Source: Armatimonadota bacterium
GTDB taxonomy: Bacteria; Armatimonadota; UBA5829; DTJY01
Direction of reading: 5' to 3'
Assembly (NCBI GenBank): GCA_023511795.1
Contig: JAIMAU010000002.1
Coordinates: 1 to 64,000 of the forward strand
Length of the DNA: 64,000 bases
Part shown: positions 1 to 64,000 of the stretch, one piece after another
Position numbering within the stretch: position 1 is the first letter of the stretch
Layout of the letters: each line of letters begins with the position of its first letter
Made by a program: the position numbers and the translations under genes
The notes under the pieces: generated by a model
What the model saw: the letters and a program-made list of their open reading frames with translations, nothing else
Database searches by the model: none
What the model was told of the DNA's origin: nothing

Positions 1-731
<731 letters not shown>

Positions 732-769
732 AGGTCGATCTCACCTGATGCTTCGCTTGCACTATTCAG

Positions 770-798
770 TTGTCAGGGAAAAGTGAGTCTGGTATAAT
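770..798 (+). promoter_or_regulatory. Sigma-70-type promoter inside the 16S-23S spacer
   Basis: TTGTCA (770-775), a 17-base spacer and a perfect TATAAT (793-798) form a near-consensus housekeeping promoter reading toward the tRNAs and 23S. A perfect 6-bp palindrome, ATGACG-CTTA-CGTCAT (801-816), starts where transcription would begin. Internal rRNA operon promoters are uncommon. The rest of the spacer up to 969 holds one more hairpin (GGGGAAG at 869-875 with CTTCCCC at 884-890) and no gene. Confidence 0.5.
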
Positions 799-969
799 AC
801 ATGACGCTTACGTCATATAAAACTTAAACTGGAAATTAAGACAGACTATCGCTCCTTGACATTTTTTAGGGGAAGGCGAGAGTCTTCCCCGTTGTTGTGT
901 CTCGAAAAGAGCTTGGGTAAAACATTTATTTCCATTGCAAATTCACTTTTGCAATGGAGAGAATGGAAT

Positions 970-1046
<77 letters not shown>

Positions 1047-1116
1047 GAAGCCAGGCGAAAATGAAAGGCGCGGGAAAGAGCAAACCGCCAATTATCTTTG
1101 ACTTTCGACTGAACTA

Positions 1117-1192
1117 GGGGGCTTAGCTCAGTTGGGAGAGCGATTGCTTTGCACGCAATAGGTCAGCGGTTCGAGCCCGCTAGCCTCCACCA
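1117..1192 (+). tRNA. alaT: tRNA-Ala (TGC)
   Basis: The acceptor GGGGGCT pairs with AGCCTCC, the D-arm is standard, anticodon TGC is at 1150-1152 within an ATTGC/GCAAT stem, the T-arm carries GGTTCGAGCCC, and CCA is encoded (1190-1192). It is the second tRNA of the rRNA spacer. Confidence 0.98.
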
Positions 1193-1338
1193 CCAAGTCG
1201 CTGGATAAATATACTAGCGGCGGCGAGACACAAGAAAAAGTTTTTCCCGGACGCCAGCATAGCACTGGCGTCCCATCGGAGGTTGCAAAGCTTGGCAGGT
1301 CGAAGCATTGCCAAGGTAGCCTCCGATGATGTTGGGAG

Positions 1339-1362
1339 CGCACATTGAAAACCGCATAGAGT
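1339..1362 (+). repeat. 23S processing stem, 5' arm
   Basis: These 24 bases are the exact reverse complement of 4424-4447, on the other side of the 23S gene. Pairing of the arms would bring the ends of pre-23S together in the kind of long duplex that RNase III cuts. The pairing is read directly from the sequence; the processing role follows from how bacterial rRNA operons work. Confidence 0.85.
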
Positions 1363-1393
1363 AACGGGTGAATGTGACATCTAGCGCTTTTTT

Positions 1394-4382
<2,989 letters not shown>

Positions 4383-4423
4383 ACTAATTTGCTCTCAGCT
4401 TTTCGCTGAGTAGCTTTGCCCAA

Positions 4424-4447
4424 ACTCTATGCGGTTTTCAATGTGCG
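4424..4447 (+). repeat. 23S processing stem, 3' arm
   Basis: Exact reverse complement of 1339-1362. It lies between a small hairpin (CTCAGC/GCTGAG, about 4393-4409) after 23S and the 5S gene. Confidence 0.85.
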
Positions 4448-4469
4448 GTCTTGCACTGTCTTAAGTTTT

Positions 4470-4585
4470 GCTGGTGACCATGCCGGAGGGGGTACACCCG
4501 TTCCCATCCCGAACACGGTAGTTAAGCCCTCCAGGGCCGACGGTACTTCCGGGGCAACCCGGCGGAAGAATAGGTCGTCGCCAGC
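4470..4585 (+). rRNA. rrf: 5S ribosomal RNA
   Basis: A 116-base gene with the terminal helix GCTGGTGA/TCGCCAGC, the conserved GTTCCCATCCCGAACACG stretch and GTTAAGCCC of loop B/C. It closes the 16S-Ile-Ala-23S-5S operon. Confidence 0.96.
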
Positions 4586-4593
4586 TTATAAAT

Positions 4594-4629
4594 AAAGCCC
4601 TTGGATTCGTGCGAATCCAAGGGCTTTTT
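4594..4629 (+). terminator. Intrinsic terminator of the rRNA operon
   Basis: AAAGCCCTTGGATTCG pairs perfectly with CGAATCCAAGGGCTTT around a two-base loop and is followed by a T run. It sits 9 bases after 5S. The following 257 bases, up to the first protein gene, show no convincing gene or promoter. Confidence 0.95.
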
Positions 4630-4886
4630 CATTGGTCATGACCTTTGGCTTTAGTGAAAGTGTCTGGTGCGTCTGTGTAGCATTAAATTTGCCCAAAACG
4701 TCTAACCAAAGGAAATTCCTCACAAAAAACGTTTCTACATTTCTTAATATCGCCACATTTTCGAAGGAATCACTTTACTTCTGCACCAATTATTACTCAG
4801 GTGGACCTGGAGAAGGTAAAATCCGGGATTGAAAGCATAAGCTTAAAATTCCAAGAACGCTAATAACATTTGAGAGGAAGAGTTTG

Positions 4887-7742
4887 ATGGACTTCAAAGA
4901 ATCATTCGATGGTTTACTCAACAGCATAAATTTGGCTGAGGCAGAAGGGGTAGCCTTCTTGCAGAGAATCAGAGCCGAAATGAAGTTTGCTGCAAAATTT
5001 GTCCAACTATTTCCAGAAAAGCAAGATGAATGGCAGAATCTCATCCTAAAGGCGGCAGAGGTAGTAAAAAACACGATTTCGGCAGGAGGCCCGGTTGATG
5101 TTGAGGCTGCAGTGTCGGAGGCAGAAAAGATAATGGCGCCAATTGGGGAGGCGGCAAAGGCGTACACTATCCATTGCTGTGGGCATGCTCACATTGACAT
5201 GAACTGGATGTGGCCTTGGCAAGAGACCGTCAATGTCACGCATGATACTTTTTTGACGATGGATAAGTTGATGGACGAGTACCCCGACTTCTGCTATGCT
5301 CAGAGCCAAGCATCCGTGTACATCGCCATGCAGACCTACTGCCCGGAAATTTTCGAAAAAATTAAGCAGCGTGTAAAGGAAGGCCGATGGGACGTTACGG
5401 CTAGCATGTGGGTGGAGGGCGATAAGAACATCGTATCTGGTGAATCGCTGTGCCGGCATCTTCTATATACAAGGCAATATTTTAAGGAAGCCATGGGCCT
5501 CGAACCAGAAGACGTCAAAATTGACTGGTCGCCGGACACCTTCGGGCATGCGCACACCATTCCTGCTATCCTATCTCGAGGTGGTGTTTCCAGATATTAC
5601 CATTGCCGCACAGGGCCAGGGCCCTGGCTTTATAAGTGGAGATCACCGGATGGGAGTGAAATAATTGTTTTCAACGACAAGGATAGGCATGGTTACAATG
5701 GTCCAATTTATCCAGAGATGGCAGAGAATATGATTGATTTTGTCAAGGAAACTGGACTTAAGGACTTCCTTTACGTTTGGGGCGTTGGAGACCATGGAGG
5801 CGGACCGACAAGAGCAGACCTTCGCAAGGTTCGCGATCTCCAGTCCTGGCCAATTTATCCGAATGTCAAGCTTGATACCGTCAAGGCATTTTTTAACATC
5901 GTTGAAAAGGCGGATGTAAAGCTACCCGTTGTGGATTCGGACTTAAACTTTATATTTGAAGGATGTTACACCTCGCAAAGCAATATCAAATATGCCAACC
6001 GAGTAAGTGAAATCACTCTCCCAGAGGCAGAGACCTTGGCTCTCATTGGTTCTCATTTTGGAGAGATGGAATACCCACATGATTTGATTCGTAGGGCATG
6101 GAGATGGACGCTTTTTAACCATTTCCATGACATACTTCCAGGATCCGGTGTGCACGCTACTTATGAGTATGCGCAGGGTCTTTTCCAGGAGATTATGGCT
6201 ACGTCGTCTTCGATTCGAACGAGGGCTCTCAGGCAACTAGCGTCAAGGGTTAATACCGAGAAGGCGGTGAAAGGGCAGACGAGCACTATGGCGTCAGGAT
6301 TGGGCAATGGACTTGGGGCAGGTGCAGGCGACCCTAGTCTGCCTGGTGGAGTTACAGCGTACAATGCAGGCGCAGAAGGAGCTGAGCCAGTTTTAGTATA
6401 CAATCATAAGCCATGGGCACGCTCGGAGATTGTATATGCAAAAGTTTGGAACAAACCTCTGGATGACGATAAGGTTGTGGTGCGCGACTCGGAAGGCACT
6501 GAGTTAAAGGGTCAGGTAGTCGGAAAGGGAGGCTACTGGGGCCACAACTTTGTCACAGTTGCATTCAAGGCGGATGTACCCCCATTGGGATACAAAGTAT
6601 ATGCTATAGACAGCAAGCCAATTCAAGTTTCTGGTGAAGGCGCCAGCATGAGCCACATGTTTAACAGCATCTATGGGATTGATTTTCCAGATCCAAGTGG
6701 GCCTAGCATAATGGAGAACGAATTCCTGAGGTTAGAGATAGACTTTCCTTCAGGCGCTATCAAGCATCTGATTGATAAAGAGACGGGTTTTGATTATGTT
6801 CCCGAAGGAAAGCTACTAGGAGTACTTGAGGTTTATCAGGAGTGCCCTCACGGGATGACAGCTTGGGTTATTGGCCAAACGCAGGAAAAGATTGAGCTCA
6901 CGAGTGGCGGTGTTATTAAGGTGACTCAGCGTGGGCCAAACCGTGTTGCAGTAAGGTGCGACAGAAAATATAAAGATTCCACCATTTCTGTTGAGATAGG
7001 TCTAAATGCCGGTTCTCGAATGGTAGATTTCAAACTCAACACGCGGTGGGTTGAACGCGGCACACCAGAGACTGGTGTCCCAATGCTGAAAGTGGCGTTC
7101 CCTGTAAATGTGGTGGGCGGCACTGCTACCTATGAGATTCCTTTCGGTAGCCAGACCAGACCTCAGTCTGAACAAGAGATCCCAGCACTGAAATGGGCAG
7201 ATCTTTCAGATGAGGAACATGGCATAACGCTGGTCAATGATTCGAAGTATGGGCATTCGTGCTTTGAGGATACGCTGAGACTTACCCTCATTAGGTCAAG
7301 CTTCGATCCCGACCCACTGCCTGAGATACGAGACCATGAAATCAGGTTTGCCGTAATTCCGCACATTGGGCCATGTGATAGGACAGCCGCAACCCGGGCA
7401 GGTGAGGAGTTCAACTCGCCAATGTCGGTGGTCAGCACTACTGTTCAGGCAGGAGAGCTCCCACCGGAAAAAAGCTTTGTTAATGTGCTCACGCCGAATG
7501 TGATGCTGGCGGCGGTAAAGAAGGCAGAGGATTTTGATGCGCTAATATTGCGACTCTACGAAGTCGAAGGCATCGACACAGAAGCTCGCATAAGGATCTC
7601 GGACCTTGTCGCTCCAGGTTCGCCATTTACTCAAGTTGACCTGCTGGAAAGAAGGGTTCATGGTACCGAGGGGCGCATGAATGGAGATATATTGACCGTA
7701 AAGGTTCCAGCATACGGGATTGTGTCTGTTGCTGTTGGATAG
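4887..7742 (+). CDS. GH38 alpha-mannosidase
   Basis: A 951-residue glycoside hydrolase of family 38, which removes alpha-linked mannose from glycans and mannosyl-glycerate-like substrates by a retaining, zinc-dependent mechanism. The catalytic domain is clear: the zinc-binding motif HAHIDMNW at residues 100-107 and the nucleophile Asp217 in WSPDTFGHA. The C-terminal half has the usual all-beta layout of the family. No signal peptide is visible, so it is probably cytoplasmic. I chose the ATG at 4887, which has GAGGAAG six bases upstream, over the adjacent TTG at 4884. It heads a plus-strand run of carbohydrate genes and fits with the GH130 and GH2 genes downstream. The exact substrate cannot be read from the sequence. 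Confidence 0.92.
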   Translation: MDFKESFDGLLNSINLAEAEGVAFLQRIRAEMKFAAKFVQLFPEKQDEWQNLILKAAEVVKNTISAGGPVDVEAAVSEAEKIMAPIGEAAKAYTIHCCGHAHIDMNWMWPWQETVNVTHDTFLTMDKLMDEYPDFCYAQSQASVYIAMQTYCPEIFEKIKQRVKEGRWDVTASMWVEGDKNIVSGESLCRHLLYTRQYFKEAMGLEPEDVKIDWSPDTFGHAHTIPAILSRGGVSRYYHCRTGPGPWLYKWRSPDGSEIIVFNDKDRHGYNGPIYPEMAENMIDFVKETGLKDFLYVWGVGDHGGGPTRADLRKVRDLQSWPIYPNVKLDTVKAFFNIVEKADVKLPVVDSDLNFIFEGCYTSQSNIKYANRVSEITLPEAETLALIGSHFGEMEYPHDLIRRAWRWTLFNHFHDILPGSGVHATYEYAQGLFQEIMATSSSIRTRALRQLASRVNTEKAVKGQTSTMASGLGNGLGAGAGDPSLPGGVTAYNAGAEGAEPVLVYNHKPWARSEIVYAKVWNKPLDDDKVVVRDSEGTELKGQVVGKGGYWGHNFVTVAFKADVPPLGYKVYAIDSKPIQVSGEGASMSHMFNSIYGIDFPDPSGPSIMENEFLRLEIDFPSGAIKHLIDKETGFDYVPEGKLLGVLEVYQECPHGMTAWVIGQTQEKIELTSGGVIKVTQRGPNRVAVRCDRKYKDSTISVEIGLNAGSRMVDFKLNTRWVERGTPETGVPMLKVAFPVNVVGGTATYEIPFGSQTRPQSEQEIPALKWADLSDEEHGITLVNDSKYGHSCFEDTLRLTLIRSSFDPDPLPEIRDHEIRFAVIPHIGPCDRTAATRAGEEFNSPMSVVSTTVQAGELPPEKSFVNVLTPNVMLAAVKKAEDFDALILRLYEVEGIDTEARIRISDLVAPGSPFTQVDLLERRVHGTEGRMNGDILTVKVPAYGIVSVAVG

Positions 7743-7867
7743 GGGAGACTATGGGGGCATGGGGAACCCAAAAAATGAAGGCTTGAGTAAATAGACTGCG
7801 GTTCCTATTTCTTCTTTTTGGTGTTTCTCCATGCCGTTAAGTTTGGCGAGGGGCGATATCATCGAGT

Positions 7868-9307
7868 ATGAATACATCTGCAATTGACAAAGCGATAATA
7901 TCCGCAATGAGGGCATGGAAAACCCCTGGAGTGGCAGTTGCAATCGTCGAGGGGAATGAGGAATACATCCAGGGATATGGTGTGAAAGAGGTTGGCACGA
8001 CCGCCTCCATAACGCCGAACACTCTATTTGCCATTGCCTCCATGACGAAAGCTTTCACGGCAACGGCAATGGCTATCCTCGTTGATGAAGGCAAGATGGC
8101 TTGGGACGACCATCCTAGGAAATACCTACCTTATTTCAGACTGTCCGATCCGGTCGCAGATGCCAACGTTACAATGCGCGACTTGCTTTCTCATCGAACT
8201 GGCATGCCCCGACATGATGCTCTTTGGTGCGTTGGGGAAAGAAGTGCAGAAGAAATCGTTAAGCGATATGGACTTGCTCTTCCATCAACTTCGTTTCGTT
8301 CAACCTATGAGTATGCAAATGTTCCTTTTACAGCAGCTGGCCTTGCAATCGGGGCCGCGGCAGGCACTACCTGGAGCAAATTTGTGGAGGAGCGCATTTT
8401 CAAACCTCTTGGAATGAATGCGGTATGCCGTGTATCAGAAACCGAGGCATCGTTGGATCATTCCCATGGGCATGTCCCTTATAGGGGCAAGATTGTTGTT
8501 TACCCGACTCCTGAACATGATAATTCGACTGCGGCGGGCGCAATCAACGCAAGCGCCAACGACATGAGCAAGTGGATTCGCTTCCATCTAAATGACGGGA
8601 TGTTTGAGGGCGAACAAATTGTATCTAAGAGAAACCTAGACGAGACGAAAAAGCCGCATATGGTCATACCAGTAGAGAATCCAGATAAATATGGCTTTGA
8701 TCTGGGCACTAACTTGAGCACATATTGCTTGGGATGGAGCAAAGAGGAGTACCGAGGTGAAATTATTGTCACCCATGGCGGCTGGCTCAGGGGTTTCACT
8801 GGCAACGTTACGCTTATACCAAAACACAAAGCGGGGATTGCGGTGTTGACCAACCTTGCAGTTGCGGGCGAAGCCATATCAATTAGGAACTTGCTTCTAG
8901 ATATTCTTTTGGGTCTACCGAAAAGAAATTGGCCTTTGATTTACAAGAAAATCAATATGCTAACGAAGAAAGAGGCAAAGGAACAAAAAGCCAAAGAGGT
9001 TCGACACAAGAGGACGAAGCCATCCCGTGAGCTTGAGGCTTATGTGGGTGACTATGAGGATTCGGCCTATGGGACTCTAACCGTTTATCTTGAGGATGGA
9101 GCTTTACACGCCAAATATGGTGCGGCTGATTACAAGCTTAAGCATTTCCACTTCGATACGTTCACAGGCAGACATGAAAGGCCTGAAATATGGGAGGACA
9201 TAAAGGTAATGTTCGCCCTCGGCCCAGATGGTGAGGTTGCTTCCATAAGGACGCTTGCAGATTGGTTTTCGGTTGAGTTCAAGAAGGTGAAAAGAGAAGC
9301 ATCGTGA
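7868..9307 (+). CDS. Serine hydrolase, beta-lactamase/penicillin-binding-like family
   Basis: A 479-residue serine hydrolase of the class C beta-lactamase/DD-peptidase/esterase superfamily. The nucleophile motif is S58-M-T-K61, the second motif is Y149-A-N151, and the third is H303-G-G305 in place of KTG, a form common in the esterase-like branch. The last ~100 residues resemble the small beta domain often attached to these proteins. There is no obvious signal peptide, so it may act in the cytoplasm or be exported by another route. It lies 125 bases after the mannosidase and 41 before the sialidase-like gene, in the same orientation, and may be co-transcribed. Whether it cleaves peptides, esters or beta-lactams is unknown. 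Confidence 0.85.
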   Translation: MNTSAIDKAIISAMRAWKTPGVAVAIVEGNEEYIQGYGVKEVGTTASITPNTLFAIASMTKAFTATAMAILVDEGKMAWDDHPRKYLPYFRLSDPVADANVTMRDLLSHRTGMPRHDALWCVGERSAEEIVKRYGLALPSTSFRSTYEYANVPFTAAGLAIGAAAGTTWSKFVEERIFKPLGMNAVCRVSETEASLDHSHGHVPYRGKIVVYPTPEHDNSTAAGAINASANDMSKWIRFHLNDGMFEGEQIVSKRNLDETKKPHMVIPVENPDKYGFDLGTNLSTYCLGWSKEEYRGEIIVTHGGWLRGFTGNVTLIPKHKAGIAVLTNLAVAGEAISIRNLLLDILLGLPKRNWPLIYKKINMLTKKEAKEQKAKEVRHKRTKPSRELEAYVGDYEDSAYGTLTVYLEDGALHAKYGAADYKLKHFHFDTFTGRHERPEIWEDIKVMFALGPDGEVASIRTLADWFSVEFKKVKREAS

Positions 9308-9348
9308 ACAACCGGCGCTGTTTCTTGCCGAATCATGAGGGATAATTC

Positions 9349-10551
9349 ATGAGACTAGTCAGCAAGGAAATCTTCGCCAAATCACCCGAGGCTGGTGTTG
9401 CCGGGCTTGGATACTGCTGGTATGTGCGGCCCGATGGCGTGGAAATGGAAGCAGTATATGCGACGCAGACAAAAAGCGATATGCAGGACAGAAAATGGCG
9501 TCGGTGGTCTAGCGACAACGGGAGGACTTGGGGTGAGGCTGAGGAGATTGAGTTCATCCGAAAATCGCCTGAGGGGGTCCATCGTATTTATTCCCATCCG
9601 CCGAGAATAGACCCTTACAGGCGTTGTTTGATTCGCTTCAGTAACCGAGTATGCCTTCCCAACGATAGAATTAGCGAGGCTCCATCGCGCTGGACGATGT
9701 GGTATGAAGTGCAGCGTGATGGAGGGAGGAATTACACTGTTGCAGAGCAGATTGTTGGTGAGGGCTTAACGCCCGACCATCCCTTTGAGCCGATTTTTTC
9801 TGGCAAGAATGGCTATATGCTGGGCGATCAGACTTGCGCGCCGATTTTTCTGCCAAACGGAACAATCTCAGTTCCAATTCAGATAGCTGAGCTCAATGCG
9901 GATGGAGAGCTCTTTCAGCCGTACAACACGCCGTTTTACCAATCTGGGGTTCTCATCGGGAAGTGGAAGAATGACATGCAAATTTCCTGGGGGATATCGG
10001 GCCCAGTGCGTCTTTCGCCAGCAAAGACTACAAGGGGTGTATTTGAGCCAACGCTGGCGCATGTCGCCGATGGAAAGATTCTAATGGTGCTTCGAGGAAG
10101 CAATATGCAAAAGAAAGAATTGCCAGGATACAAGTGGTATTCTGTATTAGAAGATGATGGTAGGACTTGGAGCGAGGTTAGGCCTTGGACATATACGAAC
10201 GCTGAAAGGTTCTTTTCACCAAGTTCATGCTCGCAACTTGTAAAGCACAGTAGCGGTCGGCTTTTTTGGCTTGGCAACATTTGCCGCGATAATCCAGATG
10301 GTAATTTACCACGTCACCCTTTTGTAATTGGTGAAGTTGACCAGGCGAGCCTATTGTTAAAAAAGGAAACCCTGGTTGTACTTGATGATGTGCAGAATGG
10401 TGAGAACCCCGATATGCGTCTTTCAAACTTTCATGTTTACGAGGACCGCCTGACGCATGAGATTGCGGTCTGCATACCACGATGGTTTGCTTATCGAAAG
10501 AGCGAAAACGATTGGACAACTGATACCTATCGATATCGAGTTTGCGTGTGA
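9349..10551 (+). CDS. Sialidase-like beta-propeller protein (BNR/Asp-box)
   Basis: A 400-residue protein with at least two Asp-box motifs (SxDxGxTW at residues 54-61, and a similar DDGRTW near residues 269-274), the hallmark of sialidase-type six-bladed propellers. It could be an exo-sialidase or a related glycosidase; many Asp-box proteins lack sialidase activity, and I did not identify the full arginine triad. There is no signal peptide. The ATG at 9349 follows GAGGGAT. The position between the serine hydrolase and the GH130 phosphorylase suggests a part in degrading complex glycans. Confidence 0.75.
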   Translation: MRLVSKEIFAKSPEAGVAGLGYCWYVRPDGVEMEAVYATQTKSDMQDRKWRRWSSDNGRTWGEAEEIEFIRKSPEGVHRIYSHPPRIDPYRRCLIRFSNRVCLPNDRISEAPSRWTMWYEVQRDGGRNYTVAEQIVGEGLTPDHPFEPIFSGKNGYMLGDQTCAPIFLPNGTISVPIQIAELNADGELFQPYNTPFYQSGVLIGKWKNDMQISWGISGPVRLSPAKTTRGVFEPTLAHVADGKILMVLRGSNMQKKELPGYKWYSVLEDDGRTWSEVRPWTYTNAERFFSPSSCSQLVKHSSGRLFWLGNICRDNPDGNLPRHPFVIGEVDQASLLLKKETLVVLDDVQNGENPDMRLSNFHVYEDRLTHEIAVCIPRWFAYRKSENDWTTDTYRYRVCV

Positions 10552-10717
10552 TGGAATGCAAGCGGTTATTATTGCAGTCTCCAGTGATGGCATATTAGAA
10601 ACTTGTCGGGTTGTCTAAAGTAGGACGGGAAGATAGCATGTGATTGGGCGAGCATTTTACTTTCACTCTGTTGATTAGTTGGCGGCTGTGTACCAAAAAG
10701 CAGGAGCGGAGAATAAG

Positions 10718-11653
10718 ATGAAAGAGGAGCTTTTGAAGCGATACCCAGGCAATCCTATACTTACCTATAAAGACTTGCCCTATCATGTTAATGCCATCTA
10801 CAATCCGGGAGCGGTGAAGTTTGGCGACAAGTACATTCTCATACCACGTGTCGAGGACGGCCGCAGGGATAATGACCTTCACGTCGCTGTTAGCGACGAT
10901 GGCATACATTTCAAGGTCAATCCATCGCCAATTGAAATTCCCGGCACCGAGAATGATTTTGTGTGGGAGAAGCATCGCTATGATGCCCGAGTAACGTATC
11001 TTGAAGGTGCTTATTATATCGCTTACTGTGCACAGACAATGGCCGAAACAGTGCGCATTGGTTTGTGCCGTACCACTGATTTCAAAATCTTTGAGCGGAT
11101 GCCGTTTATCACCTCGCCGTGGAGTCGAAATTGCGCCCTCTTTCCTGAGAAAATCGGCGGTCGGTATGCGCGGCTCGAGCGCCCGATGAGTGGGAATAAT
11201 GCCATTACGTTTGTCTCGTACTCGCCAGACCTTGTTCACTGGGGCGAATGGGCGCCGCTTAATCTTCAAGTCGAGACCTGGATGCGTGAGAAGTGGGGTA
11301 TAGGTCCGACGCCCATCAAGACAGAGCGGGGCTGGCTACTGATTATTCATGGAGTGTGGTTTGCATGCAACTTTGTTTATCGGCTCGGTGCAGTCCTGCT
11401 CGATTATGAAGATCCTACTGTAGTGATTGGCCAATGCCCGGAATTCATACTAACCCCGCGAGAGCCTTATGAAAGATGGGGAGAGGTGCCGAACGTTGTT
11501 TTCTCGAATGGGGCGATTCTTGAACCCAGCGGCGAGCTTAAGGTTTACTATGGCGCGGCGGATACCTGCATTTGTTTAGCTACTTGCCAAATAGACGATT
11601 TAATAGAGGCATGTCTGGAAGGTATTAGACCAACCATTATAGTATCCTATTGA
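10718..11653 (+). CDS. GH130 beta-mannoside phosphorylase-like enzyme
   Basis: A 311-residue five-bladed propeller glycosidase of family 130, whose members cleave beta-linked mannosides, usually with inorganic phosphate, releasing mannose 1-phosphate. Family features visible are the N-terminal NPILT segment, the NPGAVKFGDKYILIPRVEDG region (about 29-48), and a DARVT motif near residue 89 holding the expected proton-donor Asp. Some GH130 subfamilies are plain hydrolases, so phosphorolysis is not proven. I prefer the ATG at 10718 with AGGAGCGGAG just upstream over an in-frame TTG at 10679. The sulfatase gene starts six bases after its stop, which suggests co-transcription. Confidence 0.85.
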   Translation: MKEELLKRYPGNPILTYKDLPYHVNAIYNPGAVKFGDKYILIPRVEDGRRDNDLHVAVSDDGIHFKVNPSPIEIPGTENDFVWEKHRYDARVTYLEGAYYIAYCAQTMAETVRIGLCRTTDFKIFERMPFITSPWSRNCALFPEKIGGRYARLERPMSGNNAITFVSYSPDLVHWGEWAPLNLQVETWMREKWGIGPTPIKTERGWLLIIHGVWFACNFVYRLGAVLLDYEDPTVVIGQCPEFILTPREPYERWGEVPNVVFSNGAILEPSGELKVYYGAADTCICLATCQIDDLIEACLEGIRPTIIVSY

Positions 11654-11659
11654 AGAAGT

Positions 11660-13129
11660 ATGGCAAAGCGACCCAACATTTTAATCTTTAATCCTGACCA
11701 GTGGCGCGGAGATGTGCTCGGGCACATGGGCAATCCAGCCGCCTTAACGCCGAACCTCGACAAAATCGTTGAAGAGGAGGCAGTTTCATTCAGGTATGCT
11801 TTCTGCCAGAATCCGGTGTGCACCCCCAGCAGGTGCTCGTTCATGACTGGTTGGTATCCCCACGTTCGGGGCCACCGGACGATGTATTATATGCTACAGC
11901 CGGACGAACCGGTGCTCCTCAAAACCCTCAAAGATGAGGGATACTTCGTTTGGTGGGGAGGAAAGAATGACCTTGTCCCCGGGCAGAATCCATTCGACCC
12001 ATACTGCACACTGCGCTACAAGCATTCTAAGCCTTTTAAGAGAAGCCGCCTTGCAAGGCAGGAAGAGTGGCGCGGTGAGCCTGGGAGCGATACCTATTAT
12101 TCGTTCTATGTTGGAAAAATCGAGGGTGGCAACAGGGAATCACCGCTTGACGCCGATTGGTCAAATATTTATGGGGCATTGGATTTTCTAAAGAATCCTC
12201 CGAAAGATCAACCTTTCTGTATTTTTCTATCTCTCGGCTACCCACATCCGCCTTATGCGGTCGAAGAACCATGGTACAGCATGATAGACCGTCGGAGAAT
12301 TCCCGCCCGTATACCTACGCCTAAGCATTGGACTGGCAAGCCTAGTATTCTGAAGGGCATCTGGGAGCGGCAGAATATGCAGACATGGAGCGAGAAGCGC
12401 TGGACCGAGCTTCGGGCGACCTATTACGGCATGTGTGCCCGCGTCGATCATCAATTTGGTTTAATCGTGGAGGCGCTGAAGAGCGCTGGCGTATATGACG
12501 ACACGGCGATTTTCTTTTTCAGTGACCACGGTGACTTCACTGGCGACTATGGGCTAGTTGAGAAAACCCAGAACACGTTTGAGGATTGTCTAACCCGTGT
12601 GCCGTTTATTATTAAACCACCTTCGTGGATTCCTGTTAAGCCTAGAGTTAGCGATGCTCTTGTAGAACTTATTGATTTTCCAGCTACTGTGGAGGCTATG
12701 ACTGGAATCCACCCCAGGCATACTCATTTCGGACGGTCACTACTACCAGTTATCGCGGGCAAGACGGATAAGCATAGGGACGCAGTCTTTTGCGAGGGCG
12801 GACGGCTTCATGGCGAGCTGTATGCAATGGAACTTGAAAGCACTAGCTCGCAGAACCCTACGGGCTTGTACTGGCCACGTGTAGGTCTCCAAAGGAGCGA
12901 GGGTCCTGAGCACACAAAAGCCACAATGTGCAGAACGCGCGATTTTAAGTATGTTCGTCGGTTTTATGAGCAGGATGAACTTTATGACCTAAATCGCGAC
13001 CCGCGGGAGCTCTACAACTTGATAAATGATCCTGGCTTTGCAAATGTGGTAGCTAGTTTAAAAGAGCGTATGCTTAGCTGGTACCAGGAGACCTGCGATG
13101 TTGTTCCCCACAAGGCCGATGCAAGGTGA
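11660..13129 (+). CDS. Sulfatase (arylsulfatase family, formylglycine type)
   Basis: A 489-residue sulfatase. The motif C54-T-P-S-R58 is the formylglycine signature in which Cys is oxidised to the catalytic aldehyde; Asp12 (NPDQWRGD) and the FFFSDHGDFTGD segment supply metal ligands. It should remove sulfate esters or N-sulfate groups from a glycan or small molecule; the closest classes by overall look are heparan-type and choline-sulfatase-like enzymes. No signal peptide is seen. It lies six bases behind the GH130 gene and closes the plus-strand carbohydrate run. A formylglycine-generating or anaerobic maturase enzyme is not in the window. Confidence 0.9.
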   Translation: MAKRPNILIFNPDQWRGDVLGHMGNPAALTPNLDKIVEEEAVSFRYAFCQNPVCTPSRCSFMTGWYPHVRGHRTMYYMLQPDEPVLLKTLKDEGYFVWWGGKNDLVPGQNPFDPYCTLRYKHSKPFKRSRLARQEEWRGEPGSDTYYSFYVGKIEGGNRESPLDADWSNIYGALDFLKNPPKDQPFCIFLSLGYPHPPYAVEEPWYSMIDRRRIPARIPTPKHWTGKPSILKGIWERQNMQTWSEKRWTELRATYYGMCARVDHQFGLIVEALKSAGVYDDTAIFFFSDHGDFTGDYGLVEKTQNTFEDCLTRVPFIIKPPSWIPVKPRVSDALVELIDFPATVEAMTGIHPRHTHFGRSLLPVIAGKTDKHRDAVFCEGGRLHGELYAMELESTSSQNPTGLYWPRVGLQRSEGPEHTKATMCRTRDFKYVRRFYEQDELYDLNRDPRELYNLINDPGFANVVASLKERMLSWYQETCDVVPHKADAR

Positions 13130-13228
13130 GCAATATTCCTTCCATTAGGGGATTGTTTCCGGTGATCTTCAAACAACAGAGGTCGCGGTACCTTTTTGTT
13201 ATTTAGGCAGGATGCTTGCTATTTTCTT

Positions 13229-14077
13229 TTACTTGTTGCTTATTATGCGACGCGCTCCGACGTATCTGCGGCGATAGTAAGCTTGATCAAGCGAGTCGAG
13301 ACGAACGCCACGCCCAGGTGACGAAGCATGGATGAACTGACGATTTCCAACATAGATGCCGACGTGAGAGATTCCCCGCCGATAGGTGCCCCTAAAGAAA
13401 ACAATGTCGCCTTCTTGGAGATTCGATTGAGCAACAGGCTTGCCACAATTGAACAAGACTCTTGATGAGTGAGGAAGTTTAACCCCTTTAGTCGAAAAAA
13501 CGTATTTCACAAACCCAGAGCAATCAAATCCACTTCGTGAGGTGCCACCTCGCCGGTATCTTGCTCCACGGAAGGCGAAGGCGGTTCGAACAATGTCGCG
13601 CCTAACGTCATAGCGGTCCACATGCGGCTTTGTGGGTTCGGGTGCATTGATGGTATTGATAGGTACCCAACCAATCCGACCGTCTTCTAGTTTGATTCGG
13701 ATGAAATTGCCAGTTCGCGCTAACATAGTAAATTCAGAGCCTCTTGTGAGGACAGCTACCACTTGATTGCCAGCACGAACCTCCACGTTGTCGCGCATGC
13801 ACTTTGCAGTTGCACCGAGTATGTACTTTTGAGAAGGGGTTGGATTATTAAGTGAGATGATTAATTTCTGACCGGGCTTTAAGAGGTGGATGTTTGCAAT
13901 ATTGTTTAGTCTATTAAGTTCAGAGATGGTAGTTGAGAATTTATTGGCTATTTCGCTGAGAGTGTCGCCCTTGCGGACAATGTAGGTTTTATTTGCCCCA
14001 GCGTCAGCTGTAACAGTAACCAACGCCAGTGCTATCATTAAGCAAATCAGCAAGGTGGGATGTTCGTTTCTTTTCAA
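13229..14077 (-). CDS. Secreted LysM-SH3-NlpC/P60 cell-wall endopeptidase
   Basis: A 282-residue exported peptidoglycan hydrolase. In order: signal peptide (1 to about 27), LysM peptidoglycan-binding domain (about 31-75), bacterial SH3-like domain (about 91-145) and an NlpC/P60 cysteine peptidase domain (about 160-282) with Cys186 in FDCSGF, His238 in SHVGIY and His250 in FIHAS. Such enzymes cut the D-Glu to diamino-acid bond of stem peptides. The start is TTG at 14077 with GGAGGGAG eight bases upstream. A strong promoter at 14194-14222 leaves a leader of about 110 bases. Confidence 0.93.
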   Translation of the reverse strand: MKRNEHPTLLICLMIALALVTVTADAGANKTYIVRKGDTLSEIANKFSTTISELNRLNNIANIHLLKPGQKLIISLNNPTPSQKYILGATAKCMRDNVEVRAGNQVVAVLTRGSEFTMLARTGNFIRIKLEDGRIGWVPINTINAPEPTKPHVDRYDVRRDIVRTAFAFRGARYRRGGTSRSGFDCSGFVKYVFSTKGVKLPHSSRVLFNCGKPVAQSNLQEGDIVFFRGTYRRGISHVGIYVGNRQFIHASSPGRGVRLDSLDQAYYRRRYVGARRIISNK

Positions 14078-14193
14078 AACGCCATCTCCCTCCCAGGCCT
14101 AAAAGCCCAATTATTGCCGGCGTTTTGGCTAATCAGGATTACCAAGCCTAGTAAAGCCCGATAGCTGATTTACCATACGCCACACTAAATCGC

Positions 14194-14222
14194 ATGATAC
14201 CCAATCGTACGTCCACTGTCAA
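14194..14222 (-). promoter_or_regulatory. Promoter of the LysM-NlpC/P60 gene
   Basis: On the minus strand a perfect TTGACA (14222-14217), a 17-base spacer and TATCAT (14199-14194). Predicted transcription starts near 14187, giving a leader of about 110 bases before the TTG start at 14077. I could not match that leader to a known riboswitch class. The rest of the 14078-14490 gap shows no convincing gene. Confidence 0.6.
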
Positions 14223-14490
14223 CGCATTGGGAAAAATATCAAGAAAGTATCACAAAGGTTTCAAATTGCGCCAGTTTCAAGCAAGACGGTGCTCACGATA
14301 AATACGATAAATTGAGCGATAATGATGAGCTTGTTCAAGATGATGTCATCTCTTTTACACTCCGTCAACATATTCGGCGAGACCCGGGAGTAATGGCTGA
14401 CTTTTTAAAATATCACGTTTTGAGGAAAGATTGTATGCTTATCAATCCTGAAACACATTCTGCTCTTATTAAAAAGCAGTGTTATTTGTA

Positions 14491-15600
14491 TTATCTACCC
14501 GCGGCTCGAAGATATGCGTCAAGGTTTTCTGGGGGTGTGCCGGGAATGAGGGGACTACCGTTTGCAAGAATGAAAGGCCCATGCTCTGCGGCTTGAAGTT
14601 GTCTTTCGACCTCAACTTCGATTTTACTTGGCGTTCCCCGAAGTAAAAGCGCAGAGTCAATGTTCCCAAATAGACAAATTTCGGGCCTAAGCATTTGCCT
14701 GATTTCAATAGGATCGAGTGTGAATGTTTTCTTATCTTCCTCTATCATTAAACCTGCCATGTCGACGGAATTTATAAAACGCATGTTCTTTCGAACGTCG
14801 CCGAGAAAGTAGCCAATTGGTAGGAGCCCAGCCTTGCGGACTTCGGTGTAGAACCAACGCTTTGTGTCCAGCTCAAGACGCTCGTGCATCGATGGTGATA
14901 AGTTGTCCAAACTGCCGAGGAAGCCTTCCGAGAAAATGTATGCATGTGCCCCTGCGGTTTTCGCTGCCCGGACGTCGGCTAGAAAGCGCTCACAATCCTT
15001 GTAAATGAAATATGCGACTAACTCGGGTTTTTCAGCACAAGCGATTGCAATATCCTCGAAGCTCCATCCATGAATCCAACTGCCGGGCGCCCCATCGTTG
15101 ATGGCTATTAATACCGAATCGCCGTATTCTTGAGCGAGGATACTGATGTGAAGAAATCGTCCAGATTCTAGGATTTCCTGCTCTGAAACTGTGGTTTTAG
15201 CAAAGTAGTCATCGATTTCCGATTTCGATTCTAGCTTGGGGATTGGGTTTGATTCCCACCAGGGCACATCGCTGTAATCGGCTAGCGAGTAATCATCTTT
15301 AATCTCGATCCAATGGCTGGCGTCGGCGCTTGCGATGAAAGCCTTGCCTCCTTCAGTCTTGCGTGTTCTTTGCCAAAATCCCTGCCACCCAGCTGAGCCG
15401 AGATGAAACCAATCTGGTTGGAATCGCTCATAGAATTTCATCTCAATTTCTGCAAGTTCGCTTCCCCCCAGGTAGTATTGGAACTTGGGATGGTAGCCGT
15501 AGAATTCGACCTTGTAGTCGCCCCAGCTGTGAAAAACGACTGGTGGTGGTATCAGCCTCGAGCCATGGAGCGCCTGCAGCATTCGTTGTTTGGCAGTCAT
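14491..15600 (-). CDS. Uroporphyrinogen decarboxylase-like protein
   Basis: A 369-residue member of the URO-D/methyltransferase superfamily. The C-terminal block FGNIDSALLLRGTP followed by GPFILANGSPLIPGTPPEN is the typical end of this barrel, in which the last strand binds substrate or cofactor. In heme-making bacteria the true HemE has an N-terminal RFxR loop not seen here, so this is more likely one of the many paralogues tied to methyl transfer or sugar degradation. No Shine-Dalgarno is obvious before the ATG at 15600. It is followed by 413 gene-poor bases and preceded by the cyclophilin gene on the same strand. Confidence 0.75.
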   Translation of the reverse strand: MTAKQRMLQALHGSRLIPPPVVFHSWGDYKVEFYGYHPKFQYYLGGSELAEIEMKFYERFQPDWFHLGSAGWQGFWQRTRKTEGGKAFIASADASHWIEIKDDYSLADYSDVPWWESNPIPKLESKSEIDDYFAKTTVSEQEILESGRFLHISILAQEYGDSVLIAINDGAPGSWIHGWSFEDIAIACAEKPELVAYFIYKDCERFLADVRAAKTAGAHAYIFSEGFLGSLDNLSPSMHERLELDTKRWFYTEVRKAGLLPIGYFLGDVRKNMRFINSVDMAGLMIEEDKKTFTLDPIEIRQMLRPEICLFGNIDSALLLRGTPSKIEVEVERQLQAAEHGPFILANGSPLIPGTPPENLDAYLRAAGR

Positions 15601-15623
15601 TGGAATTTCAATTAGGCAATCAT

Positions 15624-16193
15624 CTACTTTTTGGATTCTGATTTTTGTTTGGACTTGGGTTCAGGTGGCATGCGAAGTGTGACCTTTTTTATTTTGTCTC
15701 CGACTTTTATCTTTTCAACTACATCCATGCCCTTTATAACTTTGCCGAAGACGGTATAATTTCCATCCAAGAAGTGAGCAGGCTCAAGGCATATATACCA
15801 CTGACTACCTGCGCTGTTTGGCAGCCTTGTTTTTGCCATGCCGACTGCGCCTTTGTCATGCTTGAAAGGAGTTTTCTCGTCCTTGATAGTATATCCAGGG
15901 CCGCCTCTGCCTGTGCCTGTGGGGTCGCCTGTCTGCGCAACGAACCCTGGCTCTACCCTGTGGAAGATAAGGCCATCGTAAAACTTCTTTTTTACTAGAT
16001 TGATGAAATTCCCCGCTGTTATGGGGGCCTCTCTAGGGTATAGTTCAATCTCAAAGGTACCGCCCTTTTCCATCTCGACAACGGCAATTGGGTTTTTCTG
16101 AGGCTTGGGCTTTGTTTTAGACTCTTTAGTTGCGGCCAAGGTTGCCGTTGCAAGCATGAATCCTGTGATGATCAATACAAAGGCCTTCCTCAT
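15624..16193 (-). CDS. Secreted cyclophilin-type peptidyl-prolyl isomerase
   Basis: A 189-residue cyclophilin that speeds cis-trans isomerisation of prolyl bonds. The signal peptide covers about residues 1-20. The core carries the family segments FHRVEPGFVAQTGDPTGTGRGGPGY, quoted here as positions about 78-102, with the catalytic Arg in FHRV, and NSAGSQWYICLEP. A Lys-rich tail follows. AAGGAGAAGAG precedes the ATG. It has its own promoter (16257-16285) and lies 23 bases upstream of the URO-D-like gene, so the two may be co-transcribed. Confidence 0.93.
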   Translation of the reverse strand: MRKAFVLIITGFMLATATLAATKESKTKPKPQKNPIAVVEMEKGGTFEIELYPREAPITAGNFINLVKKKFYDGLIFHRVEPGFVAQTGDPTGTGRGGPGYTIKDEKTPFKHDKGAVGMAKTRLPNSAGSQWYICLEPAHFLDGNYTVFGKVIKGMDVVEKIKVGDKIKKVTLRMPPEPKSKQKSESKK

Positions 16194-16256
16194 CTATTGC
16201 TCTTCTCCTTCTGGTCGTTTGCTTGATGTTGTTGGGTTTATCTATGATTAAGCATA

Positions 16257-16285
16257 ATTATCCCGCAAGTTATGGCTGTGGTCAA
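16257..16285 (-). promoter_or_regulatory. Promoter of the cyclophilin gene
   Basis: On the minus strand TTGACC (16285-16280), a 17-base spacer and GATAAT (16262-16257), reading toward the ATG at 16193. The predicted start is near 16250. Confidence 0.55.
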
Positions 16286-16375
16286 GGTTGGTGTGTTTAA
16301 TCATTTTTAATATCTATGCTGACATTCATTTATAAGCGTATACCTTCTTGGGTTTGAATTGGTCTTGAGTAACGC

Positions 16376-18168
16376 CTAACGTTCTTCATATTGTCTTATA
16401 AGCATGAAGAGCGTGTACGGATCAACGATTTCTATATCTTTTCCATGTGGAGATGCTTTCAATGCATCGTACAGTTGCTTATGGGCACTTGGACTCCATA
16501 AAATCGTGCGAGATATGAAAAACTCTGGCTTTGATTTGCCAATCTGCTGGAGAATCTTTTCGGCTGATTCCTCTGGTTTCCAATTAAGGTCCATGCCCAT
16601 TTGGATGAAGGGCATTCCCTTAAAGACTCCCCAGCGCCCGATTTTTTGAGCAACAATCCCATTTGGCGAAAAGGTTTTGTAAGCCTCGATAACCTCCTCC
16701 GACATTGCCGGCGCATAGCCATCAATTATGAAGCCTGTAACTGAGATATCCCACTGACTGTAGTACTTTTTGCAGTGTTCTGTCCAAGTTTTCAGGCCTG
16801 ACGGAAGGCCTGAAAATATCCTTGGTTCCTGAAGATGGCCTGGATTAATATATCCTGCACCTGAGTCGCCGGCTACGAAAAAGTCGTTTGCGGTTTTAGT
16901 TTTCCTAGTCCATGCCATCCCTGGCGCAAAGCGTTCGGCAAGGTTTGGATTGAAAGCCCAACCGAGAGGAATACTTCCCCTAGCTTGGTCGTTCCAGAGT
17001 TGTGGAAGTTTCTGATAGAGCCAGGCGGCTGAGTCATAATCGCCTACATAGATGGTGATGTATGTCTTTGGCTTTACTTTGCCGAATTCATCCACCAAAC
17101 CCTTGGCTTGGAGGTCGTGGAGGCTTGGCAGCTTTTGGGGATACTGCTCTTCAAGCGGGTAATGCTGGAAAACCGATGCATTTGCCATACACCCAATACC
17201 TAAAGCGTCGGCGTCCATAAAAGCGTTGAAGCAGGTAATTATCTCTACAAAGCGCCATTCGCTAGGAACGGCGTCATGCTTGCCGTTGTTATTTACTGTG
17301 GTGTATTTCTTATCCCAGGGTACAAAGCCACCAATATGGATCATTTTCTTACCCGAAAGTTGTTTCCAGGCGGATAGGAGGATATCTTGAAGGGTTCTCA
17401 TATCTGCACCTAGTGGTTGGCCGCAGTCATCAACTGGCGCTTCGTCGTCCCAGGGCGAAAGATCAAAAAAGAACCCTCTATTGGCGATGAAATAATCATG
17501 GTTCGATAAGGTATGATTTGGAATATGTCCTTCTGGTTTTCTCAACCAATATTGGTCGATATAGTAACCCATCTTTGCTGGGTTGCACCTGCCAGTGTCG
17601 AGGTATTTTTCCTTAGCCCATATATATGCGTCACACTTTGCACTCCCTGTGGAAGGCGTGCTTGAGTTTGGAATTGTACCGTTGCCTGTGAACATACTCG
17701 AGCCGTCCTCATTCAAAAGGCGTACCTTCACGGGCAACCTTGGTCCTTCAGGGTCGAGCGCCAACCAGTGATAAAGTGAGTCCTGTGAGAGATCAAAACG
17801 AATGCAAGCTAGGTTTTCAATGCCGGCAATCGTTGAGGCGACGTTTGATGTTGCAGGGACGCTTTCATCATAGACAACGAGCCCAGATATATATCTCGAA
17901 ATATTTCGATGAGCTCCGACAAGTTTTTGATTTCTTCAATAGAATGTTCTGCCAACCACTCGCCAGGCTCACGAAGCTTGTCCAACCAAAAGCGGTCGAT
18001 ACTGCCATCTTCGCCACCAATAAAATAAAGGTACAGCCGCGGCTTCTCACGGTTGACTATCCCTTGAAGCGACGAAACAAAATGTGCCTCATCCCATATT
18101 CGTCGCCGCTCCTTTTGGTTGTTACGATTCATTTTTAATGTGTAAGTTAGGTCGTATGTGTAAAGCAT
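16376..18168 (-). pseudogene. GxGYxYP-family putative glycosidase, frameshifted
   Basis: Two open frames together encode one protein of about 597 residues. The 5' part (18168-17809) starts at an ATG with AAGGAG five bases upstream and reads into WDEAHFVSSLQGIVNREKPR. The 3' part (ending 16376) carries the family motif GAGYINP. Reading the second frame upstream of its first start codon gives LVVYDESVPATSNVASTIAG, the natural continuation of the family after DIYLG, so one base is missing near 17880-17888. The family is a putative glycoside hydrolase of unknown substrate. Either the gene is inactivated or the assembly has an error. No other disruption was seen, so the lesion is recent or artefactual. 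No signal peptide is visible. Confidence 0.8.
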
Positions 18169-18440
18169 TTTATCTCCTTGGGGTTACAAAAGCACAAGAA
18201 ACCTTGACCTGGTGGTCGGTTACATTTTCTTTAGTGTTAGTCGGTTTCTTCCAATTACCTGCAGATGCACAGCAAAATATATTAGCAGTGGCGCAAAATA
18301 TGACGGCTTTGTGAACATACTTTCGGGTTTCATTGGAAATTATAGAGCTTATTTATATAAATAGAATTCGAAAACCCAAAAATCAGTCAAAATTTTTTCA
18401 CTTTTTGAGTTTTGGATGTCTAAAAACCCAGTTGGTAGGG

Positions 18441-18446
18441 TATAAT
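18441..18446 (+). promoter_or_regulatory. Possible -10 box before the structured RNA
   Basis: A perfect TATAAT lies about 90 bases upstream of the structured RNA, but no good -35 hexamer is found at the usual distance (TTGGAT at 18412 is 23 bases away). It is recorded as the best promoter candidate for an RNA running through 18539-18764. The rest of 18169-18440 is AT-rich and shows no gene. Confidence 0.3.
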
Positions 18447-18538
18447 AAAGATGTAAGGAAAGAGGAGGCTGCAAGGAAGGGTAAGTTAGGAGGAAGTAGA
18501 CAATTTAGCCATTTCTAGCAGTCTTCTAAAGATTCAAA

Positions 18539-18764
18539 GGTGGGCCTTGGGTAGGCCGCCAGTCACCGGTTGGTCGGCGACGGGCCTGGTTCGCGCCGTG
18601 CGTTCATAAGATGAGAAATGCCAACCTACCAGGTTCGTCGGGCCCTGCACTGGGGTAAATGTGGGGTGTGCACCCTGGAGCAGGCTTTCCGAACTAAGCA
18701 TCGATGATTTGCCCAAGGTCCACCTTATTGTTATAATGAGGCCGGGTTATTCTGGCCTCATTAT
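18539..18764 (+). ncRNA. Structured RNA of unknown class with trailing hairpin
   Basis: A 186-base domain closed by a 13-bp helix (18539-18551 with 18712-18724, one G-U pair). Inside are three further helices: P2 (18555-18578, GCCG/CGGC plus CCA/TGG), P3 (18578-18590 with 18628-18640, 13 bp with two G-U pairs) and P4 (CCTGC 18644-18648 with GCAGG 18680-18684). Eight bases later, ATAATGAGGCC (18733-18743) pairs perfectly with GGCCTCATTAT (18754-18764), a terminator-like hairpin with a weak T tail. The amidase gene follows 20 bases on. It could be a stand-alone RNA or a leader controlling the amidase. I found no SRP, RNase P, tmRNA or cobalamin-riboswitch signature; the 6S size range fits but the branched shape does not. 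Confidence 0.5.
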
Positions 18765-18784
18765 TATTAGACTTAGGAGCTCAA

Positions 18785-20752
18785 GTGGTGGCAAGGGTGA
18801 TATTTCTCGGATTAGTTTGCTTTTCTTTGTTTTTCTTTTCTATTGCATTGGCCTCCCCTGTTCTACGTGTACCCGAACCTCCCATTGTAAGCAAAAATAT
18901 TTGGGGCTCGATGTGCGAAGGGGATTTCTGGCAAGACCATCCGTATGACCCCTATTCTCAAGGGATTATGGGCGACCCAGTGGCGATAACCATTCATCAT
19001 ACGTACAGGCCTTTGGGGACAAACCCTCCTGACCCTGCACAGGATAGGCAGAAACTGATAGAGATTCAGCGTTTTCATGTTGGCAAAGGCTGGGGCGATA
19101 TTGGTTATCACTTTTTGATTGGAAGTGATGGAACGATATATGAAGGAAGGCCTTTGGGATATACAGGAACGCATGCCCCACCAAACTATGGAAACATTGG
19201 CGTAAATGTGATAGGCGATTTTCATGAAGCGGAGTACCCTTCTAACGCGCAACTTGAGGGTCTTGTGCGCCTTCTATCATGGCTGTGCGACAAGTTCGAT
19301 ATAGATCCCACCTCGAAAATCACCTTATTTGGCCAAAGCAACCTGGCAGTTGCAAGTCATAGGGATTGGAATGCCACTGCCTGCCCTGGTGATAGGCTCT
19401 ACTGCTTGATTCCGCAGATTCGAGAGCAAGTACGCGCCCGCCTTCTTTCAGGACCGCCGTATGATGCTCGCTTTGCGGTAACACAATTTTTGCCGCCAGC
19501 GATTCTTGCCGGGCACGTTTACGAGCTCCCATTGACGGTTCGAAATACGGGATATGTCGAATGGTCTTATTTGAACTTAGTTGGCTTGGATGTGGTTACG
19601 CCCGAAATAGTTTCAGTTTCAGAACCTATGTTGAAATCACCGGAGACAGTCAGCCCACTTGCAAACCGTCAGTGGAAAGTAACTATAAAGGCGCCTGATA
19701 GCCTGGGTTCTAACCGCATTTCCCTTCAGATGATTGAGTCAAATCGCCGGTTTGGTCGTGAGCTTGCCTGGAATACGCTTGTGCTTTCGGCGAAGGACTT
19801 TATTTCTTCATGGCTGGTAGCTGGACCGTTCCCTGCCGAAACACCTGATAAGGCTTATGCAAAAGATTTCCTAGCTGGAGAACCGCTAGATTTGCTTGAT
19901 GTGATGGACACTGTTAGCGAGGCTGCACACGCCTATAAGGTCGCTGGAGAATATGAAAGTGGAGAAGGTAACTATCGGGGTGAGGAAGGTGAACGTTTCA
20001 GCGAAAGCGGCCGCTACTTCAGAGGTGAAGAGAGCTTTCGGCTCTCGCTTGGTAAGTACAGGGGTGGCGACTTAGTCCTTCGGAAGCTGATTAACGCGGG
20101 CGTTAGGGACCAGGAGGCGGAAGTATATATTGGCGATCGTAGATTAGCCTTTTGGCGTACCCGTGGGTCTGAGAGATTTCGCAGATGGAAAGAGATTGAC
20201 CTCATATTGCCGGCATACCGGGTTGCTGGAAGAAAATCGCTGGATATCCGATTAAAGGTGCTTGGGACAAAACAGTGGGGATGCAACTCATTCCGATATG
20301 CATTGCTGGATAAGGCAGAACCGCTAGCAGCTCCAAAGCCTAATGAGAAGGGGTGGTTTGCCTGGAAGTCCGATGCTGGTTTAACAGACCTTTCGTCGGT
20401 AATCAAGACTGCGGAGAGTGGAGCGGTATACCTTGCAGTCTACATAAAGGCGCCACGTACAGCTTGGGTAGAGCTTCGTACGGGTTATGCTGGCAGACTT
20501 AAGGCATGGCTAAACGGCGAGCAAGCAATTGCGTCTCTTGGGGGATTCGGCAATTTCCCCGACACAGCAAAAGCGGAGGTCTTGCTAAAAAAGGGTTGGA
20601 ATAGGTTGCTTTTGAAGGTTGTGCTTGAGCCAGGGAAAAAAGATTTGTACGTTCGCTTTTGTGATCGTCAGGGGAAGCCGCTCGAAGGACTCAAGTTCGC
20701 TTTGGAACCTTCAGACAAATCAGCTGAGCTGTGGATAGCATCAAATCGCTGA
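18785..20752 (+). CDS. Secreted PGRP-type N-acetylmuramoyl-L-alanine amidase with long C-terminal region
   Basis: A 655-residue exported protein. After a signal peptide (1 to about 23) comes an amidase_2/peptidoglycan-recognition domain (about 60-215) with zinc ligands His71 or His72 (TIHHTY), His192 (SHRDWNATACPGD) and Cys200, expected to cleave the MurNAc to L-Ala bond. Residues ~220-330 look like an immunoglobulin-like spacer. From about 345 to the end lies a beta-rich region with a Gly/Glu-rich insert (about 395-425) and a carbohydrate-binding-like end, possibly for wall or glycan attachment. The start is GTG at 18785, five bases after AGGAG. It follows the structured RNA and hairpin directly and overlaps or abuts the next gene. 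Confidence 0.88.
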   Translation: MVARVIFLGLVCFSLFFFSIALASPVLRVPEPPIVSKNIWGSMCEGDFWQDHPYDPYSQGIMGDPVAITIHHTYRPLGTNPPDPAQDRQKLIEIQRFHVGKGWGDIGYHFLIGSDGTIYEGRPLGYTGTHAPPNYGNIGVNVIGDFHEAEYPSNAQLEGLVRLLSWLCDKFDIDPTSKITLFGQSNLAVASHRDWNATACPGDRLYCLIPQIREQVRARLLSGPPYDARFAVTQFLPPAILAGHVYELPLTVRNTGYVEWSYLNLVGLDVVTPEIVSVSEPMLKSPETVSPLANRQWKVTIKAPDSLGSNRISLQMIESNRRFGRELAWNTLVLSAKDFISSWLVAGPFPAETPDKAYAKDFLAGEPLDLLDVMDTVSEAAHAYKVAGEYESGEGNYRGEEGERFSESGRYFRGEESFRLSLGKYRGGDLVLRKLINAGVRDQEAEVYIGDRRLAFWRTRGSERFRRWKEIDLILPAYRVAGRKSLDIRLKVLGTKQWGCNSFRYALLDKAEPLAAPKPNEKGWFAWKSDAGLTDLSSVIKTAESGAVYLAVYIKAPRTAWVELRTGYAGRLKAWLNGEQAIASLGGFGNFPDTAKAEVLLKKGWNRLLLKVVLEPGKKDLYVRFCDRQGKPLEGLKFALEPSDKSAELWIASNR

Positions 20753-21318
20753 TTTGCGGGAGCAGAATATTGAAGCTCAGTATTGAAAGCGTTGGCAGGT
20801 ACAGACTTATATTTGGTTATTTGATTGCAGGTGCATGTCTTGCATTTGCGAATCAGCGCCTTTTTCTGCCTGGTGTGGCCGTTGCACTTTTGGGTATTGC
20901 TTTTAGAATGTGGGCGGCTGGTTACATCCAAAAGAATAAGCAGCTTGCCATTGATGGGCCATATGCGCTCACCCGAAATCCGCTTTATTTTGGTAGCTTT
21001 TTGCTAGGTCTTGGCGGGGTTATGGCTGTTAGGGCATGGTGGCTATTGGTGGTATACATCATCGGCTTTGCGATCTTCTATCTTCCTACTATTAGAAAAG
21101 AGGAGAAGGATTTACTCGCCATCTTCGGCGATGAATTTCGTAAGTACCAAAAGCAAGTGCCGGCTTTTTTCCCATGGAAGCCTCGACTAACAATAAAAGG
21201 ATTCTCCTGGTCAAACATGGTGCGAAATGGCGAGCTCAAGCATGCTGTCTTTTATTTGGGCTTTCTATCCTTTCTTGAAGTGTTGGGTGAGTTGCGCATG
21301 TTGGTGAATGGCAGATAA
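20731..21318 (+). CDS. Isoprenylcysteine carboxyl methyltransferase-like membrane protein
   Basis: A polytopic protein of up to 195 residues of the ICMT/phospholipid methyltransferase superfamily. The signature GPYALTRNPLYFGSFLLGLG and the later RKEEKDLLAIFGDEFRKYQ region match the SAM- and substrate-binding end of the fold. Four or so membrane helices are evident. Bacterial members methylate diverse small or lipid substrates. The first start, GTG at 20731, lies inside the end of the amidase gene. A TTG at 20770, eight bases after GGGAG, is a good alternative and would make the protein 13 residues shorter. Confidence 0.8.
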   Translation: MDSIKSLICGSRILKLSIESVGRYRLIFGYLIAGACLAFANQRLFLPGVAVALLGIAFRMWAAGYIQKNKQLAIDGPYALTRNPLYFGSFLLGLGGVMAVRAWWLLVVYIIGFAIFYLPTIRKEEKDLLAIFGDEFRKYQKQVPAFFPWKPRLTIKGFSWSNMVRNGELKHAVFYLGFLSFLEVLGELRMLVNGR

Positions 21319-21406
21319 AAAGCTGCTGAGTTAACATTAAGTAGGTAGTGTACTGAAGTCGTAGTTTGGGGAGAACCTTAGTAGCAAGTATGAATGGAGG
21401 GCTTGA

Positions 21407-22426
21407 ATGGATCGCTTAAGAATCGGCATAATTGGCGCTGGCGATGTCGTGCAGGCTGCCCACGTTCCGTCATTCGTAGAAAATCCCAGAGTTGAAATTG
21501 CAATGGTCGCTGATCCGGATATTGATGCAGCACAGTCACTTGCTGAAAAGTATGGAATTCCAAAGGTAATTGAGGACTACCATGCAATTCTCGACGATGG
21601 GAGTATAAACGCTGTCGACATAGCTGTCCCCCACTACCTTCATTATTCTATAACGATGGATTGCTTAAATGCGGGGAAGCATGTGATTTGCGAAAAGCCG
21701 ATTGCCATGAACCTTGAAGAGGCAGATAAGATGATTGAAGCGGCGCATGAGCTTGGGCTCTGGCTGCTCGTTACTCTTAATCAGCGATTCCTTCCAATCC
21801 ATCGAAAGCTTAAGGAGATGCTTGACGATGGTCGATTGGGTAAGCCGTTTCTTGTAAATGCATATATCACTGGCGATGTTCTTGCAAGGCTTGATGACCC
21901 TTATGATTGGAAGTCTACATGGGACCGTGGTGGCGGTGGTGCGTTTTTCGATACCGGAACCCATATCGTTGACTTAATGCACTATTGGTTTGGGCCGCCC
22001 ACTGCTGTGACTGCTAGCTTGAAGAAGCTGCTAACCAAGCCCGAAAATAAGGCTGACGATAATGCCTCTGTAATCCTTGAATGGGACAGCGATCTTGTAG
22101 CAAACCTGGTAGTTTCGTATACCGTTGACCAGGAGCCATGGAGCGAAAAAAAGTTCATCTACTGCACAGAAGGGGATGTCTCGATGATAAACGAAGCGGC
22201 GGTGCCGATGTTCTTGGTTCGGAATGGTGCCCCTGAGATAATCGAGGTTGAGCACAATGCTAACTGGTGGGATTGGTCGCTCGATCGTTGTCTAAGACAT
22301 TTTGTGGATTGCATACTTGATGGCACAGAGCCGATTGTGACGGAGGAAGATGCACGCGCGGCGCTTAAAACTATTCTAGCTGCATATGAATCTGCTAGGC
22401 AAGGAAAGCGGGTGGAAATAGACTAA
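21407..22426 (+). CDS. Gfo/Idh/MocA-family oxidoreductase
   Basis: A 339-residue NAD(P)-dependent dehydrogenase. The N-terminal Rossmann fold has GIIGAGDVVQAAH (about 7-19), and E96-K97-P98 in CEKPIAMN is the family's catalytic-lysine motif. The C-terminal alpha/beta domain is typical. Members oxidise or epimerise sugars, inositols and amino sugars, which fits the glycan-degrading neighbourhood, but the substrate is not deducible. GGAGGG lies just before the ATG. The translin-like gene follows on the same strand about 90 bases later. Confidence 0.92.
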   Translation: MDRLRIGIIGAGDVVQAAHVPSFVENPRVEIAMVADPDIDAAQSLAEKYGIPKVIEDYHAILDDGSINAVDIAVPHYLHYSITMDCLNAGKHVICEKPIAMNLEEADKMIEAAHELGLWLLVTLNQRFLPIHRKLKEMLDDGRLGKPFLVNAYITGDVLARLDDPYDWKSTWDRGGGGAFFDTGTHIVDLMHYWFGPPTAVTASLKKLLTKPENKADDNASVILEWDSDLVANLVVSYTVDQEPWSEKKFIYCTEGDVSMINEAAVPMFLVRNGAPEIIEVEHNANWWDWSLDRCLRHFVDCILDGTEPIVTEEDARAALKTILAAYESARQGKRVEID

Positions 22427-22516
22427 TAGTCGTCAGGAGTTCAACTTCTAACGACAAACTTGCTTATAGAGGTTTATGATATAGATCAAATGTTTACGAG
22501 AAGTCAAGGAAGACAT

Positions 22517-23161
22517 ATGGAAAACTTAGCAAAAATAGCCGAAGAAATACGCGCTGAAATGGACGTAAAGAATGCTGCTAGGGACAAAGCACTCGTAACG
22601 ACAAGGGAGGCAATCCGTTTCTGCGCGAACTCAATTAGGTCGCTTCACAGGGGTGAATTCGAGGAGGCTGCTGCACTTCTCGACGAGGCGCGCAAACTCA
22701 TACGCGAGACAACAGAGGAGTTGAAAAACCATCTCGATATTTACTTCTCGGGTTACGTGCAAGATGCGCAAAAGGAATTTGCTGAGGCTGAAACCCTAAG
22801 TTCGATAATTCGAGGGTTACCGCTTCCCAGTCATAAAGACCTTGGGATTGAGGCGTCGCCCTATCTAAATGGCCTTGCCGAAGCCATAAGTGAATGTCGC
22901 CGTTACGTTCTTGACCGACTTAGGGAGGGCCGAACACAGCGGGCCGAAGAGATTATGAAGATCATGGATGATGCCTACTACGTGCTAGTAGGCTTTGATT
23001 ACCCTGATGCAATTACTGGGGGGCTAAGGCGGACAATGGATGGGGTTCGGGCCGTGTTGGAACGGACGCGCGGCGATTTGACAATCACGATTAGGCAGAG
23101 AGACCTCGAGGAGGCGATGAATCGCGCAGTCGAAAGATTGGACAAGAGTTCGAAGGCTTGA
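22517..23161 (+). CDS. Translin-family protein
   Basis: A 214-residue all-helical protein that I recognise as translin-like, closest to the archaeal/bacterial branch. Supporting features are RFCANSIRSLHRGEFEEAA near the N-terminus, YVQDAQKEFAEAETL (about 75-90), the YLNGLAEAISECRRYVLDRL segment around 115-135, and the closing FDYPDAITGGLRRTMDGVR with LERTRGDLT. Eukaryotic translin forms octamers that bind single-stranded nucleic acid and, with TRAX, cut RNA. The acidic TRAX-type catalytic residues would need alignment to assign. I chose the ATG at 22517 with AAGGA six bases upstream over the longer open frame from 22460. It is preceded by a dehydrogenase gene; the link, if any, is unclear. 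Confidence 0.75.
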   Translation: MENLAKIAEEIRAEMDVKNAARDKALVTTREAIRFCANSIRSLHRGEFEEAAALLDEARKLIRETTEELKNHLDIYFSGYVQDAQKEFAEAETLSSIIRGLPLPSHKDLGIEASPYLNGLAEAISECRRYVLDRLREGRTQRAEEIMKIMDDAYYVLVGFDYPDAITGGLRRTMDGVRAVLERTRGDLTITIRQRDLEEAMNRAVERLDKSSKA

Positions 23162-23265
23162 AAGCCATTCAGAGAGTCCAGTGCCTTTCAGAATGTGAAA
23201 GGTAAGTTCGCTAGTGATTTTGCGTGTTCGCCTTTTTGAACCAAGCATTTAGCTGATGCTAGATT

Positions 23266-25221
23266 TTAAAGTGGCTTGGTGTGGGGATTCCTCCAGATTT
23301 CTTTTAATTCCAACGCAGCCGGTTTTGGATTTCCTTCAAAATCAACGATGGCCGTGTTCGCAGTGCAAGGGAAGCAGTCATGGCCCATCCATAAAATGAT
23401 TCCACCACACCGAGGAAATCTGCCCTTGCATGCTTTCACAGCTATTGTGAGTGCTTTCTTCTGCCGTTCTTGGCTCCAAGCAACGTATTCGTCAAGGCTT
23501 TCAGGTTCACGGCCCTTTTCAGCAACGAATTCGTGCCATTCAATCCACCAGGTAGAGGTGCGGCGCCAGAGGGGATTCTCCGGAGTTGCAGGCATGACTG
23601 GAAGTTTGCCGGCTGAGTTGCAGATAATCTTGGTGGGACTTGCCGAAGGAGCCCCCACCTCTGATCGAAATAGGGCATCATCGTTCTTCCAGTAATCTGA
23701 CCATTCGCCTTCTAGATTGCCAACAGCTTTCCATGGCCCATGTACATCCCAGTGTATGCCCTTCCCAAAGTTCTCAGGTGAGCCCCATTCAGATGGTCCA
23801 CTGGCCGATGTTGGAAGAAACCTTCTAGTAGGATCTTCATTTTTCACTATATCATGAAAGCATTTAATAAGTGGATGAGAAATATCAACTGGCTTGCCGT
23901 CTAGGTACATTAGCTCATTACCGCCGCTCCAAAGAAGGAGCGAGACATGGTGCTGCCTCCGGGCGATGTATGATTTAGCGATTTCACTCATCTCGCGGAT
24001 TGTCTTCTCGTCGTCCGGCGGCAAGTTGTCAATCCCTGAAGATGACAGTGGAAACTCCTGCCAAACAAGTATGCCTAACTCATCGCATAAATCATAGAAA
24101 CATTCTTTCTCAAGAACTGCCCCGCCCCATACACGCAAGACGTTGCATCCGAGGTCGCGATAAAGCTCGAGGCGCTTGCAGTAATCTTCAATGGTTACGT
24201 CGGCGAAGTTAGTGCGGATGGGCGTCCAATTGACGCCTTGAAGAAAGATAGGGCGGCCGTTTACCTCACATATCCACGGGTCGGCATTTTCTGGTGCATC
24301 TTCGCAGGGAACCCATCTGACGTGTTTGAAGCCTATTCGGCGGTCAATTTGATCAAGTTCTAGGCCTTCTTTGTTAACTAGAGTGCATGAGAGTGTATAC
24401 AGGGGTTGTTTGCCCTCCATATTCGGCCACCAAAGCTCAATAGAGGATACTTTCCAAATGACTCCTTGTCTTATATGCTCGGGCGGAACTTCTTCTGTCC
24501 GAATTATCCGCTCATTTTTAGTGAGGGTAAGGCGAATCATATCACTTTTTCGTGCAGAGACAAGCCCGTTCATTTGAATTATGCCGGTTGCTGTTACGGG
24601 GTCGGCATCGGTGAAACAGCGGAAGTCCTTTATCTCGCGTCCATCGGTTACCTCGAGGATTACATCGTCCCATATGCCAATCTGTACCAGTCTAGCAGTC
24701 CAATCCCAAGTGTAATTGAATCGGACTTTCCACTCCTTCATTTTAGATGTATAGCCGAATTGCCCCAGCCACCGAGGGGGTGTTGCGAAGACGATGCGCA
24801 ATATATTACCTTTCTCCTGTAAGTGTGGCGTGAGATTGAAGCAGTAGGGAATGAAGGAGCCGCAAAAATCGGATACTAGTTTACCGTTTAGGATGACCTC
24901 CCCTGCGAAATCAAGGCCAAGACATTTTAGTAGAAACGTTTTCCCTGGCTCAATCCACTCATCTGGGATTGCCACTTCGTAGATCCAATGGCGGTTCTCG
25001 ACCCACTCGCACTCTCGGAAATTAAGACCAACATTCCAGTCTGGGATGATACCCGCCTCAAGTAGCGCATGCTGTACTGAACCTGGCACATGAGCGGGAA
25101 TTGCTGGTATTTCAGCATCGGGCGAGGTGCCAATTTCCGCCGTTTGATTGAGCCGCCAGTATTCAGGTATCCACCCAGAAAGCTTCCAATGGAGTTTTGA
25201 TAGATTGTATTGCTTCTTCAT
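23266..25221 (-). CDS. GH2 beta-mannosidase-like glycosidase (short form)
   Basis: A 651-residue family 2 glycosidase. It has the N-terminal jelly-roll and immunoglobulin-like domains (the opening resembles beta-mannosidases: GSVQHALLEAGIIPDWNVG and ECEWVENRHWIYE), then a TIM barrel with acid/base Glu436 in GGNELMY and nucleophile Glu521 in RSEVGAP. Typical beta-mannosidases run to about 800-900 residues, so the C-terminal domains seem to be missing; the stop is clean and no frameshift is visible. There is no signal peptide. The P-type ATPase gene lies upstream on the same strand, 154 bases away. The likely role is trimming beta-linked mannose or a related sugar inside the cell. Confidence 0.85.
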   Translation of the reverse strand: MKKQYNLSKLHWKLSGWIPEYWRLNQTAEIGTSPDAEIPAIPAHVPGSVQHALLEAGIIPDWNVGLNFRECEWVENRHWIYEVAIPDEWIEPGKTFLLKCLGLDFAGEVILNGKLVSDFCGSFIPYCFNLTPHLQEKGNILRIVFATPPRWLGQFGYTSKMKEWKVRFNYTWDWTARLVQIGIWDDVILEVTDGREIKDFRCFTDADPVTATGIIQMNGLVSARKSDMIRLTLTKNERIIRTEEVPPEHIRQGVIWKVSSIELWWPNMEGKQPLYTLSCTLVNKEGLELDQIDRRIGFKHVRWVPCEDAPENADPWICEVNGRPIFLQGVNWTPIRTNFADVTIEDYCKRLELYRDLGCNVLRVWGGAVLEKECFYDLCDELGILVWQEFPLSSSGIDNLPPDDEKTIREMSEIAKSYIARRQHHVSLLLWSGGNELMYLDGKPVDISHPLIKCFHDIVKNEDPTRRFLPTSASGPSEWGSPENFGKGIHWDVHGPWKAVGNLEGEWSDYWKNDDALFRSEVGAPSASPTKIICNSAGKLPVMPATPENPLWRRTSTWWIEWHEFVAEKGREPESLDEYVAWSQERQKKALTIAVKACKGRFPRCGGIILWMGHDCFPCTANTAIVDFEGNPKPAALELKEIWRNPHTKPL

Positions 25222-25375
25222 ATATCCCGTCCAAATATGTGCTATTCATTAGATTGGCGAGGAAGTGCTAGAAAACCTACCAAAGTTTATACAAATTCGA
25301 TTATTCAAAGATGTTGGATGTATCAAGCTTTTATATTCAAGGTCTCACGTTGCAAGCAAATCTAAAATTCGCGTT

Positions 25376-27655
25376 TTAGAGACTAAGCTTTTCTGGTTGG
25401 AAATTTCGGAGTCGCAGGGAATTGCTGACAACAGAGACAGAGCTGAGTGCCATTGCGGCTGCGGCCCACATTGGGTTTAGGAGGATGCCGAAGATGGGAT
25501 AGAGCACTCCGGCTGCAATTGGAATTAAGATTGTATTGTAGAAGAACGCCCAGAAGAGATTTTGTCGAATTGTCCGCATTGTTGCTCGGCTTAACAAAAT
25601 CGCTGTTACTGATGCGCGGAGGTCGTCACTAATTAGCGTAATATCGGCGGCTTCCATTGCAACATCTGTGCCGGTTCCAATGGCAATCCCTATATCGGCC
25701 TGGGCAAGTGCAGGTGCATCGTTAATGCCATCGCCAACCATAGCTACAACTCTGCCTTCTTCTTGCAGACGCTTTATCTCATTGGCTTTCTGTTCAGGCA
25801 GTACTTCAGCCATCACGCGTTCGATTCCGAGTTGGTTAGCAATAGCCTCTGCAGTACGGTGATTATCGCCGGTGATTATTGCAACTTCCAAGCCAAAGCG
25901 TTTTAGCTGGTCTATGGTTTCACGCGAGTAAGGTTTGAGTGGGTCTGCAATAGCGATTATTCCAGCTGGCATTCCATCGCTTGAAACATAAACCAGTGTT
26001 TTTCCTTGCATGGCAAGTTTGGAACCAAGGTCTTCTTCCTCTTTGGCAAGGGAAATTGACGGGATTTGGGCAGTTGTTTCTTCAAATAGTTGTCGACTGC
26101 CGACGATGACATTGTGCCCCTCGACATTTGCCCGGACGCCCAACCCTGCGATGGCTTCGAAAGCAGTTGGGTTTGGAATGATGATATTGCGCTCTTTTGC
26201 AAGTCGAACGAGCGCCTCGCCTAGGGGGTGTTCTGAGTTCTTCTCTGCAGAAGCCGCCAAACGAAGGAGTTCATTCTCAAAGAAGCCAGGTGCTGGAATG
26301 ATATCGGTTACGACAGGCTCGCCTTTAGTAAGGGTCCCTGTTTTGTCAAATACAATAGTATCAATCTTGTATGCCTTCTCTAGTGCCTCGCCGCTCCTAA
26401 TCAGCACGCCGTTCTCTGCGCCCTTGCCGGTCCCGACCATAACCGCTGTTGGTGTCGCCAAGCCAAGTGCACACGGGCATGCAACAATTAAAACAGCGAT
26501 GAAATTCAAAAGCGCGTGTGTGAATGCTGGCTGGGGGCCAAACAAGTACCAAACAAAAAAAGTAAGGACTGCTACTCCAATGACTGCGGGTACGAAATAG
26601 CTTGCGATTGCATCGGCTAGGCGCTGGATAGGCGGCTTAGAGCTTTGAGCCTGCTTTACAAGTTGGATTATCTGAGCTAGGACAGTGTCTTTTCCCACTC
26701 GGGTTGCTTTGAATTGAAAGCTTCCAGTTTTGTTGATAGTCGCCCCAATTACCTCATCGCCGGGCTTTTTGGCTACTGGGATTGGTTCGCCAGAGATCAT
26801 TGATTCATCTACGGTGGATTGGCCGTCAATTACAATGCCGTCGACAGGTATCTTTTCGCCAGGGCGGACGATAATAATGTCGCCGACTTGAACATTCTCG
26901 ATAGGGATATCAACCTCTGTGCCATCGCGGATAACCCTAGCAGTTTTCGCCTGCAGGCCAATTAACTGTCGGATAGCCTCTGAGGTTCGTCCCCGCGCTT
27001 GCATCTCGAGAAACCGCCCAAATAGAATGAGGGTCACGATGACGGCTGATGTGTCGAAATATAAAGCTGGCATAACCTTGGTTGCTCTTGCAAAAAAGTC
27101 GGGGAACAAGATGACAGATACGCTGTAGAGATAGGCTGCTGAACTCCCCACAGCAATAAGCGTGTTCATGTCGGTGGTTTTGTGTTTTGCGGCAGTTATT
27201 GCGCCCTGGTAGAATTGCCAGCCACCCCAGAATTGTACTATAGATGCTAGCGCCCAAAGCAGGTGTGGGTTTGCGAGCAATCTGGGCAGTAGTGGCAAGA
27301 ATTCTCTGAAGCTCCCGAGTAGGATTGGGAACGTGATGCCAGCACAAATGACGGTTTTGATTAGTAGATTTCGAATATCATCCGCATGGGAAATGTGTTC
27401 TATTTCCTCCCTCTCCGCTAGTTCCTCTGAAATTGCCGACTTTGGCACCGAGTAGCCGGCATCTTCTATTCTGCGAACGATATCCTCTAGTTTGGCTTTA
27501 TTAGGGTCATATTCGATGGTTGCTGTGTTGAGTGCGAAGTTCGCGGTTGCCTTTATAACTCCATCCAGCTCTTGGAGGGCCTTTTCGACCTTTGCGACGC
27601 ATCCAGCGCAGTGCATTCCCATTACTGGTAGAGTAATCTTTTTCGTCTCGCTCAT
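25376..27655 (-). CDS. copA: Heavy-metal (copper-type) P1B ATPase
   Basis: A 759-residue metal-pumping ATPase. One HMA domain with GMHCAGC (Cys16, Cys19) is followed by eight membrane helices. C393-P394-C395 lies in the transport site, D437 in DKTGTLT is phosphorylated, and HPLGEAL and [14 protein letters not shown] complete the ATP-binding and hinge motifs. CPC and the C-terminal membrane residues point to Cu(I) export. The ATG at 27655 is preferred over TTG at 27676, because a possible -10 box TACAAT (27683-27678) would start transcription just between them. A palindrome ACAATATTGT sits over that -10 and could be an operator. No copper regulator or chaperone gene is adjacent. Confidence 0.93.
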
Positions 27656-27775
27656 CTTTTTTGTACCTTCGCACAATATTGTACCCTAAGGCTTAAGTTA
27701 GAAAACTTGGTTGAATGGCGGGCGGTTGGCTGGTGGCATTCTTTTAGTAGTGTTTTTGATAATTGATACCTTCAA

Positions 27776-28510
27776 TTATTCTTTTGGCTCGGAGGTGATT
27801 GTAGGCGAGTAGCCTTCATCTATGAGGTCGTTTGCAAGCTCCAAGGCATCTTCATGAGTGTTGTACCTGCCAATTTGAACATGGTAGAGGGTGCGCCCGC
27901 CGTCTTTTATCTGGACAACCCTTGCTTTATAGCCTTTCTCTTGGAGCTCGGTGGCTAGTCGGTCTGCATTTTCTTTATTGCGGTATTTCCCCACCCGGAC
28001 GCGGTAAGTGATTTTGGAAGCGGCAGGTGCTTTTGGTTCAGTTGCAACTCTAGGGCGTTCAAGATTCGACTGTTCGCTAAGTTGAGTGGTCAAATTTTCC
28101 TTTGTATTTCTTTCGTCCTCGATTGGCGCGACATCTTTCTGTGGCTCGAGGGTCATAGTAATTTCATTATCGTCTACTCTTACATCCTCGTTGGCATTTG
28201 ATTCCGCAGATTTAGGCTCGGTGATAGGCTTTGGCTCTTCCCGATGTTCCCTAATTTCTACTTCTACCGCTGGTTTTTGCTCGTTTCGCCGGGGCTCTTC
28301 GAGTTGGCGTGTTGGCGGAGTTTGTGTATATGAAGTGGGAGGAACTTGCTGCAAGGTTCCTTCATGCGGAGAGTTGATTTTTGGACCAATAATTAGAAAG
28401 CCGAGCATGAAGAGTCCGGCAAGTGCGATGAAACCAATGACGCCTAGTGCAATTATCCGCCGGTCAATTTCTCCTTTTTGTTGTCGATGGGACTTTCGCG
28501 GAGTTTGCAT
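27776..28510 (-). CDS. SPOR-domain protein with one membrane helix
   Basis: A 244-residue bitopic protein: a short basic cytoplasmic start, one membrane helix (about 20-43), a long Pro/Glu/Lys-rich linker and a C-terminal SPOR domain (about 165-244, with YRVRVGKYRNKENADRLATEL and YHVQIGRYNTHEDALELANDL). SPOR domains bind peptidoglycan strands stripped of stem peptides at division sites, so this is probably a cell-division or envelope protein. It is transcribed divergently from the membrane-protein gene at 28745 and lies about 120 bases upstream of the copper ATPase gene on the same strand. Confidence 0.88.
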   Translation of the reverse strand: MQTPRKSHRQQKGEIDRRIIALGVIGFIALAGLFMLGFLIIGPKINSPHEGTLQQVPPTSYTQTPPTRQLEEPRRNEQKPAVEVEIREHREEPKPITEPKSAESNANEDVRVDDNEITMTLEPQKDVAPIEDERNTKENLTTQLSEQSNLERPRVATEPKAPAASKITYRVRVGKYRNKENADRLATELQEKGYKARVVQIKDGGRTLYHVQIGRYNTHEDALELANDLIDEGYSPTITSEPKE

Positions 28511-28744
28511 TATAAATTCTCCAGCACCTCAAGTTTATTCACAAGCGTTGGAATTGTCAACGACATTGAAAGTGTGGCTATTTCTTTTTACGCACGGTAG
28601 TATAAGATTGTTTCGCCGCATGGTGGGAAGGGAATGTTAGTCATTAGAAGCCTACTTGAACCGCAAGAAGGATTATTATTGCTTTGTTGCTAATGATTGC
28701 TTGAAGTCTTGGCATGGGATGTAACCCTTTAAGGGGGCGTGAGG

Positions 28745-29890
28745 ATGGATTTTATAAAAGCAATGGGTCCTGCTTGGAACCAAATGGTTGAAGTGCTATT
28801 CCGCCCATTCCAGTTCAAGAAGTGGCTTGCACTCACATTTGTTTTCTTGCTAGCGTGTGGCGGAGGAGGGGGCGTGGGCTTTAATGTTCCGTTTTCGCAC
28901 TGGAGAAAGGATTACGATGTTGAGACTGCCTTGCGTTCGCCCTCACCTATTTTTATTTATGCTCAATTGAAAGACAGCATTAGAATAAATTGCAGTGATA
29001 GCACTGCAGATTGGAGGAAAGATACAGTCTTTGACGAGCTTTTGCGACCGTTTTTTCCTGACAACTGGCCATGGATAATTTTGGGTTTTCTTTTGTTATT
29101 GGCAGTTGGCATTTTGATAGTTTGGGTTATCTGCGTGCTCAATTTTGTCTACATTGACCAGGTCGCCAGGAATTCAGGCGCTATACGTGAACCATGGGCA
29201 CGACTAAAACATTTGGGCACTTCATATTTCCTTTGGCAAGTATGTTTTACTGTTGTGGTATCAGTTGTCCTTGGGCTCGAATTAGGAGTTTTAATTGGGT
29301 CTGGTGTTGCTTTCACCGGGAATTCCGGGAGGCCTGGGCCGGCCCTTTGGGGGATTATAGGGATTGGTATATTGATATTTATTACGCTCGCCATTCTAGC
29401 GGTGGTTGTTCAGGTTCTCACGAATCATTTTGTGATAGCGATGATGTACGTTAAAAATATTCGAATTTTGCAGGCTTGGAGAGAATTTTGGGGTATTTTG
29501 CGCTCAAACGCGGGGCAGATGGTTCTTTATTTGCTTATGAGGATAGGCTTGGCGATAGCCACTGCCATCGCCGCATCGTTTGCCTTGATACCTGGTTTGA
29601 TTGTGGCAGCGATTCCTGGAGTTGTTGTTGGCGCTATTATCCTTGCGCTCTTAAGCCTTCATGTTTCCAAGATAGTAGTGGTCATTGCGGGCATAATACT
29701 GGGGCTTCCGGTTGTCTTTTTATTTGTGTTTGCTGTCAATTTCGTGATGCAACCTGCATATGTATTCCTGCGGGCATATCCGATGGTCATGCTCGGGCAA
29801 GCAGATCCTGCTTTGGTGACAATACCGATAGGTCCTGTCCATCTCCGCCCACCTGAGGAGATAGGCGAACAGGGGCCGCAGACTACTTAA
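28745..29890 (+). CDS. Polytopic membrane protein of unknown function
   Basis: A 381-residue protein with about six to seven hydrophobic helices, a Gly-rich first helix region (CGGGGGVGF) and the repeated pattern of amphipathic segment plus helix pair seen in uncharacterised bacterial membrane proteins that carry a glycerophosphoryl-diester-phosphodiesterase-like membrane domain. I recognise no catalytic motif. I chose the ATG at 28745, seven bases after AAGGGGG; a GTG at 28739 is in frame. The stop overlaps the convergent GHL10 gene by four bases. Confidence 0.75.
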   Translation: MDFIKAMGPAWNQMVEVLFRPFQFKKWLALTFVFLLACGGGGGVGFNVPFSHWRKDYDVETALRSPSPIFIYAQLKDSIRINCSDSTADWRKDTVFDELLRPFFPDNWPWIILGFLLLLAVGILIVWVICVLNFVYIDQVARNSGAIREPWARLKHLGTSYFLWQVCFTVVVSVVLGLELGVLIGSGVAFTGNSGRPGPALWGIIGIGILIFITLAILAVVVQVLTNHFVIAMMYVKNIRILQAWREFWGILRSNAGQMVLYLLMRIGLAIATAIAASFALIPGLIVAAIPGVVVGAIILALLSLHVSKIVVVIAGIILGLPVVFLFVFAVNFVMQPAYVFLRAYPMVMLGQADPALVTIPIGPVHLRPPEEIGEQGPQTT

Positions 29891-31332
29891 GGTTGCTCGA
29901 GCTTCTTGAGCTCTTCCAGCGCACCTTTGTGTGAACCCTCGATTTCCAATGTCTCGCGGAATTGCTCAACCGCCTTGATGGTCATGCCCTTTCTAAGATA
30001 GCACCGGCCAAGGCGGAAGTGGGCTTCGGCAAAGTTTGGTTCAAGCTGGATTGCTTGTTCGAGGAGTGAAATTGCCTCATCTAGACCCGCGTCGTTTTTT
30101 GCTGCTTGTATTGCCTTGTCGAATAGTTCTTTTGGCCCGGGAGGCTTCTGGGGGCCACCGCTGGGTCTGGGAGGCTTCCATGGCATCGAAGGTGTCGGGA
30201 CCCACGTCTTAAATACTTCATTTCTGAGAGCATTGGCTAGTTCTCGGCGGTAGGGGCTTGTATTAAATGCGAAACCACACATGCCATCGGCGCCCCTCTT
30301 TCGAGTTTCTGTGATTTGTGTAATTAGGTCGCGCGTTCCGCGAATACTGATGCCATTATATACATGTCTTCCACTTCGCCATCTGACCATCCCATCAATC
30401 CAATCGCGGAATTGTTTTGCCTCTGTTGGGTCTCGCTCGCTTTTGTAGTTCATCGGCATTACGGCATCTATGATGCCCTCGCGGAGCCAACGGTCCCATT
30501 CTTGCAGAAGTAGCAGGTATGGGCGCGTTTGTTTGAAATCCTGTGGGCAATCACCGCTGCAGACGACGGAAGCGGTAACTTTAACCCACGGTTTAATCTT
30601 TTTAACTCCTTCGTAAACTTCTCTTACCAAATCGGTCACGCGGTCGCGCCGCCATTGGCACCATTCGGGGTCGTCTGACTTTGGAATTCCAGTGCGTCCC
30701 TTTTCCTTATTAAAACGGTTTATGGCAAGCTGGGTGTAGCCAAAGTCTGGGTCCCAGTAGCGCACATAGTCGAAGTGTATGCCATCAACATCATACTTCT
30801 TTACGACGTCAAGATAGATTTCGCGTAAATAGTCGGTGACTTCTCGAATACCTGGGTCAAGAGCGTAGTTTCCGCTTTTCGAGGTTGAGCCGTTCTTATT
30901 TTTATTTATCCATTCTGGGTGGCGGTTGTAAACGTGGTTAGGATTGCTTGGAGGGCTGTTTCCCTGCCAAACTTTGAATGTGTTTATCCATGCATGTATC
31001 TCTAGCCCCGCCTCGTGGCCCTTCTTTATTATATATTCGAGCGGATCAAAGTCTGACTTTGGCAGGTTGTCTGCTCTTGGTTCGTAAGCGGATTTGTAGT
31101 ATGCATCTCCAGTCTTGCGTACCTGGACCACCAGTGCATTGAGGTTGGCGGCACGGGCATCGGCGATTAGTTTGTCAATGGCGGCGGGGCTTCCAAGGTC
31201 AATGTTATTGCCGTATGAAGAGATCCACATCCCGCGAAACTCGGGTTTTTCATCCGCACCACTAGCTGCCCCGACTATGGTTGACAAGGCAAATAAACAA
31301 ATCAAAATTGCTCTTATTTTTATCAGAAACAC
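29887..31332 (-). CDS. GHL10-family secreted glycosidase-like protein with TPR tail
   Basis: A 481-residue exported protein. After a signal peptide (1 to about 25) comes a GHL10 (formerly DUF187/YngK-like) TIM barrel beginning FRGMWISSYG and including GLEIHAWINTF, VDGIHFDYVRYW and the downstream QWRRDRVTDLVREVY segment. A Pro-rich linker (about 385-405) leads to two or so TPR repeats at the end. Relatives act on, or are suspected to act on, glycan in the wall or outside the cell; the substrate is unproven. The TPR tail suggests a protein partner. The 3' end overlaps the convergent membrane-protein gene by four bases. Confidence 0.85.
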   Translation of the reverse strand: MFLIKIRAILICLFALSTIVGAASGADEKPEFRGMWISSYGNNIDLGSPAAIDKLIADARAANLNALVVQVRKTGDAYYKSAYEPRADNLPKSDFDPLEYIIKKGHEAGLEIHAWINTFKVWQGNSPPSNPNHVYNRHPEWINKNKNGSTSKSGNYALDPGIREVTDYLREIYLDVVKKYDVDGIHFDYVRYWDPDFGYTQLAINRFNKEKGRTGIPKSDDPEWCQWRRDRVTDLVREVYEGVKKIKPWVKVTASVVCSGDCPQDFKQTRPYLLLLQEWDRWLREGIIDAVMPMNYKSERDPTEAKQFRDWIDGMVRWRSGRHVYNGISIRGTRDLITQITETRKRGADGMCGFAFNTSPYRRELANALRNEVFKTWVPTPSMPWKPPRPSGGPQKPPGPKELFDKAIQAAKNDAGLDEAISLLEQAIQLEPNFAEAHFRLGRCYLRKGMTIKAVEQFRETLEIEGSHKGALEELKKLEQP

Positions 31333-31597
31333 CTCCGTTTTCAGTCTTAGTGAAGGTTCAGCTTCACCAATTTAGTTGTATTTGCCACAGCGCCGTTCCT
31401 GCAAAAAAAAGCTATATTTCTAGCATCATACTGTTTAGACGCTCTACTTATGCCTGAGGTTAGCTAGAAAAGTATTGGACACGCATTTAATAGAAGTTGG
31501 TGATGTTTAGATGGATTAAAAATTTCTTAATGTCGTTGGTTCTCCTGCAAGCGAGCAAAAAATTGAAAGTAAAGCGAGCAGCATAAACGAAATCTTG

Positions 31598-32206
31598 CTA
31601 TTTGGTAAGCGTACTGAGGGACCCTTTACTAAACCGACCGCCGAGCACAACACCGGACGCAATGACCGCTTTAAGGAAGTCAATTCCGATAAAAGGTGCT
31701 ACCCCTAGCTGCCAGGCGCCCAGGATACAGGCGCTAGTATTCTCACCTTGAAAGAATGCCAGCCAAGCAGCGAGCCAGCTGGCGCCGAATAAATAGATTA
31801 CAATAATCCCAAGGCATCCTGCTAGCACGGCTGAGGCATTGGACCGCGATTTGAGTTTTTCGAATACCATTCCAGAGACATAGGCGCCGACCGCGAATCC
31901 GATTAAATATCCGCCAGTGGGCCCTGCGAAGGCTGCCAGGCCAAAATTTCCACATGAAAATACCGGCATCCCAAGCAAGCCCATTATAAGGTATTGGATT
32001 TGACTCAATGCGCCGAGCCGACTGCCAAGTGCGAGACCGGAAAGGATTACTGCAAATACTTGAAGTGTGACAGGCACTGGCGTATACCACAAGCGGAAGG
32101 ATATGTTAGCACATATTGCCGTAACGCCTGCAAAAAACAAAGAGGCAAGAAAATGGATGCCTGTAACTGGGAATACACGTGCTGCTTCTCTGGAATAGTT
32201 TGCCAT
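31598..32206 (-). CDS. bioY: Biotin transporter substrate-binding subunit BioY
   Basis: A 202-residue, six-helix S-component of an ECF-type vitamin transporter. The FGLAAFAGPTGGYLIGFAVGAYVSG segment (about 85-110) is the BioY signature, and the C-terminal PFIGIDFLKAVIASGV is typical. It may work alone or share the ECF ATPase/T module, none of which is in the window. AGGGAGG precedes the ATG. It has its own promoter (32245-32273) directly downstream of an intrinsic terminator that ends a separate RNA on the same strand. Confidence 0.93.
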   Translation of the reverse strand: MANYSREAARVFPVTGIHFLASLFFAGVTAICANISFRLWYTPVPVTLQVFAVILSGLALGSRLGALSQIQYLIMGLLGMPVFSCGNFGLAAFAGPTGGYLIGFAVGAYVSGMVFEKLKSRSNASAVLAGCLGIIVIYLFGASWLAAWLAFFQGENTSACILGAWQLGVAPFIGIDFLKAVIASGVVLGGRFSKGSLSTLTK

Positions 32207-32244
32207 CGAGGCCTCCCTCTAGTTATTTGCGTTTTCTGCCACCT

Positions 32245-32273
32245 ATGATAACGGTTGGTTCAAGATGTGTCAA
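32245..32273 (-). promoter_or_regulatory. Promoter of bioY
   Basis: On the minus strand TTGACA (32273-32268), a 17-base spacer and TATCAT (32250-32245). The -35 overlaps the tail of the terminator before it, so bioY should be transcribed independently of the upstream RNA. Confidence 0.65.
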
Positions 32274-32274
32274 A

Positions 32275-32378
32275 TAAAAAAGCCCGTTGCTATGGAGCAA
32301 ACGGGCTCCCGTGCCACGAGCCTAGCCACCCCGGGCACGGCAAAAGTGAAAGGAAGGGGAAAGTTGTTCTTTCCCAAG
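32275..32378 (-). ncRNA. Putative small RNA of about 104 bases upstream of bioY
   Basis: Read on the minus strand, three consecutive hairpins follow the predicted start: GGGAAAG/CTTTCCC (32375-32357), CCGTGCC/GGCACGG (32340-32309), and AGCCCGTT/AACGGGCT (32307-32281) followed by six T. The last is a textbook intrinsic terminator. A consensus sigma-54 promoter sits at the right distance upstream. There is no open frame of note. It may be a regulatory RNA; the alternative is an attenuated long leader of bioY. Confidence 0.55.
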
Positions 32379-32388
32379 CAAAAATACC

Positions 32389-32405
32389 TGCAAGAATCGT
32401 GCCAA
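32389..32405 (-). promoter_or_regulatory. Sigma-54 (RpoN) type promoter
   Basis: On the minus strand the sequence is TTGGCACG-N4-TTGCA, an exact match to the -24/-12 consensus, with GG at 32403-32402 and GC at 32391-32390. Predicted transcription starts near 32378 and runs into the three-hairpin RNA. The ten core bases would be expected by chance about 0.1 times on both strands of a random window this long. No enhancer-binding activator or rpoN is in the window. The rest of the 32207-32582 gap shows nothing else. Confidence 0.55.
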
Positions 32406-32582
32406 TTTGTGAAAACTTAAAGATTAAGCTTGCAATGCCCTGCAAAAACTGCTGGTTTGCGGCTTTTAGATTGCACATTTTTTAGAAACCTAAAGTCAGT
32501 CTCGCGATATTAATTTAATCTCTGCGGATGATGGGTATGAAGTTGCGTGATAATCTCAAGCTTGTGGAGCGTATTATAAGCG

Positions 32583-33221
32583 ATGGTAGATGAAAACTCG
32601 TCAGAGCATTATAAAATTCAGGAAAATGGCTTTAACTGGCGAGCGTGCCTCATTGCCCCTGCTGGCGCCCTTCTCGCAATTCTTTTCTTGACGGTGATGG
32701 CTTCAGTTTTTGGCCCACGATTGAAAGTGCAGAATGGCAACCTAAAAACACCACGCATAGTTTTGGACCGACGCGAGGCGTTCGCAGAGTTTGGGCGGGA
32801 GTTTTTTGCAATTGCACATAAGGCTGATCAAGTTAACGAACGGGCGTTTGTAGAATTGAGCAAGCTAGCGAGGCACAATGGCGACCTTGCGCGCGTCCAA
32901 GATGCCTTTTCGGATGCATCTTTGGCTAACAAAAATGCCTCATCGAGATACAAAGCGCTTGTGGTCCCAGGTGTTCTGGTTTCGCGGGAGCAGCTTAGGC
33001 AGGCAGCGGACTTGATGTCTAGTGCATATACGGCTAGGAGTCGGGCTTGCGACATTGTTGTGCTCTGGGCGAGCAGCCCTCAAAGTAAAGATATTGCACA
33101 GAAATATAGCTCTCAAATTGGTAAGATTGATGTTCTTACAATGAAAAGCTTGAGAATTCTTGTGCTTGCCGCCAAGGACAATGGAATTGCAATTGATGAC
33201 TTGCGCCGGCTCTTGCCATAG
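32583..33221 (+). CDS. Hypothetical membrane-anchored protein
   Basis: A 212-residue protein, not recognised. It has a polar start of about 22 residues, one membrane helix (about 25-45), and then a soluble, mostly helical region of about 165 residues rich in Ala, Arg, Lys and Asp, without Cys pairs or catalytic motifs. It is probably anchored in the cytoplasmic membrane with the helical part outside. GGAGCG is 13 bases before the ATG, which is rather far. It is divergent from the bioY region and followed by a URO-D-like gene. Confidence 0.6.
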   Translation: MVDENSSEHYKIQENGFNWRACLIAPAGALLAILFLTVMASVFGPRLKVQNGNLKTPRIVLDRREAFAEFGREFFAIAHKADQVNERAFVELSKLARHNGDLARVQDAFSDASLANKNASSRYKALVVPGVLVSREQLRQAADLMSSAYTARSRACDIVVLWASSPQSKDIAQKYSSQIGKIDVLTMKSLRILVLAAKDNGIAIDDLRRLLP

Positions 33222-33387
33222 CTAAATTGAAGATATCACATCGTTTTGGAAATCCTCTAGCAATTTTCATTGAGTACCAAGGGTTTGTTTTTGTTCTGCA
33301 ATCTTACCCAATTTTTCAAGAGGATTTCACGAAGCTATCCTCTAATTGTTTATGTGTATTTTTTATTTCAGCTTGAGGAGCGCATGC

Positions 33388-34401
33388 ATGAATAGTCGCG
33401 AGCGGGTGATACGAGCAATTGAATTTAAAGGGCCTGACCGTGTTCCACTCTTGCATGCTGTTCTCCCGGCGGCGATTATCGTCCACGGCCAGCCCCTCCT
33501 TGAGCTCCTTGATGAGTTCAAAGACGACTTCGGCGGCAGTTGGGGAATTCCTCAGATTGAGAATCTCCCGGCGGGCTACCGGAGGGGGATAAATACCGAC
33601 GAATGGGGCGTCGTATGGCAAAATGACCGCGATGGAATGCTTGGCATTCCAGTTGGGCATCCATTAGCCGATTGGAGTAATTTCAACAACTATAGGTTTC
33701 CCCCGAATCCAGATGATGATTGGTTCAGAAGCTTTCAAGAATCTCTTCGGGAGTCTCACGATCATTATGCTATGCTAGGCGGGATAAATCTTTTTGAGAG
33801 AATGCAGTGGCTTCGTGGCTATGAAAATTTGATGTATGACCTGGCGATAGGGTCGGAGGAAGCTTACAAATTACGCGACCGCCTTGTAGAGCATCATTTG
33901 GAATATCTACGCAAGGCGGCAATGACGGACGTTGACGGTTTTCATTTTGGCGATGATTGGGGCACACAGATATCACTTATCATCAGCCCTGACCTCTGGC
34001 GAAAGTTTTACAAGCCAGCCTATGCGCGCATGTTCGAGCCATGCAAAACGGCAGGTAAACACGTTCACTTTCATTCTGATGGTATGACTTGGGAAATATT
34101 GCATGACCTGGTTGAAATTGGCGTAGATGTGCTAAATGTCCAACACTGTGTGATGGACTTAAAGGCATTGGCTCGTGAGTTTGGCGGCAAGGTTGCATTT
34201 CGCTCCGACCTTGACCGTCAGCATGTACTCCCCCATGGGACGCGAGACGAAATTAGAGCCCACGTTCGTGAGGTTTTTGAAGCCTTAGGAAGCTATAATG
34301 GTGGCCTTATAGGGCATGGGGAGATTGCGCCAGATGTTCCGCTAGAAAACGTTCGAGCAATGTTCGAGGCCTGGCGCGAGTTTGGTGTTTACGATAGCTA
34401 A
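33388..34401 (+). CDS. Uroporphyrinogen decarboxylase-like (methyltransferase family) protein
   Basis: A 337-residue URO-D-superfamily barrel. The opening MNSRERVIRAIEFKGPDRVPL and the segments GFHFGDDWGTQISLIISPDLWRKF (about 180-205) and VHFHSDGMTWEILHDLVEIG match paralogues linked to methyl transfer or catabolism rather than HemE. The His-x-His and Asp residues could bind a metal or cofactor. The ATG at 33388 is chosen because GAGGAG lies seven bases upstream; the open frame extends to 33346. It is followed about 90 bases later by a GH2 glycosidase on the same strand. Confidence 0.78.
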   Translation: MNSRERVIRAIEFKGPDRVPLLHAVLPAAIIVHGQPLLELLDEFKDDFGGSWGIPQIENLPAGYRRGINTDEWGVVWQNDRDGMLGIPVGHPLADWSNFNNYRFPPNPDDDWFRSFQESLRESHDHYAMLGGINLFERMQWLRGYENLMYDLAIGSEEAYKLRDRLVEHHLEYLRKAAMTDVDGFHFGDDWGTQISLIISPDLWRKFYKPAYARMFEPCKTAGKHVHFHSDGMTWEILHDLVEIGVDVLNVQHCVMDLKALAREFGGKVAFRSDLDRQHVLPHGTRDEIRAHVREVFEALGSYNGGLIGHGEIAPDVPLENVRAMFEAWREFGVYDS

Positions 34402-34489
34402 TTAATACAAAACTCACATTTGTAAAAAAGAATGCTTTTTAATCATATTTTGGTTTTGCCGATTGAATTATCCTGACAGGCTTTAAAAT

Positions 34490-37036
34490 ATGGGTAATGG
34501 CAATAAAACGATTAGTCTAAATGGAAGATGGTCGCTAGCTTGGTTTGAAGAAGGCATGGGTGAAAAAGCTGGCGCGCATCATCAAGGTTGCGATACTAAA
34601 CAATGGCTTGAAGCTGTAGTCCCCGGCGACATCCATCTTGATCTAATGCGAGCTGGGAAGATTAAAGATCCCTTCTACGGTCTGAACTATCTGGATTGCA
34701 AGTGGACAGAAGAAAAGGAGTGGTGGTACCGCCGCTCCTTTTTTATTCCCAAAGCTATGGAAGGCTGCAGGATTGAGCTCCAGTTTGGTGGTTTGGATAC
34801 GTTCGCCACTGTGTGGGTAAATGGACAACTGGTGGGAAGCCACCGGAATATGTTTGTGCCTTGTTCTTTTGATGTCTCGGACCTGCTGGAGTATGGGAAG
34901 CAGAATTTGGTTGCGGTGCGCCTGTCCTCTCCCTTAGAAGCCGTCAAGAGTAAGTCAACTGAGGGAATGATTGCTGCCTTTGAGACTCATGAGAGGCTTT
35001 ATGCGCGGAAGGCTCAGATGTCGTATGGTTGGGATATCGCGCCTCGAATTGTAACCACGGGTATTTGGCGGCCGGTGTATCTCTCAAAAAGAGGCGATGT
35101 AGCAATCGAAGATGTATGTGTTCGCACTGCTTTAAAAACCTTAGAGCATGCAGTAGTCAACCTAGAGATTACCTTGCGCCGAAATGGTACTCGGGCGAAA
35201 TCTGGAACGCTTAAGATAATAGTGAGGAATTGGAGGGATTCTTCCGAACTATCGCTTCCGTATAAGATTGCAGGTGAGACTGCAACTGTGATTGCTGAAT
35301 TGCCTATTAATGACCCAAAACTTTGGTGGCCGTGGAACGTTGGTCGGCCAAACCTCTATTTGCTTTCGGTTGAAGCCATCCCAGATTTCGGCGTTGGGGA
35401 AAAGCGCAAGGTTGTGTTTGGTATACGTTCGGTCGAGCTTATTCAAGAGCTGCAGGAGGATGGCTGCCACAGCTTTATCTTTTCTATTAATGGGCAGAAG
35501 GTCTATGCCAAGGGGACCAACTGGATTCCTGGCGATGCAATATTCGCCCGAATGGACCGCAGAAAATACCGAAAGCTTATAGATATGGCGGTGGCTGAGA
35601 ATATCAACATGTTCCGTATCTGGGGCGGCGGCATCTATGAGGATCCTTATTTCTATCGCTTGTGTGACGAGCGAGGAATTATGGTTTGGCAGGATTTCAT
35701 GTTTAGCTGCGCTGGCTATCCTCATGATGAGGAGTTCCTTTCGGAAGTGAAATATGAGGCCGAGAAAGTTGTAACCAGCCTTAGAAATCATCCTTCAATT
35801 GTTATCTGGTGTGGCGACAACGAAGTGGATGCTACAACCTGCGGCCAAGGAATGGACATAACTAAGAATCCAATCAACAGGAGTGTCTTGCCAGATGTTT
35901 GCACGCGACTAGATCCGACAAGGCCATATATTTGGAGCAGTCCTTGCAGCCCTTTTGGCGATCCCAACCCAATGAGTCAACTTGAGGGCGACAACCATAT
36001 TTGGCAGCATGGATTATCGTATAAAGATGTGGTTTATTCTCAAGATGAGAGTCGTTTTGTTAGCGAGATTGGGCATCTCTCGATTCCTTGGCCAGAATCT
36101 GTGTGCAAATTTATGCCTCAAGAAAGCTTGTGGCCGCCTGAGAACAAATTATGGGATTTCCATTTCGGCACGCTTGAGCAATTTGACCCGCACCGTAGAG
36201 AGGCGCTCGACAGAGCAATACAAAACTTTGGATTCGAGCGTCCTGAAAGCTTGGAGGGATATGCGTTTTTGACTCAGCTAATCCAGGCACTTGCATATAA
36301 AGAGTGGATAGAGCACTACCGCCGCAGGAAATTTTCCTGCGGCGGTTTATTATATTGGAACCTATATGACAATTGGCCGCAATTTTCGGATGCTGTTGTT
36401 GATTACTATCTTAACCCCAAGATTGCATACTATTTTGTTCGTCGCGCTTTTGCGAATTTGTTAGTCGCACTTCAAGACATGGGCGATGGCAGGGTGGGAG
36501 TCTGGCTTATAAACGATGAATTGAAGGAACGCACGGGCAGATTGCTACTCCGCTGCCAAAGGTTTAGTGGAGGTATCTCTTGGACACGCATTCTTCCAGT
36601 AAAGCTTCCAGCGAACTCTTCGCGCATGGTATGGGACATGCGACTACCTCATCCCTTGATGGAAAATCCTCGCACATGTTTTGCGCAAGCGCAGCTGCTG
36701 GTAGGTGGGCGGATAGCGTCAGAAAACTTCTACTTTCCGGCAGAATTTAGAGATATTGAGTGGCCGGAAACACGCTTATCCGTTCAAATGGGCAACATTG
36801 CTAAATTAGGCAATAGGTTGGTGGCCGATTTTATAATTTCGTCAGCACTCTATGGTCGGCTGGTAAGCGTGAGGGTTTCTGATGTTGGCGCGAAGCTTAG
36901 CGACAATTTTTTTGACATTCCACCAGGCGAGAAGCGCATTGTCCGAATGGTAGTAAATGACTCTAAGACTATGCCTCTTGCCATCACTATATCAGCGGCA
37001 AATTCATTGGAAAACATTGAGTTTGAACTTCAATAG
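34490..37036 (+). CDS. GH2 beta-mannosidase
   Basis: An 848-residue family 2 glycosidase with the full beta-mannosidase domain set: N-terminal jelly roll (LNGRWSLAWF, the DPFYGLNYLDCKWTEEKEWWYRR region at about 65-88), immunoglobulin-like domain, TIM barrel and C-terminal beta domains. The acid/base is Glu445 in CGDNEVDA and the nucleophile is Glu526 in SEIGH. It is expected to release beta-D-mannose from the non-reducing ends of manno-oligosaccharides or N-glycan cores. There is no signal peptide, so it is probably cytoplasmic. It ends three bases before the convergent HD-GYP gene. With the shorter GH2, GH38 and GH130 proteins it supports a mannan or N-glycan diet. Confidence 0.9.
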   Translation: MGNGNKTISLNGRWSLAWFEEGMGEKAGAHHQGCDTKQWLEAVVPGDIHLDLMRAGKIKDPFYGLNYLDCKWTEEKEWWYRRSFFIPKAMEGCRIELQFGGLDTFATVWVNGQLVGSHRNMFVPCSFDVSDLLEYGKQNLVAVRLSSPLEAVKSKSTEGMIAAFETHERLYARKAQMSYGWDIAPRIVTTGIWRPVYLSKRGDVAIEDVCVRTALKTLEHAVVNLEITLRRNGTRAKSGTLKIIVRNWRDSSELSLPYKIAGETATVIAELPINDPKLWWPWNVGRPNLYLLSVEAIPDFGVGEKRKVVFGIRSVELIQELQEDGCHSFIFSINGQKVYAKGTNWIPGDAIFARMDRRKYRKLIDMAVAENINMFRIWGGGIYEDPYFYRLCDERGIMVWQDFMFSCAGYPHDEEFLSEVKYEAEKVVTSLRNHPSIVIWCGDNEVDATTCGQGMDITKNPINRSVLPDVCTRLDPTRPYIWSSPCSPFGDPNPMSQLEGDNHIWQHGLSYKDVVYSQDESRFVSEIGHLSIPWPESVCKFMPQESLWPPENKLWDFHFGTLEQFDPHRREALDRAIQNFGFERPESLEGYAFLTQLIQALAYKEWIEHYRRRKFSCGGLLYWNLYDNWPQFSDAVVDYYLNPKIAYYFVRRAFANLLVALQDMGDGRVGVWLINDELKERTGRLLLRCQRFSGGISWTRILPVKLPANSSRMVWDMRLPHPLMENPRTCFAQAQLLVGGRIASENFYFPAEFRDIEWPETRLSVQMGNIAKLGNRLVADFIISSALYGRLVSVRVSDVGAKLSDNFFDIPPGEKRIVRMVVNDSKTMPLAITISAANSLENIEFELQ

Positions 37037-37039
37037 TTA

Positions 37040-38362
37040 TCACGCAGCTCTAAGAGCTTGTAACTCCCAGGAGCCCCATACTGCGTGAGCGGCATCTACT
37101 ACTTGTGGGTCAAACTGCGTACCGGAGGCTTCGTGGAGTATCCTCAGCGCTTCTCGCGGCGTTTTCGTTTCCTTGTATGACCGAGGTGAAGTGATTGCGT
37201 CAAATGCATCAGCGACAGCCATAATCCTGGAAAGCAAGGGAATCTCCTCACCGGCCAGGCCGTCGGGATAGCCGGTGCCGTCCCAGCGCTCGTGGTGATG
37301 GCCAGCAATCCAAGCTAGCTCAGAAAGGTGAGCTATGTTTCGTATGATATCCATTGTCAGCACCGGATGATGCCTGACTTGCAAGATTTCACTTTGACCA
37401 AGTGGACCAGGCTTATCTATTATTGAGCTTGGGACTGCTACCTTGCCGACATCATGAATCAATCCGGCAAACCGAAGTTTTGTAACCTCGTTGTGCGGAA
37501 TTCCTAGAGCTGTTGCAAGGTCAACGCTGTATTTAGAGACGCGCTCGGAATGGCCAGACATAAAGCCATGTTTGCTGTCAATTACACGTGCAAACACCGT
37601 CAGGACTGTGCCCAGTAAATCGCTGTTGGGTTGGAATACCGGCGTTCCGACATCCAGCTCGAACCTTTGGATTAGCCTGAATAGTCTATCCTCATCCACC
37701 AAGTCGTGGTAGAAATCTTCATTGGAGAGAACCATTTTGAAGGCGTCGGCTACTTCCAGGGATACCTCCATGCCTCCAACAATTCTAGCGATTTCGAGGG
37801 TCTCAGCTAACGATGCTTCGGGCTTGAAGCGCCTGCTTACATCGGCGCTGTCGGCGATCCGAATGAGCTGCGCTCCCAGGGCTATCTCTTCTTCCTTTTT
37901 GTGCTTGGGATAGCCCGCTCCGCTAAACCATTCATGGTGATCTACTACGAAGTCAGCGGATTTTTCGAGTCCTGGGATGCCTCGAACTATTTCGCCGCCG
38001 CGTTCTGGATGGGTGACTATCTCTGGTCTAGATAGTTGGCTATAAAGTGTTGGAAAGCGAACTATATGGGGGAATGCTCCCATGCAGCCTACATCATGGA
38101 GGAGAGCTGCAAAAAAGATATCCGAAGCTTGCCCGGGAACCATCTGCTCGGCCATTGCAGTTGCTACTGCGGCAACGCGCCATGCGTGATACAGCCGCGG
38201 ATCTTCTTGTAAATCAAGAACATAAGACATTGCGGCTATTATATCTGAGAAAAGCCTTGAACAATCGCCAGTGAGAGAGTTTTGATAAGCAATGGCCGCT
38301 TCTTTTGAGCTGAAAGTAGGCGAACATGTGATTGCAAAATTAAAGCCGGACATCGGTACCAT
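37040..38362 (-). CDS. HD-GYP protein with two HD domains
   Basis: A 440-residue protein with two HD-type domains. The first (about 55-200) has HDVGCMG and HHEWFSG. The second (about 265-425) has HDVGKVAVPSSII, GHHERWDGTGYPDGL and DAFDAITSPRSY, which are the HD and GYP signatures of c-di-GMP phosphodiesterases. The first HD copy is also metal-binding by look. There is no receiver or membrane segment. GGAGGAGAG precedes the ATG. It is the last gene of a minus-strand series (glycosyltransferase, nucleotidyltransferase-like, TPR, HD-GYP) and could tie c-di-GMP to surface polysaccharide output; that link is inferred. Confidence 0.88.
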   Translation of the reverse strand: MVPMSGFNFAITCSPTFSSKEAAIAYQNSLTGDCSRLFSDIIAAMSYVLDLQEDPRLYHAWRVAAVATAMAEQMVPGQASDIFFAALLHDVGCMGAFPHIVRFPTLYSQLSRPEIVTHPERGGEIVRGIPGLEKSADFVVDHHEWFSGAGYPKHKKEEEIALGAQLIRIADSADVSRRFKPEASLAETLEIARIVGGMEVSLEVADAFKMVLSNEDFYHDLVDEDRLFRLIQRFELDVGTPVFQPNSDLLGTVLTVFARVIDSKHGFMSGHSERVSKYSVDLATALGIPHNEVTKLRFAGLIHDVGKVAVPSSIIDKPGPLGQSEILQVRHHPVLTMDIIRNIAHLSELAWIAGHHHERWDGTGYPDGLAGEEIPLLSRIMAVADAFDAITSPRSYKETKTPREALRILHEASGTQFDPQVVDAAHAVWGSWELQALRAA

Positions 38363-38539
38363 TCGGACTCTCCTCCAATAAGCTTTTTGTCCCTTTTAGA
38401 ATTTTCGGAAAAAATAGTAAAGAAAGTAGTCTTTCAAGCATTTAAATTACAGCTTCTTTATAAAACAGGTAGAAATACGGGGTTTGAGAGAGGTATTGAT
38501 TTTATGGGTTACACCAATCCGAGAGGAGCTTAGTATTTA

Positions 38540-39373
38540 TTATGCTGCCTTTCGCTTAGTAGAAAGTTCTTCGATAAAATAAATGCCCTCCTCTGCCTCA
38601 TCGAAATCTGGGCGTATTGCAAGTGCTTGCCGGAAAGCCATTTTTGCTAGCTCATAGGCACCAATCTCTATGTAACAATTCCCAAGCTCGACGAATACTG
38701 GGGCGTTTCTTGGGCTATAGGAAAGACCTGCGCGGTACACGTCAATGGCATCTTTGTACCTGCCCGAAGTTGCAAGCATTCTAGCTGCTGCAAAATAAGC
38801 ATCTGCATAAGTTGGGTCCATCTCGACAGCTTTGGCGAAGCACTGTAGTGCATTGGTCAGCTGATTTCGTTCGCCGTAGAGTCGCCCGAGTTCGACGTAG
38901 GCATCGAGGTAAGTTGGCCGCAGTTCGATTGCCCAGCGAAAATGCTTCTCCGCTGTTTCGAAATCGCCCAAATTCTTTACACATATCCCCAATCTGTATC
39001 TGATTTCGGCATTGTCATGGCCCATTTCAAGAACGGCAGAGTATCTCTCTTTGGCCTCCGGGTATTTTGCTTGGCTGTATTCGATGTCGCCAATCTCGGT
39101 AATCACGCGGATATCATTAGGGCGGAGGCGAAGAATTTCTGTCAGCTGTTCCTTCGCGCGCTCAATATGTCCAAGGCGCACATATACTCTTTTCAAGATT
39201 TCGTGCTTCTGAGCGCGATTTGGGGTCATGGAGTTTGTTTTCTCTGGTTCGACTATTTCATCTTGTTCAGATGCGGTGGTCCATCCTGGATCATAATGGT
39301 AATCCACTCCGCAGCCACAGGATTCACTTTTTTTATTTCTAGCTGGAACTTTTTTTCTTGCGACTTTGCCCAT
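38540..39373 (-). CDS. TPR-repeat protein
   Basis: A 277-residue protein. The first ~50 residues are basic with a Cys-rich SCGCGVDYHYDPG stretch that may bind metal. The rest is about six tetratricopeptide repeats (for example HDNAEIRYRLGICVKNLGDF, PTYLDAYVELGRLYGERNQL, PTYADAYFAAARMLATSGRY), a scaffold for protein contacts. There is no signal peptide. GAGGTGAG lies before the ATG. It follows the nucleotidyltransferase-like gene by 35 bases, so the two are probably co-transcribed. Confidence 0.82.
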   Translation of the reverse strand: MGKVARKKVPARNKKSESCGCGVDYHYDPGWTTASEQDEIVEPEKTNSMTPNRAQKHEILKRVYVRLGHIERAKEQLTEILRLRPNDIRVITEIGDIEYSQAKYPEAKERYSAVLEMGHDNAEIRYRLGICVKNLGDFETAEKHFRWAIELRPTYLDAYVELGRLYGERNQLTNALQCFAKAVEMDPTYADAYFAAARMLATSGRYKDAIDVYRAGLSYSPRNAPVFVELGNCYIEIGAYELAKMAFRQALAIRPDFDEAEEGIYFIEELSTKRKAA

Positions 39374-39408
39374 CCAGCGCTCACCTCAAATCATAATCGT
39401 AAATTTCT

Positions 39409-40092
39409 CTATGCACCTGCCAGGCTTCTTAAGAGAGCGGCTCCCAATGCATTCCTGCCAATTCTAGATTCTGCGCTTTCATGGTTGAGGCTGGTCATTA
39501 CTGCTATTGAGTCTATTTCTATGGCTGGTACTGGCAGGAGAGGCTTGATTGCTTGGTAAATATAGTCGGCACCAACTGCCTCCATTACATGCTGGGGATG
39601 CAGCTTAGCTATGCCTGCCAACTCGTGAGTTCTCAACTCTTTAGTAAAACCCGTTGCAATTTTCTGCAACCCATCTATTTGCAGTTCAACGCATATTGGC
39701 TCTAATGAACGGACTTTTCTAATGCCTACAGATGGGCAGGGAGCAGTTTCAATCAGCCTTAAGGCTTCCTTTGTGAGGGGCAAGCTGCCGTCTAGGGAAA
39801 TGAACGGTTTGTCGAGGGCAACAGCACCTAGCCTTAGCATGTCCATTTCGGTTGCAGTTTCAAAATCGTGGCTGACAGCGAATATGGCGTCTTCTCGTCG
39901 CGCAAGGACAGCCTGCATGATCTGGGCTGCTTTGAATCCTGCCACAACTACCACATTATCATAGTCGTCGAGCGTGTCTAGTTGATGGTGGATGATTGGA
40001 CGGCCATCAAACCAATTCAAACACGCAGGTATTGCAATCCCTAAGTTCCAGGTTATGTTTGTGCAATAGATTATTGCATTCTTTTGTTGCAC
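39409..40092 (-). CDS. Degenerate sugar-nucleotidyltransferase-like protein
   Basis: A 227-residue protein with the overall order of the NTP-transferase (GlmU/MobA-like) fold: an N-terminal strand, then RPIIHHQLDTLDDYDNVVVVAGFKA, then FAVSHDFETATEMDML and a later PFISLDGSLPLT that recalls the metal-binding Asp region. However, the N-terminal AAGxGxR-type nucleotide loop is replaced by IIYCTNITWNLGIAIPA, so it may be a binding or regulatory relative rather than an active enzyme. The start is GTG at 40092, eight bases after TGAGGTGA. It is flanked by a GT4 glycosyltransferase (20 bases upstream) and a TPR gene. Confidence 0.6.
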   Translation of the reverse strand: MQQKNAIIYCTNITWNLGIAIPACLNWFDGRPIIHHQLDTLDDYDNVVVVAGFKAAQIMQAVLARREDAIFAVSHDFETATEMDMLRLGAVALDKPFISLDGSLPLTKEALRLIETAPCPSVGIRKVRSLEPICVELQIDGLQKIATGFTKELRTHELAGIAKLHPQHVMEAVGADYIYQAIKPLLPVPAIEIDSIAVMTSLNHESAESRIGRNALGAALLRSLAGA

Positions 40093-40111
40093 CCTAGTTC
40101 ACCTCAAATGT

Positions 40112-41443
40112 TTATGCCGCCTTGCGCATTTTCTTGCCATTGGTTGCTGATTTTTTGTGGCGCGCCATCACGGATTTGTAGATGGCAATTATCTCCTCAG
40201 CATGGCGAGCCATGGGTTTAGGCGGTGCAATGTTAGACCTAAGCATGTTTAGCGTTTGCGGATTTTCAATTAGATATCGCAAGTGCGAAGCTAATCCCCG
40301 AGTGTTTCCCATTTCAAAAAGAAAGCCATTTTTGCCGTGTTTGATCCATTCGGGTATTCCTCCTGCGCGCGCGCCAACTACTGGCACGCCTGCGCCAAGA
40401 GCCTCCATGACGGTTCGAGGGGCGGGTTCGTGCCATAAAGGAGGCACCACGCAGGCGGACATGTTGCCAAGGATGTGTGACAATAGGTTGGGCTTGTAAT
40501 AACCTGCAAATTCCACTTTGGGTAGGAACCTGTTATCCTCTCGGAGGCGGCGTTCAATTTCGCGCGCGTAATTATGGTCGGCAATTGAGCCGTGAATGCT
40601 TATCTCAAACTTGTCTCGGACGTCGTGAAGTATTTCGGCGGCATCAAGCAGTAAGTGAACGCCTTTTCTGAAAATAATGGTTCCAAGGAAACCAAACGTA
40701 ATCTTTTCGCTCTGCTGCCGCAGAAACTTGTCTTTTGTTGCCCAGAGTTGTTCAGCTGTTCCCGCTGCTGGAGTAATTGTAATTATTCGCTCTGGGGCTA
40801 TTCCATGCTCCACATAAAGGTTGCGCACATAGTTTGAGACTGCTATTATTGCATTAGCTTTGTTAAGCCATCGAATAATGTTTCGATAGCGGGCTGCGTA
40901 GGCAAGAGCCCTGTCCTTCACATCAGGTTCGCCTTCTATTGGTGGGATGCACTCCGCGCACTTGGTGCCGTCTCCGGGGCCTGAGCACACCCTATTGTGT
41001 CTATCAAGGAGATCGTGTCTTGGGCAAATGAACCAGTAGTTATGCAAAGTTACAACAAAAGGAATTCCCATTTCATAGGCGGTTTGCAAAAGAGAAGCCG
41101 AAAGCCCGGCTAGATTGTGGAAGTGGATAATGTCCGGGTGCTTCTGGTTAACCGTCCAGCAAAGCACTATCTCGCTTTCGGTGTTTTGCATTTCGCGCAA
41201 TGGATGGTTTAAATCTGCGAATTCCACATGACGGTTGGTAACCCCATAGATATCTAAACCCTTGTAATTGTGACGAAAAACGGCGAACCCCAATCCCCCT
41301 TCAACATGCCTAGGGCATGCTGCTAGGATTGAGCTGGAATGGCCGGCGATAGAGAGCTGGTCGCACAATTCCTGAGTGTATGCCACAGGTCCCAGGGTGA
41401 GATGGTCGGGAGGTTGACCCCAAGTGACGTGGAGAATCTTCAT
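40112..41443 (-). CDS. GT4-family glycosyltransferase
   Basis: A 443-residue retaining glycosyltransferase with GT-B fold. The N-terminal acceptor half includes SWILAA-like motifs and FHNLAGLSASLLQTAYEMG. The C-terminal donor half has the GFLGTIIFRKGVHLLLDAAE segment and the family-defining PRTVMEALGAGVPVVGARAGGIPEWI region with its E-x7-E arrangement. It should transfer a sugar from a nucleotide donor in surface polysaccharide or glycolipid synthesis. AAGGAGAGC precedes the ATG. It heads the minus-strand series that continues with the nucleotidyltransferase-like, TPR and HD-GYP genes. Confidence 0.9.
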   Translation of the reverse strand: MKILHVTWGQPPDHLTLGPVAYTQELCDQLSIAGHSSSILAACPRHVEGGLGFAVFRHNYKGLDIYGVTNRHVEFADLNHPLREMQNTESEIVLCWTVNQKHPDIIHFHNLAGLSASLLQTAYEMGIPFVVTLHNYWFICPRHDLLDRHNRVCSGPGDGTKCAECIPPIEGEPDVKDRALAYAARYRNIIRWLNKANAIIAVSNYVRNLYVEHGIAPERIITITPAAGTAEQLWATKDKFLRQQSEKITFGFLGTIIFRKGVHLLLDAAEILHDVRDKFEISIHGSIADHNYAREIERRLREDNRFLPKVEFAGYYKPNLLSHILGNMSACVVPPLWHEPAPRTVMEALGAGVPVVGARAGGIPEWIKHGKNGFLFEMGNTRGLASHLRYLIENPQTLNMLRSNIAPPKPMARHAEEIIAIYKSVMARHKKSATNGKKMRKAA

Positions 41444-41609
41444 TTTTTGCTCTCCTTAAGGAAAATAGTTTATTCCATAAAATTGGGGCAATCACAAGAC
41501 ACTTTTTATTATCGGAAATTGGGGTTGAGGGCTTTAGAGGGCATCCATTTCCATTCCGAGAGGTAATTTGCTAAGATACAGTCAGCAAATATTTTTGGAG
41601 GTGATTCGA

Positions 41610-42332
41610 TTGATACACATGGTATTGATTTTAAGTATATGTGCAGCTTTGCTTTTTGCAGGCGTTGCCAACGCTGAGATTTCGAAGGGATTTCTTATTA
41701 AGACGGTTTCTGTTGGAGGGAAGGACTATAAATATGTTGTCTACGTCCCTTTATGCTATGATGGGAAGAAAGCATCGCCCGCGATTATATTCCTAAATGG
41801 TAAAGGTGAGTGCGGTTCCGATGGATGGAGGCAGGTTTTCCACTTTGGCTCGGCTATTATGTTGGACGCGGAAAAGTGGCCATTTATTGTCATGTTTCCA
41901 CAAAAGCAGTCGCCGGAGACACAGTGGGAAGATGAGGAGGCAATGGTTCTTTCAATTTTGGAGAAAACCTGCCTTGAATATAAGATTGATAAGTCAAGGC
42001 TCTACCTTACGGGGCTTTCGCAAGGTGGTCATGGGACATGGGCAATCGCTGCTCGCCATCCAGATCTCTTTGCCGCGATTGCGCCGGTATGCGGGTATGG
42101 AGAAAAGTCGCTTGCCGATAAGGTTGCTATGCTTCCTGTGTGGATTTTCCACGGCGATGCTGACCAAGTCGTACCGGTGGAGAAGGCATATGAGATGGAG
42201 AAATGGATAAAGGAGGCGGGTGGCTCGCCGAAGCTGACCATTTATCCTGGCGTCGGCCACAATTCGTGGGACAAGGCTTACCGAGAGGAAAACCTTGGCG
42301 CATGGTTTCTCGAGCATGAAAAGGCTAAGTAG
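41610..42332 (+). CDS. Secreted alpha/beta-hydrolase esterase
   Basis: A 240-residue exported alpha/beta hydrolase of the PHB-depolymerase/feruloyl-esterase-like group. The signal peptide (to about residue 22, ending AGVANA) is followed by the oxyanion segment IIFLNGKGECGSDGW, the nucleophile elbow GLSQGGHG and the acid and base residues in HGDADQVVPVE and GVGHNSW. It probably cleaves ester bonds on plant or microbial polymers. GGAGG at 41597-41601 fits the TTG start at 41610 (spacing eight); an ATG three codons later and a longer frame from 41568 are less likely. The next gene follows 70 bases on. Confidence 0.85.
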   Translation: MIHMVLILSICAALLFAGVANAEISKGFLIKTVSVGGKDYKYVVYVPLCYDGKKASPAIIFLNGKGECGSDGWRQVFHFGSAIMLDAEKWPFIVMFPQKQSPETQWEDEEAMVLSILEKTCLEYKIDKSRLYLTGLSQGGHGTWAIAARHPDLFAAIAPVCGYGEKSLADKVAMLPVWIFHGDADQVVPVEKAYEMEKWIKEAGGSPKLTIYPGVGHNSWDKAYREENLGAWFLEHEKAK

Positions 42333-42402
42333 GTGGATGTAAGTCTTGTAGATGACGTTGCCGAGATTGACAGGCTACAATTATTCTGCTGAGGAGGTTT
42401 CA

Positions 42403-43251
42403 ATGCGCATAGGATTTGTTGATCATCATCTAAACAACTATCATGCGGACAAGTTTCTTTCGTTGATTCGCGGGCCGCTATCAGATTTGGGAGCAGAGAT
42501 TGCCATAGCGTGGGAATCGGACCCAATGGATGGCGATTGGTGCGAAAAGAACAGCGTCCAAAGGGCGGGGAGCATTGCCGAAGTATGTCAGAAGTCTGAT
42601 GCGGTGTTCATCTTAGCCCCCGACAATATAGATGACCATTTAAAATTAGCGAGAGAGGTTCTCCCTTATGGGAAACCTACTGCAATTGATAAGGCACTTG
42701 CTTTTAAAGTTTCTGAGGCCAAAGAAATTGTTGAGCTTGCAAGAAAGCATAATACACCAGTTACATCGAGTTCAGCCCTTGCTTTTGCGGTCGAGCTTGA
42801 GGATTTGCTTAATCAGATAGGTGAGCCACCTGCGGAAGTCTTTGTTACCGGCATGGGCGAGTGGAAGAACTACGGGCTCCATACGCTTTCGATGGCACTG
42901 CGAGTCATGGGGCCGGGCATTAAGCGGCTGATAGACACCGGCACGGAGTCCAGCCGTGTGGTAACTCTTGACTATGGCGGGGGAAGAAAGGCTTTTGTGA
43001 CAGTCCGATGGTCGAGCGATATGTGGCAGATTTTTCCGTGGACCCTTGGCATCCGACTTAACCGGGAAAAATACCTTTATACAACGATTCAAGATTATGA
43101 CGGCTTTTATGCGAACCTTTTGAAGAAGGTAATTGAATTCTTTCAGACCAGTGTTCCACCATTTCCTGGTGAGCTTGCCATGGAGCTGGTCGCGGTTCTC
43201 GAATATGCAGACCAGTCTCTAGCTGGTGGCGGATTGTGGGTTGAGACTTAG
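42403..43251 (+). CDS. Gfo/Idh/MocA-like oxidoreductase, atypical
   Basis: A 282-residue protein with the two-domain layout of MocA dehydrogenases (VFILAPDNIDDHLKLAREVLPYGKPTAIDKALAFKVSEA corresponds to the region around the usual EKP motif). The N-terminal GxGxxG nucleotide loop is absent, being replaced by GFVDHHLNNYHADKF, and EKP is changed to IDKAL. It may bind NAD differently or have lost redox function. GAGGAGG lies six bases before the ATG at 42403. It is convergent with the 25-heme gene, with a four-base gap. Confidence 0.75.
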   Translation: MRIGFVDHHLNNYHADKFLSLIRGPLSDLGAEIAIAWESDPMDGDWCEKNSVQRAGSIAEVCQKSDAVFILAPDNIDDHLKLAREVLPYGKPTAIDKALAFKVSEAKEIVELARKHNTPVTSSSALAFAVELEDLLNQIGEPPAEVFVTGMGEWKNYGLHTLSMALRVMGPGIKRLIDTGTESSRVVTLDYGGGRKAFVTVRWSSDMWQIFPWTLGIRLNREKYLYTTIQDYDGFYANLLKKVIEFFQTSVPPFPGELAMELVAVLEYADQSLAGGGLWVET

Positions 43252-43254
43252 CAA

Positions 43255-45126
43255 TCAATTTGAGGAATGGCACATTCGGCAGTATTTCTCCTCATGGCAT
43301 TTGAAGCACGGAGAGCCTTGAGCAAGGCTGGCGCCGTGTTTCTTGTGCTCCATAATAAAGTTGGACGGATGCGGCATCTCTACCCCATGGCACTTCTGGC
43401 ATGAATCCTTACCATGGCACAGGTCGCAAAGTCCGGGCGAAGCCTTTCCTTGCTCGGAATGTTTTTTCTTAAATTCGCCCGCATGGGATGCGGGAGCTGC
43501 GCTGTGGCACTTAGCGCAATCAGAGGAATCATGACAGCGGAGGCATGCTGTTGACTCGGACTTTGCTGAATCCTTATGCCCCATCAACCAGCTTGGCTTG
43601 TGTGGCATCTCAACTTTGTGGCAATCAGAGCAACTTTGAGTTCTGTGGCAGGCTAAACAGGATTTAGTGTTTTTCAGTGCAGTTTTGCCGTGGGCCTTTA
43701 GCCAGTTACCCTTGTGTGAAGCAGGCATAGTGGTGGTATGGCATGACTCACAGAATCGCTCGTCATGACAGCCATAACAAGCCGACCGATTGCTGGCACT
43801 AGATCCATGCATCTTGACCCAATCTAAAGTATGGCTTTTTGGGCGACTGTTGCGATGACATGAGGTGCAGAAGTCATCTTGGTGGCAGCGCTGGCAGGTC
43901 TGTTTGCTTCTGAATGCGGCAGACGTATGTCTGGTTCGCCAGTTTTGTGGATGTGGCATGTCAAGGCCATGACAACTCCTGCAGTAATCTTTCGTATGGC
44001 ATGTTTCACACGTCTTTCTGCCTATGTTTGCCTGTGTTGGATGTCGCTTGACCCAGCTTGAATCGTGCGAAGTCGGGAGCTTTGTTTCATGGCATCTCAG
44101 ACAAAAGGCGGATTTGTGACAAGCCAGACAGCTTTCTGCATTTTGGGTGATTTGCCGACCGTGAATACAAGTCCAATTTGAATCCTTATGCGACGCGGGG
44201 ATCTTTGCTTGATGACATGCAATACAGAATCTTTCCTTATGGCAGTTTACGCAGTTTCTGGGATTCTTCTTTGCTAATTCTGGATGGGTTTTAATCCAAC
44301 CCAAGGGGTGAGCCGGTTGCTTATGTTTGTCGGAAGAGAGTTCTGTTGATATCTTGCTCGCGGTTGCAAAGCGATGACAATTCTTGCAGAACTCTTCGTT
44401 GTGGTACCTTTTGAGGTAGGCGTTATGCTTGGCAATCGCTTGCTTGTGTGTTGTTATCCATTCAGATGAAAACTTATCTGTTTGCTTTGACCTGAATGTC
44501 TCATGACATAGGTTGCAGGAATTGCTTGCTTTTCTGCCATCGTGGCAATCGAAACAGACGGTCATTTTGAGGATATTCTTAAGGGCATTCTTAAGAATAT
44601 CCTTTGTAGTTGCATCTGGATCGTGGACGATATTGTCATGGCAAAATGTGCACTCGATGCCTCTTTCTAGGTGTCTTCTGTGGGTAATCTTGAGGTTACG
44701 GTGGACTATTGTATCCGCTGTATTGGTGTGACATTTCTCACAATTGGCGTTCAAGATATTGGTTTGGATGTTCTTTGATTCATCACCAAGCTCAGTTTCG
44801 TATAGAAACTTTTTACCGTCGCCCCTCTTAGCACGTATCATGCTACCAATGCTTGGCATGACGTGGCATTGCTCACAGGGGACATGTTTATGGGAAGACA
44901 CGCGCCAGGTTTGGATGGCAAAGCGCATCTCGTGGCATGCAGTGCAGAAAATTGGCCTTTTTGAGTATACAACGCTGCCTGTAACGCCAATCAAAACAGG
45001 AGCCGCAAAGGCGAGGAGTAGCCACCAGCTCACAACCCATCGGCAAATGGGTATGGTAATTTTCGAAGTTAACCAGCGGCGAATAATTCCGCGCCCTTCT
45101 TCACTTTGCGATGATTGCATTCTCAT
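43255..45126 (-). CDS. 25-heme cytochrome c: NapC/NrfH-like N-terminus fused to tandem diheme repeats
   Basis: A 623-residue protein with 25 CxxCH heme-binding motifs by direct count. One membrane helix (about 26-52) anchors it. The first four hemes (first Cys61, FCTACHEM, then CEQCHVMP) look like a NapC/NrfH quinol dehydrogenase domain. Three more hemes follow, then nine tandem units of about 40 residues, each with two hemes a few residues apart and extra His residues in P-x-SH and W-x-x-x-H that could be distal ligands. The last unit is cut short after its hemes. It is expected to carry electrons across the periplasm. Its start overlaps the cytochrome b gene stop by four bases, so translation is coupled. 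Confidence 0.9.
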   Translation of the reverse strand: MRMQSSQSEEGRGIIRRWLTSKITIPICRWVVSWWLLLAFAAPVLIGVTGSVVYSKRPIFCTACHEMRFAIQTWRVSSHKHVPCEQCHVMPSIGSMIRAKRGDGKKFLYETELGDESKNIQTNILNANCEKCHTNTADTIVHRNLKITHRRHLERGIECTFCHDNIVHDPDATTKDILKNALKNILKMTVCFDCHDGRKASNSCNLCHETFRSKQTDKFSSEWITTHKQAIAKHNAYLKRYHNEEFCKNCHRFATASKISTELSSDKHKQPAHPLGWIKTHPELAKKNPRNCVNCHKERFCIACHQAKIPASHKDSNWTCIHGRQITQNAESCLACHKSAFCLRCHETKLPTSHDSSWVKRHPTQANIGRKTCETCHTKDYCRSCHGLDMPHPQNWRTRHTSAAFRSKQTCQRCHQDDFCTSCHRNSRPKSHTLDWVKMHGSSASNRSACYGCHDERFCESCHTTTMPASHKGNWLKAHGKTALKNTKSCLACHRTQSCSDCHKVEMPHKPSWLMGHKDSAKSESTACLRCHDSSDCAKCHSAAPASHAGEFKKKHSEQGKASPGLCDLCHGKDSCQKCHGVEMPHPSNFIMEHKKHGASLAQGSPCFKCHEEKYCRMCHSSN

Positions 45127-45833
45127 TCTTTTTCTGCCTGGTTAACTATGCGCTCGTATTCAAGCGGATGATTGTGCTTGATTTTGTCCTCGGATATTTT
45201 GCCGTCAATCCAGACTCTGTCCATAGGAAAATGTCCTGGTTTGAGATGCACATGGTACATATGCCAAATAAGGATGGTTAGGAACGCAAGCAATGCCTCC
45301 CAACTGTGTACTGCTCTTGCAACGTCAAGTGCCCAAAGCGGAAGAATGTTTATTGATTTGTCTTCAAACCAGAGTATAAAGCCAGTTAGAATCATCACTA
45401 CAGAGCCCCAGCTAACTGCGAAATACTCGAATTTTTCGATGTAATTGTATCGGTCGAACTTTGGCTTACTTTTAGCGAGAGCGAAGAAGTACTTAAGCAT
45501 ATGAAAAAGGTCTGTGAAGTCTTTCCATCTTGGAAGAAGTGCTCTGAACTCATTGCGTCCCTCATGGGTTAATGCAGTGTGGATAACGTGGTAAACGGCT
45601 AGGCATATTAAGATTATTGCGCCAACACGGTGTAGTATTGCCCGCGCTGTAAATCCACCCATTATTTGGATTACCGTGGCAGAAATTTGCGAATCTGAAT
45701 AGCGCACCGGCAGACCTGTAATAACAAGCAGAGTGAAGCTAAACATAAGCACAATGTGCTGAATTCTTCGATTTAAAGAGAACCGCTCGAAGTATCGTGT
45801 TTTTTCAGCTTGTCTTTTTTCTGCAAGCCCCAT
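45123..45833 (-). CDS. Membrane cytochrome b (formate dehydrogenase gamma/cytochrome b561-like)
   Basis: A 236-residue protein with four main membrane helices and His residues at helix positions suited to two b hemes: RRIQH in the first helix, LHRVG and VYHVIHT in the second, and HSWEALLAF plus WHMYHVH in the last. It resembles the gamma subunits of formate dehydrogenase and thiosulfate reductase, which exchange electrons with the quinone pool. Its start shares one base with the stop of the 11-heme gene, and its stop overlaps the 25-heme gene by four bases. The three genes therefore form a tight operon. Confidence 0.88.
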   Translation of the reverse strand: MGLAEKRQAEKTRYFERFSLNRRIQHIVLMFSFTLLVITGLPVRYSDSQISATVIQIMGGFTARAILHRVGAIILICLAVYHVIHTALTHEGRNEFRALLPRWKDFTDLFHMLKYFFALAKSKPKFDRYNYIEKFEYFAVSWGSVVMILTGFILWFEDKSINILPLWALDVARAVHSWEALLAFLTILIWHMYHVHLKPGHFPMDRVWIDGKISEDKIKHNHPLEYERIVNQAEKE

Positions 45834-47134
45834 TATCCGTTACCTCTCTTCTTGTTCCTTAAGTGCGCCAGTAGATCAAGCGTAATGTAACCACAAAAAG
45901 CAAGCATTATTAGAGAGACAAACACTCGATATGCTATGCCAACCCAGAAAACCACTATGTCCTTTTTGGGCGAGGGTTCTAAATGAACACTGCCCTTAGC
46001 AAAGTTCTGAGCATTGGTTTGGTGGCACTTGCCGCATACTTTGGGTAGGTTCTTCTTATTTGTTGCCGACCTAGAGTCTCTTGAGGGTTTGATGTCATGG
46101 GACCCATGGCAAGAAGCACAATTTGCCGCTAATATATTGCCATATCTATTTGCGATGCCATGATAGCTTATGTTATATGATGCTAGCCTGTTTGCAGGAA
46201 TTTTGTATTTTTCTTGAATCATTGGGTTCTCATGGCATTTAGAACAGGTCATTCGCACGTTGATAGGGTAAACCGTAGAAGCGGGATTGTAGCTCGAAAG
46301 TATTAAGTGGGTCCCGTGGCAATCGCTACATGCCGCCGCATCTAATATGCCACTCATGATTGCTTCACCGTGAATGCTTTTCTGGTAAGTTATTAGCTGC
46401 TTTCTATGACATCCCCCGCATGTTTTAGATATGTTAGCTTTGTTGACCAGTGACCTGGGGTTTTCAGGCGCAAGAATTTCGTGCGTCCCATGGCAATCGG
46501 TGCAAACTGCAGCAGGTAGAGGGCCGTTTGACTTGTTTAGCTTGCAGTGGACGCTCCTCGTATACAACTTAATTTTTTTTACATTAGTTAGGTTGTATCT
46601 AACGGCGGTGGCTGCGTCAGAGTGGCACTTGCCGCAGGTGACGACTATATTGGCACGCGAGACCATGGATCGCGGATCACGGGCTGGTCTGATGTCGTGG
46701 GTCCCGTGGCAATCTTTACAAAGCACTATTTTTTTGTTCCCTCGCCGGGCAGTTTGTGCGTGGACACTGGAAGCAAATTGGCGCATGAGTATGATATCTC
46801 TATCCCCATCGGCACTTCTCTTGCCATGACATCGGGTACACATAACGGGGGCAACATTTGGACGATGAGGCAATTCTGCGCCAAGTAAATCGGTGTGGCA
46901 GTCTGTGCACATCAAGGCATTATGAGACGATTTGGATAAAATTTCTGTGTCAACGTATAGTGAGACTCGCTTTCCTTCAGAGGTTTTGCTCAAACTCTGG
47001 GCGCTGTGGCATATAAGGCATTGAGAGTTGTCTGCAAGTGCGACTCCCGGAAGAAAAAAAGGAAACAAAGCCAAGAAAACGAGAAAACCGAGCGGTGGTG
47101 CTATGGTATTCAAAATTATAGAGTGTTTTTCCAT
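45833..47134 (-). CDS. 11-heme membrane-anchored cytochrome c
   Basis: A 433-residue exported protein with 11 CxxCH motifs by direct count, several as repeated CTDCHGTH/CGKCH pairs of the doubled-CxxCH type. A signal peptide (cleavage after VALA, near residue 35) starts it, and a C-terminal helix (about 400-425) anchors it, leaving the hemes in the periplasm or outside. I take ATG 47134; a TTG at 47152 is in frame. It is the first gene of the cytochrome operon, divergent from dnaK. A TATACT-like -10 lies just upstream but with an ill-defined -35. Confidence 0.88.
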   Translation of the reverse strand: MEKHSIILNTIAPPLGFLVFLALFPFFLPGVALADNSQCLICHSAQSLSKTSEGKRVSLYVDTEILSKSSHNALMCTDCHTDLLGAELPHRPNVAPVMCTRCHGKRSADGDRDIILMRQFASSVHAQTARRGNKKIVLCKDCHGTHDIRPARDPRSMVSRANIVVTCGKCHSDAATAVRYNLTNVKKIKLYTRSVHCKLNKSNGPLPAAVCTDCHGTHEILAPENPRSLVNKANISKTCGGCHRKQLITYQKSIHGEAIMSGILDAAACSDCHGTHLILSSYNPASTVYPINVRMTCSKCHENPMIQEKYKIPANRLASYNISYHGIANRYGNILAANCASCHGSHDIKPSRDSRSATNKKNLPKVCGKCHQTNAQNFAKGSVHLEPSPKKDIVVFWVGIAYRVFVSLIMLAFCGYITLDLLAHLRNKKRGNG

Positions 47135-47292
47135 TGGATTTTGATACGACAATCTCAGTTGGCGCTTTTAGTATATCATAACGAGAGATAAATTGGGAAG
47201 ACATGCGATTAACCTATGTGTTGGGAATCGAAAGTACTGAAAACTATTAAGGAAATTCCGATAATTTAAATGAAAAATTTTTTATCAAAACA

Positions 47293-47322
47293 CTTGACAA
47301 TACAACACTCAAGTGTTATAAT
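47293..47322 (+). promoter_or_regulatory. dnaK promoter with HAIR operator
   Basis: TTGACA (47294-47299), a 17-base spacer and TATAAT (47317-47322) form a perfect housekeeping promoter. Overlaid on it is CTTGACA-N7-ACTCAAG (47293-47313), the HspR-associated inverted repeat (consensus CTTGAGT-N7-ACTCAAG) with two changes in the left half, which doubles as the -35 box. HspR bound here would block RNA polymerase. HspR is encoded by the last gene of this operon. Confidence 0.88.
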
Positions 47323-47418
47323 CCACTTAGGCTTAGGGAGATGTGCTATTAAGCGATTGCTATTCAGTTTAGTTTTGCAGACTCAAGGGTATGAAGTTTA
47401 TCAGGAGGTGAACCTTAA

Positions 47419-49251
<1,833 letters not shown>

Positions 49252-49342
49252 CGATGAACGCTGATGGGTGTGGCACGCTGATGTTTGCGAGCCGCACCAT
49301 GGACGGCAGTGTAAAAATCTCTTAACCGGAGGTGAAACAGCC

Positions 49343-49786
49343 GTGAGTATCTTAAGATGGGATCCATTTCGTGAGTTGGAAAACTTGCGTGAAGATGTAA
49401 ATAGGCTCTTCCAGGAAGCTATGACAAGACCTGGACGGGGAGCGCCAGCTTCTAGGTCGTGGGCGCCACCTGTGGATGTTGTTGAGTACGAAGATAAGTT
49501 CGTACTCCGGGCGGAGCTGCCTGGAATGAGCAAAGAAGACATGGATGTTGAGATGCATGGCGATACGCTCACCATCCGTGGAGAGCGCAAATTCGAACAA
49601 GAAGAAGGAAAAGAAAATTATGTCCGCATCGAGCGGGCGTATGGCAAGTTTCAGCGTTCGTTTACACTGAATGTGCCAGTAAAGGCCGACGAAATTAAGG
49701 CAACTTACAAGGACGGCATACTCGAGGTTACCGTCCCTAAGGCAGAAGAAGTTAAGCCAAAGAAGGTCGAGGTAGCTATAGAATAA
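49343..49786 (+). CDS. Small heat-shock protein Hsp20
   Basis: A 147-residue alpha-crystallin-type chaperone. The N-terminal arm (LRWDPFRELENLREDVNRLF) is followed by the crystallin domain (about 40-135) with AELPGMSKEDMDVEMHGDTL and GILEVTVPKAE. It holds unfolding proteins for DnaK. I chose GTG 49343, seven bases after GGAGGTGA, over a longer frame from 49268. Its place inside the dnaK operon means it shares HspR control. Confidence 0.93.
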   Translation: MSILRWDPFRELENLREDVNRLFQEAMTRPGRGAPASRSWAPPVDVVEYEDKFVLRAELPGMSKEDMDVEMHGDTLTIRGERKFEQEEGKENYVRIERAYGKFQRSFTLNVPVKADEIKATYKDGILEVTVPKAEEVKPKKVEVAIE

Positions 49787-49795
49787 CATGTCAAT

Positions 49796-49853
49796 GAAGG
49801 GGGAATGAGCGAAAAAAGAAAGCCGAGTCGCAAGCATTTCCCATTCCCCCTTC
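49796..49853 (+). other. Long hairpin between hsp20 and dnaJ
   Basis: GAAGGGGGAATG (49796-49807) pairs perfectly with CATTCCCCCTTC (49842-49853) around a 34-base, A-rich loop. No T tract follows, so it is not a standard terminator. It ends 15 bases before the dnaJ ATG. It may stabilise or attenuate the mRNA, or modulate dnaJ translation. Confidence 0.55.
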
Positions 49854-49868
49854 TTAATTCGAGTTCCT

Positions 49869-50747
49869 ATGAACTACAAAGATTATTACGCCATACTCGG
49901 AGTAAAAAGAGACGCCACCGAAAAAGAAATCAAGCAAGCCTATCGTAGGTTAGCCCGGAAATACCACCCGGATGTAAACCCTGGCAACAAGGAAGCCGAG
50001 GAAAAATTTAAAGAAATTAGCGAAGCCTACGAGGTATTAAGCGATAAGGAGAAGCGCGCAAAGTACGATATGCTAAGTCGCGAACCTTGGGCTGCTACGG
50101 CAGGTGGTCCGGGAGGTTTCACCTACGAGACGTTTGGCGATTTTGACCTTGGAGGTGGATTTGGGGGGTTCAGCGATTTCTTTGACATGCTCTTTGGACC
50201 TCGCGGAGGAATGCGCACACGCCCAGCTAGGGGAGCAGACGTCGAAGCGCAGATAGAGGTCACACTCCAAGAGGCATATGAAGGGGCAACAAAAACGTTC
50301 TCGATTCCCATCGAGCCAGGGAAGCCGCCACAGCGGTTCGAAGTTAAAATTCCTCCTGGTGTTGCTGATGGGTCGCGAATTCGGCTTGCAGGCAAAGGTG
50401 CACCTGGTCCAACAGGAGAACGAGGCGATCTCTACCTAATAGTAAGAGTTCGCCCGGATTCGCGCTTCGAGAGAAGAGGAGATGATTTATACACAGAAGT
50501 AACCATACCTTTCGCCACAGCTGCTCTTGGAGGAGAGGTCACCGTTCCCACGCTCAAGGGTCGTATTACGATGAAGGTGCCGCCGGGCACACAAGGAGGG
50601 CAGACATTTCGGCTTGCTGGGCAAGGAATGCCCCGTTTGAATAAGCCTGGAAGAGGCGACCTATATGTTCGGGTGCAGATTGCCGTGCCGAGGCATTTGA
50701 CTCAGAGGCAAAGGGAAATAATCCAAGAGCTTGCTGGGGCAGCATAG
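49869..50747 (+). CDS. cbpA: DnaJ/CbpA-type co-chaperone without zinc finger
   Basis: A 292-residue type II Hsp40. The J domain (1 to about 70) has the H33-P34-D35 motif needed to stimulate DnaK. A Gly/Phe-rich stretch (about 75-115) follows, then two beta-sandwich substrate-binding domains (about 120-290). The Cys-rich zinc region of classical DnaJ is missing. No Shine-Dalgarno is visible before the ATG; the upstream bases are C/T-rich and partly in the hairpin above. It lies between hsp20 and hspR. Confidence 0.93.
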
Positions 50748-50813
50748 AACGCAGGCGGATTACTGTTTTGGAAACAGAACGCCGTCTGTGGTCTGTGAAG
50801 GGAGTGACATATA

Positions 50814-51152
50814 ATGGCGCAGAGAGATGAAGATGAACCCTTATACATGATAGGCGTAGCGGCTAAACTGTGTGAGATGCATCCGCAGACGCTCAGAATG
50901 TATGAGCGCATCGGGCTCATCAAGCCCAAGCGCGTTGGAAGAAAAAACCGCATGTATTCAGATCGCGACATTGAGCGACTGCGCCAAATTCAGCGTCTCA
51001 CCCAGGATTTAGGTGTTAATCTTGCCGGCGTTGAAGTCATATTTCGCCTGCTCGAGCAGATGGAAAATATGCGGAAAACCATGGAAGAAGAGATGAACCG
51101 CATGAGGGAGGAGATGGAACGCCGAATAATGGAGCTCGAGCAGCAGCGTTAG
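50814..51152 (+). CDS. hspR: HspR, MerR-family heat-shock repressor
   Basis: A 112-residue regulator. The winged helix starts with YMIGVAAKLCEMHPQTLRMYERIGLIKPKR, in which the LRMYER helix and the wing are typical of HspR. A coiled-coil helix (about 65-110, rich in Met, Glu and Arg) mediates dimers. HspR represses dnaK-type operons by binding HAIR sites, with DnaK as co-repressor in actinobacteria. The HAIR site at 47293-47313 is the obvious target. A GGGAGTG ribosome site is five bases upstream of ATG 50814. No termination hairpin was noticed after it, and 51153-51473 holds no recognisable gene. Confidence 0.93.
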   Translation: MAQRDEDEPLYMIGVAAKLCEMHPQTLRMYERIGLIKPKRVGRKNRMYSDRDIERLRQIQRLTQDLGVNLAGVEVIFRLLEQMENMRKTMEEEMNRMREEMERRIMELEQQR

Positions 51153-51473
51153 TTATAACAAATATGGTCTGTTTAATTAACATATGGCAGGCAATAGGTG
51201 TAACTTAGATGGGCTTACTAAAGAAAAGTTCCACGACCAATATCCATGAAAGCAAACGTGGCCTATTCATTCTTTTGCTCATAGCCTGTAACTGCTTAAT
51301 TAGAAACTAACTTGAAGCCTACTTTGGGCGTGTCCAGTCTCCGGCTTATATTGCTAGAAGCCCCTGTTGTTTCTTTACCTCCCTTGCGATTTGCTCTTTT
51401 GCTCAGTTGCGCCAGCATTCTCTCTTAAGCTAGGGTAGACGTTAAAATATCGTTCGTGAGAAAGGCCATCAGG

Positions 51474-51502
51474 TTTACAAATGCCACCTCCTGTGATATA
51501 AT
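51474..51502 (+). promoter_or_regulatory. Promoter of eno-pyk
   Basis: TTTACA (51474-51479), a 17-base spacer and a perfect TATAAT (51497-51502), about 60 bases before the enolase start. Confidence 0.7.
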
Positions 51503-51523
51503 TACGCGGTTTGCCTTAACTGA

Positions 51524-54309
<2,786 letters not shown>

Positions 54310-54408
54310 TTCCATGCTAAACTAGCTGTAAAGGAAAGAAAATAATACCTCTCTTCCATCGGCAAGTAAAGTAAATAAAATAAGGTAATTGGGTGGGGTA
54401 GTAATTCA

Positions 54409-54876
54409 ATGCCTAAAGCATCTCCCAGCATATTTTTGATGAGAACTACGAGGCTACGGAAGCGCCCTAAAAAAGCATATAGGTTTTTATTAATCCTAGG
54501 TTATTCTTTCGCAACCATACTTGCAGTACTCTGCCTATGGCATATCGTAAGCAAGATTACTGAGCCTTACATCCTTGACTCTCGCGAATCTCGAGAGAAA
54601 ACGCAGATTGAGCGTGAGATAGCCCGAATTGAAGCTGAGAACCGCAATCTGAGGAGCGAGATTGCATACCTAAAGACGAAAGCTGGAATCGAGGCAGAAG
54701 CTAGAAAGCTGGGCATGGTCAAAGAAGGTGAGATTGCGCTTATAGTACAGAGTCCAAGCAAGGAAGAGTCGGAGCGAAGTGCAGGGGAGAACGCCCATCC
54801 CAACATATGGCAGAGAATAGCGGGCGAAGTTGCATGCTTTTTTGTAACCGACAGCGTAGAATTGCATCCGAACTAA
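54409..54876 (+). CDS. FtsB/DivIC-like septum protein
   Basis: A 155-residue bitopic protein: a basic N-terminal tail (about 1-28), one membrane helix (about 29-50), then a coiled coil (about 60-100, REIARIEAENRNLRSEIAYLK) and the AEARKLGMVKEGEIALI segment typical of septum formation initiators. It likely joins FtsL and FtsQ at the divisome. A C-terminal extension of about 40 residues is unlike the core family. It is located between pyk and mfd, a common place for this family. Confidence 0.8.
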   Translation: MPKASPSIFLMRTTRLRKRPKKAYRFLLILGYSFATILAVLCLWHIVSKITEPYILDSRESREKTQIEREIARIEAENRNLRSEIAYLKTKAGIEAEARKLGMVKEGEIALIVQSPSKEESERSAGENAHPNIWQRIAGEVACFFVTDSVELHPN

Positions 54877-54900
54877 CCGTAGATTCCAGTTTAAAATCCT

Positions 54901-54909
54901 GCTATAATT
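54901..54909 (+). promoter_or_regulatory. Extended -10 promoter before mfd
   Basis: TGCTATAAT, a TG-n-TATAAT extended -10 (TATAAT at 54903-54908; the TG lies at 54900-54901), with no strong -35. It reads into the hairpin below and then mfd. Confidence 0.45.
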
Positions 54910-54932
54910 TAATAGCTAGAATTTAATCGCGA

Positions 54933-54976
54933 GGGCTTTGGTGGGCACCCCCTGGGTGTCGGGCCAAAGCCCTTTT
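54933..54976 (+). terminator. Terminator or attenuator in the mfd leader
   Basis: GGGCTTTGG (54933-54941) pairs with CCAAAGCCC (54964-54972), with an inner GGCACC/GGTGTC extension, followed by TTTT. A start 13 bases later would be silenced unless transcription reads through. The predicted RNA from the -10 at 54903 to here would be only about 60 bases. Confidence 0.6.
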
Positions 54977-54988
54977 GGGGTTTGTGCT

Positions 54989-57900
54989 GTGAATCTCGAC
55001 CTTGTTTTGAAAATTTTCCAGGAAATGCAAGAGTTGCGCCAGGCATGCGACGTGTTGCAAGTTGGCGGCAGGACAGTCCAAGTTGAGGGACTGACCGCGG
55101 CTGCAAAAGGGGCCTTTGTTGCTGCAATCCATCGCCTTCTCAACAGGCCCTTGCTTTTGATTACTTTCAATTATGAGCAGGCTGAAGCGCTTTATGATGA
55201 TATGGCCGCCTTCGGTTATGAGGATGGCGAAGTAATCTTGGTGCCGCCGGCCGAGGGTATGACTTACCAAGAGGGCGATACTGATGTAGATGTCATTGGG
55301 CGGCGGCTTTCTGCAATGGTATGCTTGCTCGACAATAAACCAGTTGTTGTGATTGCTCCCATAGGCTCCGTTCTTCAGAAAACTCTCCCTCCCAGTGTGC
55401 TGTCCGCCTCCAGAATAAGAATCGAGAATGGCGAAATGCTCGACCTTGAAGCTTGTGTGCGCGCTTTGGTTGACCTTGGATATGATCGCACGGCCATGGT
55501 TGAGCGCCAGGGAGAGTTCAGCCAGCGAGGCGGCATTCTTGATGTATTTCCATCTACTGAAAGCATGCCATATAGAATCGAATTATTTGGCGATGAGGTG
55601 GAAAGCATCCGCTCGTTCAGTGTAGAGTCGCAGCGTTCCCATGCAGAAACAGCTTACATTGACATTGCACCTGCCCGTGAAGTTTTGCTTGAGCCTGGGG
55701 TTGCAGAAGCGGCAGTTGCTAGTCTTCGCAAGCTCCTTGAATCTTCCATTTCGGACCTTGATTGTGAGGCTCAGGCAAGGTTGGAAGATCATATTGAAGA
55801 CGATATCGCAAGGATAGGCAACCGTGCGTGCTTCGATGGGATTGAATACTACCTGCCTATCATCTATCAGAATGCATCATGCATACTCGACTATCTGCCG
55901 CAAGATGGACTAGTTGTAGTTGACGAACCGCACCAGATAAAGTCGCATTGGGAACAGCTTTACCAAGAGCTAGCCGAGACTCGTGCGGCCCATGTAAAGC
56001 GCGGCGACATCCTACCACTTCCAGTGGACCATTTCGTTCCGTTTAACGATGCGATGTCGTTGTTGGCGGGTAGAGGTTGCAATCTCATTCTTTCACTTCT
56101 CTCGAGAACGGTTCCTTGGTTTAATCCAGATACACGAATTGTGATTCCGTCCGCCCCGATGGATGCATTCGGGGGGCAAATGAACGTGCTCATAGAGCAG
56201 TTGAAGACTTGGCTTTCGAATCAATGCAAGGTTGTATTGGTATCGAACCAGTCGCACAGGGTAGTCGAATTGCTCACGGAGCATGAGCTTTCTGTGGTGG
56301 ATTTCGAGGAGCAAAGTCGCGGCGGTAGCGGCATTTGCGTTGTAAACGGAACTCTGCGGTCTGGGTTCAAAGTTACAAATGCCAGGCTGATGGTTGCTAC
56401 CGATGGAGAGATGTTTGGTCTTAGCAGGCTTCGACGGCCGAAGAAAGCATCCAGGCGCGGATTGCCAATATCCTCGCTTCTCGAGCTTGCAGAAGGTGAT
56501 TATGTAGTGCATATCAATCATGGCATTGGCCGATACCGTGGATTAACAAAACTCTCGGGTGCGTGCGGCGACCGCGATTACATCTTGGTAGAGTATGCCG
56601 GCACAGACAGGCTATACGTCCCGGTAGACCAAATTGACCGCATCCAAAAGTATATCGGCGTTGAGGGACAGACGCCGACCTTGAACCGGCTCGGTGGTAG
56701 CGAATGGGCTAGGACTACTAAGCGAGTAAAGCAGGCTGTTAAAGAGATGGCCAAAGAACTTCTAGCTCTCTATGCAGCAAGGCAGACTATCGAGGGGCAC
56801 AGTTTTGGACCGGACACGCCGTGGCAGCAGGAGCTAGAATCTGCGTTTGGATATCAGGAGACGCCGGACCAAATGGAAGCTATTCAGGAGGTTAAGCAGG
56901 ATCTTGAGTCGCCCAAGCCAATGGACCGCCTAATATGCGGCGATGTTGGTTACGGCAAGACTGAGGTAGCCATTCGTGCGGTGTTTAAAGTAGTCAACGA
57001 TGGAAAGCAGGCGGCAGTTCTAGCGCCGACTACTGTTCTTGCCCAGCAGCATTTCAATACATTCCGCGAGCGCTTTGCAGCCTATCCAGTCAATATTGAG
57101 ATGTTAAGTCGTTTCCGAAGCCGAGCTGAGCAAAAGAAAGTCATCGAGGGCCTGCGAACCGGCGTTGTGGACGTTGTGATTGGCACCCATCGGTTGCTAT
57201 CGAAAGACATAGAATTCCGAGACCTTGGGTTGTTAGTGGTGGATGAAGAGCAGAGGTTTGGCGTGGCGCAAAAAGAGCGACTTAAACAACTTAGGAAAAC
57301 GGTTGATGTTCTTACATTGACTGCTACGCCGATTCCCAGGACCCTTCAGATGTCGCTATCGGGCATAAGGGACATGAGCTTAATGGACGACCCTCCAGAG
57401 GGCCGGATGCCAATTAAAACCTATTGCCGCGAATACGACGACAACCTTATCCGCGATGCGATTCTGAGAGAGCTCGACCGAGGCGGGCAGGTGTACTTTG
57501 TTCATAATCGAGTAGAGAATATCGAGCATGTTGCTGAACATGTTCGCCGCCTGGTTCCCCATGCACGTGTTGAGATAGGCCATGGTCAAATGCCTGAGGA
57601 TCAGCTTGAGAGGGTCATGCTTGATTTCTATGAGCATAGATTTGATGTACTTGTTTGCACTACCATTATCGAAAGTGGTTTAGATATTCCAAATGCAAAC
57701 ACAATAATTATTAATAATTCGGATAGAATGGGGCTTGCACAACTTTATCAGCTTCGTGGCAGAGTTGGGCGTTCGAATCGCCAAGCATACGCCTACTTGC
57801 TGTATGAGCCGCATAGGATAATGTCTGAGACTGCCGAAAAGCGTTTGCAGGCTATCAAAGAGTTTTCGGAATTAGGGTCTGGCTTTAGGATTGCGCTTCG

Positions 57901-58504
57901 AGACCTTGAGATACGGGGAGCGGGCAACCTTCTGGGGCCAGAACAGCATGGTCAAATGGCTGCTGTTGGCTTCGACATGTATTGTCGTCTTCTAGCCGAG
58001 GCAGTACAGGAAATTAAAGGAGAAGAGCCTGATAAGTTCGATCTTCCGCCGGCGGACTTGCCGATGGATGCCTATATCCCGACGGACTACATACCTAGCG
58101 AAGGCCTAAGATTGGAATTCTACAAGCGCATGACTGCTGTTCGATGCTTGGAGGATGTAGATGAAATTGCCGAAGAAATGAAGGACCGTTTTGGAGAGCT
58201 TCCAACCCCAGTGAAGAACTCGCTCGATATCCTGAGGCTTAGGTTGAAAGCGGTGGGCATCGGCATTGAGGGAATTACCTCAGACAAACGCCAAGTAATT
58301 ATCAAGTTTGCACATGGAGTAAGGCTTGCGCCAGATGTCGGCTTGTTTTTAAAAAAGGAATTCCCTGGAGTGATTTTTTCGATTGACAGGATTATTGTGG
58401 ATGCAAGAACTCCAGAGCTCCTACCGCTCTTGAATAAAATTCTTGCTGCCCTGCCTGAGGCGCTTGAGGAATCTAAGCAGATGTATCTCTCCATACTAAA
58501 ATAG
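54989..58504 (+). CDS. mfd: Transcription-repair coupling factor Mfd
   Basis: A 1171-residue ATP-driven translocase that removes stalled RNA polymerase and recruits UvrA. In order: UvrB-like N-terminal region (about 20-330), an RNA-polymerase-interacting CarD-like domain (near 510-570, YVVHINHGIGRYRG), superfamily 2 motor with Walker A GDVGYGKTE (651-659) and DEEQ (752-755), TATPIPRTLQMS, the TRG motif region near GSGFRIALRDLEIRGAGN, and a C-terminal regulatory domain. The GTG at 54989, eight bases after GGGG, is chosen since the longer frame from 54938 would lie inside the terminator hairpin. The flavoprotein gene follows after 13 bases. Confidence 0.97.
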   Translation: MNLDLVLKIFQEMQELRQACDVLQVGGRTVQVEGLTAAAKGAFVAAIHRLLNRPLLLITFNYEQAEALYDDMAAFGYEDGEVILVPPAEGMTYQEGDTDVDVIGRRLSAMVCLLDNKPVVVIAPIGSVLQKTLPPSVLSASRIRIENGEMLDLEACVRALVDLGYDRTAMVERQGEFSQRGGILDVFPSTESMPYRIELFGDEVESIRSFSVESQRSHAETAYIDIAPAREVLLEPGVAEAAVASLRKLLESSISDLDCEAQARLEDHIEDDIARIGNRACFDGIEYYLPIIYQNASCILDYLPQDGLVVVDEPHQIKSHWEQLYQELAETRAAHVKRGDILPLPVDHFVPFNDAMSLLAGRGCNLILSLLSRTVPWFNPDTRIVIPSAPMDAFGGQMNVLIEQLKTWLSNQCKVVLVSNQSHRVVELLTEHELSVVDFEEQSRGGSGICVVNGTLRSGFKVTNARLMVATDGEMFGLSRLRRPKKASRRGLPISSLLELAEGDYVVHINHGIGRYRGLTKLSGACGDRDYILVEYAGTDRLYVPVDQIDRIQKYIGVEGQTPTLNRLGGSEWARTTKRVKQAVKEMAKELLALYAARQTIEGHSFGPDTPWQQELESAFGYQETPDQMEAIQEVKQDLESPKPMDRLICGDVGYGKTEVAIRAVFKVVNDGKQAAVLAPTTVLAQQHFNTFRERFAAYPVNIEMLSRFRSRAEQKKVIEGLRTGVVDVVIGTHRLLSKDIEFRDLGLLVVDEEQRFGVAQKERLKQLRKTVDVLTLTATPIPRTLQMSLSGIRDMSLMDDPPEGRMPIKTYCREYDDNLIRDAILRELDRGGQVYFVHNRVENIEHVAEHVRRLVPHARVEIGHGQMPEDQLERVMLDFYEHRFDVLVCTTIIESGLDIPNANTIIINNSDRMGLAQLYQLRGRVGRSNRQAYAYLLYEPHRIMSETAEKRLQAIKEFSELGSGFRIALRDLEIRGAGNLLGPEQHGQMAAVGFDMYCRLLAEAVQEIKGEEPDKFDLPPADLPMDAYIPTDYIPSEGLRLEFYKRMTAVRCLEDVDEIAEEMKDRFGELPTPVKNSLDILRLRLKAVGIGIEGITSDKRQVIIKFAHGVRLAPDVGLFLKKEFPGVIFSIDRIIVDARTPELLPLLNKILAALPEALEESKQMYLSILK

Positions 58505-58517
58505 ACAGGGGTGCAGG

Positions 58518-59855
58518 ATGATTAGAGTAGTTGTAATCGGTGGGGGCGCTGGCGGCATGCTTGCTGCTGGGCGGGCTGCTGAATGTGGCGCGAAGGTAAT
58601 TTTGCTGGAGCGAAATAGCATTCTTGGCAAGAAACTCAGAATTACTGGTAAGGGCCGGGGCAATGTAACAAATATCGCCGAACTTGATGATTTTGTGAGT
58701 GCTTTTGGTCCGAATGGCAAGTTTCTTTATGGTGCGTTTTCTAGGTTTTCCAATGATGATCTTATTTCCCTCTTAGAACGCCTTGGGGTCCCAACCAAGG
58801 TGGAAAGAGGAGGCCGCGTGTTTCCTCAATCCGACCGTGCCTCGGATGTTGCCGACGCATTGGAGCGCTGGCTTCGCGAGCTTAGGGTGGACATTCGCCT
58901 TGGAACAAGGGTTCATGGATTGGTTGTTGAGAAAAAGGACCAAGGTGGAGGGGATAATGAGGAGACACCAAGCAAGAAGAGTCGTTCCTATTCTCCTGCG
59001 CTCTTCTCATCCTTTATCTCAGGCGTTAGGGTTTTCTCTGGAGTAATTCCAGCCGATGCGGTTGTTTTGGCAACAGGAGGCATTACCTATCCTAGAACTG
59101 GTTCGACTGGCGATGGATACCGGATTGCTGCTGAGGTTGGACATACCATTGTTCCTCCAAAGCCATCGCTTGCTGCTCTAGAGACAGCGGAACCGTGGGT
59201 TTCCCAACTCCAGGGTCTGAGCCTTAGAAATGTAACGGCTACTTTATTTTCCGAAAAAAAGAAGCTTGCTATTGAGTTCGGCGAGATGCTTTTCACGCAT
59301 TTCGGAGTTTCGGGGCCAATAATTCTCACGCTAAGCAAGGTCTATGCTGGGCTGTCGCACAAGTCTGGGGTATCAGTTTCCATCAACCTAAAACCCGCTC
59401 TGAGCCGCGAGCAATTGGAAAGCAGGCTCATCAGCGATTTTTCCCAAAAGAAGCAATTCAAAAATTATCTTCCCGCCCTGCTGCCAAGGACGCTCATTCC
59501 GGTTTTTATTAACCTGAGCGGTATTCCTGCTGATCTTCCTGTGAATCGCATAACGAAAACTCAGCGAAAGAAGATTATTGATTTGCTTATGGACTTCAGA
59601 CTTCAGATAACAGGCGCCAGGCCGGCCGAGGAAGCGATTGTAACCTCCGGCGGTGTTTCTCTAAAGGAGATAGACCCTCGCACAATGGGGTCCTTGTTGG
59701 TATACGGTTTGCATTTTGCAGGTGAAGTAATTGATATTGATGCCACAACCGGCGGGTATAATCTTCAAGCGGCGTTCACCACTGGTTGGATTGCGGGCGA
59801 AAGCGCGGCAAATGTTTTGTGCGCTACAAAGAAAACTCAAGAGTCAAACTCTTGA
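58518..59855 (+). CDS. HI0933/BaiN-type FAD-dependent flavoprotein
   Basis: A 445-residue flavoprotein. VVVIGGGAGGMLAAGRAAE binds FAD at the N-terminus, GKKLRITGKGRGNVTNI is the family signature just after it, and VTSGGVSLKEIDPRTMGS with GYNLQAAFTTGWIAGESA closes the second FAD contact. Members reduce or oxidise diverse compounds; the substrate is not known. A short low-complexity insert sits near residues 140-165. The stop codon lies within a perfect 10-bp hairpin (59835-59857). It is probably co-transcribed with mfd, 13 bases upstream. Confidence 0.9.
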   Translation: MIRVVVIGGGAGGMLAAGRAAECGAKVILLERNSILGKKLRITGKGRGNVTNIAELDDFVSAFGPNGKFLYGAFSRFSNDDLISLLERLGVPTKVERGGRVFPQSDRASDVADALERWLRELRVDIRLGTRVHGLVVEKKDQGGGDNEETPSKKSRSYSPALFSSFISGVRVFSGVIPADAVVLATGGITYPRTGSTGDGYRIAAEVGHTIVPPKPSLAALETAEPWVSQLQGLSLRNVTATLFSEKKKLAIEFGEMLFTHFGVSGPIILTLSKVYAGLSHKSGVSVSINLKPALSREQLESRLISDFSQKKQFKNYLPALLPRTLIPVFINLSGIPADLPVNRITKTQRKKIIDLLMDFRLQITGARPAEEAIVTSGGVSLKEIDPRTMGSLLVYGLHFAGEVIDIDATTGGYNLQAAFTTGWIAGESAANVLCATKKTQESNS

Positions 59856-59857
59856 GT
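59835..59857 (+). other. Perfect hairpin over the flavoprotein stop codon
   Basis: ACTCAAGAGT (59835-59844) and ACTCTTGAGT (59848-59857) pair perfectly around CAA. It has no T tract. It contains HAIR-like half sites but in the reverse order, so I do not call an operator. Confidence 0.5.
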
Positions 59858-59928
59858 AAATGAAGGGAAATATGCATGCAGAAGGGAAAATAAAGGATTG
59901 ATAAAGAAGAAAGCTGAGGTGCTTTCCG

Positions 59929-60312
59929 ATGAAAAAAATCACTTTGCTTTTTGTTACTCTCATGGGGTTTGCATCGGTCGTGTTTGCAGTTGGTCAGCCT
60001 GGTGATGTAATCATTGGCCAGGAGGTGGTTCTTCGGATTCGGTTCCCAGCAGGCGGCTATTCGGTTGAGAAACGGGCGGAAATTGTCACACAGAGGATTA
60101 ACGAGCTGCTAGGTTCCGAACCCTTTGAACCTTCTGATGTTAAGGTTGCGGTTCGTAATAAAGAGTATGCTGTGCTCATCGGTGACGACATTATCATTAC
60201 TGCGGATAAGGAAACGGCAAGGTTCAACAAGACAACACCTGAGAGGCTTGCTAATATCTGGGCAGAAAACCTGCGGCGTGTGATTCCCAAGGCAAAAGCC
60301 GAGCCGAGGTAG
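59929..60312 (+). CDS. Small secreted protein of unknown function
   Basis: A 127-residue protein with a clear signal peptide (1 to about 20, ending VVFA). The mature part is a single small alpha/beta-looking domain (GQEVVLRIRFPAGGYSVEKR, then helix RAEIVTQRINELLG, then VKVAVRNKEYAVLIGDDIII). No Cys or catalytic motif is present. The ATG follows GAGGTG. It may be a periplasmic binding or regulatory domain; I do not recognise the family. Confidence 0.65.
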   Translation: MKKITLLFVTLMGFASVVFAVGQPGDVIIGQEVVLRIRFPAGGYSVEKRAEIVTQRINELLGSEPFEPSDVKVAVRNKEYAVLIGDDIIITADKETARFNKTTPERLANIWAENLRRVIPKAKAEPR

Positions 60313-60421
60313 GCATCGTTGCTGTGAGGAAATTAACCGCAAGGTAAGTATAAGCTATAAGGAAAGCCCCAGTGGAATGGCTTTGTTTGCCTTAAGTGGG
60401 GCAGGCAAAAAAAAAGTTTTT

Positions 60422-60467
60422 GGGGAATTGAGGGAAGATAGTTATTAATAGTTCCTCTCAATTCCCC
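60422..60467. terminator. Two-way terminator between convergent genes
   Basis: GGGGAATTGAG (60422-60432) pairs with CTCAATTCCCC (60457-60467). It sits between the stop of the small secreted protein (60312) and the stop of the convergent repeat protein (60479). On the minus strand it is followed by a run of nine T shortly after. Confidence 0.65.
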
Positions 60468-60478
60468 ATTATTAGTTC

Positions 60479-62326
60479 TTATGGTTTATAAATGACTATT
60501 TGGAAAGCCCCTTGGACCTTGAAATTAAGGATGGACCAGATTTCGACGAAAAGTTTTCCATCAGCGGCACCTGTGACTGCTATGTTGGGAGTTGTTCCTC
60601 CGGCGGTTACGGGTGTTACGATTGCGACGTAGTTAGTGCCATCGTAATTTTCAATTGTGCCGTCGTATTTTGTAATCGTAATATCATACCGTTGAGCATC
60701 GTCATTTAACTCGCAACTTATGTTAGGTGTACCCGAAGCTTTTGTTCCGTTGGAGTTGATATAGGCATAGGCAATGGGATTTGCACGGTTGGTAGCTCCA
60801 TCAGATGCTCCGGGATATACCACTCGAATATCTCCTTCCGCTTTTATTGCAACTTTGTTTTCATTGTTGCGGCTAATTACGTGCAAGGCAGGGTTAGTAT
60901 TTGAAGCTCCCTGGTCGAAGATGCCAGCCGTTCCTGATTCAGAATAGCCGACGATTGCCGAACCAGTAGTCCCGATGCCTTTTATGGCGTATCCTGTGCC
61001 TGAGTTGGATGCGGTGACGAGGCCATTTTCTGCGTCAACCTCTCCAATAATTCCCATTGGGACCTGGATATCTGCCGCACTAATAGTGCCATCAAGTATT
61101 TTAGCGCTTGTGACCGAATTATCTGCCAGCATGGCGTCGACCACGCCGCCAGAGGCGATTGAGAACTCGTTTTCATTGAGTGTTAGACCGGCGCCAGCTG
61201 TGTAAGTGCCGCCGCTTTCATCGGCCGCTGGTGCCCATGCTGTACCATTCCACTTTATTACCTCTCCAGCTGAGGCTCCACTCTGAGAAAGATCATTGAG
61301 TTGTATCGTTCCATCGGCAATTTTTGAGCTATCAACCGAGTCATTTGCTAGCATTGTCGAAGTAATGCCTGCTGAAGCAATAGAGAATGAAGTTCCTATC
61401 AAAGCGAGTCCATCACCGGCTGTATATGTGGTGTCGTTATCTTGTGCGGGAGTCCATACTGTTCCATCGAACTTGAGCACCTCACCTGCTGATGCACCAT
61501 TGGAGGCGAGGTCGGCTAGAAGGATTGAGCCATCCTGTATTTTTTGGCTGGTGATTGAGTTGTCGGCTAGTTTCTCAGCAGTTACCGACCCATTGGCAAG
61601 CATGGACTCTGTTATGCCCTGAGGTGCGACTGAAAAGATATGTTCACTCAAGTTCAATCCTTCGCCAGCTGAATAGGTAATAGGCTCCTGCCATGTACCC
61701 ACGCCTTCAGCATCGGATGTCAATACTTTTCCAGTGCCAGGCATTGTTGTCAGTTTGAAGCCTGTCATTTCTGCGAGGCCCAAGAATTTGGCAGCCGGTC
61801 CGGTGCCAGATGTCGAGATGGTCAGTGCTGGACTTGAATTGGCAGGATTGCTTACGGAAAACTGGGCTGCTGGACCAGTTCCGGAGTTTGTGACCGATAA
61901 AACAGCGTTTGCACTTGAGGCACTACCTGAGTATGGCAGGACAAGATCCCCTGCGCGTATCGAGAATGGCGTAGAGTAGAGCTTTATCCTAGGCGACAAG
62001 GCAACTCCCGGATCACCAACGGCGATTTCAAGCCAAATGTCTTCATGTCCAGCGATGTCAGCCGGTGTGATTGGCTCGATTTCGGTTGTGAACACTCCAC
62101 CGGAAGTTCTGACAGTTTTTTTAGTTGATGTCCAAAATGCGGTCCCTCCGCTCTCCTCTGAATATAATTTAAATTGAATTTGGTAATCGCCATCGGGTAC
62201 AATCTGGCCTGCGGAGTCGGTTAATTTACCTTGGTAGCTGATTGCATTTGGAACAGTTTGTGCTGTTACCGACGAGGCGGCTAGAGCTAGGAGAATTGCA
62301 AACAGACAAAAGCTTGGTATGCGCAT
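60479..62326 (-). CDS. Large secreted repeat protein (fibre-like)
   Basis: A 615-residue exported protein. After a signal peptide (1 to about 22) comes a beta domain (SYQGKLTDSAGQIVPDGDYQ, about 27-115), a Ser/Gly/Thr-rich stretch, then three tandem units of about 70 residues each (AGEGLNLSEHIFSVAPQG, AGDGLALIGTSFSIASAG and AGAGLTLNENEFSIASGG mark their starts, with MLANDSVDSSKIADG-type middles and SGASAGEV-type ends). The C-terminus ends with a beta domain of phage-tail or fibre look. It probably forms an extracellular fibre or surface layer part. No peptidase S74 or sorting motif was seen. GAGGAGG precedes the ATG. Confidence 0.8.
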   Translation of the reverse strand: MRIPSFCLFAILLALAASSVTAQTVPNAISYQGKLTDSAGQIVPDGDYQIQFKLYSEESGGTAFWTSTKKTVRTSGGVFTTEIEPITPADIAGHEDIWLEIAVGDPGVALSPRIKLYSTPFSIRAGDLVLPYSGSASSANAVLSVTNSGTGPAAQFSVSNPANSSPALTISTSGTGPAAKFLGLAEMTGFKLTTMPGTGKVLTSDAEGVGTWQEPITYSAGEGLNLSEHIFSVAPQGITESMLANGSVTAEKLADNSITSQKIQDGSILLADLASNGASAGEVLKFDGTVWTPAQDNDTTYTAGDGLALIGTSFSIASAGITSTMLANDSVDSSKIADGTIQLNDLSQSGASAGEVIKWNGTAWAPAADESGGTYTAGAGLTLNENEFSIASGGVVDAMLADNSVTSAKILDGTISAADIQVPMGIIGEVDAENGLVTASNSGTGYAIKGIGTTGSAIVGYSESGTAGIFDQGASNTNPALHVISRNNENKVAIKAEGDIRVVYPGASDGATNRANPIAYAYINSNGTKASGTPNISCELNDDAQRYDITITKYDGTIENYDGTNYVAIVTPVTAGGTTPNIAVTGAADGKLFVEIWSILNFKVQGAFQIVIYKP

Positions 62327-62449
62327 ACTGATCCTCCTCTGTTTTCGCTCATTTTTAGGAAAACCCTATTAGCACATGAGCTTGCTAGTTGTGGTATATA
62401 TCATTTATGCGCATACCACTAAATAATTAAACCAAAATTGCTTGTTTTA

Positions 62450-63895
62450 TTATAGGATATATTTGCTTAGGTCTTCATTTTTCACAATATTTTCAAGTTT
62501 CTCGCGTACATAGGCAGCGTCAATTGTGATAGGGCTCGATGTTAGTTCGGGTGCGTTGAATGATATGTCCTCAAGTAGTCGCTCCATGACTGTGTGAAGG
62601 CGCCGTGCGCCAATGTTTTCCGATTGGGCATTGACCTCCGCTGCGATTCTAGCGATTTCCGTGATGGCATCCTGCGTAAATGTTATGCTGACTCCTTCAG
62701 TTGCCAATAGAGCGGTGTATTGCTTTACGAGCGCATTCTTAGGTTCGGTGAGTATTCGTTCGAAATCTTTTTCCTGTAAGGAGTCCAGCTCTACTCTGAT
62801 AGGTAGGCGTCCCTGAAGCTCAGGAATAAGGTCCGAAGGTTTTGTTACATGGAAAGCACCGGCGGCGATAAACAGGATATGGTTCGTCCGTACGGGGCCA
62901 TATTTTGTGATTACCGTTGAGCCTTCAATTATGGGAAGAATGTCACGCTGGACGCCTTCGCGGGAGACTTGTGGCCCGCCGTCGGTGCCCTTTTCTCTGC
63001 CTGCAATTTTGTCAAGCTCATCCACAAAAATTATGCCCGATTGTTCAGTGCGTTCAATTGCTTCACGGACTACTTGATCGTGGTCTACGAGCTTTTGGGC
63101 TTCCTCGAGGGCAATAATATCTTTTGCCTCACGTATTGTGACAGTTTTTGTCCTTCGGCGGCGAATTATTGGGCCAAGCATGTTCTGGATATCCATGCCC
63201 ATTTCCTCCATGCCTTGTGGCGTAAAGACTTGGAGGAAAGGCGGGCCGCCGCTCTCTTCGACCTCTATCTCAATTTTTTGGTCATCGAGGACCCCCTCAA
63301 TCAGCTGCTTTCTTAGTTTTGCTCGAATTCGCTCTTTGCGCTGGCGGTCCTCCCGTTCGAGCTGCTCAGATTCGGGGGTCTCTATATGCTCAGGCTGTGG
63401 TTTTTGCACGCCGAACAATTGGCCAACAATTTGATATGCCGCGTCGAATTCTCTTGGACGATGTTCTTTTTCAGGTTTGGAAATCGGTTCCATTATGTCG
63501 AGAATACGCTCGATTGCTAGATTTTTTGCTATGTCTTGTACCTCAGCAATCTTCTCGTTCTCGACCATTCGCACGGCAAGTTGAACTAAGTCTCTAACCA
63601 TTGAGTCGACGTCGCGTCCGACATAACCAACTTCTGTGAACTTTGTAGCTTCGACCTTGATAAACGGTGCGTTGGCTATTTGGGCCAGACGGCGGGCAAT
63701 TTCGGTTTTGCCGACGCCTGTTGGGCCGATCATTAAAATGTTTTTTGGGATGACCTCGTCTCGTATTTCCTCGCTTAGCAGTCGGCGCCTGTAGCGATTA
63801 CGTAGGGCAATTGCCACTGCGCGCTTTGCCCTTTCCTGCCCAATGATATATTTGTCCAATTCCTCGACTATTTGTCTAGGGGTAAGATCCTCCAT
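62450..63895 (-). CDS. hslU: ATP-dependent protease ATPase subunit HslU
   Basis: A 481-residue AAA+ unfoldase that feeds proteins to the HslV peptidase. Walker A is G57-PTGVGKT64, Walker B with sensor FVDELDKIA follows, the insertion domain (about 110-240) is charged and includes the [20 protein letters not shown] stretch, and the C-terminal end [16 protein letters not shown] inserts into HslV. The ATG at 63895 is chosen over a longer frame to 63916, with GAGG six bases upstream. hslV does not lie in the 105 bases that remain upstream in the window, so it is either just beyond the edge or unlinked. Confidence 0.97.
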
Positions 63896-64000
63896 GGTGA
63901 ACCTCGCTAGTAACAAGCACAGAACATATCAAAAATATTTTTCGATAATTACTCGAGTACCTCCACTGTTATTTTATCATTTGTATATACGCAAATTGTA

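Follow-up and report, generated by a model that had tools for sequence, protein, structure and literature searches.

A family of predicted sigma-54-dependent small RNAs that shares its promoter with PEP-CTERM genes in a class of Armatimonadota

The window analyzed here, a 64-kb stretch of an Armatimonadota genome, carries on its minus strand, just upstream of bioY, one copy of what is probably a class-wide family of sigma-54-dependent, trans-acting small RNAs (sRNAs) of the PEP-CTERM/exosortase regulon, which would prevent some of the surface proteins, a subset independent of sigma-54, from being translated, probably with Hfq. This reading starts from features present in the sequence itself: a promoter, a terminator, a family of siblings, a promoter held in common with the regulon, and complementarity to gene starts. 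Transcription, pairing, repression and the role of Hfq we infer, as follows. The sRNAs and a number of PEP-CTERM surface-protein genes would both be transcribed by RpoN together with an NtrC-type activator, as their shared promoters suggest. Each sRNA would start just ahead of a pyrimidine-rich core, typically CAUCUUUUUCUCCUUCC, and end at an intrinsic terminator; the core would pair with the Shine-Dalgarno (SD) sequence, spacer and AUG of target mRNAs and thereby block translation, with Hfq probably assisting the pairing. The best exact core matches would mark as targets the starts of PEP-CTERM genes that lack a sigma-54 box.

On the minus strand, positions 32405 to 32389 read TTGGCACG-ATTC-TTGCA, a predicted sigma-54 (-24/-12) promoter (TTGGCACGATTCTTGCA, 32389..32405) with GG at -24, GC at -12 and N10 between them, in a genome that encodes rpoN; the same box is found at sRNA siblings and before PEP-CTERM genes. 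The window holds a single exact match to TGGCACG-N4-TTGC, and only this match is informative, because with up to two mismatches 29 matches are found where 20.3 are expected. A distance of 12 nt from the -12 C (32390) places the predicted RNA start at about 32378 and the terminator sets its end, giving a predicted sRNA of about 104 nt (32275..32378, minus strand). The 111 nt from 32380 to 32270 fold at -46.6 kcal/mol (z -3.65), a stability that 0 of 200 shuffles equalled. Three hairpins are predicted, at about 32375-32357, 32340-32309 and 32308-32280, followed by U residues to 32276. The first (32357..32375, GGGAAAG-AACAA-CUUUCCC) has a perfect 7-bp stem; the second (32309..32340) includes GGCTAGGC, which in alignment A4 is common to the bioY-linked copy of G003; the third, with the U run, forms the intrinsic terminator (32276..32308). 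The unit is conserved in a genome of the same genus (G001, 99% identity over the region) and in one of another genus (G003, 73% identity over query positions 76 to 210, which run from the -24 box to about 32271, a little beyond the terminator), and a three-way alignment concentrates the conservation in the promoter and the RNA.

Beyond the terminator, a housekeeping-type promoter on the same strand, TTGACA-N17-TATCAT (32245..32273; TTGACA at 32273-32268, TATCAT at 32250-32245), precedes bioY, a biotin-uptake gene of the BioY family (31598..32206, minus strand; PF02632, 125.2 bits, E 2.3e-36). The conserved unit of G003 also lies upstream of a BioY-like ORF and is followed, after its terminator, by the similar TTGACA-N18-TATGAT. 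An earlier note on this DNA had correctly described the exact -24/-12 box, the start near 32378, the three hairpins, the terminator and the separate bioY promoter. Its proposal that the sigma-54 sRNA is self-contained and distinct from bioY has good support at the level of sequence in the conserved promoter, the terminator, the siblings and the tandem arrays described below. Among the grounds it had named on which that proposal would fall were absence of rpoN and poor conservation in relatives; the window genome has two copies of rpoN, and relatives keep both the -24/-12 box and the hairpins.

The first search also returned further boxes, each followed by a hairpin and CUCCUUCC. A sequence-only model, R1, which was built from 15 sequences and covers the promoter and 5' core without the terminator, matches 21 of the 28 genomes of the class. 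Across 291 genomes of the phylum, a match spanning model positions 1 to 53 at E<=0.01 occurs only inside the class; elsewhere there are partial matches alone, at E 2.5e-4 or worse. A strict pattern scan of genome contigs gave three named loci, two of them from Armatimonadota/Armatimonadetes. We catalogued 42 sigma-54-type units from 21 genomes, a count that leaves aside partial R1 matches (for example G022:C124:19040, positions 1-55, E 0.0053) and the copy at G000:C16:42635, whose promoter is missing near the contig end. A hairpin of -14 kcal/mol or better with a T run follows all 42 units, as against 0 of 23 control boxes before PEP-CTERM genes, and the terminator had played no part in finding the units. 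Of 15 folded units, 14 have a predicted 5' hairpin, which varies in shape; the exception is G017:C201. Covariation gives weak support, since RNAalifold predicted only the terminator from 13 members (8 pairs, 3 two-sided changes, covariation term -0.08). Neighboring, tandem copies occur in G001, G003, G004, G014, G017 and G022. With its own promoter, its own terminator, a common core and several unlinked or tandem copies, the group has the sequence features of a family of trans-acting sibling sRNAs.

Two more copies lie elsewhere in the window genome (G000): a canonical one at G000:C27:19819 and a partial one close to the end of contig C16. Both of these contigs end inside or beside sRNA copies, so a tandem array probably broke the assembly. 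In two genera, tandem sRNA pairs (L034 in G001:C9 and L037 in G004:C49) are convergent to the same three-gene group, which by eye encodes a 400-aa secreted protein, a zinc-finger anti-sigma-like protein and an ECF-sigma-like protein.

The promoter connects these sRNAs to the exosortase system. In five genomes of the GTDB family, TGGCAYRANNNTTGCA occurs 7, 9, 2, 17 and 14 times (49 in total), compared with 0 for the reversed pattern. By reading, 11 of these boxes belong to sRNA units, 18 precede PEP-CTERM ORFs and 20 are other or unclear: a small zinc-ribbon ORF follows 3 of them, secreted or TPR proteins, mostly truncated where the retrieved sequence stops, follow 8, and the last 9 are unclear or were not retrieved, G001:C20:24785 (not retrieved, counted as unclear) among them. 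PEP-CTERM ends in these counts and in the target counts below were recognized by eye or by our own pattern, the curated model being used for the hits of the window genome alone. That genome has 8 PEP-CTERM hits and an exosortase, and exosortase is found in 24 of the 28 class genomes. Exosortase, PEP-CTERM proteins and the same sigma-54 box before PEP-CTERM genes thus occur together, and because this box also precedes the sRNAs, the sRNAs share the promoter class of the exosortase system. The earlier note had expected control of a nitrogen or stress type, for which we found no support; the box lies mainly upstream of PEP-CTERM genes, and a nitrogen regulon was rejected, as the common promoter points to these genes and no link to nitrogen was found. 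Sigma-54 sites of the -24/-12 type upstream of PEP-CTERM genes have been published in Proteobacteria (PMC1569441), and RpoN dependence was shown experimentally for one PEP-CTERM gene in Aquincola (PMC9850573).

Of the 28 class genomes, 22 encode an rpoN that passes the cut-off, and the sRNA is present in 20 of these 22 compared with 1 of the 6 others (one-sided hypergeometric p ~0.001, for related genomes that are not independent). The departures are G012 and G019, which have rpoN and no R1 match, and G011 (69% complete), which has the sRNA and no rpoN found. Four genomes (G002, G010, G013 and G025) are without exosortase and without the sRNA; G021 has an exosortase and neither rpoN nor the sRNA. 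As activator, PrsR was rejected: the best TIGR02915 score was 433.9 bits where 502.6 are needed, and the best-scoring protein lies in a flagellar cluster. A kinase-activator pair in G001 (L252), about 30 kb from the exosortase gene, is a candidate activator only. Upstream of the sRNA and PEP-CTERM promoters we found A/T tracts and no clear common motif that could serve as a shared activator site.

Several other genes stand near the same machinery or the same box. One of the two rpoN genes of the window genome lies with an NtrC-type regulator in a flagellar-looking cluster (L240, G000:C1:563000-582000; flgB-, flgC-, fliE- and fliF-like ORFs, by eye). The small conserved zinc-ribbon ORF behind the same sigma-54 box (L193, G000:C1:641674; L038, G004:C92:10713; L045, G024:C277:430) starts M(I/V)KCFWCGA and is a possible further regulon member. 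A different family of the phylum has the exact box TGGCACGATTCTTGCA 136 nt ahead of an ORF resembling a cold-shock protein (L074 in G057 and L080 in G225).

Read as its reverse complement, the family core gives an ideal ribosome-binding site (RBS) with its start codon, GGAAGGAG-AAAAAG-AUG. A CAU stands 5-7 nt before CUCC in 29 of the 42 units, compared with a mean of 7.75 and a maximum of 19 in shuffled prefixes, and the exact pattern CATCTTTTN{0,2}CTCCTTC has 36 occurrences, spread over 19 of the 28 class genomes, against 0 for the control. Across the fetched loci, the 36 distinct exact core matches divide into 31 terminated sRNA-like units and 5 gene starts on the opposite strand, each with RBS and AUG. 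Four of these five are PEP-CTERM genes (an orthologous pair in G000 and G001, G007:C41 and G008:C8); the fifth, G020:C119, encodes a secreted protein of 1154 aa that lacks a PEP-CTERM end. When up to one mismatch is allowed (GAAGGAGAAAAAGATG), the site marks the beginning of, or lies within, 18 ORFs of 100 aa or more, and 9 of them are PEP-CTERM ORFs (9 of 14 in rpoN-positive genomes versus 0 of 4 in rpoN-negative ones). No sigma-54-like box was found within 600 nt upstream of eight start sites checked; for G020:C119 the sequence covered was shorter, 125 nt in this check and 400 nt in another. Where the bioY-linked sRNA of G003 carries a variant core, CATCTCTTTCTCCTTC, its exact complement is a PEP-CTERM gene start in the same genome; the family would predict such paired changes in core and start site.

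A wider comparison used predicted pairing energies. In a non-random sample of 509 genes from the fetched loci, 37 of them PEP-CTERM, duplex energy was -11.7 at PEP-CTERM starts versus -9.2 (p 5.7e-4), in a test from which core-complementarity loci were excluded by list and in which L155, included from the PEP-CTERM search, is itself one of the predicted targets. The spacer-specific part of the duplex was also better for PEP-CTERM starts in this non-random sample (p 2.8e-4). PEP-CTERM genes of the same set have stronger SDs (p 1.1e-7), which by itself raises their complementarity. Among 117 genes of the window genome, those for secreted proteins taken together showed no significant advantage as targets (p 0.137). 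Hfq, which would probably assist the pairing, is encoded in 24 of the 28 class genomes, including that of the window.

The strength of these SDs gives the most serious competing account its footing. According to this account the sRNA is real, driven by sigma-54 and part of the PEP-CTERM regulon, and its core is a general anti-Shine-Dalgarno brake on many mRNAs, with the PEP-CTERM matches reflecting only strong, A-rich RBSs. Other strong starts do score well likewise, and relatives in the RF02278 group of Betaproteobacteria are thought to bind the RBSs of several mRNAs (PMC7011215, PMC11722255). We nevertheless consider a general brake unlikely: it does not call for an anti-AUG triplet at a fixed 5-7 nt, for PEP-CTERM genes at four of the five exact gene starts, or for a difference in the spacer-specific part of the complementarity.

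Two further accounts concern what the locus is rather than what its core recognizes, and both are less probable still. The window copy could be a bioY leader or attenuator, with transcription from the sigma-54 promoter continuing past the terminator into bioY in certain conditions; bioY does start on the same strand 70 nt beyond the U run (32276 to 32206), and the linkage is retained in two genera. Yet bioY has a housekeeping-type promoter of its own after the terminator in both genera, terminators close all catalogued units, no Rfam family reaches its gathering score at the window locus, and the siblings are not adjacent to bioY in the contexts read: bioY-linked copies number two (G000 and G001 counted as one), and the other siblings with neighbors read sit elsewhere. 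We therefore regard a leader as quite improbable. It is hardly credible that the conserved element instead encodes a small protein on its other strand, translated from an RBS and start codon supplied by the core complement. The complement does read like such a site, but predicted antisense ORFs of the units range from none to 67 aa and have no conserved sequence, on which ground a small antisense ORF was rejected, and the intrinsic terminators lie on the RNA strand. The reading we prefer remains a trans-acting sRNA aimed at a subset of PEP-CTERM starts.

Within that reading, the window copy stands apart. Its core segment, ACAACUUUCCCCUUCC (32352..32367, minus strand), has diverged from the family core ACAUCUUUUUCUCCUUCC in alignment A2, retaining an anti-SD character and losing the anti-AUG CAU; because of this divergence it may act on another set of targets. 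None was found for it. The window copy is thus a diverged, bioY-linked sibling whose function may differ from that of the family.

Some terminated units carry the same core and have no sigma-54 box (for example G000:C4:35338, L151/L244; L144-L149; L153; L263; L264). Core and terminator thus stay together whether or not the promoter is present, an argument for the core as the functional part. One group of boxless units, in family f3, has TGGCACAAAC directly upstream. The f3 units also show TGGCACAA(A)C motifs upstream, often repeated and perhaps accompanied by a -10-like element. We tentatively raise the possibility of a surface-protein switch, in which one sigma-54 signal would activate one exosortase-sorted set of proteins and, by way of sibling sRNAs with a core antisense to SD, spacer and AUG, silence another, sigma-54-independent set, with the boxless units allowing several signals to converge on one start-site code.

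Qrr sRNAs depend on sigma-54 and Hfq. In Vibrio they form a set of siblings with a shared core, activated by the response regulator LuxO (PMC4211561). The family described here is likewise a set of siblings with a shared core, and differs in sequence, phylum and regulon, Qrr serving quorum sensing and the present family surface proteins. No gathering-score Rfam match to Qrr was found in the window, nor any Qrr match in further Rfam searches, and two activators scanned for LuxO both fell far below its cut-off. CJnc230 (FlmE) of Campylobacter jejuni is RpoN-dependent and represses translation at RBSs with an anti-SD motif (PMC11187230); it resembles our family in its anti-SD core and in RpoN-type control, here predicted. 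CJnc230, however, is flagellar and is processed from flgE mRNA, whereas the present sRNAs have their own promoter and terminator, occur in several copies and have a core that spans the AUG as well.

The toxic/double-hairpin sRNAs (RF02278) and anti-hemB RNAs (RF02837) of Betaproteobacteria have a CU-rich UCUCCU core, a terminator and several copies (PMC5688073, PMC11722255, PMC4603805, PMC7011215), as do the present sRNAs; the excerpts of those reports available to us mention no sigma-54 promoter for them. The G017:C201 sibling matches them weakly, at 23.9 bits for RF02278 and 26.6 bits for RF02837 (gathering scores 50 and 49.5). RF02278 membership was rejected on this score, the best obtained, and Rfam searches gave no known element at gathering score, weak matches only. 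The PEP-CTERM/EpsH system has a comparable -24/-12 cis site upstream of PEP-CTERM genes (Haft 2006, PMC1569441); it belongs to Proteobacteria, the accessible part of that paper describes no sRNA, and its PrsR model is not matched here. Our sRNA family would work like Qrr, CJnc230 and the RF02278 RNAs and, by the tests made, is a member of none of them.

Among the open-licence papers listed by our searches, we found no earlier description of a PEP-CTERM-linked or Armatimonadota sRNA. If the proposed function is true, post-transcriptional control enters the exosortase/PEP-CTERM system, which the portions of the literature available to us describe with sigma-54 and two-component control only, and Armatimonadota gain an sRNA family with predicted targets. 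Positions 1-4586, at the beginning of the window, are occupied by rRNA and tRNA genes: a 16S gene represented by its 3' part, two tRNAs, 23S and 5S (Rfam).

Follow-up and report, generated by a model that had tools for sequence, protein, structure and literature searches.

Tetraheme cytochromes of the NrfH/CymA type oxidize quinol unaided, and the OmcS, OmcE and OmcZ nanowires, which also contain long conducting heme chains, are polymers of secreted subunits. CbcL joins a multiheme cytochrome c to a HydC/FdnI-like cytochrome b in one chain, and a 2018 survey reports 3–23 CxxCH motifs for members of the CbcL/MtrH/MtoC group (PMC6295460). ImcH of Geobacter (7 hemes) combines a NapC/NirT-like head with extra hemes at the inner membrane and functions in quinol oxidation; the same survey describes three transmembrane helices, a CX3CH motif and 6–10 hemes for proteins of this type (PMC6295460). 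In the Geobacter Ext cluster, ExtM (12 hemes), ExtN (10 hemes) and the cytochrome b ExtP are separate proteins (PMC5877670), and in the Geobacter model small diffusing cytochromes, PpcA-E, ferry electrons over the periplasm (PMC12307469). Here we describe a predicted 25-heme cytochrome from a member of the Armatimonadota. No known family with this exact head-plus-repeat layout was found in Pfam, NCBIfam or PDB, nor was the layout found in the open-licence literature.

The gene occupies 43255..45126 on the minus strand of the window, by which we mean the whole 64,000-nucleotide stretch analyzed, and encodes 623 residues from an ATG that overlaps the stop codon of the gene upstream (ATGA). A motif count on the translation of this ORF (45126-43255) gives exactly 25 CxxCH, confirming the number and coordinates proposed in an earlier note on this DNA, which had left the strand unstated. 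Seven motifs stand singly, at residues 61, 84, 129, 159, 191, 204 and 247. The other 18 form nine pairs (292/301, 333/342, 373/382, 411/420, 450/459, 490/499, 528/537, 567/576 and 607/616), with a spacing of 9 residues within pairs and 29–32 between them, as expected from that note's description of nine near-regular paired units of about 40 residues. When the same residues were shuffled in 2000 trials, the mean was 0.35 CxxCH and the maximum 4. The protein has 29 histidines besides those of its motifs. Comparison with a sister species gave a dN of 0.030 and a dS of 0.156 with no differences at motif cysteines or histidines, and the coding sequence is under purifying selection. A free cysteine in unit 1, Cys320 (44167-44169), is serine in the sister species, a probably neutral change.

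The features of a multiheme c-type cytochrome are all present, namely the 25 motifs, spare histidines, an N-terminal helix and cytochrome c maturation genes in the genome, and heme binding is predicted. The maturation genes are of the ResB and CcsA types; at L104:7153-13264, ResB and two Cytochrom_C_asm genes are grouped with the gene of a c554-like cytochrome that has 7 hemes and with genes for tetrapyrrole synthesis, including a glutamyl-tRNA reductase and a siroheme synthase domain. The other multiheme genes comprise at least this 7-heme cytochrome and two metallophosphoesterase-like tetrahemes (L057:10025-11485 and L058:9398-10639), which by eye have a 5'-nucleotidase/metallophosphoesterase-like N-terminus and carry four CxxCH each in the C-terminal region. 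As a separate observation, the window starts within a 16S rRNA copy (2-650), and another copy (L059; G000:C18:29186-31058) is 1873 nt long where the model has 1533 positions, so that insertions apparently account for about 340 nt of it.

The N-terminal part of the protein resembles NrfH. Hydropathy predicts a single transmembrane helix at about residues 29–48 (44983..45042, minus strand; 28–46 when the stop-to-stop ORF is used), which also appears in a poor AF2 model. The helix precedes a heme-1 site, CTACHEM at 61–67, and the protein thus has the anchor and CxxCH-x-M motif of the NapC/NirT/NrfH type. The first six CxxCH make up the head (44503..44946, minus strand): hemes 1–4 align to NrfH over residues 36–168, and a Pfam Cytochrome_C7 match covers residues 147–209, the other two hemes being c7-like. 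The four-heme, membrane-anchored NapC/NrfH-like head of the earlier note thus keeps its anchor and its NrfH-like N-terminus and gains two hemes. NrfH (2J7A, E 7.5e-9) was the sole solved relative found by phmmer in the PDB, and in that alignment M67, H79, K100 and H168 pair with NrfH M49, H61, K82 and H145. In NrfH these residues, like Asp89, are ligands or quinol-site residues. The head accordingly shares with NapC/NrfH/CymA (TIGR03153, PF03264; 2J7A) the N-terminal transmembrane segment, the CxxCH-x-M of heme 1, the quinol-site lysine and two distal histidines. It scores above the cut-off for PF03264 (26.6 bits versus 24.1) and below that for TIGR03153, the NrfH model (59.8 versus 134.2), and is best classified as a domain relative of NapC/NirT/NrfH, not an NrfH equivalog. 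Unlike NrfH, the protein adds two c7-type and 19 further hemes, has Phe107 at the position of Asp89, and has no NrfA in its operon; unlike ImcH, it has one transmembrane helix, no CX3CH that we could find, and repeats.

Between the head and the units lies a stretch (residues 238-291; 44254..44415, minus strand) that is degenerate by alignment with relatives (alignment A1), with heme 247 as the sole survivor. Where relatives have CxxCH, the window protein reads L238-K-R-Y241-H242 and S264-S-D-K267-H268, so that at both sites the cysteine pair is gone and the histidine kept; in the sister species the histidine of the first site is gone too. H273 and H281 are retained. All 16 head-bearing species outside this genus have exactly six hemes before the first full pair, and the window and sister species have seven, because the first unit lost one heme. 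Given the two vestigial sites, the 25-heme protein is a reduced form.

The remainder of the protein (43258..44253, minus strand) consists of nine repeats of a diheme unit some 40 residues long, each with CxxCH-x4-CxxCH followed by P, H and H, except the ninth, which is the doublet only. The doublet is followed by P-x-S-H or M-P-H-P and later by W/F-x3-H, and alignment of the other eight units gives invariant C, C, H, C, C, H, P, H and H. The extra histidines mentioned in the earlier note thus amount to two per unit, and two hemes with two further histidines would fit bis-His ligation. All nine occurrences of CxxCH-x4-CxxCH in the complete genome of 3.09 Mb fall inside this gene, and the reversed pattern, used as a control, does not occur. 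TRF found no tandem repeat of the unit at the DNA level, which indicates that the duplications are old, and a unit resembles, on average, its positional counterpart in another species more closely than it resembles units from other positions, suggesting that most duplications predate these species. Mutually related yet divergent repeats are what an old duplication predicts, in support of the unit duplication that the earlier note had put forward. An apparent three-unit super-period (SH, SH, PH) in the window was dropped, as relatives do not keep it. Searches for a profile of the unit array as such yielded none in Pfam, NCBIfam, PHROG or PDB, and viral contigs contained no match to either the family or the unit. 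Modeling of the full-length protein with AF2 without an alignment gave a pLDDT of 35; a 55-aa unit modeled with the units of this one protein stacked as a pseudo-alignment was of moderate quality (pLDDT 69.5) and had no Foldseek match in the PDB.

The 25-heme gene is the last of three on the minus strand, after genes for an 11-heme cytochrome and a cytochrome b561-like protein, and stops and starts overlap or adjoin throughout the trio. The 11-heme cytochrome (45833..47152, 439 aa) has a hydrophobic segment at each end; its listed start is TTG and the first ATG is codon 7. The cytochrome b561/formate dehydrogenase gamma-like protein (45123..45833, 236 aa) has four hydropathy peaks and matches PF01292 above cut-off (E 2e-8) and TIGR01583 below it (E 9e-15). 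By layout, and set beside CbcL by description, these two proteins correspond to the halves of CbcL. The locus differs from CbcL in that the c and b parts are split in two genes and a separate unit protein is added; a separate 20-32-heme unit protein beside a CbcL-type complex is not described in the portion of the 2018 survey used here (PMC6295460). In 16 of the 18 species with the head, the gene immediately upstream encodes a homologous cytochrome b, a count limited by the roughly 1.5 kb of flank covered at the other two loci. Five relatives (L026, L029, L031, L032 and L035) have the CbcL layout itself, with 8–10 hemes fused to PF01292, adjoining a head-plus-unit gene. At the level of the class, the 11-heme partner is present in all ten genomes with units and in 2/18 without them (Fisher p ~5e-6, with genomes treated as independent despite their kinship).

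These data support a model, which we hold to be somewhat more probable than its negation, in which the trio forms one inner-membrane, quinone-linked complex where a split, CbcL-like menaquinol dehydrogenase feeds a dedicated 25-heme periplasmic wire. Quinol would be oxidized by the dehydrogenase, whose two halves would be the cytochrome b and the 11-heme cytochrome, with the 25-heme protein, held at the inner membrane by its transmembrane helix and six-heme NrfH/c7-type head, serving as the wire of this pair. The earlier note had instead regarded the protein as a quinol oxidase and a wire fused in one chain, and indeed an NrfH-like head is joined to the array. If quinol were oxidized by that head, which would then feed the wire attached to it, the cytochrome b and its 11-heme partner would be an independent or accessory system. 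Tetrahemes of this type are known to act alone on quinol, and the equivalents of NrfH H61 and H145 are invariant, and those of M49 and K82 nearly so, in an 11-protein alignment (A1). However, the Asp89 equivalent is missing, the relative L026 lacks the heme-1 methionine (it reads CHEK), the genes of the trio are tightly coupled, and the same cytochrome b is found beside unit genes that have no NrfH head (L036, L037, L038, L040, L092-L094, L097 and L098). We therefore consider the head unlikely to be the oxidase. The cytochrome b/11-heme pair is the likelier entry point for quinol because it is the constant companion of the units, whereas the head is optional. In the preferred model of a split dehydrogenase with its wire, the head could be a second entry point or act only as anchor and relay. 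The reading in the earlier note is thus supported in part, and shifts from a lone head-plus-wire enzyme to the wire subunit of a CbcL-like complex.

The family has other members in the phylum. A search of 61 and then 291 of its genomes, after which the loci were read, found the same six-heme head followed by units in 18 species, and the protein, whose layout the earlier note called unusual, does not stand alone. Heme totals in these head-plus-unit proteins are 20, 25, 28, 30 or 32, with 28 the commonest among relatives, and we assign the 25-heme protein, from its sequence, to a family that has no name and whose members carry 20 to 32 hemes. One profile scan of genome contigs returned only weak NapC matches, in beta-proteobacterial MAGs. 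Units also occur without the NrfH head, in the lipoprotein-like L038 and L040 and after a c7-type start in L036, L037 and others. In three further proteins (L039:10168-12549, L041:3335-5629 and L042:6178-8400; Pfam matches for L041 and L042), about 6–7 diheme units, with 15 hemes c in all, follow a complete bc1-type cytochrome b and a mono-heme cytochrome c in one chain. The Geobacter Ext cluster, which is of the bc type, also has a cytochrome b, but the parts are fused here; the best NCBIfam match of L042 is ExtP, below cut-off (223.7 bits versus 290), and the NCBIfam models of Ext c-type proteins do not match the 25-heme protein. Two 26-heme proteins (L096:1-2250 and L099:1489-3849) have a different, longer NapC-like head, with 14 hemes ahead of the first diheme pair. 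We tentatively propose, at somewhat less than an even chance, that the unit, which has no solved relative, is an add-on wire module present in about 5–13 copies on at least three membrane bases (an NrfH/c7 head, a lipoprotein or c7-type start, and a bc1-type cytochrome b), usually together with a CbcL-like cytochrome b/multiheme complex, and that it gives single-chain, periplasm-crossing wires that dispense with diffusing carriers.

How far such a wire could reach depends on the cell envelope. The earlier note had raised the possibility of spanning a wall; Omp85 is present in the genome, the cell very probably has an outer membrane and looks diderm, and that idea does not apply. Neighboring hemes in multiheme proteins lie about 9 or 11 Å apart, Fe-Fe (PMC11936953). 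The 19 hemes past the head would thus form a path of at most roughly 180–200 Å and all 25 one of at most roughly 240–260 Å, at the upper limit enough for most or all of a periplasm, although the two vestigial sites near the head could break a strictly linear chain. In our model the nine units, with bis-His hemes, pass electrons outward across the periplasm to a putative acceptor, located at the outer membrane or farther out. The operon contains no terminal reductase, and the searches made found no MtrB-type porin. The absence of a recognized outer-membrane conduit or terminal reductase in these searches, like the high density of hemes, would suit a protein that chiefly stores electrons in the periplasm as a capacitor instead of conducting them far. 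Two observations speak against this, the average conservation of unit positions from one species to another and the association of the protein with a quinol-linked complex, and we judge storage as the main role improbable, although storing and conducting electrons are compatible in one protein.

The complex might also run in reverse, taking electrons from outside or from the periplasm to reduce the quinone pool. Direction cannot be read from sequence, and the 2018 survey places CbcL/MtoC/MtrH homologs in Fe(III) reducers and Fe(II) oxidizers alike (PMC6295460). The window, however, also encodes beta-galactosidase-like and sugar dehydrogenase-like proteins, weak signs of a sugar-degrading heterotroph in which quinol oxidation would be favored, and we regard reverse flow as quite improbable. 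An extracellular wire of the OmcS, OmcE or OmcZ kind is argued against by the membrane anchor: those are polymers of secreted subunits, whereas the 25-heme protein is one membrane-anchored chain, and PDB searches found no sequence match between them.

Altogether, the 25-heme protein is probably a built-in lead by which, together with the products of its two neighboring genes, electrons from respiration leave the inner membrane and cross the periplasm. The distribution of its units suggests that a heme-wire module has moved between differing quinol-oxidizing bases. One anchored chain would hold enough hemes to cross the periplasm, and since the number of units varies by species, the relation between wire length and conduction may be testable through the units themselves.
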